The notes beneath the pieces are model-generated. The model was not told the DNA's origin. It did no database searches and worked only from the letters and a program-made list of their open reading frames with translations. The position numbers were made by a program, and so were the translations under genes. From Utricularia gibba (Eukaryota > Streptophyta > Magnoliopsida > Lamiales > Lentibulariaceae), in the NCBI GenBank assembly GCA_002189035.1, contig NEEC01000008.1, positions 1,240,001 to 1,304,000 on the forward strand: a stretch of 64,000 bases of DNA, read 5' to 3'. Below, in pieces: positions 1 through 64,000 of the stretch (its first letter is position 1; every line of letters begins with the position of its first letter).

Positions 1-3000
1 AAGTTCACGGTTATGAGTCCTTCCACTGTTTCTCGATTTACGTCTACTATTTCTCCGTCTCCGCCTCAGTTTCTGAGCAGATTGAGCGATTGCAAGAAAA
101 GTAAACTTACCCATAATTTCCCCTTTTTACTAGAAGATGGTGATGGGAAAGCTGGTGGGAATACAAAAAGAATCAAGGAGGTTCTCTGTAAACCAACACG
201 GAGAAATCCTTTGCTTATTGGGGCGTGCGCGGGTGATGCATATACCCATTTTCTTGATTCCATGAAGATTGGTGGAAATGGAATCCTCCCTGATGAAGTT
301 AAAAGCATGAATTTGGTGTCTCTGGAACATGAAATTTCAGAATTCTTAAGTGGGCGTTTAAGTGATGTAGCGATGGAACTGAAGTTAAAGCAATTTGATG
401 ACAGTCTCCCGGGACGTGGAATTCTTGCGCATTGTGGTGACTTAATCGCACTTGTGAATGCTCAATCTGCCGATCTTGTTTCGTGCGTGGTTACTAAACT
501 GAAGAAATCAATGGTGAACCCATGCCGGAAGCTTTGGCTGATTGGATTCTTGGTTGGTGATGATGTCTATAAGAAATTGCTAGAGCGTGTTCCTTCTCTA
601 GAAACGGATTGGGATTTGAATCTGCTTCCCATTACATCCTCCGCTATTGGAGAAAAGTGCCTAAACCCCAGGTCTGTGATCCATTTTGTTATCCTTTTTC
701 TCCTTTCGTTCTTGTGAACTGTTTGATTTTGGAACTTCATTTTGAGGTCCTCGGAATATTAGGATAGCAAGGATGGGTTTTGCTGCCTTCAGCATTTTGA
801 AACATACGACTTGGGATTGCAAATAGACTTGCATGAGAGCTTAAAAATGAAAACGCTTTGACCCTTGTTCGCTGGTTATGGTTTGAACATGAAACTTAAG
901 AATAGTGATATAGGGCCTGCTGGGGTGAACCCGTATCCTGCATTTTAGTATTTGCATCTTTGACTTCCTAACTTTCCCTTCTACTCTCTGCATTTGTGCG
1001 TGACTCTTACCCATTTTGTGATAATCCTTGCAGCTTAATGACGACATTTGTTCCCTTTGGGGATTCTTTTCTGCCAGGTCTGAGCGTGGAACCATGCGCC
1101 CCAATGCAAATATACTGTTGGAACTATGTGAGTGGTGCAATGAGCAGTACAAGCAAGAAGTTTCGGCAGTTTATAAAGGAGAACTTATGGACACTGCTGT
1201 TAAGCAGCCAGAAAACCAGTATTCATCTTTGCAAATAGGTAAGATATCCAGTGCTTTGGTGGTTAGTCAATCATTTGAAGCATGAATGGCTTATGCTGTG
1301 AATTTTCAGTTGGAAGATGCATCATAAATACAGCCTCTGTCTTTTTCAGTGCAGATCAAAGAAGGGAATTTAGAATTGAGTACTAGGGTCGCTGCGCTGC
1401 AAAGAAAGTGGAGTGATGTTTGCCGGAGGCTTCATGCTTTTAAAAAATCTGGTGGGTGTTTTTCCCTCAATGGATCCGTGGTTCCTAGTGAGAAGAAGCT
1501 CCCATTTTCTAAAGATTGTGAGCGAGGGGATGTATCACATCAAATCATTGCAGCACAAAATATAGATTTGAATGACATCCACCAAAGCACACAAATGCCA
1601 ATGGCCTCTAAGTGCTCCAATCTTGTGGGCATAGATTTGAGGCTTGGAACACATCTTGGATTTCTAGATGAATCTCCAAGAAAGCGAAAAGCAAGAGAGG
1701 ACGATGGTGGGAAGTCTGTTGATCATGCAACCCATTTATCATTTCTTTCTGGTCATCTTCGCAAACAGGCGTTTGGAAAGGAATTAGAAGTTCCTTGGAA
1801 TGCTTTGGCCGAGATGGTTTACTGGCAAGTGGATGCAATTCAGGCTGTCCATAGAGCCGTGACACGTTGGAGGCACGAGGAAAACAAGGGCTGCCTTTGG
1901 TTCACTTTTCTAGGACCTGATAAAGTTGGAAAGCTGAAAACTGCTGCATTGCTATCTGAGATTGTTTTTGGACCAACTGGGAACTTTGTGTGTCTTGATC
2001 TTAGCATGGAGATTGCGATTCAGACATCCAAGTCTATTGTTGATTGTTACCACTCCAAGGTGTTGAGCCTGAAACCTGGAAGGAAACTAGTAGTTGATTG
2101 CATTGCTGAAGAGTTAAGAAAGCACCCTAACTCGGTTGTGTTCCTTGAGAATGTCGACAAGGCAGATATCTTGATTCAGGAAAGCTTATCCCTGGCTATC
2201 AAAACGAGGAAATTTCGAGATTCCTGTGGCAGGAACATCAGCATCGAGGGCACCATCTTTGTTCTTGAATCTACCATCTTAAGGATGAGTACAGAAAAAG
2301 ACACCATTGAGGAAGATGCACCCGAGTTTCCCATGGAAAAAGTCTTTCAATCCAGGAATCTACCGATGCAACTTTCAGTTGGAGCTACCACCCACAGTAT
2401 GTCAAACAAAAACTACCCAGCCCGTGTTCTGATAACTGGGCATGATAGTCAAAGAAGCTTGGCAAATAAAACGAAGATGTTAGCTAGCAATGGGCTCTGT
2501 AGATCCCTCATCGACTTAAACTCACCAGTTGTTGAAACTGAAGTGGACATGGATGCAGCAGGTAGTAGAGAAGAGATTGATGCTCGTGAAAAGGGCAGCC
2601 CGACGGATTCTGAGCCGTCATCGTCGTCCTCCTCCTCATCAATTCTGTGGTTGCAACAACTGCTACCGCATGTGCAAGAGAACGTTGTGTTCAAGCCTTT
2701 CAATTTTGATTCTGCTGCACTAGAAGTAGTGAGGGAGATTGATCTTCTGCTACGCGAGGATGGAGTTTCTCTAGAAATCAACGAGCAGGTAATGTGCCAA
2801 CTGCTTGCAGCTGGATGGTTAGCTGAGCACAAGAGGGCGTTCAGGGGTTGGCTTGAGGAAGTCTTGCGCCAGAGCGTCGTGGAAATGAGAAGGTGCATCT
2901 GGTCTGCTTCTTCGAGCACCCAACTGGTGATGAAATTGGAACATCATCTTCAGGGATCCGCCGCAGAAGAGCAGGCAGGGGGGTTATGCCTCCCCGCCCG

Positions 3001-3019
3001 GATACATCTCATCGGTTAA
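1..3019 (+). CDS. SMXL: SMXL/D53-like strigolactone-signalling repressor, 5'-truncated by the window edge, one frame break
   Basis: Class-I Clp ATPase-like nuclear repressor of the SMXL6/7/8 (D53) type, a target of D14-MAX2 in strigolactone signalling. Exons read 1-671 (starts before the window), 1034-1238 and 1350-3019, all with GT-AG sites; about 848 residues are visible. Family blocks: RNPLLIGACAGDAY and KLWLIGF (first ATPase-like half), ETDWDLNLLPITSS before intron 1, SLMTTFVPFG after it, the P-loop-like GPDKVGK (about 1911-1931), SVVFLENVDKAD, an EAR motif SLIDLNSPV (about 2502-2528), a serine run, and a C-terminal LPARI. Frame is lost at the G run 1059-1062; a fifth G would give PFGGFFSA as in the family. 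The RGKT degron position reads GRKL (KPGRKLVVD, about 2071-2097). Family assignment is certain; the exact SMXL number is inferred because the N-terminal domain lies outside. Confidence 0.9.
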
Positions 3020-3454
3020 AGCGTATACTTCTGATCGGCGGAGGAGCTACGGGGTCTGCTTTGCGGTGTAGATTCGATATTTATGTCTTCGTTGTCTAAA
3101 TAGAAGAGCTTGTGTGTGAAGGGGAGGAGAGAACGCGTCTGTGCTCGTAATGCTGTTGGACAAGACGTTTTTTTGCATCCTGTGTAGGTACGGCGTCGCT
3201 GGTTCTCAACCGCCGTTCATTTCTGTAACAGAGTCTTGACTCCGGTGGGCGGTCGTTGAATGGCGAAATTTTGATTTCAAAATTTTTCTATTTTTTTTTC
3301 AGTGTAGTCTTCGAAATTTTAAAGAATTCCAAATAATACAAAAAATTTCCAAATAATATAATTGATTTTTAAAGAATTGATGTTCATTTCCACTAATAAA
3401 TCATTTAGAGGAAATTCCCATAATTTTAAAATCAGGTGAAATTATTTTCGGGCT
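3020..3454. other. 3' region of the SMXL gene and AT-rich spacer
   Basis: Holds the 3' UTR of the SMXL gene followed by AT-rich spacer. No supported gene or RNA seen. Confidence 0.6.
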
Positions 3455-3504
3455 TGGGCTTTAGGGAAGAGTTGGTACTGGGCTTTCGATGGTGTGCAGG
3501 CCCA
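3455..3504 (+). promoter_or_regulatory. Site II (TGGGCY) promoter cluster of the ERA-GTPase gene
   Basis: TGGGCT at 3455-3460 and 3479-3484 and GGCCCA at 3499-3504 lie about 310-360 bp before the ATG. Site II elements bind TCP factors and are common in promoters of plant organelle and translation genes, which fits the downstream ERA-type GTPase. Function is inferred from motif and position. Confidence 0.6.
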
Positions 3505-3812
3505 AATTGAAACCTTCGGTATTCTTCTTTCCAGTTTGAGTTGTACGTTGAGCGGGTGCTGGTCTTTGGCTGCGCCATTCACTCACGGTTTCTGTTGTTG
3601 GATCTTCAGTCAGGTACTTGCTTTCTTGTACTCTACTTATTTTGCAGTTTGTGGTTATTTTTTCTCTGTTGATTTTGATTCAGCGGTTTCAGGTTTGTGA
3701 AAGTAAATTAGCTGCTGGTTCTCGTTAAACTATTTTACAACCAATTTAGCAAAAGGGTTTGCCATTCAGGGAATGCTGTGATTTTTGTCTCTGTGGTTTC
3801 GTGGATGTTGAA

Positions 3813-6107
3813 ATGAAAGCAGTTAGGACATTGAAGAAATTGACCGAGCTTACAAATTTTTTCACGACAACTCCACCTTCTGTTTGCCGTTTCTACGCTG
3901 CACAGCCTCAGTCCATATACCCTTATCCACCTAATTCTGAAGAAGACAGTTCCGTATTTGATAGCTCCCACTATGATGATGGTCATTGTGACTTCGATAA
4001 TGATTCCAAGGGAACTCCAAACTGGGATCCCAAGTATAGAGATCGAGTGAGCAAAAAAGTTTTGGGTGAGGATACTTCTCTTTCTAAAATTTTGATCAAA
4101 GAAAAAGAGAAGAAAAATAAGGCCGCCGTTCTTGCCAAGGCTTTGCTTGGTGATGATGTGGATGAGCACGTGAGCGAGGAAATAGATGTGGGAGAGGTGA
4201 AGGTGGAGGATCAGAAATCCCTTTCTGTTGGCATTATTGGAGCTCCTAATGCTGGAAAGTCTTCGCTTACTAATCAGATGGTTTGTTTCTCCCTCTTTAG
4301 AAGTAAAGAGTTGTATTTGATGACTATCACTATTCTGTAATGATTTTAAGCGAAATAGCTGGTGCCTATGTCGTTAGTGATAAGTTGTGCATTGGTCATT
4401 GAATGTCGTTGTTCTGGCACTGCATCACTGCTGTATTGGTTGAGAAGTCTTCCATTTATTGATGATGTCGATGATGGTCTCATTTCTACATCAAATCTGT
4501 TTTCCCCTTTGGTGCCTTGTATCAGGAGATACATGGAAAATCCATACAATTGGTATTCTGCAATTGATCTTTTTGATGATAATCTATGTCTATTGTAGGT
4601 TGGGACTAAAGTCTCTGGAGTTTCAAGGAAAACAAACACGACACTTCATGAGATGCTGGGTGTCTTGACTAGGGGAGACACCCAAATAGTATGTACTTTA
4701 CCATGGTTGTTCATGAACGCTCTTCCAGAAAATAAGTTTTGGTTGCGCTTCAAGATTAGGACAGTATCCTGTAGATTTAATTAGTGCATATCTGTTTGAT
4801 CCGTTTCTGCTTTTGCTTTTTTGAATGCAGTGCCTCTTTGACACACCTGGACTCATGCTAAAGAAAAGTGGATTTGCGTACAATGATATCAAAATTCGAA
4901 ATGAAAGTGCATGGAGTTCAGTTAACCTATATGATTTGCTCGTAGTTATGTTCGATGTTCATAGACATCTTACCAGGTCACGATTTGTTTTAAGAAATGT
5001 GTTTTTGTTCCTGGTTTGTTCTATCTACTTGATCGCTGTCTGCTTTCTGTTTCTTTCATTTATAGTCCTTTAGGCTATACATTTTACTTTATAACTCCTT
5101 TTTGTTATATTTTATATATCCCTGTGCACTCTTCATCCTCCCACTGGATTTCTCATCAGAATTTTTTTGAACCAGACCTGATTCCCGGGTGGTGAGATTG
5201 ATAGAAAGAATGGGTTCAGATAACACTACTCAGAAGCGTGTCTTGTGTCTAAATAAAATTGACATGGTTCCTGAAAAGAAGAAATTACGTAAAGTTGTTG
5301 AGGAGTTTCAAGACTTGCCTGGTTATGATAGGTAATGCCTTTTTTTTTATCTGCTAGCGACTACTACTCTTCACCACCTGCATCTGTCATGCCTATTCAA
5401 TTCTGTAGGCACTTCCTGGTCTCAGGGCTGAAAGGCACTGGAGTAAAGGATCTTAGTCAATACTTGTTCAAGCAGGTAGTTCATGTATGGCAACTTTTTC
5501 GTTTGGATTCACAATCTGAAGCTGGCCTGTTGATCTTCATGCGTAGGCTGTTGTAAGGCCATGGGACGAAGACCCAGTTGCCATGAGCGAAGAAATCATG
5601 AAAAACATATCATTAGAAGTCGTAAGAGAGAAACTGCTGGACCATGTCCATCAGGTCAGCCTTCTAAGGCTTCATTATGCACTCGGATCATCAATGCTAG
5701 GTATAGATGTAAAGATAATGGATGCCATTTCTTTTCTGGGAATCAGGAAATCCCTTACAGCATCCAGCACCGGTTGATGAACTGGAAAGAGTTGCAAGAT
5801 GGCTCCCTCAGAATCGAGCAGCATTTTGTCACTGACAAGCTTAGCCAACGCAAGATCTTAATAGGCAAGAATGGCTCCAAAATAGGGTCAGTATGTTTCC
5901 TCCTCTTAGCACCAACTGCAGCGTGGCTGAAGAATCTATGTAGCCCTGGGATCACTATGGCCACATAGACATCGTTGTTGAGGTACTTGCAGAGATGCTG
6001 ATGTGTTGTTGTGTGGATACAGGAGGATAGGCATTGAAGCAAATGAGGAGCTGAGGTCTATTTTCAAGAGGAATGTCCACCTTGTTCTTATGGTTACACC
6101 CAAGTGA
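3813..6107 (+). CDS. ERG: ERA-like GTPase with KH domain (organellar ribosome assembly)
   Basis: Era/Obg-class GTPase that in bacteria and organelles binds small-subunit rRNA during ribosome maturation. Eight exons: 3813-4280, 4599-4688, 4831-4976, 5176-5331, 5409-5475, 5547-5654, 5747-5886, 6023-6107, all GT-AG and phase-consistent, giving 419 aa. G1 is GAPNAGKSS, switch I falls in VSRKTNTT, G3 is DTPG, G4 is NKID, G5 is in HFLVSGLKGTG; a C-terminal KH domain carries GKNGSKIG. The first ~100 residues are basic then acidic and look like a targeting presequence plus linker. The ATG at 3813 is chosen because MKAVRTLKKL resembles known plant ERG starts; an in-frame ATG at 3759 would add 18 residues. 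Mitochondrial rather than plastid location is inferred. Confidence 0.93.
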
Positions 6108-6535
6108 TGCTCGGGAAACTGAAGAAGAATCGAATGGCAGGCACCTTATGTTAGTTTCCCGTTGCCAGAAACATCAATTTTCGACGCTATCATAGAAGAA
6201 AGTGTTGCGGTCCGTGCTGTATAAATTAACATTAGAATTTGAATATTTAATTGATTAATTATGTTTTTTATACCACATATTGCATGCTGCGGCAAAGAAA
6301 ACTGTATTTCCATTCATACTTCGATTTGTACATGTTACAAAAAGATAACCTCTAATATACCCGTTATTTATAAAATACTTGTATAACAAATTTGTATTAT
6401 TTTAATTATAAATAGAAAGTATTTTAATATTATGATATTATTATTACATTATCTATTTTTTTAAATATGAATAATTTAAATACTTCAGAGGTCGTTGAAA
6501 AGGACTGATTTTATTTAACAACTATCTAATGTAAT
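6108..6535. other. 3' region of ERG and AT-rich spacer
   Basis: Contains the 3' UTR of the GTPase gene followed by very AT-rich DNA. No supported coding or RNA gene seen. Confidence 0.6.
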
Positions 6536-6771
6536 TGCTTAGGAAAAAATATTCCCAAAAATTCCATAATCGGGCGGCAGCAACGCTGATTGTTGATCTC
6601 CAGGAATGTCGGTGGGCGTCGGTCTACGCACGGTGTCGCCCTGTCCGTGGACGGATGCTGCTTTGTGAATTGTATCTACTGCGGTCGGTAAGACGTCGAG
6701 CAAAACTGAGAAACCACTAGAAAATCCTGGCACATTTTTCTCAGCAAGAACAGAAATCATGTATGTATACA

Positions 6772-6861
6772 GGCCTCAGAGATCTTGGTGGATAAAAGTC
6801 ATCAGATGGGCAACAGTGTTTCCCATCAAGAGTAGCAAATATCATACTCGCATCATCGGCC
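6772..6861 (-). ncRNA. U24: C/D box snoRNA U24 (25S rRNA 2'-O-methylation guide)
   Basis: Terminal stem GGCC (6861-6858) with GGCC (6775-6772); C box ATGATGC (6856-6850); C' box TGATGA (6804-6799); D' box TTGA (6829-6826); D box CTGA (6779-6776). The guide next to D, CCACCAAGATCT (6791-6780), is complementary to AGATCTTGGTGG of 25S rRNA, and the guide next to D', around ATATTTGCTACT, is complementary to the adjacent 25S AGTAGCAAATAT. This pair of neighbouring targets is the signature of U24 in animals, yeast (snR24) and plants. The rRNA sequence is recalled, not searched. The nucleotide five before the D box pairs with the C of AGATC, the predicted methylation site. Confidence 0.88.
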
Positions 6862-6996
6862 AAAAAGAGACTCTGTTTGCCTACAGAAGCGCACTCCTCA
6901 GAAAACACTGACTCGCGTAAAATTTTCGGAACTTGACTAGAAGATGAAATTGATTTAAGTCACACACAGCAATCGAAGTTGAAAAAAGGAAACAGA

Positions 6997-7075
6997 TTCG
7001 GGTCAGAAGTAGCTGGTTGAAATATCACAGAGTGAACTCATTGGGAATCCGTCTGATTTGTTCCTCATCCCCGAA
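6997..7075 (-). ncRNA. C/D box snoRNA, U80/snR60-like
   Basis: A terminal stem TTCGGG/CCCGAA (7075-7070 with 7002-6997) encloses a C box ATGAGGA (7068-7062, one mismatch to RTGATGA) and a D box CTGA (7006-7003). The antisense element AACCAGCTACT next to D is complementary to AGTAGCTGGTT of 25S rRNA and would direct methylation of the A in GTAGC, the site guided by U80 in human and snR60 in yeast. A second guide next to D' is not clear to me, so the name is tentative. Confidence 0.65.
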
Positions 7076-7400
7076 AATCCTTCACCGAAAAACGAGAACC
7101 GCATAAAATTTAGAAATGTATCTACCTTGTCACCGAAAATCCTAAAACAAAAAAGAGGATGAATTCGGAGCTAAAGGCAGATTCGAAATCGTAAACATCG
7201 AGTTCGAAAACTTTCATATCGCCTGACGATAGATCCATCGGTCCACTCGCAATGCACCAACGGATTGCAATATCAGGCTCCTCTCCATCCTCAACAGAAA
7301 CAAAGACGAGAGAAGGCGCAGAAGCAATAAGCGCGACACAGAAGAACGACCTAGGGTTATCAGCAGAATTGCTTCCTCGCTTGATAGTTAACCGATACAT

Positions 7401-7429
7401 TTATATATATATAGACGATTTTAGGGTTT
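7401..7429 (-). promoter_or_regulatory. TATA box and telo-box of the snoRNA unit
   Basis: Read on the minus strand, AAACCCTAA (7429-7421) is followed by an AT-only TATA stretch (7413-7401). Telo-box plus TATA is the usual promoter arrangement of plant snoRNA and ribosomal-protein genes and supports minus-strand transcription of the snoRNA unit. Confidence 0.65.
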
Positions 7430-7440
7430 CTCATCAATAA

Positions 7441-7920
7441 AATGTAAGCCCATGAAACGGCCCAATCGACAAGCCTGTCAATGCCATTATTCCATGATTC
7501 TCTTAATCATTTCTCAAATTATTATATATATAATTTTTTAAGTTTATTAAAATTTCGAATTTATTTAGTTGTATGTATTAATTTTTTATTAATAAATTAT
7601 AAATTTATAAAAATACTTTATTATTTAACTATATTATTTACATATTAATTGTTCATTCTTTATTATTATTATCATAATACTACAATAATGTATATTGATT
7701 CTGATGCAGGGTAACTAAAAAACGATAAACCTTGCCTTTGCACCATATGTGGAATGTGGTGCACAACTAAATTATTTACAATATTTATATTTTACATGAA
7801 GTACATATTTTTTATTTTATACTTAAATATTCAAACCCATTTTTATATTTGAAAATGGAATATTTGACTATAAGTTAGCAATGTGGGATTGTCCTCAGAT
7901 GCTGGTGCTTAATCATTTGG
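7441..7920. other. AT-rich spacer
   Basis: Very AT-rich sequence between the snoRNA promoter and the 3' end of the YTH gene. No gene or structured element seen. Confidence 0.6.
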
Positions 7921-8238
7921 GGAAATTTTATCGAAATTTAAAAGATTGATTCAAGCTTGAAAGGATTGATAAGGGATAACCTTGAAGGGAACCACCAGGG
8001 AAAACCGTATCAAGCTGAGACTGCCAACCAGGAAGAACATGAAAACAACACAAAGGTGATGGAAGAACTAGGAACTTGCAAAGCAAAACAAAAAAGACTA
8101 CAGATGATATGCATTGCAGAGCCATCGGGGATTTTCTCTGTCGGCACCATGTTGTGTCACTTGGGCAGAGTTGGGGCGGGGAACTGCTGTTTTTCTTGGG
8201 CATTCCGGTGAGCACTCAGGCCGCCCTCCATGTCGAAG

Positions 8239-11200
8239 CTAGAAACCATTGGCCACTCTACTATGGGCAACATGCTTCTTCTCTACAACCGATGCTACTG
8301 CTTTTGTAGGCTTCACATCGTCCCCGGAGGTTGCAAGCGATGAGTTATCAGTCGCCTTGCAGTCACCGTTTGACACAAGAAACTGCGATTCAACTGAATC
8401 AGAGACCAATTCTTGTGAGTTTTTATTCTTATCCTGAGTATTCTCATCTGCCGGTTTACCATCCCATACTTGAGCCTGGATTGATGCACATGGAGATTAA
8501 AATGGCAAGTCCAAGGCAATCTAAGGAAGGCTACAGAAAATTATAGTAATGCCAGTAGAACCTGTTTTTGGAACTGCCGCAGCTTCCCTTTCTTTTCCTG
8601 AATTCTCTTCTGGCGTTCCTCATAAAAGTCAAAATCATCAAGTACACATTGCTTACAAGGGTGGTCTTTGAATATCTTGAGAATCTTGAGCCCCTGCTCC
8701 AATTTCACCTGCGCAACCAAACGAAATTACGTCAGACGTATTTCATTGCAACATAAAAAGACTTTCAGTGAATAAACTGGGAAGCAAGAAAATCATATGC
8801 TGCAATACTACCTCTTGGGTATCCCTACTATTGGTGACGGGCTTGTTCTCATTGTTTTCAAGGATGATATGCTTCAACACACTGTTGGATACATCCTTGA
8901 CAATATGCCACTTCACCGGGAAGCAACCACTCCACTTGTCTTGCTGCCAGTATTCTACACTCTTGTTGAAATCAACAGCGCCAACCATCTCTGCAACCCC
9001 AACAAATTGACCGCTGGTATTGACCTGGAAGAAAAAAATTTCTTTGTGTACGCATTAAAAACATATAAGCAAGTGGCTGCTGTTGACACAGTTTGTTCTT
9101 AAGCTCACCGAAAAGAAGAGAAAAACTGGGCAATCTCCAGTCTTCTGTTGAGCTTCCTGGAATGCAGCATTGAGCTTTTTGTTACCATTTTCAGTGCTCG
9201 ACCACATATTATACTTGATACTCTTATGAATATCATCCTCGCTGTATGACTTAATAACAAAAAACTTCGCATCAGAGTATTCTTCAGGGAAATCCTGTCT
9301 GTTGTATTGCTCGCGATCAGGAGTTGTAGCTGATTTTTCACTGTCCACACCTCCAGATAATGGTATGCTTTGTCCCTTGACAGCCAAAGCAACTTGAGTA
9401 ATGCCCTTGGTATTCTTGGAGCTTTTGGTTCTAGGTCCCCTGTTCAATTCATTCAGGCCATCCATGCTCTCACCTCCATACACATACAGGGCGTTAGCTC
9501 TTCCTCTGGGCTTGTATTTGCCATCAACTGCCATCCAGCCACGCCCATTAGCTCTTGAAGCATAATCATTTGATCCATAACCCACTCCAGATCGGTAAGT
9601 ACTTCCATACTGGCTATATAACCTGTTTGGGTACATCCTATTCATATATCCGCTTGCAGGGTTCAAGCTGGCAAGCGGCCTTGGGTGGTGCAAGCCCTAA
9701 ATATGTAGAGGAAAAAAAAACACATTAAAATGCTTATTTGATGGGATCATTACACTGGTATCGAGTGTAAATGATAAGATGTCAAATGACATGAATAAAA
9801 AGTAAAACGAGTGGCATCCCCAGAACATACCACCGAGGCACGTAAACCTTGATTCCTAAATGGAGGAATTGTATTCGCGTTTGGAATGGTAGTAGCCATG
9901 GACGAACTAGTCACCAGCCTTGGCTGTCCATCCGAATAATATGTGCTCTCCAGCCAGGGGATTGGAGAATGTAGGCCATCAAATGCATATCTTGGATCCT
10001 GAAAACTGGAAGCAAGTATCCCTCCAGGCATTGATGCTCTTCCATAAGAGTTGTTTGGACTATAAGACGAGTTGGGATATCCTGGTTTGGAATGCATGGT
10101 ACCATTATTACTCTTCGCACCACCAGCAGACACAACACCACTAGATTTGGGATTAGCAGAATCCACTGGCAAAGGAGCTTGATCACTTGGTGAAGAAGCA
10201 GCCAACTCGCCTTTCGTGGGGCTGCAGGGTTAGTGAATGCGCCACTGGTTGGTACCATCGACTGAAAGTATGGACTGGGGTACTGATACTGCTGCGCTCC
10301 ATAGAGCTGACCATCATGTGCCAGTGTCGGGACCATAGAAGCAGCACCAGGTGAATATGGAGGATAATGACTGTAGCTATAGCCGGGGTGGTACATAAGA
10401 GAAGCTCCTTCCCCATAGGCCGTCACCCCATCAGGACTCATGAATCTTACCATATCCCATTCAGAACCATCATATGCTGGATCATACAAATTAATTAAGT
10501 TCCGTGTGAATTCTTGAAAACATGAATATGAAGCATGAAGTATATAGGACTGAAATTTACCTCCGTAGTAGCACCCAGCTGGGGTGTAGCTATTTGGATG
10601 GTAGCACACCGTCGGATCTGTAATATCAGGTAAAAGGGTGTAGTTGATTGATCTGGCCGAACCCCACCAGCGATATTATTGGAATCAACTGATATCTAGT
10701 TAAAAAAATATCAAATCTAGTAAGTCAGACACACTAGAAAGAAATGCGGACCAATCAAACACGAAACTCCAAAATACAGACCTTTGTCGAACCTGGAACC
10801 TCTATAGCATTTGCCCTTGAATCCAATGATATTTTCTGCAGCATGTCTGCTGCTTCTGAGTCACTCAGTAAAGGAAATTCGATAAATCAATTGTAGAAGC
10901 ATGGAAAATAATGACACAGACCAGAAATTACAATCATGATACTATCAATCTCAAATATTTTGCACCAGGAAACACAAATCTAGGTGCATCCCCGTTTACT
11001 CTCACTCCCAGTAATGCGCTGAGCGAAGACATCATATAGGTATCGTCCACATACGTCAGCAGTTAAAACAAGCTGAAAAAATATTCTCTTGCAATAGTAA
11101 ACTCCAAATTAAACCAAATCTAAAACCCCTCTCCCCTACCCAAAAAGATCCAGATGCGGGAAAAGAAACACAGAAGTTGTCAATAAGCAATAACACAAGC

Positions 11201-11366
11201 GCCAACTAGGCATCATATTCATGGTGCTAGATCTGCCAGTACGAAACACGCAAGAAAAAAAAGCCGAAAAGCAAGAAACGAATCGAAACCTAGAAAGGAG
11301 CTAAAAAGAAAAAAATAAATAAATACAAAAAAGGATACGATCTGCAGTAGGAGCGACAGTCGCCAT
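8239..11366 (-). CDS. ECT: YTH-domain m6A reader, ECT family, two homopolymer frame breaks
   Basis: Cytosolic reader of N6-methyladenosine in mRNA. Exons (minus): 11366-11339, 10855-10782, 10695-10561, 10476-9831, 9696-9109, 9024-8812, 8708-8562, 8475-8239; about 689 aa. The start [19 protein letters not shown] matches ECT2-type N termini, followed by a Tyr/Gly/Pro-rich low-complexity region. The YTH domain spans roughly residues 434-575, from [19 protein letters not shown] to [16 protein letters not shown], with cage tryptophans in NMWSST and [10 protein letters not shown]. Frame is lost at an A4 run (10632-10635, exon 3) and a G4 run (10218-10221, exon 4); one extra base in each restores STTP-x-LPDITDP and [14 protein letters not shown] and makes both exon phases agree with their splice sites. 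I read these as sequencing errors; otherwise the gene would be a pseudogene. Confidence 0.92.
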
Positions 11367-13695
11367 GATAACGGAGGTGTACTTCAACGCCGGCGAGTGA
11401 GAGGCAGCGAAGATTGATCCCAGACCAGAAGAGAGATGGACAGCGGAGAAGATAGAGATACACGCAAACAGCCGCCACGAAAGGACCTAAGGGCAAAAGT
11501 CTCTCGAGGGTTTGGGGTTTGCAAATGGAAAAAAGAAAAAAAAAAAGGAAAAAGGGTTTACAAGTTTTTTCTTTTATACAACTCGAGTGGTTCAAATTCC
11601 ACCACGCCTTTTTGCATCTCAGCCCCTTAACTAGTCCATTCTCACAAAATGCCCTCGAAAGAATGTACTATTTGCAGACAGCATCCCAAGACGTGGCTGC
11701 CTTTCATTGGTTAGTCCACGTCACCGTTCCGTGAAATATTTGCACATAAGAATATATATCTGCAACTTTTTCTATTCTACATATTTTCCATGATCCATAA
11801 AATCAAATGAATAAATTTGTTAACCTTTTTCTAGAAAAAAAAACATTAATATATGTCATTCGACTTTTACAAATTAAATTAAAGATATTAATATAATTAA
11901 ATGAAAATATATATAATATATTTTACAAGTATTTAAATCTAATTTTTAATTTATTAAGTATTCAAAATAATAATCCATGATCCTTTTAGCAAAGTATAGA
12001 CCATGAAATTAAAGAATTAGGAATAAGACATAATGCATAAAACAAAAAATATATTAGAATAAAATTCTGTTTATTGATTTCAAAATTAATTTTTTAAGTG
12101 ATATTTTTACTACAAAAAAAAAGTTTTCTTAATCAAATTTCCTATTGTCATATCATGTTTTTAGCATCTGATTTACCAAACAAGAAGGTCCATTGGTCCG
12201 CCGCTGCTAGGCTATTGGGCCGACGCTTGTGAGCCCATTAGTATTGGGCTTTGGATGGGTAATTCCACAGGCCCAGTAAGTTGTGTGAAATTAGGTCATT
12301 GAAGGTGAATTCATTCCCCTACTGGATTATTGAAATTGTAATAATTACATATAATTCCGCAATTATTTGTTTTCAAAGATGATGCTGCTGCTCTTTGTGC
12401 TGCAACAATCAAATGGTTGTAACGAAAAGTTGGAAAATGTAATTATTTTTCAAATTAAAATTTGAAATGATTTGGAACTTATGCGGGCCCCACGATATTA
12501 TCATAACCGGTTAAGTCAAGGAAAGGCGTCCGTCCACATCGAGGTGGTCATTGCCAGGCCCATGTGCCCAACCTATTTATTTATTTTTCAAAATTCGGAA
12601 AACCACCAATATAACGAATTTCCTTCTCCCAGATTGGATGTGGGATGGACATTGCATGGCATGTCGCGGCGTCATCATCGCTTGTCATCCATGATGTATG
12701 GTGGCATATCCCAAATCAATTTTAAAAAAAATTCTCGAAAAAAAGGACAATAATGAGATGATGGTTCATAATCAAAATTATTATTTTTATTCATAAATTA
12801 ATAATAATTAATTGTTAATATCTTTACTCAAAATTATTGAACATTAGAACATCAGATATATTCAAGAAAAAAATTGGATCGGATATTCTAGAATTTGAAA
12901 CAACATGCAATAGAATGATTCCAATATTTAATTTTTGGAAATAATTTTGAACCATAGACAATGGTACCATGTTAGCACAATGAGTAAGGCTAAGATTCCA
13001 TCCATAATTTACAATAGAATTAACTTGTAATGAACAAGGCTATGATTCCTTGAGGCCTTAATTAATTAATTAATTAATCAAACTTAGGGAAAGGATACTA
13101 GAGTATAATGTTTTGAAATCATGAATTTAATTTGAGATTAACTTTGATTCAATTCAAATTCATTATTAGAAATAATTATTTAAATAGTATTTTTAAATAA
13201 ATGATTAAATAAAAATGGGGTTTAAAAGCAATGTGAGTAGGTTAAAAAGGAGGAGTAACACCTGCATTGCATGTGATCAGATTCCGAGAATGAGATAGGG
13301 GAGGGGTAGAATAGGTATTTAGATTGACATTGGGCTGGCCCATCTTCGCTGCTTTCTCGCTTTCCTCTTGTTCCATTTCTGCCCCTCATCGCTTCCAGTT
13401 GTTTTGAATAAATCATCTTCGTTTGTACTTTAGCAATCACTAAGGCCAGATCCACCACCACACCGGAGAGAGGGAGAGTGTGTAAAAGGGGGGAGTGGGT
13501 TAACAGTGACACTCTTGAAACTGGGAGGGCGCTTGGAGAAGTGGGTGCCGTGATAAGCGGGGCGAGTCAATAGAAGGGGAGTTGGTTTGGTTCTGCTGTT
13601 AGTTTCGTCGGTTGCATTGGAAATCGTGTTTCCCGGTGCAGGGGGGAGTTCTTCGTTTGGCAAGGACGAGTTTTGTAGGGGGAGTTACTACTGCA
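11367..13695. other. Intergenic: ECT promoter, AT-rich spacer, orphan site II cluster
   Basis: Up to about 11.5 kb this is the 5' leader and promoter of the YTH gene. Then AT-rich spacer with a short ATTA repeat (13059-13079) and a TGGGCY cluster at 12216-12275 that belongs to no obvious gene. From about 13.35 kb the base composition becomes more balanced, as expected for the leader of the neprosin gene. No coding region supported. Confidence 0.6.
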
Positions 13696-13734
13696 ATGGT
13701 TGGGCCGGACCCAGAAGATGGCCGCCGGAGGAGA

Positions 13735-15821
13735 ATGGCGGTGCTGTTATTTTTTTGCTTATGGTGTTCGTTCTCTGTATCTTCCGGCGCTAGGATTTCA
13801 GGTTCCAGGCAGAAACTTGAAGTTCGTAAACACTTGAAAAGACTGAATAAGCGTCCTATTAAGACGATTCAGGTCCACACTTCCGTGATGCGCAGTTAAT
13901 GGCATGTTTCTGTTTACTTGAATGCCGAATCTGTCTACTGGGTTTCACTCTATTGCTGGAATACCAGAGAATGTGTGTTTCAACTCCTGCATTTTTTGCT
14001 TCTCAAAATGTGCTAGTGACGAAAGTCGACGTTTTCTCCTCCTTTTTCGGTTTTTTTGTGAGGCCAAGGTTGTTGGGTTTCTTGTAAAGCTAATTTATGA
14101 GTTTGATGAGCTGACCTTCTCCTTTGAGGTTCTCAATTTTCCTAATTTAACAGTTTTGCTTTTGGAACTTCGCTTTATTCCTCCGTTTGCAGAATGCTTC
14201 TTCATCCTTTTGTACCGCCTTTTTTTTCTGGGTTCTTCGTAGTACAAAGCGCTTTATACTTTCCTTTCTTTCTCAAGGATTTGCACTTACAGAACCTTAT
14301 TAATTTTGACAGAGCCCAGACGGGGATATTATAGACTGCGTTCACATCTCCCATCAGCCGGCTTTTGACCACCCGTTTCTTAAAGATCACAAAATTCAGG
14401 TACATTTCGTCATCGCGTTTGCACTTGCTTTAATGTTACTTGTTGGTCGGAAAATTGTTCATTCAGAAGATTTTGGTGTTTTCTCTTCACCCCCAGATGA
14501 GGCCTAGTTACCACCCAGAAGGCCTTTTTCTTGAAGACATGAAGACTGTTGCATCTACAGAGGCAACAAATCCAATCACCCAGTTATGGCACACCAACGG
14601 CAAATGCCCCGAAGATACAGTTCCTATTAGAAGAACTAAGGAAGATGATGTTCTAAGAGCAAGCTCTGTCAAAAGGTATGGCAAGAAGAAGCACAAGAGT
14701 GTCCCCAAGCCCAGGTCTGCTGATCCCGACCTTGTGAACGAAAGCGGCCATCAGGTACTTGTGATGCACCTGGTTTTGTTCACCAAATTCTGAAGCTTTC
14801 TCATTCGCTTGCTCTGTTGTTTCACAGCATGCTATAGTGTACGTCGAAGGAGACAAGTATTACGGAGCGAAAGCTACGATCAATGTCTGGGAACCTTCGA
14901 TACAGCAGGCTAATGAATTCAGTTTGTCGCAGATTTGGGTGTTGGGTGGCTCTTTTGGTGAAGATCTCAACAGCATTGAAGCAGGTTGGCAGGTGAGATG
15001 CTCTTAGCATATTTTCTAGGATGAAAAAAGCTTCCTTTTTGACGATGCTTGTGTTCTGTGTCGTTGTCTATGGTTTCAGGTGAGTCCAGATCTTTACGGA
15101 GACAACAACACCAGGCTTTTCACTTATTGGACAGTAAGTTGCTCCCAGCTTCATGAACAGAAATGCACAAAATTTCATACTTCATATTCTGCATTGTGTT
15201 GGTAAACAGAGCGATGCGTACCAAGCCACAGGCTGCTACAATCTTCTCTGCTCAGGATTCGTTCAAGTAAACAATGAGATCGCGATGGGTGCGAGCATCT
15301 CCCCGATTTCAGCGTACAGGAACTCGCAGTATGATATCAGTATTCTTATCTGGAAGGTTGGTTTATCCCACCCAACTGGTGGCACATTCGAAGCTCAAAA
15401 ACCCATTTGCAAGTCATGATCAGTGAAGTTTGCGATGCTGCAGGATCCCAAGGAGGGGCACTGGTGGATGCAGTTCGGCAACAACTACGTTCTTGGCTAC
15501 TGGCCGTCGTTCTTGTTTTCGTACTTGGGCGACAGCGCGTCGATGGTTGAATGGGGCGGAGAGGTGGTGAACTCAGAGCCGGACGGCGAGCACACGTCGA
15601 CTCAGATGGGGAGTGGGCATTTCCCAGAAGAAGGTTTCGGCAAGTCAAGCTACTTCAGAAACATTCAGATTGTGGATGGCTCCAACAACCTGAGATCCCC
15701 GAAAGACCTGGGCACATTCACAGAGCAATCCAACTGCTACGACGTCCAGACCGGAAGCAACAGCGATTGGGGTCACTACTTCTACTACGGCGGTCCGGGA
15801 CAGAACCCCAACTGCCCATGA
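13735..15821 (+). CDS. Secreted neprosin-domain protein (glutamic peptidase family)
   Basis: Neprosin activation peptide (DUF4409) plus neprosin domain (DUF239). Exons: 13735-13872, 14313-14399, 14497-14754, 14828-14992, 15080-15133, 15210-15356, 15444-15821; 408 aa. The ATG at 13735 opens directly on a signal peptide ([19 protein letters not shown]); an in-frame ATG at 13696 would add 13 mostly charged residues and is less likely. Then come a basic [15 protein letters not shown] stretch, the family hallmark [27 protein letters not shown], and a C-terminal domain with [15 protein letters not shown] and WGGEV, which I take to hold the two catalytic glutamates by analogy with pitcher-plant neprosin. 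It ends NPNCP. Expected to enter the secretory pathway. Plants carry dozens of paralogues; the substrate is unknown. Confidence 0.92.
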
Positions 15822-16801
15822 TCGATTTGAACGAAGCGTGTCACCGGTGTTTGTATGAATTACGAATGAAACAGCCAATCTGACCCGCAAAATGTGTGTG
15901 TTCTGTCAAGAATCATCAGCAGTTCACCCCCATCTGTAACTTTTTGATGAGTGAAACATGTCTTAACGTAACGAAACAAAAAGCTATGAATGGAGGAGAA
16001 GCAACAGCAGTGCAGAGCGGCGCCATTTCCGATGCATTCCTACCACCTTGTCCATTTCCCTTCTGCGATCACGTGATCCAACTCAGTGATCGCCAAAAGA
16101 AGAGCAACAACTCACAAGAGAATCTTTCGAGTGGTCAAAGCGTCGTACGCCATAAATCACAAAATGGATATTTCTCAAAGCCCTCCCGTGACTCTTTCTG
16201 CTGCGCACATCTTTAAAATTATCATCAAAACAACCGCCGGGTTCAAATGGTCATAAAGGTGCCATTTTGAATCGGGAATTTGGAGTGTGTTTGCAAGAGA
16301 AAGAAGCCCAGTCAACCTTCTGTGTTTGCAACTTCGGCTGAGGACTTGCGTCAATGGCGGGCGAATCCAGTCTGAGCCATTGGGCTTCCGTGCGACAGAG
16401 ACAGATGTCTCTTACAACCAGCCACCTCCATCACTCTGCTCGCCCGTGTTGGATCTTCCGTGTGGTGCAGTGGATTCCTCTCCTGTGAAGCAATCACTGC
16501 TTGCTAAGAGCTAGTTGCCATTTGACTTTCAGAAGGAAACAACCCTGACAGACTTCCCGACAAGACAGCAACGTGTGGAATTGCTGGATTGGGCTGGAGC
16601 AAGATTTTTTGGGCCGGAGGAAGTTGGGTCACGTGGGTGGGGCCTACAGAAAGCTGGCTTTCCTCGTGGTGGGCCTTCACGGACGCCACCCAATTTATCA
16701 ATTCTCGTGTTTGAAGTTTTCACGTCCACGCGAGGACAAGGGAATCGTTCCAGTCCCTCCGTTTCTCCATCTTCCATCGTCGATCGTGTGCTGTAGGGAA
16801 G
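15822..16801. other. Intergenic: neprosin 3' UTR and TUA1 promoter
   Basis: First ~150 bp are the neprosin 3' UTR. From about 16.57 to 16.68 kb several TGGGCY/GGGCC motifs precede the tubulin start. Open frames at 15896-16216 and 16287-16514 match no family I recognise. Confidence 0.6.
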
Positions 16802-18634
<1,833 letters not shown>

Positions 18635-18863
18635 GATAATCCTCTCCATTTGTCTGATGATACAATCAGTGTACTCTTTTTGTGAACTCTCCTTCCTCAC
18701 CCCCTTCATTTGCTGTGACTGTTGGTTTAAAAATGTGGAGCTACGTCCAAATGGTTCCATCGGAGAATAGACTTTAAAATACTAGTTCTCAATTCTCTCA
18801 TCCAAAAGTTCATATGCTGCATTTCGATATCAAAATCAATGAAATATAATGCTATATTCCAAT

Positions 18864-18967
18864 GTTTGATAGATTTATTTACATCTCCAAATGTATGCAT
18901 TTTAACAATTACACCTTATTTGATAAATTTATTTACGTCTCCAAATAGATGTATTTTAACAATTACG
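18864..18967. repeat. Two-copy direct repeat, ~52 bp unit
   Basis: 18864-18917 and 18918-18967 share the blocks ATTTATTTAC, TCTCCAAAT and ATTTTAACAATTAC in the same order, with a few substitutions. A local tandem duplication of non-coding DNA. Confidence 0.7.
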
Positions 18968-19057
18968 TTTGTTTGTGTTGATAGACGTGTTTTTCAAATA
19001 TAATTATCTTATATTTATTTGATAAATTTGGTTTTCAATAAATATGTGATTTATAAA

Positions 19058-19063
<6 letters not shown>

Positions 19064-19098
<35 letters not shown>
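19064..19098. repeat. (TA)n microsatellite
   Basis: Uninterrupted alternating T and A over about 35 bp. Confidence 0.9.
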
Positions 19099-19103
<5 letters not shown>

Positions 19104-19500
19104 TTATCAAAACATTCGTATGAATTTTTTTTAATCAAATAAATTTTTATTTTTTTATTAAATATAAATAGCAAGCATAATAATATTTTAAATATATATG
19201 TATGAAACTTATTTATCAAACATAATTTTAATTATAGTCATATTATATTTATTTAAATATGAATAATTTAATTCATTTTATTTAGTTGGGGGCTATATTT
19301 GAATTCAATCTAACCTAAACAATGGCATCCACTCAATATTTTAAGCTTTTAAAATGAATTGATTTACTAGTTTTCTGATTATTATTTAAATTGATATTTT
19401 GGAATAAGCTAAATTTCATATTTCTTGGAAATGGGGAGTGCACAGGCAAAAATCAAAGAATGCTTGTCAGCTCCTATGGAAGAACTCTTAGATTAGATGG

Positions 19501-20842
19501 TTAGCTGCTTGGATGGTCGTCCGGCGTGGTCCTTTCATTGGATTCCGGCGGCCACCAGTCTCCCTTCTCTGGCAGCATATCCTCTGAGGAATCGTTTCTG
19601 AAATGCGCTCCTTCCTCCTCCTCCTCTTCAGCTGCGTCAAGCTTAACGTCACTGAGATTCACTCCCCTCTTCGCGAGAAACGCCAGGAAGTCCTTGAAGT
19701 TCTCCGGCGTCGGTCGGTAGTGGCCGCTGTGAGGCCACGCGGCCTGTTCCACATTCCAACAAAGGGTGTTAGTTCATTAACTGATATACGAAAGAATGGA
19801 AAAGAAAGATGTGGGGTGTTAGAGGGTGCCTTCAGAGTCCCCTTTTCTGCTACTATTCTTCCTGCAGCCAGAGCAGCGCCTCCTGCCAGGAAGCTTGAGT
19901 GCTGAAACGAACCCTTGTCTTTCTTGCCTACGTACAGAGTATTGGATGTGCTGAGCACGAAGATCCATTTGCACTTAGAGCCCTTTTCTCCTGTGTCCAG
20001 GAACTCCCCTGTCTGGGCGTACACGAGCTTCCCCTCCTCGAACTTCACCTCGTACGCCCTCCGCTCCATCTGAAAGATTAGCAGTCGGGTTAGTGAGAAG
20101 AGTCTCAGAGATCTACCAAACATTTTATCGAATTCTGTAGTAGAAAACCCACGGGGCCGAGGTACTTAATGCATTGCTGTTGAAGCTTTGACCGAGGGCA
20201 TCTGTCAACGAGATTGACTTCTTTGCCTTCTCCAATGTCCAGCCTGGGTGATTCAGAGATCCACTCTGAGAAAAAAAGAAGAAGAAGAAGAAGAAAAGAA
20301 GAAGTTCGAACGACAGATTACCAGTAGAAGAAGGGCTGTCTGCTCTCTGAACTCAGCCATCTATGGTAATAGAAGGCTAGATTGTGCCCATATCTGTGCC
20401 TGGGATCAATCTACACGAAAAACAGAAAGATTAAGTAAAATGAAGGTGGGTATGGTGAAATACACACAATTGGTGACTAATCAGCACTCACTGCCTCGAG
20501 CCAATGCTGGAGAGCAAGCTTGCGAGCTCCGCCGTTCTTGGACAACCCTTTTCCCACTTTAGCGGCTCTGGTCCTGGCTCTCGCCCATCTCGACACCGCC
20601 GTCTCGCGTTTATCCACCTCGAAGAAGGAAACCGAGCTCTGCTTCAGCTGCGCGAAGTCGAGAGCCTTCCACCACCGCTGCTCCGCGCAATCCCGTACCA
20701 TTCCCTTCGTTCTGAAGCTCCTGTAGACTTTCATGGCGGCCTCACGTTGAACCTCCTCATAATCGGGTTCCGGAAAGATGGACTCGCACTTGGTCTCCGT
20801 ATCGAAGTAGATCGACAAGGGGCATGAAAATGCGACACCCAT
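19501..20842 (-). CDS. IQM-family calmodulin-binding protein
   Basis: IQ-motif calmodulin-binding protein of the plant IQM family (IQM1 regulates stomata, catalase and salicylate levels in Arabidopsis). Exons (minus): 20842-20492, 20410-20322, 20243-20153, 20069-19830, 19743-19501; 337 aa, at the short end of the family. An IQ-like segment [16 protein letters not shown] (residues about 40-55) is followed by [11 protein letters not shown], then the family core [51 protein letters not shown] and [11 protein letters not shown]. It ends in a tail with six consecutive glutamates and [14 protein letters not shown]. Intron 4 (19829-19744) starts GC, not GT: AAG|GCACCC with a normal CAG end; no GT donor keeps frame and family sequence. 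Confidence 0.92.
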
Positions 20843-22990
20843 GCAAACGGAAATGCGGCCGGAGAAGAAGAATGAACGAGTTGAAGACGAAAAGCGTGTC
20901 CTGGAAGCGGGGATGATGAGTTCGCACTTAACAGGAATACTTATATAGAGATACAACATCAGAAGCCTCCAAAGAGATGACAAGGCGGTGACACGTGGAA
21001 TTCCAATTATGCGACCATGGAAATTCACTTCCCCCTGTCCGTATTTCACCATGTACGGTTCCATTATTTTATATTTCATTTTTTTATCTCGTATATTGAA
21101 TCTCCAATTATATTATTAAATTTAACTATATTTTGTATTTTGAATGAATTTTCCATATCCAATTTTTATTTTATTAGAACTACTTAGAAAAAAACACGTT
21201 TTCAAAAAGTAATCAAATGAGATGTGCTTCATTTATGAGATTATATGTATTTAAAATTAGGATTATAAATTTTAAGATACTTAATTGATAAATTTAAATA
21301 AATCTTAGAAAAAGTAATCAAAGAGTGTGTTTAATTTATGGGACTATGTAAGTTTAAAGTAATATTATAAATGATAAGATATTTAGTTGATAAATTTAAA
21401 TAAACTTGAGATTACATATGTTTTTCTAATCATATGTACGTGAGTTTATTAAATTTATTTAAAACCACACCCTCACTTACCTTACTTAAAACCACTGAAT
21501 TTCATTTATAATACCAATAACTAAACAATACTTAAAAATTTATCACATTCCCATCAACCAAAAACCATCCTATAGTATAGTTTATTTTTTTTATTTATTC
21601 TAAATATGTTTATTAGAATATCTTTTTTAAAAAATATATATGAATTTGTATCTGTATTTTTTTTTTTTTTTGAAAAACATTGCTTTTATTTTAAAAAAAG
21701 AGAGAGATAAACTTTTTATATTATTAATTTGGGCAGGTAACGTCAATGAACTTTAGAGATTGAGAACCCGACAGATCGGGTATGCAGGTTGACGTTCATC
21801 CGCAGCGGACAGCTCAGAGAATTTATCCAACGCGGAAAATAATTTTTTTCAATGGCGACGCGGAAAATAATCATAATTGAGCCTGAAAAACTAATTAATA
21901 AATTTAAAATATATGTTTGTTAGTCGATTATTTTAATTTTATTGGACATAAATTCGTTATTCCTCTATTTTGTTAAAAGGATGTTCATTGCTCATCCGGG
22001 TTTTTATTTTACGAAAATGGAGCCGGATCCGAACCCGCATACCAAATCCATGTAGATTTGAGACTCGAAATGGAGCACATATGATATGCCACCATGCCGA
22101 AGTCAATCCGTTGACATTTCATGGCGTTTTTCTGTTGCATTGTGTTTTCAAATTGACAAAATCGATATTTGCGATCGTTTAATATCAATCCATTATACAT
22201 ATTAATTAATCTCAAATCCATTATATAAACTAACAATAACACATTATTTATATATTATATGCTAACATTTTCTCCCGAATTTTATTTTGATTTTGATTCA
22301 ATGTTTTAAAAACGGGTTAATCCAATGTTTGATATCATTATGATTTAGATTAAATATTTTTATAATAGATTGAATCGAATTCAATTATTATTTTTTGTAT
22401 TTGATGAACCGAATTTAACTTCAAATTAAACACAAGATTTTAACATCAAGAGTATCAGAGAATTTGAAAAAAAAATTTAAAAAGACAAGTTCTGATAATG
22501 TGTACAGGTGAGGCAGCGACGGTGGGGGGATGCATTGCATGAAGTCAATAATGTAATAAAAACTGCGACGGTGCCGGCGAGGGAGATGTGAATAGACATG
22601 GACATGTCGCCGAGCCCTTTGCTATAACAAGGAATATTTGACTTTTCCGTCTTTGACTTTTTCTTCTTCATCGTTACAATAATAGCAGTGGTAATATAAT
22701 GCGTTTCGCCATGTCAGAGACTGCAGACCAAGTCGCCCATGGTCAACAACAAACAACGCTCTCCTGCCCAATTCACACTACTGAACTAACTGAACAATAA
22801 CGCCTCTTCTCTTCTCTTCCCTTCTCTTCCTCTGTGGTCAAGCGCCACAGAACTAGCACATAACTGCACGTGGTCCTTGAGTGTCACCAACAAGTTGGAC
22901 TGCGAGCAAGGAAGCAGCTCAGGATCTTGTTCTACAAGCAACAATGGTGTGACCACGACTAGTAAGACTCAGAACGCCACGCTCACCTTC
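20843..22990. other. Intergenic: IQM promoter and AT-rich spacer
   Basis: Holds the IQM 5' region, a diverged tandem repeat at 21204-21410, long AT-rich tracts, a pair of W-box-like TTGACTTTT motifs near 22630-22660, and the TAF7 3' UTR. No supported gene. Confidence 0.55.
21204..21410. repeat. Diverged tandem duplication, ~104 bp unit
   Basis: Copy 1 at 21204-21307 and copy 2 at 21308-21410 share, in order, AAAAAGTAATCAAA, a TTTATG block, ATTATAAAT and TTGATAAATTTAAATAAA. Non-coding local duplication. Confidence 0.75.
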
Positions 22991-23982
22991 TTATATTGAT
23001 TCATCGGTCTCATCAGAATCACTGCCGCCGGCAGCTGCTCCGCCCTTGGAAACAGTGGTTTTGGATGGAGTCTGGAAAGCCACCTTCTTGTCGGAGTTGC
23101 GGGCATGATCGTCTCCGTATTCGTCTGCCTCAGTATGTAAATTGGGCAGTCAAGGAATGAACATTCTTGGTTCATCACTCTAGGGATGTAGTTAGCGTTG
23201 ATTAATAAACACAAAAAGGATATTGATGTTCTCTGCTGTTCCACCAGCCATGATGTTCTGTAAATCTCTCTCTACACGGCCGACGACCTCCGGCTGCATA
23301 TCAAGAACAAAGACAAGAATACGGATTAAGGAATGCTATTTAAGCCTTTTCATCGGAAAAAGATGGCCATGCCATGTTAACAATTGAAAAGAAATGCATA
23401 TTACGTTTAAATCTGGTTCCCTGCGGAATCTTCTCCTACGAGCGTCCCTCATTGGTGGAGTAAGTCCATGCTTATACTCTACGGGTTCAGGGATGCTGTC
23501 ACCATCCTCCCGCACCATTATTATCTGCCAGAAAAGAAGTCATCAGAAACAAGGCATCTCCCAAATACCATAAATATGTTTCACTCATAGGAATCACCAT
23601 ACTTGACCAATATCTGCTGTTTTGATCAAAACATTATCATCATATGTCTTGTATGATTCCACCACTGTGGGAAGATCCAAAAGGGATGCAGAGAAACGAT
23701 CATTTCCGATAACAAAAGTTCCAGTTCTTCCATCCTCTGGAACAAATGAATACAAACACTGAATCAGACAAACCGATAGTGCACCCAACAATTGGAACAT
23801 CTCCAGATAATAATGCAGCACCTAGCAATTATCTATGGTCACGAAAAGAGTCTCAGTCAAAAGTTACCTGAAAATGACAAATCCAAGTTCTTGTCCTCAG
23901 AAGATGAGGCAGATTCATTTAAGAGCAGCTCTATTCTTTCGGCAACAGCTGGTGGCACTCTCAGTATGAACTGCTCTTCCAT
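22991..23982 (-). CDS. TAF7: TFIID subunit 7 (TAF7) with a U12-type AT-AC intron
   Basis: Subunit of general transcription factor TFIID. Coding exons (minus): 23982-23868, 23736-23603, 23524-23405, 23293-23224, 23136-22991; 194 aa. The start MEEQFILRVPPAVAERI, GRTGTFVIGND, ASLLDLPTVVESYKTYDD, TADIGQ, VEYKHGLTPPMRDARRRRF and RREPDLN are TAF7 hallmarks; the tail is acidic (GGSDSDETDESI). A non-coding first exon ends near 24500 and its intron ends just before the ATG (acceptor at about 23991). Coding intron 4 (23223-23137, 87 nt) begins ATATCCTTTT, contains TTCCTTGAC and ends TTTAC: a minor-spliceosome AT-AC intron, and only this splice keeps frame (TAENINTEADEYGDD). Confidence 0.93.
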
Positions 23983-24678
23983 AATTGGCACCTAAAACTA
24001 TGACCAAATTCATGTGCACCAAATATCCGGAAGATTATACAGCATTCCATACGTTTTCACACTATACATGCTGAGGTAAAGAAGCTTTATCTCAGTCTAC
24101 ACAGTGCACATTAATAATTTTCAAAGTATGCCCTCAAATCGGCCCCGAAAACCGACCTCTCCCGTGTGATCGCATTTGTTGCCCACCAATTCATTCCCAT
24201 TCAAAAATCACCACGAGATTCTGTCAACGACTTTAAAAAGAACAGGAAATCCTTGCTCTACGGAGATTTTCATTGCACGGACCAGCCACAGTCAACATCA
24301 ATATGAAACGCGAAATGTAGTACTCCAAGAATCGAAAATGGAAACCCAAAAATTCAGAAACAGCTTCAAAAGGTAATCATCCTCCAGTATCGATAGTAAC
24401 AAAAAGGTTGACAACATTTGCAAACGACAAATGACTTGCTCCACGATAACGAAACCTTTCCACACGCACACATTCATCAACTCCAAACACAAACACATAC
24501 CTGAATTGAAAGTCCTAGGGCGTGAATTCAAGACTGGAACAACAACCTAACAGCACTCTATCATCGATTCTGGCTGAGTGATGGCCGAAATCGGAGGCGC
24601 CTTGCAGTTCCCTGCAACTGGGTTTTCCACGGTTTTTCCCTCTTTCCCTTGTACAATTTCCTGAAGATTTGTCAGTAT

Positions 24679-24736
24679 TGGGCTTGGAATATCAATTTAT
24701 CTTTATATTGGGCCGGCTCTTCTTCCGCTAGGCCCA
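24679..24736. promoter_or_regulatory. Bidirectional promoter with three site II motifs
   Basis: TGGGCT (24679-24684), TGGGCC (24709-24714) and GGCCCA (24731-24736) lie between the divergent TAF7 leader (about 24.6 kb, minus) and the plastid-protein gene (ATG 24891, plus). Shared site II control of both genes is inferred from position. Confidence 0.6.
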
Positions 24737-24890
24737 TTTAGAAAGAAGATATTTTCGTCTTCTTCTTTAGAGCCTAGCCTTCGATTCAAAAAGCTTGGGC
24801 TTTTGTTCCATGCCGATTCCACATCCCGGTGCCTGAGAGGCTGATATTTCTTCCGATCCAGGACTCAGACTATCTTTTCGATTCTGTGAC

Positions 24891-26469
24891 ATGAAACATC
24901 TGGAGATGGAGTTGATGCCGTCAAGATTGTTGTCACCTTCGCTTGCGCATGCTACTTTCTCTGCAACGAGCAAGATGAGAGCAGTTATTTTTCCAGCGAA
25001 AACGTGGAGTTTCCGTAAGCTCTCCGTCGTCGTCCAGTGGAAGAAAGATAGGTACCAAGGTATCCTACGCGGAGTTCCTTCTCATCTGCAGCATTTAAGG
25101 GCTTTGGTTTTAATCTAGTTCTTATTTTCTATTCTTGAAATAGTCACTGTTGATCGATCATTTGATGTTGCGGCATCTCTTTGAGCGTGTGTGTGTTTGC
25201 GCGCGTTTCTGGTGGATGAATAGAAACTTTAAATGCTGAAGAAATTGCAGAAGGTCTAGGTTTGTGATTCTTAATTTTAGAATCGGTGTTTGGCTGAAGT
25301 CTTCCGTGTTCACATCAGATTTTCAAGGATATGCGAAACCCGTGCAGCTTTTACCAGCTGATGTAGCAAAGGCCTGCACAAGTAGTTCGTCTGAGAAGCT
25401 GGTCGAACTCTTTCCATTTGAACACGATGAAGCTTTGTATAGACTTGAGCTGAAAACTAGCAGAACCTTCGGGTCGGACCTTACTGACCTAAATTCAGGA
25501 ATTCTATTATGTTTTATTGGTGAGAAGGGGTCATCCGTGTTGCAAAGATTACCTGCAGCCATTTCTGAAATAGAAAAATCTCTAGGAACCATGGAAACGC
25601 ATGATAGTTTGCACTTCCAAAGAGGCTCTATCGATGAATTTGTTTTCAAGGGACCTAATCTTGGAGGATTGCTGCCGTTTGGGTTGGCTTGGAATCAGGT
25701 GATTTGATTTTTATTTCATATTGCTGCCTGAGAGATGTTTATGATGAGCATATCCCATTTTCACTATTCTGTGGCAGGCCAGTGGAGAATTGGTGGAATC
25801 AACTTGACAGTTTTTTCTCATCTTCCACACGAAGATGGCCACCCCCCTGCAACTAACACCTTGGAAAACAAACTTCCAGCCAGTTTACGTTACCATTTTG
25901 AGATCGATGATGATATCTTGATTGGTGGAAAAAGTGATACTTCTATGATGGAATTTAGACCACAGTCTGTCACAGTATTTTCTGGCACTTCTGCCTTGTT
26001 GGATGAGAACCCTTCAAGTGCTTCAAGTGAAGAAAGCATGGAAGAATATGCAGACCTTAAGTTCTCATTACTACTCTACGATGCAGCGCTTGTCCTTTCT
26101 GGCGCTTCCATTCTGTCATTCGCATCTGGGAACAATGCCCAATATCCATTTTTGGCTGGCGGACTAGTAGGCTTCCTATACCTGTGTATCCTGCAAAGAT
26201 CAGTTGATGAATTACCTGCCTTGAATCTCATTCAAGGTGACAATCGAACAAACTTCATTCAAGCTGTTGAAAGATTAAAAATTCCCATAGCAGCTCTCGC
26301 ATTGGCAATCTTGTCCACAAGATTTGGCCCAACTGAAGATGGTATTAAGCTGACACCAGCAGATCTCATTTTTGGAATGCTTGGATTTCTGATGTGTAAA
26401 GTGGCAGCTGTGCTGGCTGCATTCAAAACCATTCAACTGAGCCGTAAACATGGCAGCCGAAGTTCATAG
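24891..26469 (+). CDS. Conserved plant protein, predicted plastid membrane protein of unknown function
   Basis: Exons 24891-25059, 25319-25698 and 25783-26469; 411 aa, or slightly shorter if an ATG at 24906 or 24915 is used. The N terminus is Ser/Ala/Arg-rich without acids for ~40 residues (SRLLSPSLAHATFSA), typical of a chloroplast transit peptide. A soluble middle part contains DFQGYAKPVQLLPA, LGGLLPFGLAWNQ and WRIGGINLTVFSHLP. The C-terminal third has about four hydrophobic segments (SLLLYDAALVLSGASILSF, FLAGGLVGFLYLCIL, IPIAALALAIL, LIFGMLGFLMCKVAAVL). Intron 2 uses GCCAG|TGG at 25782; the CAG seven bases upstream would break frame. I recognise the protein as conserved in plants but not its function. 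Confidence 0.8.
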
Positions 26470-27234
26470 CGCCTGCCAACATGACTGTGTCTTGGTACAC
26501 ATCAAATTAGAAGCCTGCCTGCAAAAGCGCATATGGATTTTACTTGGCAGTGTAAGCTCTCCGTTATCAATCTCTTATCTTCTCCACAATGCCACAAAGC
26601 CACATAAATTATCTTGATTTCATTCCTGTTCCTCAGCTAGCCTTTCACCATATGCTTCGATTATGTAGTGGAATGCAATACAGACTAGATCTTCGATGAA
26701 TCAGTTGTTGTGATTGCCAGTATTGCGTGTTTCATGAGTTTGTTGTGTCTTGTGTCTGAGTTGTGTAGCTAAGATATTATAATTAATAATAAAAATTATT
26801 CATGTCATTTCTTTTCATTCATATCCTATGATTTTTTATGGGGAACTAAATCCTATGCTTTTTTTGGTTTTTGTTTTTCACTGAACAAATTAAATGTCAT
26901 GTTTTTATTTTTTCATAGATTTAATAAACTTTTGTACCAAACATATGAAATATAGTGTCTAACATGATCTTAGTTTTTTCATTCAAAAATCTCATATTTC
27001 CATTTTTCATCCTACTCTCGTGATGTAGAGAAATTTCTAATTTGACCACCAATCAACATTTCCAAAACTGTTATTATGACCTCTGAGGCACAAAAACAGG
27101 GCAGGATCTGGCGGAAGCAAGAGTGGGTCTCCAGGAAGCATCCGGTGCTATAACAAAGAAAACAAGTCAATGGAAGGCGAAAGGACAACAAGCTGAACTG
27201 CTGATTCCCAGCACAGCTCTTGCTGTGAGCTGCT
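26470..27234. other. Intergenic region between convergent genes
   Basis: 3' UTRs of the plastid protein (plus) and cytochrome b5 (minus) with AT-rich spacer. No other feature seen. Confidence 0.6.
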
Positions 27235-28120
27235 TCATGCAGACGATTTCGAGTAAAAGTGGATGGTAGCAGCTAAACCCAAGATGATGATCGGCAGCAA
27301 GAACTGAACTGTCTTGAATATGAACTCCCATGTTTTGTCTTGGTTGTAGTAAGGCTGCTTTGGAGGGGTGTACTTGGTTTCAGCAGGGATGGATGATGAG
27401 TTGATTTCACCAACGTAGAACTCCTCCATCATCGCCTTAGCCGAAGCGCTGTGCCCGATGTCTTCGAAGTCATCCGTAGCATCCTTTCCTGGAACACAGG
27501 AGAGGGAACTCGTGAACCATAAGAGATGCTGCTCTCCCTGCTCATCTCAACACCCTTGCCCTTGTCTATTCCAAAGATCAGAAGTCAAAAGAGTAACAAA
27601 ATCTATGCTGGTTATGGGTTTCTCAGAGACAATAGTCTCAGTTTTTCATTAATACTTCGCAATGGAAAGAGTTCTAAGCTACTGTTGAAGGGGAAGAACA
27701 AGAATAGTCAGGCTCATCGAAGATCTGGTTACCTGTTGAAGAAATCAGCACATCATCCCCACCGGGGTGATCTTCCAGGAATTTAGTGACATCGTAGACC
27801 TATCATCACCGCAGTCAATCGCATTGCAGAAGAAAGACACTCGGGGAATCTAAGAGAAAAACGCTTGTTTTTCACAAAGAACTAAGTTTCAGATCGTTGT
27901 TTACATCAATTCTTTTGTAGCTGGTAAATAGCAGTTGGAAGATCGGATTTTCTCAGGCCATCAAATGAATATACGAGCAAAGAAGCCGCCCAGAAAGAAA
28001 CAACAGCATTTTTCATCAACTACAAAGGGAGAAACGCAGTACCTTGCCACCAATTACAAGCCAACAATCCTTGCTGCTGTTGTGCTCTGAAACCTCCGCC
28101 AAGGTGTAAACTTTCGCCAT
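27235..28120 (-). CDS. CYB5: Cytochrome b5, ER tail-anchored
   Basis: Haem electron carrier that supplies desaturases, hydroxylases and some P450s at the ER face. Exons (minus): 28120-28043, 27799-27733, 27488-27235; 132 aa. Haem-ligand motif HPGGDD (residues about 40-45) and second ligand His in EDIGHSASAK; the start MAKVYTLAEVSEHN is canonical. A C-terminal hydrophobic anchor FLLPIIILGLAATIHFY is followed by the short tail SKSSA, the tail-anchor topology of the ER isoforms. Very close to known plant CB5 proteins along its full length. Confidence 0.97.
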
Positions 28121-30060
28121 TCCGAAAACACCCAATTAAGGAAAGAAGCAATTAAGATGGTGGTTGGGGGAATACTTATAGAGCCGAGGGGAGGGAAGTA
28201 GTTGGATTGGGGAACTGGAGACTGTAAAGAATAGCGGCTGGCGACGCGACAGATGATCGAGCAGGTTTGGTGAGAAGACCGTGGTGGGTAAGGTTAGAGT
28301 ACCCACAGAAAAAAAAGAGGAAAACTAGCGGCTTGGGAAGTTTCTCTTTCATTTGTATAGCAGGTTGGCTGATGTAATCGCAATCCAGGAGAATTTAACT
28401 CCTCCTGAGTTGAATTGCATCACATTCCAATGTGGTTCCTCGCCTCAAACAACTATCCTAGATCATGGAGTCATCGTTGAGCTTTGAAGGGCTACCCTCC
28501 CACCAAACCTTCCACTGACCTTAGATCTATCCTACAGAAATGGATCGTGATTACGGGCTCCTTCAACTGCCACAAAAGAATTCACCTTCAGAAGCAGGAT
28601 GCTAATGACCCATGGAAACAGCAGGGATTGAGATGCATGGTTTGAACTTGTGGGATCGATCCCATACGAGATGATGACCACTAAATTGCAGCTACACAAA
28701 AGTTCTATGGCCAATGTGACAGCTCCCAAAACAGCTGCAGGTACCGTTCCACCTTCCAATAAAGAGAGGAACATTTGAGAAGCTGATTAACTTGGGAATG
28801 ATGTATGATCAAAGCTTTTATCCAAGTGCTCCATCATCAATTATTCATTCGATTCAATAAAATGATCATTCAGATTTAATAGATTCGTTAGTCTTGACTT
28901 GGATGTTGATAAAAATAAGTATAAATGTTATATGACAAAGAACAGGCACGGGTGCATCATCAATATAGAGATGTGTACGTAGATACGGACATGATAAATT
29001 TTTTAAAAAATCCTATTAGAATATAATTATGATACATTTATTTAAATTTATTATTGTTGTTGATAATTAATAATAATTCAAAAGTTATTGCTAAAAAAAT
29101 AGCAATCCAATTGTAAAAGGAGGATAAAACGAAGGGATGGATGATAATTAATGAAGTCGATAGAAAATATTTATTATTTTTTTAATTTTTTTAATAATAA
29201 CATTGTATCTAAATGCACCCATATACCCAAGTATAAGCGAAAAATACACGTATTGCTGATTTGCACCTATTAGTTAATATTTTAATTTTATCCATATTAA
29301 TTTACTTATATTCATAATTCATATATATTATTATATTAAAATTTCAGTTTTGATCATTACGTTTAATCGATTCGATAAAATGAATATGATAATTTTGAAT
29401 GTAAGCATTGATCATTTTAGTCATTTGACTAATCTAATTATAATTAATTATTAATTTTTAAAACAAATACATTAGATCTTTATTAGTTTATAAGTTAATA
29501 AAATTTATTCTCATATTTTAGATAACCACTATCTGCCATCTACCATGGTGCCACCAGTTGACTCCCGCCGCCACCAATGCATGGAAATCTGCTCGTAAAT
29601 ATAAAAATCAATTTTATTAAATTATAAAATAATGATGATTAAATGTAATCAATTTTTAAATACAAATGATTAATTGGAATTAAAAGAAGTTAATCAAATG
29701 ACTAAAATGACCTTGTTTACATTTTAATATAACAATAGATACAAATTATGAATATATAATAAATTAATATGATTAAAACTTAAATATTAGTATAACAGTT
29801 TTAATTACTATGAGTTTCTCAAAGTTAAATGGCATACGAAAATGATAAAATGACACAAGAAAAATTGCACGCCTTTGCGTAAATGGGGTGTATCAGAAAT
29901 TTGATCATCGTTTCATCAATGTGATAAAAATTACCAAATTTTTAAAGTTACTGTATAAATACTATTATCCATTTTTAAATGATCCTGTATAAATATTCAA
30001 TATTATATTTCCAAGCCCATCATAGTTGACTTGTTGAAGTTTACCCAAGTTGTCGTATTG
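28121..30060. other. Intergenic: cytochrome b5 promoter, AT-rich DNA, foldback element
   Basis: First few hundred bp are the CYB5 leader and promoter. The rest is AT-rich and contains a foldback element at 29270-29812. A hydrophobic minus-strand open frame at 28532-28774 has no family match. Confidence 0.55.
29270..29812. mobile_element. Foldback/MITE-like element with long terminal inverted repeats
   Basis: Left arm about 29270-29432, right arm about 29689-29812. Read inverted, the right arm repeats CATATTAATTTA, ATATTCATAATT, TTATATTAAAAT and TCATTTTAGTCATTTGA in the same order as the left arm, with substitutions and small gaps. The ~250 bp centre includes a short GC-richer patch (about 29530-29600). 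No open frame, so non-autonomous. Ends are approximate and I could not define a target-site duplication. Confidence 0.6.
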
Positions 30061-30488
30061 TATTCTATATTATTGGAAGGGGAAGAAAACAAAAGTGGGA
30101 GTTTTCGGCACATGTTCCAGTCCTGATCTCCCTCGTCCTTTATGTTTCTGGGTGAGGCTTTGAAGCTGTGGGCAAACGCTGTTTCTGGGCTTCGACTTCG
30201 GTGAACGAAGCATGGCTGTGAGATTTTTTTCTGTTCCCTTTCTTGTTAAAGACGAGATTTTGTTGAATTACTTTTTCTGGGCTCTTTCCTAGTAGATTTC
30301 ATTGCTTATATGCTGATTTTCAGTGTTTTTGCTCAAGTACTGACTGCTAGAACATCTTGCTCTCTCGCTCACCATTGTTTCAGCTGTGTAATTGCGCTTA
30401 GAAGAGTGATTCTGTGCAGTTTATTTTGTGGTTCGAAACTACGGAAGTGTTACATTACGATTTATGCAATAGGAATCACAAGGAAGCC

Positions 30489-30951
30489 ATGGCCAAAAGC
30501 ATGGTCATAGCTTTCCCATTCATTCAGAGCATCGTCAGCCCAGACGCCGAGGAGGCAAAGATCCTGGTACCAATAGAGCTTCAAACACCAGACAAGGCAA
30601 AGGAGACACGAGTGTAAGTGTCAGCAGCTACCCTTTTTCTTCTGTTTCTTGGAGCATTTTCAACTATGGTTTTGTAGTCGGATGAGGAGGCAGCTGTTCC
30701 TCCATTCGACACACTGAATGAGGATCCTCCGGAAGACATATCCGGCATCTTCGCAAAACTTCGAGAGAAAAGGGAAACGCCTGGAAACACTGCAAAGCAT
30801 CGCTCTGGCAACACACTCCACACCCATGGAGCTTCAAAACCCAGCCAACGTAAGGTCAGTTCTTCTTCAAGTTGTATCATGGAAAAATCAACACACTTTT
30901 GCTTGCATCCAGCAAGAAACTAAGAAGAAGTTACAACTGCAAAAGATCTGA
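30489..30951 (+). CDS. Small protein of unknown function (112 aa)
   Basis: Three exons with good GT-AG sites and consistent phase: 30489-30611, 30678-30854, 30913-30951. The product begins MAKSMVIAFPFIQSIV, has an acidic middle (SDEEAAVPPFDTLNEDPPED) leading into a basic helix-like stretch (IFAKLREKRETPGNTAKH), and ends KKKLQLQKI. Codon use and clean splice phase suggest a real gene; upstream DNA from about 30.06 kb has the composition of a transcribed leader. I do not recognise the family; it could also be the remnant of a longer nuclear or plastid regulator. Confidence 0.5.
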
Positions 30952-31829
30952 GCTTTGCTCTTGCGTCGGTATCCCAAATTTCTAGTGACTTTCAGTTCAG
31001 TGGGCTGTTCCACAACTCTAGGAAAGTAACTGGTGTTGAATCCTTCTGGTTGTAGCAGATATCCAGATGCTGCTGCTTCCCTTGGTGACACATCTGCTCG
31101 AAGCTGTGAAAGAAAGATGGAGTGTTTAAAACCACATCGGATTCCAAGTTTAATGTTTTATGGTTTCTGTATACATTGTCGATTTGTTTCCTATTTTTTT
31201 GATGGTTATTAATAATAATTGATGAATTTTTTGGAAAAATGATTTTTATCATATTATATATAGATCTTTGAATGAAACTTATATCGTTATATTTGATATC
31301 TGTTAGATATCAGAGTTAAATTAAGATATAATAAAACAAATATAAGTGATTACATTGAATTTCTAAGGGACGGAAGTTACTTGTCCAAGAAAAAGTGTAA
31401 GGATGTTAGACAAATTACATATCTGTTATAAACAAAATAAATAAAAAAATTTATATAGAAATATCTTATTTAACATTACATAAGGTTTTTTTCTGAAAAT
31501 TTGGAATATAGAATTAACGATTAGATATGTTAAGTATCAATATCGTGTAAAAAGAGAATATATCGTTGCATTGGATATTCTAAAATAAGCTATAATAAAC
31601 AATATGCTATATTTAGAATCAAATATATTATGCAATATTTGAAAATTTATGAAGTAATAAATAGAAAAAAAGTTGATCAAGTGATCAAATTGGGCGCGGG
31701 CCCCACGTGGCGTTAACTGCTTTTGTTGTGTGAGGAAGTGGAGGTATGTGATCAAATTGGTGGCGGGGTGATCGCGTTCTGAATCACCCATGTTCTTGGA
31801 GCACGATTCCTGATCGAGTGCGCGGATTG
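30952..31829. other. AT-rich spacer upstream of the FHA gene
   Basis: 3' region of the small unknown gene, AT-rich DNA, and the FHA promoter (about 31.69-31.83 kb, GC-richer, with a G-box-like CCACGTGG at about 31703). No other gene seen. Confidence 0.6.
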
Positions 31830-32480
31830 ATGGGTAGCGATATGGAGGCTGGGTTTGCGAAGCTTCAGGGTGAGGATTTCGAGTATTTCATGCAGACATA
31901 TTCGATTGTTCTGGGCCGAAACTCCAAGAAATCAATGGTGGATGTGGACCTTTCGTCTCTGGGGGGAGGCATGAACATTAGCCGCAATCATGCTCGCATC
32001 TTCTACGACTTTGCACACAGTCGTTTTGCCCTCGAGGTTCTTGGGAAGAACGGGTGCTTCGTGGAGGGCGTGCACCACTTGCCCGGAAACCCGCCGGTGA
32101 AGCTTGAATCTCAGGATCTATTGCAGATTGGGTATAAAGAGTTTTACTTTTTGTTGCCGGTGAAGAGCATTTTTGATGGGCAGATGGTTTCCGCGCATCA
32201 TGGGACCGATTCTCGTATGGGTTCTGCAAACCGAAATATGACGCAGCAGCGGAATTCGGGAGTGATGGTGCCCTGTGGCGGCGCGGGGTCTGGTTATCGG
32301 AAGAGCAGGAGGAGTTGGGCTGAATTTTGTGAGGGAGGGATCGAGGAAAACGGTGCCGGTGATGTTGGTGATGAATCATCGGGAGGAAAAAGAATCAGGA
32401 GCGGTGATGGGGCTGATGATAATGGTGGCGGTGGTGTTTGGGGATATGGCTCAGGAGGGATGGAGGACTCATCAGATTAG
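31830..32480 (+). CDS. FHA2: FHA-domain protein, FHA2-like (transcription/rDNA-associated)
   Basis: Single-exon gene, 216 aa. The forkhead-associated domain occupies about residues 10-115: YSIVLGRNSKK (phosphothreonine-binding Arg of GR), GGGMNISRNHARIFYDF (the SxxH motif read as SRNHA), EVLGKNGCFVEG, and LLQIGYKEFYFLLP. This matches Arabidopsis FHA2, linked to stamen development and to the Fhl1/FOXK-type FHA group. The remainder is Gly/Ser-rich and disordered with a basic patch YRKSRRSW and an acidic end. The ATG at 31830 is the first in frame; no intron is needed. Confidence 0.9.
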   Translation: MGSDMEAGFAKLQGEDFEYFMQTYSIVLGRNSKKSMVDVDLSSLGGGMNISRNHARIFYDFAHSRFALEVLGKNGCFVEGVHHLPGNPPVKLESQDLLQIGYKEFYFLLPVKSIFDGQMVSAHHGTDSRMGSANRNMTQQRNSGVMVPCGGAGSGYRKSRRSWAEFCEGGIEENGAGDVGDESSGGKRIRSGDGADDNGGGGVWGYGSGGMEDSSD

Positions 32481-33143
32481 ATCATTTTGTTCCTGCACTG
32501 CTTCTGTTTATACTCATTTACTCGTCCTCTTTTCGCAGCACCTTTTTTTACTCTTTGGTCGGAACGCTAGAAGTATTGGGTTCATGAGGATGTTGATTTT
32601 ACATTCTTCCCAAATGAATTTGCCTTCATGATCCGCATCCTATCTATTTCCAGAGCTTTTCAAACAACCTGAACGTGGGACGTCACAGGCAATGAATCCA
32701 TTTTTGTGAACCATTATATTAGTAAGAATGCAGTTATAGGATCTAGTGAAAGTAACTCTATTGTTCACTAACGTTCAGAAGAATCTTTCTTCCGACCTGT
32801 TGAAAACTCTGTCGTGCGTAGTTGGGGAAGAGTTCCCATCAATACAGAGCAAAGTATTCTGCAGGCTACCTGTATCTGAAACTAATCATGGCGACGGCCT
32901 GAACCGTGCGATTGTAAGGAGAACCAAAACTATGATATCATGCTGTGAGAGATGTTTGATGTTTCTGTAGCGAAGTACTGGGGTTCCAAAAACCATAGAA
33001 AAGCTGTTCATCCGTTAGCTCCTAGCTCCGTCTTCTCAAAGGGAAGAATCATGTTCCTTGACTCTGTCTCAGGTAAACTTTTGGCAGCAGGCGTACCTGT
33101 TCTTCTTTGGCTTTCTGTAAAATCAGAGGAAACTTGGTCATAT
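32481..33143. other. Intergenic region between convergent genes
   Basis: 3' UTR of the FHA gene and 3' flank of the APD1-like gene. Small open frames at 32746-33215 have no family match. Confidence 0.55.
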
Positions 33144-33893
33144 TCAGCCTATTTGGTTTTGAAACTTGCTAGACATCTCACTCTTGTTGTTGATTGCTAC
33201 GCGAGTCAGTTCTAGAAACTCGTCCCAGCTGAATTTGCTTAGTTCTTGCTTCTCCTCTTCGGGAAGTTCAAAATTGGGTTCTCTTCCACACATGAACGCA
33301 GCCCTGAAGTGCAAACTGTCATGAAGTGGATCTGCTTTGATGTAGCGGATGTCACAGTACCTGTCGTACAAGCGGGCAGCCTCTTCTTGGGACGCAACAG
33401 TCCCCAAATGGATCTGTTTCTTGTCGACTTTGATGGCGGCTTGCCATTTCAGGTTCTTGAAATATACACCTCTCATGATGCAAGGTTCCTGGTTTTCAAC
33501 CCGCTTTCTGCGGTGCTGCTTTCTCCTTCTAATCTCTGGAACCATAGATGCATGCTGCAGCTGCGCTTTTGATGAAGAATAGACAGAAACATATGATGTA
33601 TAGATCCCATTTCCTGAAGTAGTTTCCTACCCAATACAACATATCACAGTCTCAGATGCTGCATTCGTGACAGGACAAAAAAAGAATGGATCTTGAGACC
33701 GTAATCTTACTTCTTTTGCCTTGAAAGCATCGTGATTAGAAGGCAGATGATTTGTGCTCGATTTATGTTCTACGCCATTTTTCAGAAACGCAACAGTTAG
33801 CAGACATATTTAGGCTCCAAGTCATAACAAAAAACAGAGAAGAAGAATACCAGTGGGCAATGCTAACAGTCTTCGTCTTCTGATGCTCACCAT
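33144..33893 (-). CDS. APD1: AP2/ERF-like protein of the At4g13040 (APD1) type
   Basis: Atypical single-AP2 protein; the Arabidopsis homologue promotes salicylate-dependent defence. Exons (minus): 33893-33851, 33769-33711, 33560-33361, 33303-33144; 153 aa. The start MVSIRRRRLLALPT and the core RRRKQHRRKRVENQEPC, MRGVYFKNLKWQAAIKVDK, KQIHLGTVASQEEAARLYDR and AAFMCGREPNFEL match APD1 closely. It is shorter than the Arabidopsis protein because the region between exon 1 and the basic patch is reduced. Intron 3 (33360-33304, 57 nt) is a multiple of three with no stop, so retention would insert 19 residues into the AP2 domain. The exon 3 acceptor (GCGCAG|CTGCAG) was chosen by phase. Confidence 0.85.
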
Positions 33894-36697
33894 TTCTGCT
33901 GCTGCTGGTTATCAGTCACCTGAATGACGACATCAAAAGCCAAAAAATGATGATGAGGGCGGAGGAAGAGTTCAGAAACTGAGGCATAGAAGAAGCTTTG
34001 GAATCGGCAGCCAACTTTTCTATCCAAGGGGAAGAAACCACATCCAGAACTGGTAAGAAGGCTACAGACAGTATCTACAGAAACAATTCGTGCGTATTGA
34101 ACTCAAAATAGCAGCAAAACAAGCTCATTTCTTCAGAAACAAGAAAAAATCATCATTCCTTTCCAGGATTACGCCCAAAGAAACCACCTTTTCAGAAGTC
34201 AACCGAGTTTCGGGAAGAAGCGAAACGCGAAAACAAAACCAGGGTAGGAAAGAATTCATTCGTCCATTCAATCAGCAACCACCCCAATAAAGTGGAAGCA
34301 ACTACTTAATAGCTGGAATCCTCCACCAATAATCGTCAAGTCAACAACAAACGCCGACACAGTTAAAAACCAAAAACCTCAGAACCACAACCTGTGTTTT
34401 CGAAAGTTGATGAGAATGTGAAGTAGACTACAGTCACATATTGACGCAAAGAAGGGTGATTTGCAAATGCCCACCAAGCAAGTCTACTGAAATCGTGGAT
34501 GCGTGGAAACCAGGCAAGCTAGAGGCGTAGTTTGGTTTGAAACGAGCGGAGGGAACCGCAAACTAGCTCCTGATTGTCTGCAGGAAATGGGCAGAAAAGG
34601 AGACAAAGGAAGAAGGTGTGGAAAGGCTTTTGCGGGGTGTTTCCTTTACTCATTCATCTACTTCTTCATTACTAGCGTTTGGTTTTCCCTTTCTTTTTTG
34701 TTTGCTGGGGATTTACTTTACTCCCATTATCATTGTCTGTTGAGTTGAATGGAAGTGGGAGATACACATTTACTTACAGACAGGAGCCGTCGATGGCTGC
34801 GCAGCTAACAAAAGTACAAAACCATAGACGATTCAATTCATCGCATGTGAATGGACGGAGTTGCCCCCACCAAGAATATCCCGATTCTAGTGCCGAGAAA
34901 TTACCACACTACCCCTAAATTACGACACTACCCTTGATCCCAAAAATTGTGAAAATACTTGAACTTCAGATAATTATGTAGTAATAAGTTTTATTTAAAA
35001 TAACTTGTTTAATTTCAGATAATTTTAAACTTTTTACATATAAAAAACTGAACCTTTGTTTGGAACATGTTTTGTAGTAGAACATTATTAAATATAAATA
35101 AGTTTTTCTTTAAAAATTCTAAAATTTAGGAATTTTTTTTATTTTTAAGAAATTGTAGAATCTCAACTTATTTTTTTAAGAAAATATTTCTCAAGAATTT
35201 TTTTTCAAAAAATTATATTAATTGATTTAATTAAATAGTATCCAATATAACTAAATTCATTTAACAAACACATTCAAATTTAATTCTACAAAGTCCATTT
35301 ACTATACATCATGTAATTTAAATTTTATACAGAACTACCAAATATTATTTAATAATACTCATTTCCTTCTTCTCACCAAAGGTAAATTACCATACTACCC
35401 TCTCGTTTATCTATTTGTGGAGTGATGACGTTTGTGCTTATTTGAATTGGTAGATTTATTTATATTACCATCTAAATAAAGTTGAGTTGACCGGGTACGG
35501 GTAGAGGGGCCTTTTCGACTTTTCACAATTTAAACGCCGTCGGTTTACCGTGTACCGGTTGGTAACCTGAAAATGTACAAAACAGCGCCGACCAACCCTC
35601 CTGCCACCTGCCCTACTGCCTCATTTTTTTGAACTTCCTTTCCCAAACTGCCCCCTAACTTGGGATTCATTATTCACCCAAATTTAATTAATGGATATTA
35701 TAAAATAGATGTCAAGGTAACAATCAATGTGGAATGGACTAGTAATACAATTAGCATTCATATATTATATATAGTTGATGGAACTTAACAAAAATTACAA
35801 TTTAAAGCATATAGAGGGAACATCAATGAGTTAATGTTCATCATTATTTAACACCTACCATGGCGTTTAGTAGTTAGCTTCTAGATTAAGTTTATAAAAA
35901 TTTGATTGTTGTGTATGTGGATATATTTATACTAGGTGCACGTAAAACCTAAGTAGTGTGTTTGATTGATGTTGTCATGATCTACGATATACTTATATGA
36001 TATTATCTAATTCGAATATTTAATTTCATAGTTTTACATTATCTCCTTTTTGAAAAAAAGATTTAAATAATTCATCTATATAAACATATTTTTATTTTCT
36101 ATCTGTAACCAATCTAAAATACTGTTACCAGCTCATAACTTTACCTTCAATTTAAATTAAGGTAGTATAGAGGGATTAAATTTGAGTAGTGTTGAGTTGG
36201 TGAGATTAGAATTGAAATGAAATGGTATTAATTAAATCGAAATGAGAATGTGATTTTAAATAAACTCATGCACATGATATTAAAATATTTTATATAATTC
36301 CAGATTTATTTAAAAGTATAGAGGTATTTTTATGCTCACTTTTAAAAGACATATTCGTATTTATTTTTTAATTTATCTAATTTTCGTCTACTCTGTGAAT
36401 TCAAAAGTAAATTATTGATAACTAATGATGCAATCTTTGTATAGTAAAAATTAACACACAATCAACAAAAAATCTGAAAATTTTTGGATATGCTTCAATA
36501 TTGAGATAATTGATGTGCTTTTTAATTAAAAAAAAAAGAACTTGTGTACACGGGCCATTGGCCCAAAATAAGAGTGGTGTGCGAACCTCGGTAGTTGTTT
36601 ACTTTTATGCAACTTATTTATTTGGGGGGTCGGAGGTAGGCATCCGATTAGGGCTTGAAGAAAGGCGGCGGCGAGGACGAGATTTGTGCATATCATA
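33894..36697. other. Intergenic: APD1 leader/promoter and AT-rich spacer
   Basis: 33.9-34.9 kb has the composition of a 5' leader and promoter for the minus-strand APD1-like gene. 34.9-36.5 kb is AT-rich spacer without recognisable elements. Two GGCC/TGGCC-type site II motifs (about 36552-36566) precede the 47-aa gene. Confidence 0.55.
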
Positions 36698-37153
36698 ATG
36701 ATTTACGACGTGAATTCTCCGCTTTTCCGGTCGTTCCTGAGCCAGAAGGGAGGCCCTTCGGATAAGAAGTACGTCTCGCGCTTCGATTTTCGAGTTGTGT
36801 TATTTTCCTCTTGACTGTGTGCGTCGGTGAGGGTTAATCGAATTTTACTGCTTCATCCTTTTCGAAAATGGGTTTCTGTCAGACTGCATTTTTTTTATTG
36901 GATTTTCCTCTTGGGTCTTTGGTTGTGGAAGAAGGTTTTAGGCATCATCGTATTAAGCCGTTTTTTGTTGGTTCGACGCTGCTTTCTTGCCAAAGTGAAC
37001 TTCTGTTAGTCTAAAGCACAATTTTGGAGGGATATAAATAATGGTTTCGCTTTATTCAGTTAATTGTTTCTTGCTAGCAGGAAAACTGAAGAACAAAGGC
37101 CGAAGGAGCAGAAGCCGAAAGCTAGCGAGAATAAGCCTGTTATGACGGAATAA
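36698..37153 (+). CDS. Conserved plant microprotein, 47 aa
   Basis: Two exons, 36698-36768 and 37081-37153, joined by a GT-AG intron in phase 2. The product begins MIYDVNSPLFRSFLSQKGG, then a lysine/glutamate-rich stretch (KTEEQRPKEQKPKASENK), and ends PVMTE. I recall near-identical short proteins in plant annotation, named only as unknown; I assign no function. The leader has site II motifs typical of housekeeping genes. Easily missed by gene finders because it is so short. Confidence 0.75.
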
Positions 37154-37858
37154 TGGAGGCCTTGGCTTCAGTGGGTTTCTGTGAATCTTACATGCGGTGT
37201 CACCAAGAGGCTACTTTTTCTTGTAACTGTGTAGTGCCTGTGACATAGAGATTTTTCATCGATGCTGTCTCCGTACGCCGTCTGCCCGGTTTTCCTTTGG
37301 TATCATGAATTGTCTATCAGAATTATCTCTGTCAATGATGCAAAAGAATTTCTGGTTGTTTGGTCAAGCCATTACTTACCACTGTATCTATGCTTTGCAT
37401 GGTTCGGTTCTATATCTAGGGTAGGACATATATGTTGAGTTGGGGGTAAAATGGTTGCTGAATTCCGTGATTAATGCTTTCTTATTGTGGGATCTAACCT
37501 CTTCGCTAGCATGGTCCATGTCATGAATCACTTAGCCTTGCTTCTTTTCCTCTACCCAGAATAGCTTTTCCACCTTCACCATGTGGTGCTGCCTATAAAA
37601 GTGAATAATTGTTACCGACAGGCTACACGGACCAGCAGACAATTGGGGTCCCTAGAGTTGAAAAGCTTTGTGAGTAGAAGCTATAAGGTGTGAAACACGG
37701 TTCGGTCCATATGCAAAGGAGTTTCTTCCCATGTGATATCCTTTTACCTTTTAATCGTTTAAAACCCTTTCAAATTCTCCATCAATCAACCTCATGATTT
37801 AGCTGCTTTTTTTGTCACCGGATTATGCTCCATCCATCAATCACCAGAAGGCTTCCAG
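37154..37858 (+). other. Spacer and 5' leader exon of the next gene
   Basis: 3' UTR of the microprotein gene, then a TATA-like CTATAAAAGT at about 37590-37600. A leader exon probably ends at 37858 (CCAG|GTCAGT). Confidence 0.45.
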
Positions 37859-38303
37859 GTCAGTTCCTGTGGGGTTTCTTAGCACATCTGTTCATTAGGT
37901 TCCTTTTCACGTTTTTTGAACCAGTATCATGAATATGGTTGTAAGCTTAATTAATATGATCGATCCTTCAATTTGGCATGAGCCCTGGACACTTCCTTTT
38001 CTTATTAAGTGCATGAATTTAACGTGTCATGACACCCTCCAGAGGTGTTGATTAGAATGGCTGTCTGTTATGGGGAGTCAATACTCTTAACACCTTTCTC
38101 ATATCCTACCAATGTTTTCATGATCCATGGACCGGTAGTTCGATCCTTATCACCCTCCTGGTGGAACTCTTCGAGCCTGGTTGGTTTTTAAAACACAACT
38201 CATGAAGAAGGGTCTTTCCTTGGCAGTTGCCACTGTTCACGGCGTGGTCTTCTTCTCCCAAGTTCTGCACAAACTCTTGAAGATTTTGGATTTCTCTGCA
38301 GAA

Positions 38304-39305
38304 ATGGAGCTGCGGAGCCGTGAGGCCAAATTTTCAGCTCTCGTGTTGTTTGACTTGTTATCTGCCCTGCTCTCCTTCATGATCTCCCATCCTCTCTATT
38401 TGTTCTACTTGATTTTGTTTACCCCCTGCCTTCTCAAACTCGTCTCTTTTTTCTGCCCTCTGTTCTTGGCCATGTGCCTCCTCTCCGCCGCACTATTGAC
38501 CTCCCAACAAAGTTTCCGTTCCCCTGAGTTAGTGGGTAAAAGCAGGGGTTTCCCTGGATCTTCCATTGCTGCCGCTGTGAACTTGAGTTCCGAGGAAGAA
38601 GAGTTTATGGGTTTTTGGGATCTTGGAATTGGAGAATTCCTTTTTGGATCATCTGTGATGGAGATCGAAAGCGCCGATGATGTTAGTGGGAAGGAGGAAG
38701 GAAAATCAGCTCAGACGCAGGACTGTGCGGTGGTGCTCTCTGAAGAAGTAAAGCAAGACAAAGTGGAGGTGGTTTTCAATCCCGTGACTGTAAACCCATG
38801 TGATGATTCCGAGGAACCAGAGAGAACGAGTGTGGATCGTTCGTTGAACGGGGAAGATGAAGCAGCACCTGAAAACATAAGCCAGGCTGGAGCTCCGACC
38901 CGGATCAGCAGCAACAAATTTCAACGCAGCAGTGGCCTCAACGTGTCCAAGGAGTGGAGGAAGACGTTGGGATGCCAGCTGTTGGAGGAGCGGCAAGGAG
39001 GCGGATGCGCCGCCGCCGACGGGATGGACTCGTTGTGGGAGGTGCAGGAGGTGGAGGTGAATATTCCGGACAGAACGAAGTCCAAACTCTCCGCGAAAGA
39101 CGATGAGGAAGAGAGCGGCGGCGAGGAAGTGGCGGTGGTGTGCTGCCTGCAGGGCCTGAAGTTGTCGGCCGGAAAAATGAGTCTCGGAGTCGGGCGGCGG
39201 AAGCTGCGGAATATTACCAAGGCCATTAAAAGGTACGGTTGGCTGCAGCGCCATGTTCAGGTGAACCAGAAGGTCCATGACAATGGCGACAGTTACAACC
39301 ACTAA
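38304..39305 (+). CDS. Plant-specific membrane-anchored protein of unknown function
   Basis: 333 aa in one coding exon. The start at 38304 is preferred because a strong acceptor (TCTCTGCAG at 38301) lies two bases before the ATG and a donor at 37859 makes a leader intron; the longer frame from 38202 would then be intronic. The N terminus has two or three hydrophobic segments (SALVLFDLLSALLSFMI, LYLFYLILFTPCLLKLVSF, FLAMCLLSAALL). A long acidic region follows, then a C-terminal block I recognise from uncharacterised plant proteins: EWRKTLGCQLLEER, GMDSLWEVQEVE, CCLQGLKLSAGKMSLGVGR, and a Trp-containing end AIKRYGWLQ. Function unknown. Confidence 0.8.
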   Translation: MELRSREAKFSALVLFDLLSALLSFMISHPLYLFYLILFTPCLLKLVSFFCPLFLAMCLLSAALLTSQQSFRSPELVGKSRGFPGSSIAAAVNLSSEEEEFMGFWDLGIGEFLFGSSVMEIESADDVSGKEEGKSAQTQDCAVVLSEEVKQDKVEVVFNPVTVNPCDDSEEPERTSVDRSLNGEDEAAPENISQAGAPTRISSNKFQRSSGLNVSKEWRKTLGCQLLEERQGGGCAAADGMDSLWEVQEVEVNIPDRTKSKLSAKDDEEESGGEEVAVVCCLQGLKLSAGKMSLGVGRRKLRNITKAIKRYGWLQRHVQVNQKVHDNGDSYNH

Positions 39306-40458
39306 ACCAAATTGTGATGGTTCTCTCTCTTTTACTTCACCATATAAATCAACAGCTAAATGATAAAATATCTCAATTTTGCTTGAAAACCATTCATTTC
39401 ACTTTACTCATTTTTTTCTAGTGTATTTTACAATTTTGATTTTGATTTTAAAACTATTAATTTATATATTATTTCATAATATATCTATTCCGAATATATT
39501 TTAAATTTATCTTTTTCGCGTACAAACTATGATTTTAATGATTTTGTTTCTAGCACTACATGCATGGATAAGATAACTAGAAATTTAATGATTATTAATT
39601 TTAATATTTCCATGAAACATATCTAAATACTAAAATTTTCCTTCAAATGCATTTAATATAAACAATATTGTAACAATTCCTAAATTTATGATTAAATTGT
39701 ATGCGTATAAGAGGATTTACAAGTTCCTTTTCAAATCAATTAATAATAAAAAAGAATATATTATTTTTATTAAAAAGATTCATTATTTTAAAATTTTAGT
39801 CTTTTTCCTTGGGAAAATTTGTATATTCACTCACCTGGAGGAAAGAAGTTCAACAATTTAGGACCAATATACATAAGCTCGTATGACGTGTTGGGACGAG
39901 TTAGAGAGGTGGTATATCCATTGAAGCTGTCTGAAAATATGAAATAAATGCACAATGTATTCCACGTGTTCCAGTTGCGATGCTACGTGCTCGGATTGAG
40001 ACACTGATATAGCTATATGACTTCATATTGCAAGACAATGATCCCCAAAAAGAGAGTGACACCCTGAGTAATGACACAGTAAACAAACCAAGGCATAGAT
40101 GAGGTGACACGAGAGCAATAAGCTATGGTAAATAAAAACATATATTTAGAATATAGATTGATAATTTTTCATTGATTTTTCAAAAATAGAAATCTATTAT
40201 TGTTAACAGACTGACTAATCACGACGAGTTCACGGGAGTCTGAAAAATGAAGCACCGGAGGAGGCAAACAAATGGCCGGCAAATAAAAATACGAGTAGCA
40301 GCACCTGAAGAAATGAACTACCTTCTAAACTCACAGTAAACAAGGTGTACCCCCCGGCATCAAACAGGGAAAAATGCTACGAACTGATGGCAAAACAACA
40401 CCACTGAAGGCAAAGAGGCTTCGGTTCGATACCGGAGGGGATCGAATGCGTACCATGT
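39306..40458. other. Intergenic region between convergent genes
   Basis: AT-rich spacer (39.3-40.2 kb) plus the 3' UTR of the G3BP-like gene. No supported feature. Confidence 0.6.
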
Positions 40459-43090
40459 TCAAGCAGTCGCGGAGACGCGAGGAGTCATGTTTTTCGGGTT
40501 GCCGTTGGCCAGTCCACTGCCGCCTGTTTGGTTGGGACGGCCCACGTTTCCGTTGAAGTTCTCTGGACGATGATGATATCCATCACGGTTCGAGGGACCG
40601 CCGCCACGAGAGCCGTTCCTGTTACTGAAGTCATTCCTGCCATTGAAATCAGATCTGTTGTTGTAGCCCCTTCCACCTACGTAGTTCCCACGCCCTCTGA
40701 TGCCATCATTTCTGAACCCAGAGCCCCTCCCTGGCTGGAATCTTCCTCTGTTGTTCCCTGATGGTAAAAAGAGGAACTCAATGAGGGGAAATCAGGCGAT
40801 GGGACACGCACAATATTGAATTAAGCAAGAGAAGGTCTGTCAAGGAACATGAAAACGAGAACATGGGCTGAGGAGGGAAGAAACCACCTCGAGAGTTTGT
40901 AGACCTTTTCTCCTCTACAAACGCTTGGCGCCCACCGATAACCACAGGGGAAGCCTAAAACATTCAGTAATGATGATTGTTACAGGATATCATGATAAAA
41001 TGTGCACGCCGTACTGATTCAGATCAATGTTATCATGCATCAAACTCCAGGAACAGAGAAAAGAAACCATGGAGGCCTACATAAAATATTGTGCACAAAT
41101 GCCTTCGATTTTAATGACTCAGAGAGGTGATTTTGCATAGGATACATATCATTCGTTGAAACAAATTGAAGAAGTAGGTTCAAAAAATCAAGATTGACTT
41201 TCGAAAATCTGGAAAACAGACTTATTCTAAAAAGGACTACAAGTATTCTCAGAGGTAGTAGAACGGAAAATATACAAAAGCTAATAAATGCATGCGATTC
41301 AGTATGCTCTTGAGATGGGTAGCATATCTCCACATACCTCGAGGGCTTTTTGTACAGAGTTGGCTTCTTCAAACTCAACGAATCCGAAACAGAAACCTTG
41401 ATGCTGCAACACGACAGTCACAAAGAGTCATAATAAAGTACAGTTACCAGGGACTATTGCAAATAAATTCATTCTATAACGTGGGAAAAAAAAGAAACAA
41501 CATACACGATTGCTTCGAACTTGAATGCCACCAGTCTTGATGGATCCAAATTGCTTGAACACTTCCTCAAGCATCGGTGCAGTAGCATTCATTGGAAGTC
41601 CCTTTATATAAATAGAGTGTCCATCCGCTGCATCAATACAAATCACGAAATGAAGTGCCATTTAATATAGAGAGACAAGCTCATCATAGAAAATCAAATT
41701 GCAAGGACTATAATTCCATGCCTTCATCCTCTTGGTTGTTCTCATTCTCAACAGAATCGACAACAGAAGCAGGTCTATCTGTTGGAGAGGCAGGGGCAGC
41801 TGGAGGATTAACTGGCTCAACAGGCTTTGGAAGAACTTTGCGAGCAGGAGGTGGTGGAGAGAAAGTTGCCGCAGTGTCCTTGAGATGCATCACCTGCACA
41901 GTTTAGTGTCATCACATATAGTGGAGGGGAACACTGGAGCGTGTGCATAAGGTAAACAAAAGTTCAATTCCAGATGTTCAGTTGCTTAAACTAAAGTTTG
42001 AAGTAAAGCAATTTGTGTACAAGGGAAGCGCAATGCTACAATAAGCTGTTATATGCACTTACAATAGAGGCATATGACTTCTTAGGGCCTTCCTCTACTT
42101 CGGTGATAGATTTGACCTTTGGCACGTCATCCTGCACTTGATCAACAACCTCAGGCACTGGTACTTCATCTTCAACAATTGTCACATCTCCATTTTGAGA
42201 TGGATTATAAACTTCATCTGCTGCTTCCTCGACAGACTGAGTGCTTTTCTCAGAAGGATTATCCTCCAAAACTGGAACTGTAAATGCAACTGTTCGGAAA
42301 AACGAAAATCGCCTACAAAATGAAAACTACGAAAGAAAAGATTAATGCGCGCCATTTACCAGACTCTTCAGGGACAGGAAGTGCACTATCATTAACCACG
42401 GCTGGGGTCAAATTGGCGTCATCCAAACGGCGAAACATGTCATTCAAAACATAGTATCCATTCTCTTGAGGGGCAAGGAAGAAAGTCTGGGCAAATTTTT
42501 GGAGTGAATTCTTGCCAGTTAAGTAACCAGTTACAAGAACATGAACTCCTCCATTATGGGAGTCTTGTGCATCCACTGACTTAATCTCTGTTCCAAAGTC
42601 ACCATAGTTCAGTGACATGATCTTCTCGTTAATGGCCTACAAGAAAAACGTTTTTTATTTTACGAACAGAACTAGCAATCTTGACTTATTTCCACGAAAA
42701 ATATCACGACGGACGAGTATTTCAAATCGAAAAGTAGAATGTCGCAGCAGCAGAGAATGAGATATATCATCTAGAGCTAAGCAAAAATAGGTTAAACGGA
42801 AATTACTTGCAAAGTGGTGGTGATGCTCATTGAACCGTCTTCCTCTGGACGTCCGAGTTTACTAATTTCCTGATAAAATCGATGGACATGCCCAGGCGAA
42901 TGACGCAGTATATGATAGTACTGCTGCACAAACGCATTCGCAACCTACATCCCACCGAATCCAATCAGCTTCAGATTTCAATTGAAGCCTCCACGAAAAG
43001 ATAACCTAGTCGCTCGAGTTAAAAAAAAAAAAAAGAACATACAGCCTGCGCAGATACTGGAACAGACACCGCCTCCACCGCTGCCGCCAT
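40459..43090 (-). CDS. G3BP-like stress-granule protein (NTF2-like domain plus RRM)
   Basis: Homologue of Ras-GAP SH3-binding protein (G3BP/Rasputin), an RNA-binding stress-granule nucleator linked to plant immunity. Nine exons (minus): 43090-43043, 42944-42807, 42636-42360, 42277-42063, 41893-41722, 41627-41506, 41403-41338, 40954-40888, 40757-40459; 467 aa. NTF2-like domain about residues 17-140 (VANAFVQQYYHILRHSPGHV, KIMSLNYGDF, FAQTFFLAPQENGYYVLND), an acidic Pro-rich linker, an RRM (HSIYIKGLPMNATAPMLEEV for RNP2; FCFGFVEFEE for RNP1), then RGG-type repeats. Intron 5 starts GC (GAAG|GCATGG, 41721-41720) instead of GT; exon phases demand this site. Confidence 0.94.
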
Positions 43091-43866
43091 CACCTTCAGT
43101 ACAAGTCCTCCGACTAACCTAAAAAAATAAGATTATCAGTTCCAGCAACGTATATTACAATCTTTTGCCTTCAAAACAGAGTTAATTAACTCGTCGAATT
43201 TCGGAAGCGGAAGAAAGCAAAAATCCTTAGATCGGTTCTCACCAGGAAAGCTATGAGGTTTCTGGATTTTTCCGGAGGTCCGGTGACGGAAGGGCAACAG
43301 GATCTCGAACAAGGAACGGGAGCGACGGATCTTGACAAGTGCGAACTACGAAATGCGCCGAGGGTACGAGGGTTTGGGGTTGCTCTCGCCCAAAAGAAAT
43401 ATTTAATTTTAAATAAATAGCATTCGGTAATTATATATTATATACACCTTTTTACAAGCGCATCCCCGTTAAATCAAAATCATCATTTTTAACCCCTTTT
43501 GTTTCAAAATTACGTATTAAATCCAATTTCTTGATGTTTACCATTAAATTTAATATCCTTTAATTAGAAAATTTCAAGTAAAATCAAAAAGTCTTCTTCT
43601 GCAAATGAGCACTTGTCCTGTCCCATCCCTCTTCCCCCTCACTTTCCGATTAAAGAGCAGAGCCAGACACAGGGGCCGGCGAGGTGGGCGAGCCACTCAG
43701 ACGAGCTGAACCGAGCCCGGGTGAGAGGTCGTCCTAATCGTCCTAATCATTGGCCCGGATGCGAGCCCAGTTACTGGTATCTTCGGACCATGTGCTATAT
43801 AGGGTTCAGGGGCCCCATCTTTAAAAAAAAAAAAACAAGGCTGAGCCCAGATGATGTTCAAAATTG
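43091..43866. promoter_or_regulatory. Divergent promoter region of G3BP-like and eS8 genes
   Basis: The G3BP-like leader reaches about 43.38 kb (minus) and eS8 begins at 43961 (plus). The region carries several GCCC/TGGCCC motifs (43690-43860), including a GGGGCCCC palindrome near 43810. Confidence 0.5.
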
Positions 43867-43903
43867 TATATAAACAGAAGCCCAATTTTCTTGACTAGGG
43901 TTT
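43867..43903 (+). promoter_or_regulatory. TATA box and telo-box of the eS8 gene
   Basis: TATATAAA at 43867-43874 and TAGGGTTT (reverse telo-box) at 43896-43903, the standard pair in plant ribosomal-protein promoters, with the ATG 58 bp further on. Confidence 0.8.
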
Positions 43904-43960
43904 CTCAGATTGTTCATCGCCGGCAGGGGGGGCTTGGGTAGAGCCACCGCGACCTCAATC

Positions 43961-45160
43961 ATGGGTATGATTTTCCGAATCGAGTGTTTTAGTATCTTAT
44001 TATCCAAGAGATTCTGCTGGTCGTTATGGATGATGCTTCAACGATGGACCTGCAGGTATCTCTCGCGATTCCATGCACAAGAGGAGAGCCACCGGTGGCA
44101 AGAAGAAGGCATGGAGGAAGAAGCGAAAGTGGGTTTTTCTATGGTTTTATGTTTTTTCGTTTGCTCCTTATTTCTGCGTAGCTTCTATCGTTAATATGAC
44201 TATAATGGTTCTATGTAGCTCTGCCTGTCTGTATCAATTCGTATCTGTTTAATTTTCTTTATTCTGTACGGGCTGAATTCGCTCTGTATCCTGAAAAGTT
44301 TATGGTCCATTTCTGAATTCGCTCGTTGTCAAGGTATGAGCTTGGCCGGCAACCTGCAAACACCAAGCTGGACACGTCTCAGAAAACAGTAAGGAGAATC
44401 CGTGTTCGTGGAGGGAATGTGAAATGGAGGGCTTTAAGGCTGAATACCGGAAACTATTCCTGGGGCAGTGAAGCTGTTACTCGAAAAACCCGTATCCTGG
44501 ATGTTGTTTATAATGCCTCAAACAATGAGCTTGTGAGGACCCAAACACTGGTCAAGAGTGCCATTGTCCAGGTTGATGCTACGCCATTCAAGCAGTGGTA
44601 TTCAACTCATTACGGTGTGGACATTGGTAAGAAGAAGAAGGCTAGTTCGAAGAAAGATGAGCCTGAGGTAACTCAATACTCTTCCTTTCCTTCCACAATT
44701 TTTGTTCGCATAATGCCATTCTGCATATACTTCTCTTTGTTTCCGCAAATCAGTAATCTATCTATATTCATCTTTGTCCATCGATTCTTGTCCTCTTATT
44801 GTACACGCACTTTGTAAACTTGACAGGAAGGAGAGGGCACTGCAGCTGATGCCAAGGTCAGCAATCATGTCGAGAGGAAGAGACAGAAACGCCAGTTGGA
44901 TCGCAAAATCGATCCACATGTTGAGGAGCAGTTCAGTTCCGGAAGATTGCTGGCCTGCATCTCCTCCCGCCCTGGACAATGTGGAAGGGCTGACGGGTAA
45001 GAGCAAATCTTTAACCCGTCATTCATTCTTCTGAAGGATTCCTCTTCTAACATCCCTCTTCCACCCACGCTTCAGATACATTCTGGAAGGGAAGGAACTC
45101 GAGTTCTACACGAAAAAAATCCAGAAGAAAAAAGGAAAAGCTGCTGGTGGCGGTGCTTGA
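43961..45160 (+). CDS. RPS8: 40S ribosomal protein eS8 (RPS8)
   Basis: Structural protein of the cytosolic small ribosomal subunit. Exons 43961-43964 (ATGG only), 44056-44128, 44334-44667, 44827-44996, 45076-45160; 221 aa, normal for the family. The start [19 protein letters not shown] is created by splicing the four-base first exon to exon 2. [32 protein letters not shown] and [19 protein letters not shown] match eS8 throughout; it ends [11 protein letters not shown] four-base first exon just after the ATG is typical of plant ribosomal-protein genes. Confidence 0.97.
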
Positions 45161-48100
45161 CGACTGTCTGCTCATCACTCTTTGGTTCCCCTAGTTTCTC
45201 CAGAGAATGGCCGAGTTATCTTGTTGTATTTCACGACTCTTGAGCATTTCCATGGATTGTTGTCTCTGGGCTTTAGAGAATGAAACCCAAAAACTGTTCT
45301 GGTCCAGTCAGCTAGCCCATCTATTCGACTGAAGCTTTAGGTTGACATGATTTTAATAGGATTAAAAATTTTAACGTAATGAAAATCGATATATGTTTTT
45401 GTAAATGATTACTATTAAATCAATGTAAAAAGTAAAAAAAAAGGAGAAATGGCTGTTACAATTAAATTATTAATAACCATATTTTTATTAATTTATTATA
45501 AATTATATACATTATAAAGTATTATATAGAATAAGATGAGCTGAGGGAAAGCATCGCTACCCTACATTAAAATTAATATTTAAAAACTACAATATTTTAA
45601 TAGTTTAATTTAAATAAGGATAATGATCATAATTATATATAACAAATAACTACAATCATAAATTTATATTCAAAAATCAAATTTTAAAAAATCAATTCGG
45701 TTAACCTTTCAACTTCTCATAAATTTCATTTATTTTCAAGAATCATTTATTATTAAAAAATTGGAGAAATGTTTAATTTATATTTTCAAATGAATATATT
45801 TATTATAGATTGGTCCATCAGTTTATTTAGTTACATTTAATTGTGGTGTTCGCGGGGGAGCAGAGGTCCTTGTTGGAACCTTAATGTTTGAATTAAGCAT
45901 TATTAATTAAATAAGCTGCCGACGAGGCACCCTAATTAAATTAAGACATAATTAATCACATCCCTTGATTACAACGCCTCAAGTTGCGGGCGAGCACAGT
46001 TTACATTACAACATGGACGGGCTAAATTGACCTGATATTTACTCCTGCATGGCCCCACTTTCATTCATTTTTAATAATATTTATCATGAAAATAAAAGAA
46101 TTATTTACATTGATACTTTAAATTTGTTTATAAAAAAAATATTAAATCGAATTCAAAAAGAAAAATTTGATCTAATTCAAAATGGGCATTCAATTGGAAA
46201 CATTCTTACTATTTAATAAAATTCTCAGAGTAGTCCTTAATATTTAATAAAAATGATATAATATATTTGGTCATCAAATTTTTAACGTATTGGATATATT
46301 TAGTCTTCATTGACAACGACCAATGAGTGCATGGGTGTAGCCGGTAAGGACAATGGTGATCAATGATGGGTTAGATGCGGATCGAAAATAGTAAAATTAA
46401 ATTGAAAAAAAATTTGGATTTTAAATTATGAATCGATTTTGAAACCATTGAAATTAATCGTTGATATTTTTTAAATAGTGACAATTAAAACACTATTTTT
46501 TAAAACTCATTAAAGCAATTTAGTTAAATAATATAGACTATTAGGTTAAAATAGTGTTTTGGAAAAATTTTAAATTTTTTTTTACTTTTTAGAAATAAAA
46601 ATAATTTTAATTGTAAAAATAAATCTATCAAAAATAATTTTAAAATTATACTATAAATTTTAATTTTGAAAAAGTAATGATTTTTTTAATTTTAATTCTT
46701 ACTTTTCTTTTTAAAAAATAAAAACATATTTCAAAAATTTTTCATAACACTGGTTAATTTTTTCATTTTGAAACCAAAGGGATCAAGGATTGGTTCCATC
46801 TTCGAATCCGTTTTAAAAACATAGGTTAAAAGGGGGTGTGGTTATACTACAGCTTTTTGAAGGGATCCAACGGCTTTGCGGCAATCAATTGCATGATTGC
46901 GCAGAATAAGAGACTATAGAAACAAGCACGTAGGGTTGAATAATGGAAAAATTATGCGCTGAGCTCTTTAACCTTTGTAGCAAGAGGATCTTGGCAACCC
47001 AATAATCCCTAACCTCTTTACTCCAATTATGATATATTCCAGTTCCAGTTCCAGTTCCCACCCAACCCCAAACCCAGAGTTTACAACAAGGATATCATAT
47101 CATGTGACAACGAGAGGCATCGTGAGAATGGCTTAAAATGAAAAGGAGTCATTTGCTGGTAATGGGAGACTCTGGGAAGCTGCCAATGATGCAGATACGA
47201 TCAGGAGGGGGTGAGCAGACAAGACTGCAAATGGATTACCTGCTCGGGGGCGTCGCGACAACGCCATCGCCATCATCGTATACTTACCACATCCACTCAA
47301 AGTTTCCATATCACAACAGCCGTAGTCGGTAACGGCGGATCCCCGGCGGAAAAAGGAGGCCGTCGGCCGCGGTTTCGACGTTCTGTAGGGTTAATCCGAG
47401 ATGTATTAGAAATCTGATCACCATCTCACTATTTTATGAAAAATCTAACCATCTTTAGTGTATTAGGAGCAATTTCATTAAGGATTCAGACCGCTTAATC
47501 ATGGTTTTTTGTGAACACTAATGCATCCAATAAGTAAATCGAAATGTAAATGCATGTCCACTTTTGTAAGGTTTGAATTTCGTCACCGTGCAACATTTTC
47601 TTAAAGGGCCAAAATGATTCAGACAAGGTACCTTTCGAATATACAATGGAATTAATTATTCATGGGCATGTCTTATATGTTTATCTTCCACCTACTGGAA
47701 AGCGTATGGAATGGGAAGATGTGATATCATGTAGCTTCCCAATCAGTATCATTTATGTTTCTGTTTCGTTCCCAAACATAAAATTTCTGGAAAATGTATA
47801 AAACAGTATGTTTATTTTCTATATTAGATTTTATTGCTAATTATTTCATTCTCTTCTTTCAAATATCTAATGATACCAGAATAACATAATATAAGATGAT
47901 TTCTATTTTGATGTAAGTATAGTATATATCATTATATACATATATTTTCAATCGTTTTAATATACTATGTAACAAGGAAGGAGAGGGAGGTGATGTCCTA
48001 TGAAAGTAAGAAAGGTTTTATACAAATCTCATATCTATTAAGAATAAGAGAGATGATGAGATTAAGTATAATGATTACGTAAATCTTGTATAATACTTTT

Positions 48101-49813
48101 TCTTGAGTATGACAGAGAATTTTTAGTAGAAACTTTAAAATTAAGCTTTCTTAGCTTGAGATAATTTCTAAAAAAATGACCAATTGAGAAAATCCTGATT
48201 AAAAATGGAAAAAAATCGTTAAAATTAGATATTCATAGATCCAAAATCATTAGAATTGAGTGTTTAAAGTAAATAATATTATACAATAAGAGTATCAGTC
48301 GTGATATTTGGCATTTTGAAAAATGGCTATCCACTCTCTAATAGTTAGAATTATTATTATTATTATGAAATAGATATTAATTTTATAAATGGAGTAGTAA
48401 TAGGGGATGATGGGGGTTTGAGCAACAGGGTGGCCCACAGCTGGGGCTGGTTTGGACATTTTTTTAACTTTATGCTAACCACCGGGGCCCCAATCATCTT
48501 ATGGATTATTAATGGGAACCCCCATCAATCCACCTTCATAATAAGGACAATAATTACCAGATTTCCCGAATTCTAACAAGATCTACCAAATCCCATCCCC
48601 ATCACTTTTACTACACCCCCATCCTACCACTTCTTACAATTTTTTTTTTATTTTTAATTATTCTCGCTTACCCAATTTACATTTATCTCAAAAGGGTAAA
48701 GTAGAGCATCCACCGCGTGGGGCACGTGTTGAGCCAGTGGCGACGCACGTGTCGCTGTTAAAAGCATTTTTTTTACCACGGTAACTTTGTGTTTTAAATA
48801 GGTCCTAATCATAGAAAAATGTTTCATAAATAATTTATTTATTAGAAATACTAGTGATTTTTTATTCCAAATGAATTGAAATTTAGAAGCGTTTTGTATT
48901 TTTAAATAGTAAAAAGCTAAATCTTATTTTATTAAAAGTGTTTTTTGAAAATTATTTTTCGAATATTAGAATTAAATAAAGTCTAAACATGTTTGATACT
49001 AGCGTATTAATATATTTAAATATAGTATAATTAGCTATGTTTATATTCAATTATATATAATGTTTGATATATGATTATTGAAATTTAAGTATGTAAATGA
49101 TATATATATATGTTAGTTAATTAAAGAATGATTTATATGTAAATTTGAGTACAAATGTTATATATTATACTATTGAGCATTCTCTAAATGTAATGTTGGT
49201 AAGATATCTTAATTTCTTGAATATTTGAATTATATTTTTAGATAAATTATATTATGTGATTAATGTTGAAGATGTATTGTTAAATATATATTTAAAATAA
49301 TATTGTATTTAATAAATTTATTTAGAATATATGTAAAAATCAAATTTAGTTTAAAAAAAACTCACATAGAAAAGAAATTTTTAAGATTTAGTAGTGCAAA
49401 TGCGATTTAGAAATAATACATGTATTTAAAAACACGTTATCAAACAAACATAATTATCAACATATGAATGTTGATAATCATGTTTAATTATACTTAATCA
49501 TATCATTTCAACACGGACTTCCATATTCACGTGGTGTTTAAAAAGTAAGTATTGGAGAGATTAATGGGTAGGACTGATGAAGCTCACTAAATAAATTATA
49601 TATTATTTTATACTATATTATATTATATACACACTACATACAGCCTTGAGACATGATGATTATTCAGTTTGATCATCGAGTGATCAACGGAGATGGCAAG
49701 TCTGCAAGTTACTGTCCTAACACCTCCTCGCGCGTGCTTCTTTTGTTTGATCCCGAGGCCTGGAGCTGCTGAAAACTGTCAGAAATCTGAACCAGAGCCG
49801 CTTTGTGTTTTAG
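45161..49813. other. Long AT-rich intergenic region
   Basis: 4.6 kb of mostly AT-rich DNA between eS8 and the 3' end of the bHLH gene. A few patches are GC-richer (46830-47400, with CAGTTC repeated near 47040). An open frame at 47138-47332 has no support. An ATT microsatellite lies at about 48347-48366 and a G-box-like CACGTG at 48723. I see no gene, RNA or intact mobile element. Confidence 0.55.
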
Positions 49814-51640
49814 TTACTGGGGGGGATGGAGGGCGGGGTCCTGAGCAAACCCCATGAGGACGATGCTCTGCAGATCGTCTTCGTTGAAGGATGGGACCTG
49901 CTGTGAAACACGAAAAACCAGAGAGTTCAGTTTTTGGGATTCAAATTGGAATGGGAGTGGTAAGGGAAGAAAGTTTACCGTGGGAGGAAGCGGGTGGGTG
50001 AATGAATCCAAGGGCGGGGGACTGGTCTGATGAAATTGGGGGTGGTGGTGATGATGATGATGATGAAGGGGAGGGGAATTGGAAGGGTAAATCTGCAAGA
50101 CATATGGACCCATGGAAATGATTTCTCAGAAACAAAAAAAAGAGACGTGTGAAGGAAAAATGTTGGCAGGTGAAACATCAAACTTTGGTTCAATTTCTGG
50201 TTACACTCACCACCTCTTTGGCTACGCGGTTTTCAGAATTGAAATCGAGCCCTGGGTTCACCGACGCCAGCTTCATTGACAGGAACTGCAAGCAAAACAG
50301 GGAACACAGAAGCAAAGATTGCATTTTTTCATACATCAGACAGAAGATATCATCAACACAGACACGGGGTGTTACTGTGCTTACTTCAACTTGGCGCTGC
50401 AATGATTGAACATAGTTTATGATTTCATCAAGCATCAGGGCTTTTCCGGTAACCTATGAGGATGGAGTGAAATGAAGTGAAATAGCGACTACAGTTAGGC
50501 CAAGTAGAAGAAGTTTGGTGCACACCTTGTTGCAACCAGGGACCAGATCCTGAAGAAGCTTCATTCTTTCACTGATTTTTTCGCGTCTAACCTGCAGAAC
50601 GCGGAGTTTAAGACAAAATGGGAGACGGGATGTTGCAGGAACACGACTATGCCTGTGCAAGAATGAATGAAGAGTATACCCTTTCTGCAAGAGAGTGGCT
50701 GTCAGTGGCTTGCCCTCTCCTCGCCCTGACATGAATGTAATCTTTGGGTGGTTCAGGGGGTTTCGGGGCTGTCTTCTGCTTCTCGCTACAGTCTCTCTTT
50801 GGTTCCTCTTCCGGTGAGATTTGAGTTTCTTCAGGTTTCAAACGTTTCAAATCTCCACCATCTTGGCACTGAAACAAATGGCTTTACTTCAGTTTAAGAC
50901 ATCCTAAAGTGAGCATCTAGCAATGATTTGCCCTGTAAAATTGGGTACCTTAAATGAAGGGGTCCCATCTTCGTCTCTTTTACAAGCTCTTCTGTCCTTG
51001 GAATTCATCTCGTTGGAGACTTTGGGTCCATTTTCAGCGCTCTGCATTTGCTCGGAGACAGAGGAGACATCGTTCGAAATCAACCTTGGAATTTTTCCTG
51101 ATTTCCCATCAGAAGCGGATACAATCCCGCTCCCACGGCGGATTTGAGTTGAAATGTGTTTTCCCGGTGGAGATCCGCCGTGACCGAGGGCCGGAGTACT
51201 ACAAACTCGAGATAACTTGGCACTCCCCAGCATTGGAATCAGAGATCGTTGCCCTAATTCAACATTGTTCACGCTTCTACCCTTGAAACTCCGGCTACCC
51301 AACAAGGAATACTTCGGCGCCCTCTCTACAAACCCAGAACCCCGCGACGGTGACGGCAACGCGAGAGGCGGCAAATTCATCTTAACGGAATCATCGTTAC
51401 CCCCACAAACTGATTCCCTAACCCCTGCTCCTTCCCCATTATCTCCGGCAACAAGAAAGCATCGTTCCCCAGCGGAGACGGCGAGATCCCCGAGCTAAAC
51501 GACGAATCAAAATGTGAGAACTGTTCTACAACTGACAGGCCCTCATCCAAGTAACTTTCCTCCCCTCCATTCCAAGGACCAGCCTCCAAATGCAGAGGAT
51601 TCGACGAAATCCCACCCTCGGTAAAGTAAGCTTTATCCAT
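49814..51640 (-). CDS. bHLH transcription factor (CIB/bHLH62-like), one homopolymer frame break
   Basis: Seven exons (minus): 51640-50949, 50868-50680, 50591-50526, 50453-50385, 50285-50214, 50092-49979, 49897-49814; about 428 aa once frame is restored. Basic region [20 protein letters not shown] and [12 protein letters not shown] carries the H-E-R DNA-contact residues; helix-loop-helix [20 protein letters not shown] then [20 protein letters not shown]. The N terminus [20 protein letters not shown] and [17 protein letters not shown] match bHLH62-type proteins; the C terminus has eight histidines and a Pro-rich stretch. Frame is lost at the C5 run 51400-51404; a sixth base gives [13 protein letters not shown] and makes exon 1 a multiple of three. 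Likely a nuclear E-box/G-box binder. Confidence 0.9.
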
Positions 51641-53339
51641 TTCAGGGGAGTATCAAGGCCGAACCTTTATCCACAACCCAGAATCCCAGACCACGTACTT
51701 CCTCAAGAAATGGGAGTGAATCAACAGAAACGCGGAGAAGAAGAAAAAAGGAGGGGGGGTTGAAAAGGATGAAGGAATATGAAAACGTATACTGGGGCAA
51801 GAAATTGAAAGGGAAGGGCAATGGGGGCCTGGCGATGAAGCTATATAGAAGAAGGAAAGGGAAAGGGGGGTTTTGGGGCTGACAAAATTTCTCTCTTTCT
51901 GTACATCTTTTTACTGCCCAAAAAAAAAAGAAACTGAACTCCGCCTTAGGCAACTGTTCGTGTCTACATGTATCTATAGCTCCGGTAGTCGTTGACGGAG
52001 TTCAACGTGTACCGTACGTCCCTTCCATTTTCCCATTTTTTTTCTGCTGTTTTTTTCAAAAACACAAATATATATTTCCCCCAGTCTTTCAATTTAGTCC
52101 TCTAATTTACGACAAGTTCGATTCACTACCCCCGACATACATCGGTCTAATACAACTAATTATGACGCCATTTTATGATCCTTAAAATGCAGCTAATTAT
52201 CATCATAATTTTAATTTAATGGAATTAGAAAAACGGAGGAGAATATTCTTCAAATTTTATATTTGAATTTGTTACAAGAGAGTAATAATTTCAAATAGAC
52301 AAAATATAGATATCGGTCCTATATAGAATAGATTATCTATGCAGTACAAATGGGGACCAAAGTTTACTATTGGGAGATTCCTTGGTGGACCCCATTTGAT
52401 TTTACAATTCTTCCATTAAAAAAATCTTTTATTCGTACTTTTTTTCCTTTCTATAAAATAATAAATTTAATCCATTAAATTTTTTTTTTAAAACGAGCTC
52501 AGACAATTTGACCAATTATTAATCGCCCACGTCATGCGTTGAACCGAGCATAAAAATTTTTAAAAACACACAAATTATTATTATTTTTTTAAAAAAATGA
52601 CTAGGGGTTGGAATCAGCTATCGGCCCAGTTCTTGAATTGGGCCGGATAGCACAAAATGGGCCAGGGAAATGAAGATGCATTATTCTGTCTAAGAGTGGA
52701 TAAAGTATGGGAAACAATATGTTAACATTTGGAAAAATCACTTCAAAATTAATTTTAACAAAATTGAAAATTCTTATAGAATGAATATTGATATATATTT
52801 GAAAGTGTTTTTTAAAAATGATTATTATAGAATTGATTCATATTTAGGATGAAAAAAATAAGAATTTATTTTTATAAGTAAATTATATATTTACTCATGT
52901 TTATTAATAATCATATTTATAATTTTATTTAAATAAAAAATATAATATAATATGAATATTTATCAAAATTTTAACTAATATTATCAAATTAGTATTTATT
53001 TTAAAAATAATATTAATTGTAATTCTATATTAATAAATGAGTATAATAATAAAATCACTTGTTAAAATCAAATCTTAAAAAATAGTTTATAGGAGAAGCT
53101 ATACATTCATGATTAATTGAATTGATTCTAAAAAATCAATTCTCACAAAGAAAATTTGATGCGTATTTGGAAATATTTAAAAGAAAAAATCAATTCTAAT
53201 ATAATAGAATTGAATTTATTCGAATAGAAGTGATTCCCGAGGATGCATAGTAAATTAGCAATACAATGAAAGGGTTAGTTAAGATCTGTGTCTTCAAAGC
53301 GGAGTGCTGCGGCGGCGATCTTGGTTTGCTGTGATGGAT
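51641..53339. other. Intergenic: bHLH leader and AT-rich spacer
   Basis: bHLH 5' leader to about 51.95 kb, then AT-rich DNA. A TGGGCC cluster at 52623-52664 lies about 1 kb upstream of the bHLH ATG with no closer gene. Confidence 0.55.
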
Positions 53340-54564
<1,225 letters not shown>

Positions 54565-56722
54565 GGGGAGTACGCCGGAACTACAGCACCTTCAGCCGGC
54601 AACGTCCGATATTTATAACAAATAATTTACCAATGTCCAAATTCAATGCGCCTTCTGGAATAAATGTACCAAGCAAGTAGTAATAATTGTACAGCAGTTG
54701 GTTAAAAGTACGCGCACATTCATGAAATTGATCTGCCACGTGAAATTAAATAGTCAACATGATACATTTGCCCTCAGGTTGCTTACGTGATGGGGCACAT
54801 TGCTTCTGACTTGTCTTATAAATTTAATAAATAAATTGGGAATTTATCGGACTTTATTTAATTAATCGATTTTATTTAAACCTATATATTCCTTCTCCTA
54901 ATTTAATTATAATTTTTATCTATTAACTAGTAAGAATCTAGCGATTATGCTAAATTGCTTAGAGGGTGTTTTACAACTAGTTTTACATTAATATTTTAAT
55001 TTTTTTTATAAATCCTGTTTAATAATAAAAATTACATAGAATATTTCTATTGTAAGTAAAAAAATTGGTTTTGAGGTAGTTTTAGTCAAGGTTATACTAT
55101 ATTTGGTCTTAGAACATAATATTCATAAAGTTGTTATTTAATTACCAATTTTTTATCTACATTATCCAAAAAATACTAATTTTATTTTAAAAGAACTTCT
55201 CAATGAACACCTTAATATTATTATAATAAATAAATTTAGATGCAATACACAGAGGATCATTCAAAGTTGGAAAAATATTTGATAATACATATTTTTTGGT
55301 ATTTTAACCTATAAAATTAGTGTAATATGTTTTTAGTACAGATTCCAATATTTTATAATTTTATCAGCATTATTAACTTGATCTATTTAAGGAAGGTTTT
55401 ACAATAATCAAATCTTACGATCATCCATATAAATCCTAAGTCAAGTGAATCAAAATAGAAATACAAGAAAAGAAGGCCAAACTTTCATGTAAAAATTTTA
55501 CAGCAATAGGAAGAGAGCAAAAACCAAAACCTTATTTCTACTATTAATAGCTAATTTAGAAATGATGTTTTCTGGAGAAAAAAAGGGTATGATTATTTAG
55601 TTTAGGTTCAATTTGATTAACATTTTCATAGCAAATTCTGATAGATTTTAGGGTAGAAAAGATTAATATATAAAGCTAACAAGTCTAACTACCACCTGAA
55701 AAATTGGGTATAGGTTAATAGATAATCTTTTCAAATAAACATCAATGGAATCAGATATAATATATACATGGCTACAGGGTAGATCTTCAAGTAGAGTGAT
55801 CTAGAATATTTAGAAAACTTGAAACCTTAAATTTAAGAAGATGGCACAAGTAAACTCAAATCATTTTGTACTAGTTAGGTTATCGAAAAGGTTAGTACTA
55901 GAATTTGAGTAAGTATACCATTTCATGAATTCTAAAATGTCATATGTGTTATTTGAATTAAAGCTTAAACTATTATGTTTAATTGAATTCTTTCGCTATA
56001 GTTAGTTTTTGCAAAGATTACGTATTATATTTGAACCAAAGCACAATAATTTTTTGGAAAAAATCATTTTTTAAGTCACAATGTTTCGGTTATTTTCATT
56101 TTATAGTCAAATACTTTAACGTGTGCAAAATTCAGTTAACAAGTTTACAAATAAACTCAATTTATGGCATTTCGGCCAAAAAATATTTTAAAATTTTTTA
56201 TAATTTGAGATATATATTTTTAAATAGAACTAAAATTCAATATATATTTTTAAAAATAATTCAAATTTTTAAAAATTATTTTTCTCAATTTTTAATATTT
56301 CTTCTATGATATTTACATCGTCTAATTTTTTTTTTTGAGATTGAAATATCTTAATAGTAATATGTGAACATAGATAATAGTAATTCATCAATATTATTTA
56401 TTACGAAATTTCTTCTATGATATTTCTCAATTTAGATTCGTAGAGTTGTGTATAATAGTAATTCATAATTTTTATTTATTACGAAATTTTGTATTTTCAC
56501 AATGATAGAATTTTTTTAGTTTATCAATATTATTTATCATAAAAAGAAATTATTATGAATTCATTTTAAATAATATTTTATTAATTAAAATAATTTTGTA
56601 GTTGGAATACTAAATTACTATACCAGACACATCTTTAAAAACTAAAGATTATGTTTCATTTTACTGAAATCCTAACTTAATAATTATTCATGCTAACTAC
56701 CAAAAAAACCCCATCAAAATTT

Positions 56723-56728
<6 letters not shown>

Positions 56729-56753
<25 letters not shown>
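56729..56753. repeat. (GA)n microsatellite
   Basis: About 12 GA units in a row. Confidence 0.9.
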
Positions 56754-56889
56754 GGGTTAGGGCCCATTTTTAGTTATTTAATTCCCTGGGCCCAGAGCCT
56801 TCTGAAGCCCAATAGTTGATTACTGGGCAGACAGAGGATGGTTCGGCCCATACCAGAGAGTGCGGTTATCAATCCTAGTTTAGGCATGA

Positions 56890-56915
56890 TTCTGGGTCTG
56901 GGTCTGGGTCTGGGA
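56890..56915. repeat. (TCTGGG)4 minisatellite
   Basis: Four tandem TCTGGG units within the GC-richer island. Confidence 0.85.
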
Positions 56916-58338
56916 CACCGCAGCTGGGGAGACTCCAACGCGATATGGTCGCCCGTGACGTTACCCCGTTTGAGGAAATTGATGGCGACTAGAAAGTAAT
57001 TACGCAAATGACTATCCAAAGCTCTGCTTTCTCAAGGGGGCCCAACTGAAAGTGACCCTAAACCCGACACAATGACCACCAACCCGTCGCTCCGGTTTGA
57101 CTAAACCCAGCCGGTATTCTATTGAGTCCCAACTTTGGTAACAAAAATTACTACCACTTCCCATAATATGCAATTACATAAAAAATCACATAATTATTAC
57201 CGTTTGTATATATGATTCAAATCATGATTGAATTGATTAATTTTTTTTAAAAAAATTATGTTTGTCTTCCTTAGAAAATCATCAAGATATGATTGAATCA
57301 TAATAATTGACCATGATTCAAAATTATTGTTTCATTTTCTATTTCTTTTTTATTTTATTTTTTAAATATGGGATATAATTGATGTTTACTATTTAAAAAT
57401 GATGCATATTTAGTCATCATTATTTAATTATTTGAAAAATACAAAAAATTAGTACTTAAATTAAAGTAGCGATATCCATCTCAATTATTGAGTTTATTAG
57501 CATGAATGATTTGCAAATCAAATTGAAACTCTTCATCTTCACTACCTCATATGCAAACGGCATACGACAGACGAAATAATAGAGATCACTTTTACCGAAA
57601 TTATTTGTCGAAACAATTGAGATTAATTTCATATGAACAAAAAATATTAATTTTTGAAACAGTATATACTGATTTTACCTAATATTAAATAGTAGATGTC
57701 AATTAATTACATATTCTATAATGAGGATTACATATTCTATATTTGAGTACTGGGATGAAAAAGGATGTGAGAGTGAATAGTATTAATTAATTAATAAAAA
57801 GGGAGAATCTAAAGTAGAATCTGGGGGGAAGTCGTTATCCTTTTGAGTACAGTATTATTATATCACGATTTAGCAACAGTAGGGTTTGTCGAAAGCAGAA
57901 CGTGTCGCCGTGTCGGGACTCGGAACCCGTGGTCAAGATACTTGTCGGTAGCAAAGTTGTGCCACCTCACCAAGAGGATAAAATATACGGGAATTTGTGA
58001 CCTACCACGAGGATGCTATGCTGCTCGGGGTATTTATTTTATAAAGTCGATTTAATTCCGAAAATTAGAAACTAAAATCTTTAGAAATTTATTTAATTAT
58101 TTAAAGTAATTCGCCAATTATTGGGACGATTATTGGCATTAGGAGGGAGGGTTTGCCAGCTGTCAGGCGATGGATTTGTATTGTGATCGGTGAGCGCGTG
58201 GGTGTTGGGGGCTTCTACTCTACACTTTTCCTCCTCATTCTCAGCGTGGGGAGAAAGAGGGAAAAGCATGGGGATAAATCCAACCGGCGAAAATGGGGTG
58301 TCTGTGAAGTGATCTTTATGGTATTGGAATCCATTGGT

Positions 58339-60013
58339 ATGGCCAACAGTGGTGTCGGGGGGAGGAGGAGGCGCCGACGGTGGGGAGTTGAGGAGGGACC
58401 TCAAGAAACTGGTGCAGGGGATGCTGGATGAGGATGATGTGAGTGTGGAGGATATTGATGCGGCGCAGATGATTCTGTCTGCGATCAAGGAAATCAAAGT
58501 GAAGAGAGGGGGGGAGTCATTGAAAACTCGTCAGCAGCATCATTCCCGCGATACCCAGATGGCGTCCTCGTCGGTGCCGGAAGTGTTTATCTGCCCTATG
58601 TCCAGGGAAATCATGAGGGATCCTGTGATTATCGCTAGCGGAAAGGTTTCACGTTTCTCTCTCTTTTGTTTTGGATATCGATTTTGAGTGAATTGATGAC
58701 CAATTTTATCGGAGAAATCATCTTCTTGGTTCTCTGATTGCGATTCTGTTTGTTCTTTCGATCGTCTTGAGAGCTTTTAGGGTTCTTTTCTTCGTGGTGT
58801 GTCTACTGTTTATTTGTGTCGACCAGTGCTTCAGTTTTCTTTGTACAGAATAGTGTTCTGTTTTCGGATTTTAATTCCAATTGTTGCTGAGGGTAATGAA
58901 TGATTTTCCTGATACGGATTTTGGTAGACTTTTGACAGGCCCTTCATCCAGAAATGGTTGAAAGATGGAAACCGAACTTGCCCAGAAACGCAGCAAGTGC
59001 TTACGCACACGCTTCTTACTCCAAATCACTTGGTTCGCGAATTGATAACTCAGTGGTGCAAAGAACAGGGGTTTCAGCTACCAGACAATGCTATGTATTT
59101 TGATAAGAATGGATTCACGGAGGGTGAAAGGGATAACTTCCTCTCCTTGCTCGGCAAGATTTCATCTACATTATCTGAACAAAAACAGGCTGCTAGAGAA
59201 TTGCGCCAGCTGACGAAGAAGATGCCTTCTTTTCGTTCCCTTTTCAGCGAATGCCCTGATGCAATAAACATGCTGCTCTTCCCGCTGTCTCAGACGGAGT
59301 GGAATAATGAGATGCATTCAGACCTCCAGGAAGATGTTATAACAACCCTTTTGAACATTTCAATTCATGATAGCAACAAGAAGCCTGTGGCAGAAACACC
59401 TTCTGTGATTCCCCTGCTCATTGATGCATTGAAAGGGGGGACAATAGAAACAAGAAGCAATGCTGCGGCAACCCTTTTCACCTTGTCAGCTCTCGACTCA
59501 AATAAGATTTTGATTGGGAAATCCGGTGCACTGAAACCCCTGATTGATCTGCTGGATGAAGGGAATCCTTTAGCTATGAAAGACGCTGCTTCAGCTATCT
59601 TCAACCTGTGCATCATTCATGAAAACAAGCTGAGAGCTGTTAGAGATGGTGCTGTGAGAGTCATCCTTGATAAGATCAGGAGTCGGATAAATGTCGACGA
59701 GCTAGTTTCGATCCTGGCCATTCTAGCATCCAACCCAAAAGCCATCGAGGAAATGGGAGATCATGGAGCTATTCCTTGCTTATTAAGTATCATCAGGGAA
59801 ACATCATGCCCCCGAAATCAAGAGAACTGCATTGCAATCATTCACTCCATCTGTTTCAGTGATCGGTCAAAGTTGAGGGAACTGAATAACGATGAAAATA
59901 CCCGCAGGACAATCTCCCATCTCGCTCAGAATGGAACATCAAGAGCCAAGAGGAAAGCCAACGGCATTCTAGAGAGACTGAATCGAACCATCAACCTCAC
60001 ACACACCGCATGA
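58339..60013 (+). CDS. U-box/ARM-repeat E3 ubiquitin ligase (PUB8/9-like), one homopolymer frame break
   Basis: Exons 58339-58645 and 58928-60013; about 463 aa. The U-box spans about residues 75-150: EVFICPMSREIMRDPVIIAS, then across the intron GKTFDRPFIQKWLKDGNRTC, PETQQVLTHTLLTPNHLVRE. It recruits E2 enzymes. The rest is a helical ARM-repeat array (VITTLLNISIHDSNK, NAAATLFTLSALDSNK, DAASAIFNLCIIHENK) for substrate binding. The only plausible ATG (58339, MANSGVG) and the downstream frame disagree by one base at the G6 run 58357-58362; five Gs would join them. Without that change translation could start only at an internal ATG (58421), just before the U-box. An in-frame ATG at 58318 would add seven residues. 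Confidence 0.9.
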
Positions 60014-61334
60014 TCATCCCAGGTTCCTTCTTTCCACCCTTCGAGCCTTATTTTGTGCATAAAAGTTTGATCCCTGTAAATACTTACTTACATTGAAAAG
60101 GCTATGATGAAGCACCCCTTGTTGGTTTTGTTGAATAATTGCACATGCCTTTAGGCTTGGTTGCATCTTCTCCATTGCAACTTGGCGTTTTTGTCCATCT
60201 TCCTAAACCAGCCATTCGCTTTTATCATCTCTGCTCATCCTCCAATAAACACACGCACATGGGGTTCCCCATAGACTTATGAATCTCACTCCCCACACTA
60301 ATCCCTCGTTCGCTCTACTACTCATCAAAGCCACCAGCTTTCATTGATTCTCATGTTGATCATTGAGTTGTTCTTGTTGGCTTTCTGGTAGGTATATGCT
60401 CTGCTGGTTGGGACAATTCTTACAAATCTAGCCCACTACTTACATGTGCCGATTAGGGAAACTTGGGCTTCATAGTTTACGCTTGCTGCCTTAGTATCAA
60501 CCATCGACCCAATTTTGCACGTGCTGTTTGGGCCATCCATCCGCCGCATTCGGCTACTAAATGAATCCAGCTGCTTTTATTAAATGTCCGGCTTTTACAA
60601 ATGTCATTTTGTATTCAATTTAATAATTAATTGAATAGCATTTATTAAGGTTTAATTATATTTAGGGTGAAATATTTCTTATAAATAAAAATATATAGAC
60701 ATATATGAACATAAAATTTAATTGATATTTATTTTATAGAATTTATACTAGTTTATATTATAAATATGTTGGTTACTCGCATCCGTATTCATTCATATTT
60801 CATAAACTACATTTTTATAATAATTTAGAAAGTTTATCAGTCTTTTAATTTTTAGTAAATTAAAATACGAGATAAGTTTTATAGCTCTTTTAATTTTGAG
60901 ATATTTTTTCTAATTCGTTTTTAAAAATTAGAAATTGTAAATAATTTAATTCATAGTATTAAAATGATGCTAGTAAATTATTATCAGATTTGTTTAATAA
61001 ATAAAATATAATAATTAATTTAAATAAAGCGGATGCGAATATGGTCATATGTCACAGAAATAACTTGGTGATGATTGCGACAGTAATCTCAACCAAAGCA
61101 TCATTAGATTTGTAAGGCTTAACAAGCACATCACTAAAGCATGTGTCCACGCCATGATCGGACCGAGCCCCTTCTTTGGATCCGCGCTGACCCGCCCCGC
61201 ATACTGAGTTCAAATGACGTGTAGATATAAATACCCCACGGGGAAGATGCTAATTGATTGCAACGTCGAACCACCGAAATCATTCACCGAGTTCTGAGTG
61301 AGTCGGCGGCAGCTGGAGGCCGGTAGCCGCGGCT
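60014..61334. other. Intergenic: U-box 3' UTR, AT-rich spacer, kinase promoter
   Basis: 3' UTR to about 60.15 kb, several GGGC-type motifs at 60.43-60.53 kb, AT-rich DNA, then the promoter and leader of the kinase with a TATA-like TATAAATA at about 61226. No gene seen. Confidence 0.55.
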
Positions 61335-62572
61335 ATGCACGACGAGAATGGAAGGAGTCACCATGAACTCTTGCTTGAAATGGAGAATCTGAAAGTGATC
61401 TGCGCGCTTGGCCGCGGCGCCGAGGGAGTGGTCTTCCTGATCCGAACCGACGACGGGAAACTGCTTGCTCTTAAAGCGATACAGCGATCTTCTTTCGAGA
61501 GGAAGAAGAAGAAGGTACTTAATTCCAGCGCCTTCGATGACTACAGGAGAGTTTTCTTCGATGCAGATGTTCTTGCGTCTTTCGATCATCCGTTGTTGCC
61601 CAAGCTTCACGGAGTTTTAGTAACCGATAAGGTTGTCGGGTATGCCATGGATTACTGTTCTGGAGGCGATCTTAATTCTCTGAGGAAGCAACAGACGGAG
61701 AAAATGTTTTCCGAGGATTCGATTCGGTAAGGGTTTTTTTTTTTCAACCGCAAAGAGAACTTGGACGGGGAAATCGAGGCTAATTGCAGATATTTTTCAG
61801 ATTCTACGCTGCGGAATTGGTTCTCGCATTGGAGTATCTTCACAATTTGGGAATCGTTCACCGCGACCTGAAACCGGAAAATGTGATGGTTCAAGAGAAC
61901 GGGCATTTGATGCTCGTAGATTTCGATCTCTCCACAAAACTCCCCTATAAACCACCGGATCCCCAACCGATCACTCAGCTGAAACCAGAAATTAAGTCGA
62001 GGAAGAGGAAGAAATTCGCCTTCCTGTTCAAGCGGCGCGATTCGGGGATCTCTCCAGAGGATTCCTCCCGCGGAAAATGGACTACGTGCTCGGAGTCCAG
62101 TTCTGTGGCGAAATCGAACTCATTCGTGGGAACGGAGGAGTATCTGGCACCGGAAATCATCCTCGGCGACGGCCACGATTTCGCCGTCGATTGGTGGTGC
62201 CTAGGGGTCGTGCTCTACGAGATGCTCTACGGTACGACGCCGTTTCGAGGAGCTAACCGAAGGGACATCTTCAGTCGAATCCTCAAAAAAGCACCGGATT
62301 TAACGGGGAACGCGACGCCGTTAAGGGACCTCATCGGTAAATTACTGGAGAAGGATCCCAGGAAAAGGATCGACGTTGGGGGAATCAAAAGGCACGAGTT
62401 TTTCGAGGCGGTAGATTGGGGTTCAGTTACTGAAATGCCCAGGCCGCCGTTTATTCCCGAGCTAACAGACGTCGAGGTCATGATGGGAAATAAGGAAATA
62501 AATGTGGAGACTTTCGTCCACGAGGTGTTCACCCTTGACAACATGACGGAATACCAACGACCTATGGGCTAG
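61335..62572 (+). CDS. AGC protein kinase, OXI1/AGC2-like
   Basis: Plant AGC-family Ser/Thr kinase close to OXI1 (AGC2-1), which relays oxidative-burst and light-stress signals downstream of PDK1. Exons 61335-61726 and 61801-62572; 387 aa. Gly-rich loop [15 protein letters not shown]-binding Lys in [11 protein letters not shown], catalytic [13 protein letters not shown] in place of DFG (diagnostic of plant AGC VIII kinases), an activation-loop insertion rich in Lys/Arg and Ser, then [29 protein letters not shown] and DPRKRID. The C-terminal tail ends MTEYQRPMG with no FxxF hydrophobic motif visible. Assigned to OXI1/AGC2 rather than phototropin or PINOID groups by length and short activation insert. 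Confidence 0.9.
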
Positions 62573-63692
62573 CAGTGATAATTCAGCCCACCCAAGATAA
62601 CAACGAGGGCCCTCTCCACAAAAAGGGGAAAAAATGATAAAAAAAAAGAGGAATATGCTTTTTTTTAGCATATGTTTGTAATTACTACTATTTTACTGTC
62701 GTTGAACTTTTCCTTCATTCTAACTTCATGCATAGAAGAAGATTTCAGCTTATGCAGTTTCCGCAGTAATGCAACGCACGTGCTTTTAGTAATTAATGAA
62801 GGGTATCTTTGATTTGAAATGATAATTGATTAAATAATAAAATATATTAAATAAGATATTCATACTTTAGCACACATATTTATCAATGTATATGTAAAAC
62901 AATAATATATTTCATTAATTTATTTAAAATAAATATACCAAAACTTGTATAACTAAAAAAATTATATGAAATGATACAAATTTAAAGAATAAATTTACAG
63001 ATTTTTAAAAAATCCCAATTAAAGTGGTAAAAAAAATTACAAATGTGGCTATGGGAGGAGTGCGCATCTTGGGATTTTTGAACAATGTTGGGCATCTGGT
63101 GCAGATAAGTGACGGGAGGGGGGCCATTGAATGGAGAGCATCTATTTCTAGGTGGGCATTAAGTGAGCGCCCACGGGACAATTCCACCTCTGGACTCCCA
63201 TTCTTCAATGCGTCAACGACTCCTCTCTTTCCTCTTAATGTCATCACCTCTTCCTAATAAATGAATCCTGCTGCCACGTCTTTCCATGCACTTACCACTA
63301 ATCTCAAGTTCTAATTTTAATAGTATTTTTTTATATTGTAACGGCCAAGAATCGTCGTCTCCACACACCAAGGATGCGATCGGACTGATCTCCCGTTCCC
63401 TGACCATCTGATAGCATAAACAGAAAAACAGAATTAAAATATAATTGATTAGTAAAATTAATATGAAGAAATAGTTTTGAAATAGAGGATTGAATGAGTT
63501 ATGCAATAGAAATCATGAATATGTCTATGAAATAGGTATTGTTCTTTTTATTCTTTTTTTCTATTTTTTACATATAAATATACATATTTTTTTAAAAAAA
63601 ATGATATTAAAAATATTGTGGTATCTAAAGTTAGGCCCACCTGGCTGAGCCCAAACAAACCAGCGGCCTGGGCCCTAGGGCACACTTACGAA
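62573..63692. other. Intergenic AT-rich spacer with a promoter-like end
   Basis: Kinase 3' UTR, AT-rich DNA, then a TGGGCY cluster (63634-63676: GGCCCA, GAGCCCA, TGGGCCC) that looks like the promoter of a gene starting near 63.69 kb. Confidence 0.5.
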
Positions 63693-64000
63693 TGAAGAGG
63701 AAGATCTTTTCGTGCTCCCGGGCTTTTCTATGGGGGTTGTTTCTCGTTGGATTTCTACTGTCCAGATACCTCTGATTCCTGGAATGGCGATAGCCATTGG
63801 TTTCTGCTCTTTCAAGGCTACTCGTCTGTTGCTTTGTCCAGTTAGCTTCGTCAATGCAAGAATTTTTTTGGTATGTTTTGGAGCAGCCGCTCGGTGATGT
63901 TGGTATATTGATACGATTAGCTTATTTTGGGTTGTTTTTGTAGATATGCCTGTTCATATTTGTAGCTGCTTGCTTTTGTTGCTTTGTAGAATATTTAAAA
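63693..64000 (+). other. Probable 5' end of a gene cut by the window edge
   Basis: An ATG at 63693 opens a 27-codon frame (MKRKIFSCSRAFLWGLFLV...) ending at a TGA near 63774; it may be a uORF or a first exon. The overlapping frame 63712-63897 is not recognisable. The upstream site II cluster and the composition support transcription to the right, but no product can be named. Confidence 0.3.

Follow-up and report, generated by a model that had tools for sequence, protein, structure and literature searches.

Coding intron 4 of TAF7, in the window analysed here (the whole stretch of 64,000 nucleotides), is almost certainly a U12-type AT-AC intron that would be removed by the minor spliceosome, joining position 23224 to 23136. 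This reading, already put forward in the initial annotation, stands as the best one, with the signals of the intron and matching snRNAs found in the same genome. By sequence the intron is a genuine member of the class because its signals are exact, their joint pattern is rare, the machinery is encoded in the genome and the sites pair with the snRNAs of the host. In the proposed mechanism, ATATCCTT at the 5' site would be recognised by U11 and then by U6atac, TTCCTTGAC would be recognised by U12 leaving the branch adenosine bulged, and the AC located 13 nt downstream of this adenosine would serve as acceptor. Joining 23224 to 23136 would then yield a TAF7 of 194 aa with an acidic C-terminal tail.

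The gene is found on the minus strand and has five coding exons (Table 1). The initial annotation had placed the CDS between an ATG at 23982 and a stop ending at 22991, and the exon-by-exon rebuild led to the same limits, the five joined exons giving 194 aa in frame (MEEQFILRVPP...SDSDETDESI). The Pfam domain TAFII55_N was found at residues 1-139 of the product (115 bits, E 3e-33, over the Pfam cut-off), and chains of TFIID subunit 7 were matched in the PDB (E 2.7e-17). TAF7 is single copy, with one match in the whole genome and hence no paralogue for comparison. Coding introns 1-3 belong to the common GT-AG type and have 3' ends rich in pyrimidines; their donors are GTAACTTT, GTATGGTG and GTAATATG. 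Elsewhere in the window, also on the minus strand, the closely spaced C/D-box snoRNAs SNORD24 (6772-6861, 59.7 bits) and snoR12 (6998-7074, 72.1 bits) form a small snoRNA cluster.

Table 1 Position in the window of the coding exons of TAF7 and of the predicted elements of its intron 4. A slash marks an exon-intron boundary.
Feature	Position	Strand	Remarks
TAF7 coding exon 1	23868..23982	-	Start codon 23982-23980; then CAG/GTAACTTT
TAF7 coding exon 2	23603..23736	-	Ordinary GT-AG introns on either side
TAF7 coding exon 3	23405..23524	-	
TAF7 coding exon 4	23224..23293	-	Residue 139, the last with TAFII55_N homology, is just ahead of the predicted U12 junction
Predicted U12-type AT-AC intron (TAF7 coding intron 4)	23137..23223	-	87 nt, phase 1
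Predicted U12-type 5' splice site ATATCCTTTTTG	23212..23223	-	Pairs with host U11 and U6atac
In-frame TAA upon retention of intron 4	23192..23194	-	Protein would end ...AENINILFVFINQR
Predicted U12-type branch site TTCCTTGAC	23149..23157	-	Branch A 23150; distance to the final base of the intron 13 nt
TAF7 coding exon 5	22991..23136	-	Acidic tail ...SDSDETDESI; stop 22993-22991

Intron 4 starts with ATATCCTTTTT, contains TTCCTTGAC and has TTTAC as its final letters, so that its end sequences are ATATCCTTTTTGTG...TTCATTCCTTGACTGCCCAATTTAC. Both the coordinates (23223-23137, minus strand) and the three exact U12 motifs that had been described for it were recovered exactly. At 23223, ATATCCTTTT conforms to the extended U12-type 5' splice site RTATCCTT, and the branch site combines the likeness to TTCCTTRAC with a spacing within the published optimum of 11-13 nt for the distance from branch to 3' splice site (PMC3584512). 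The 3' end, GACTGCCCAATTTAC, has an AC and lacks a pyrimidine tract, as is the case in U12-type introns. The 5' site forms duplexes of -6.9 kcal/mol with host U11 and of -8.8 kcal/mol with host U6atac, and the branch site one of -8.3 kcal/mol with GAGTAAGGAA of host U12, with one bulged base. Minor introns are biased away from phase 0, and the phase 1 of this intron fits that bias (PMC10639083). The spliced junction expected at 23224/23136 would read ...AACATCA/ATACTGAGG....

AT-AC ends are also found in U2-type introns, including intron 1 of human TAF2 (PMC8280824), which shares with intron 4 of TAF7 both these ends and a location in the gene of a TFIID subunit. The U2-type AT-AC introns of sodium channel genes have been reported to carry a G at +5 (PMC2831892). 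That G, the criterion of a U2-type AT-AC intron, is absent from TAF7 intron 4, which has instead the C at +5 of the U12 type, plus a U12 branch site.

We listed all the GT-AG, GC-AG, AT-AC, AT-AG and GT-AC pairs that keep the TAF7 tail in frame. Many such pairs exist in the region of intron 4, and among those whose sites have some splice-site quality just two rivals stand out, GT 23212-AG 23129 and AT 23223-AG 23125. The former would be removed as a U2-type GT-AG intron of 84 nt (TTT/GTGTTTAT ... TACTGAG/GCA), leaving a product (...AENINILFADEYG...) that is in frame and free of stops. It would, however, turn the exact U12 signals into mere coincidence, its donor is weak (a T at -1, and neither A at +4 nor G at +5) and unlike the other three of the gene, and its acceptor has no pyrimidine tract; we consider it very improbable. 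Less probable still is the use of the U12 donor at 23223 with the AG at 23125, an AT-AG intron of 99 nt (...AENINEYGDD...). AT-AG minor introns are known (PMC8280824) and this one keeps the frame, but the combination has been described as disfavoured, the branch A would be 25 nt away, beyond the 11-13 nt published as optimal (PMC3584512), and a proper AC is available 13 nt from it. The initial annotation had taken phase as support for AT-AC. Translation bears out that an AT-AG intron via CTGAG (ending at 23129) shifts the frame, but 23125 and the pair 23212-23129 are in frame, and with so many in-frame pairs the argument is weaker than had been stated. Nor is the acceptor fixed by homology, since the conserved domain does not extend into the tail past the junction. 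What favours 23137, and with it the AT-AC intron, is the 13 nt between branch and acceptor together with splice-site strength, not phase.

Taken singly, neither of the two main motifs is significant, since their counts in the 64 kb window are near expectation: 3 against 1.5 for ATATCCTTT and 4 against 1.6 for TTCCTTRAC. The combined pattern, ATATCCTT N40-70 TTCCTTRAC N7-14 YAC, was found at a single locus of the window. A search of both strands of the 100 Mb genome gave six rows that correspond to four distinct loci, as TAF7 was counted twice (it has two ACs) and one locus is found on two contigs; the reversed pattern, used as control, gave 0 matches on both strands of the same 100 Mb. When spliced AT-AC, all three other loci produce in-frame junctions in conserved genes. 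One, presumably a Na+/H+ exchanger of the NHX type, reads FLLPPIIF/QSGFSLQP, another, which we take to be NSF-like, reads YAIVGDVFVLSLAQDANIRSGQ, and the third, reading TKFLLMGDDAVYDELQ, codes for a zf-C2H2_jaz protein, ZNF593-like. For animal Nhe3/SLC9A7, related to the exchanger locus, an AT-AC minor intron has been listed (PMC2831892). The three loci serve as positive controls, and with all of them in frame and no match in the reversed control, it appears that real introns are what the strict pattern picks out in the host genome. The distance from branch to end is 17 and 19 nt in two of the three, and the 11-13 nt optimum is therefore no absolute limit here.

The ZNF593-like locus is the one present on two contigs (L009, C414:3151066-3151155; L010, C415:5068-5157), identical over the matched stretch, likely because the locus was recently duplicated or the contigs overlap in the assembly. 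Searched genome-wide with the same strict signals, AT-AC introns (four distinct loci plus a longer one) outnumber GT-AG ones (two plus one), albeit in small numbers. GT-AG introns make up 73-86% of the U12 introns of four other plants (PMC7367187). The numbers are small and the pattern strict, but the AT-AC excess may hint that GT-AG minor introns have been lost or converted in this compact genome.

The minor-spliceosome RNAs are encoded in the same 100 Mb genome. Scored with Rfam models, the genes of U12 (86 bits), U6atac (87 bits) and U11 (74 bits) are all above the Rfam cut-off. The most authentic-looking candidate for U4atac (L013, 1501-1646, minus strand) is below it, with 34.7 bits where the cut-off is 53. 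It has the 3' terminus CAAUUUUUGGAA, keeps the AAUGA.CGUAUAG segment, contains an Sm site and, by prediction, base-pairs extensively with U6atac. The upstream sequence element (USE) of plant snRNA genes has the consensus RTCCCACATCG. It is matched at 11 of 11 positions, 66-79 bases upstream, in all four genes (U11, U12, U6atac and the U4atac candidate), each of which also has a TATA box ~30 bases upstream. L013 is thus probably the U4atac gene despite its score, which alone is no proof. The Rfam model of U4atac is perhaps ill-matched to the host lineage, since a low score coincides in L013 with a perfect USE, a TATA box and an Sm site. Two other candidates were rejected as U4atac, L012, which overlaps a tRNA-Leu and has no USE, and L014, also without USE. 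At the protein level, the genome codes for a CCDC84/CENATAC-like protein (1.2e-27) and a U11-48K-like zinc finger protein. In human cells nearly all minor introns of the AT-AN type depend on CENATAC (PMC8280824).

If intron 4 were retained, the reading frame would stop with the whole TAFII55_N domain already complete. On top of its splicing as a U12-type AT-AC intron, retention of this presumably slow intron could act as a regulated switch producing a TAF7 without acidic tail and tying TFIID composition to minor-spliceosome activity, an added role that we regard as very unlikely. The retained frame ends 10 residues past the junction region with the conserved domain intact, A-type minor introns show, in human cells, elevated retention even under basal conditions (PMC8280824), and the U12 intron of plant CBP20 also divides a core from a tail domain (PMC5932401). 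Premature stops are, however, expected in most retained introns anyway, and a tail lying beyond the conserved domain may be lost without consequence. That regulated retention would alter TFIID function through tail-less TAF7, depending on the activity of the minor spliceosome and especially of CENATAC, is slightly more doubtful again, and a regulatory role ("gating") of this intron is speculation.

The TAF7 intron has the features of described U12-type AT-AC introns, namely the ATATCCTT 5' site, the TTCCTTRAC branch site 13 nt from an AC end, the lack of a pyrimidine tract and phase 1. It differs from them nowhere in structure and only in the host gene, TAF7 not being named as such a host in the papers searched. 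Like the U12 intron of CBP20 in land plants, it is placed between a conserved core domain and a C-terminal tail; the conservation of the CBP20 intron across plants is documented (PMC5932401), whereas the TAF7 intron is described here from one genome. In four plants 13-26% of the U12-type introns are AT-AC (PMC7367187), and genes for information processing, of which TAF7 is one, are favoured hosts of U12 introns (PMC3584512); for these reasons it is one more, ordinary member of a well-described class. No statement about a minor intron in TAF7 / AT1G55300 was found in the open papers searched, most catalogues sitting in supplements, and it may already figure in existing catalogues. It provides a minor intron that is clean and can be checked, in a gene of basal transcription and within a compact plant genome that retains the minor-spliceosome machinery. 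It is also a warning for gene prediction, as programs that allow GT-AG alone would overlook the junction or the tail of TAF7.
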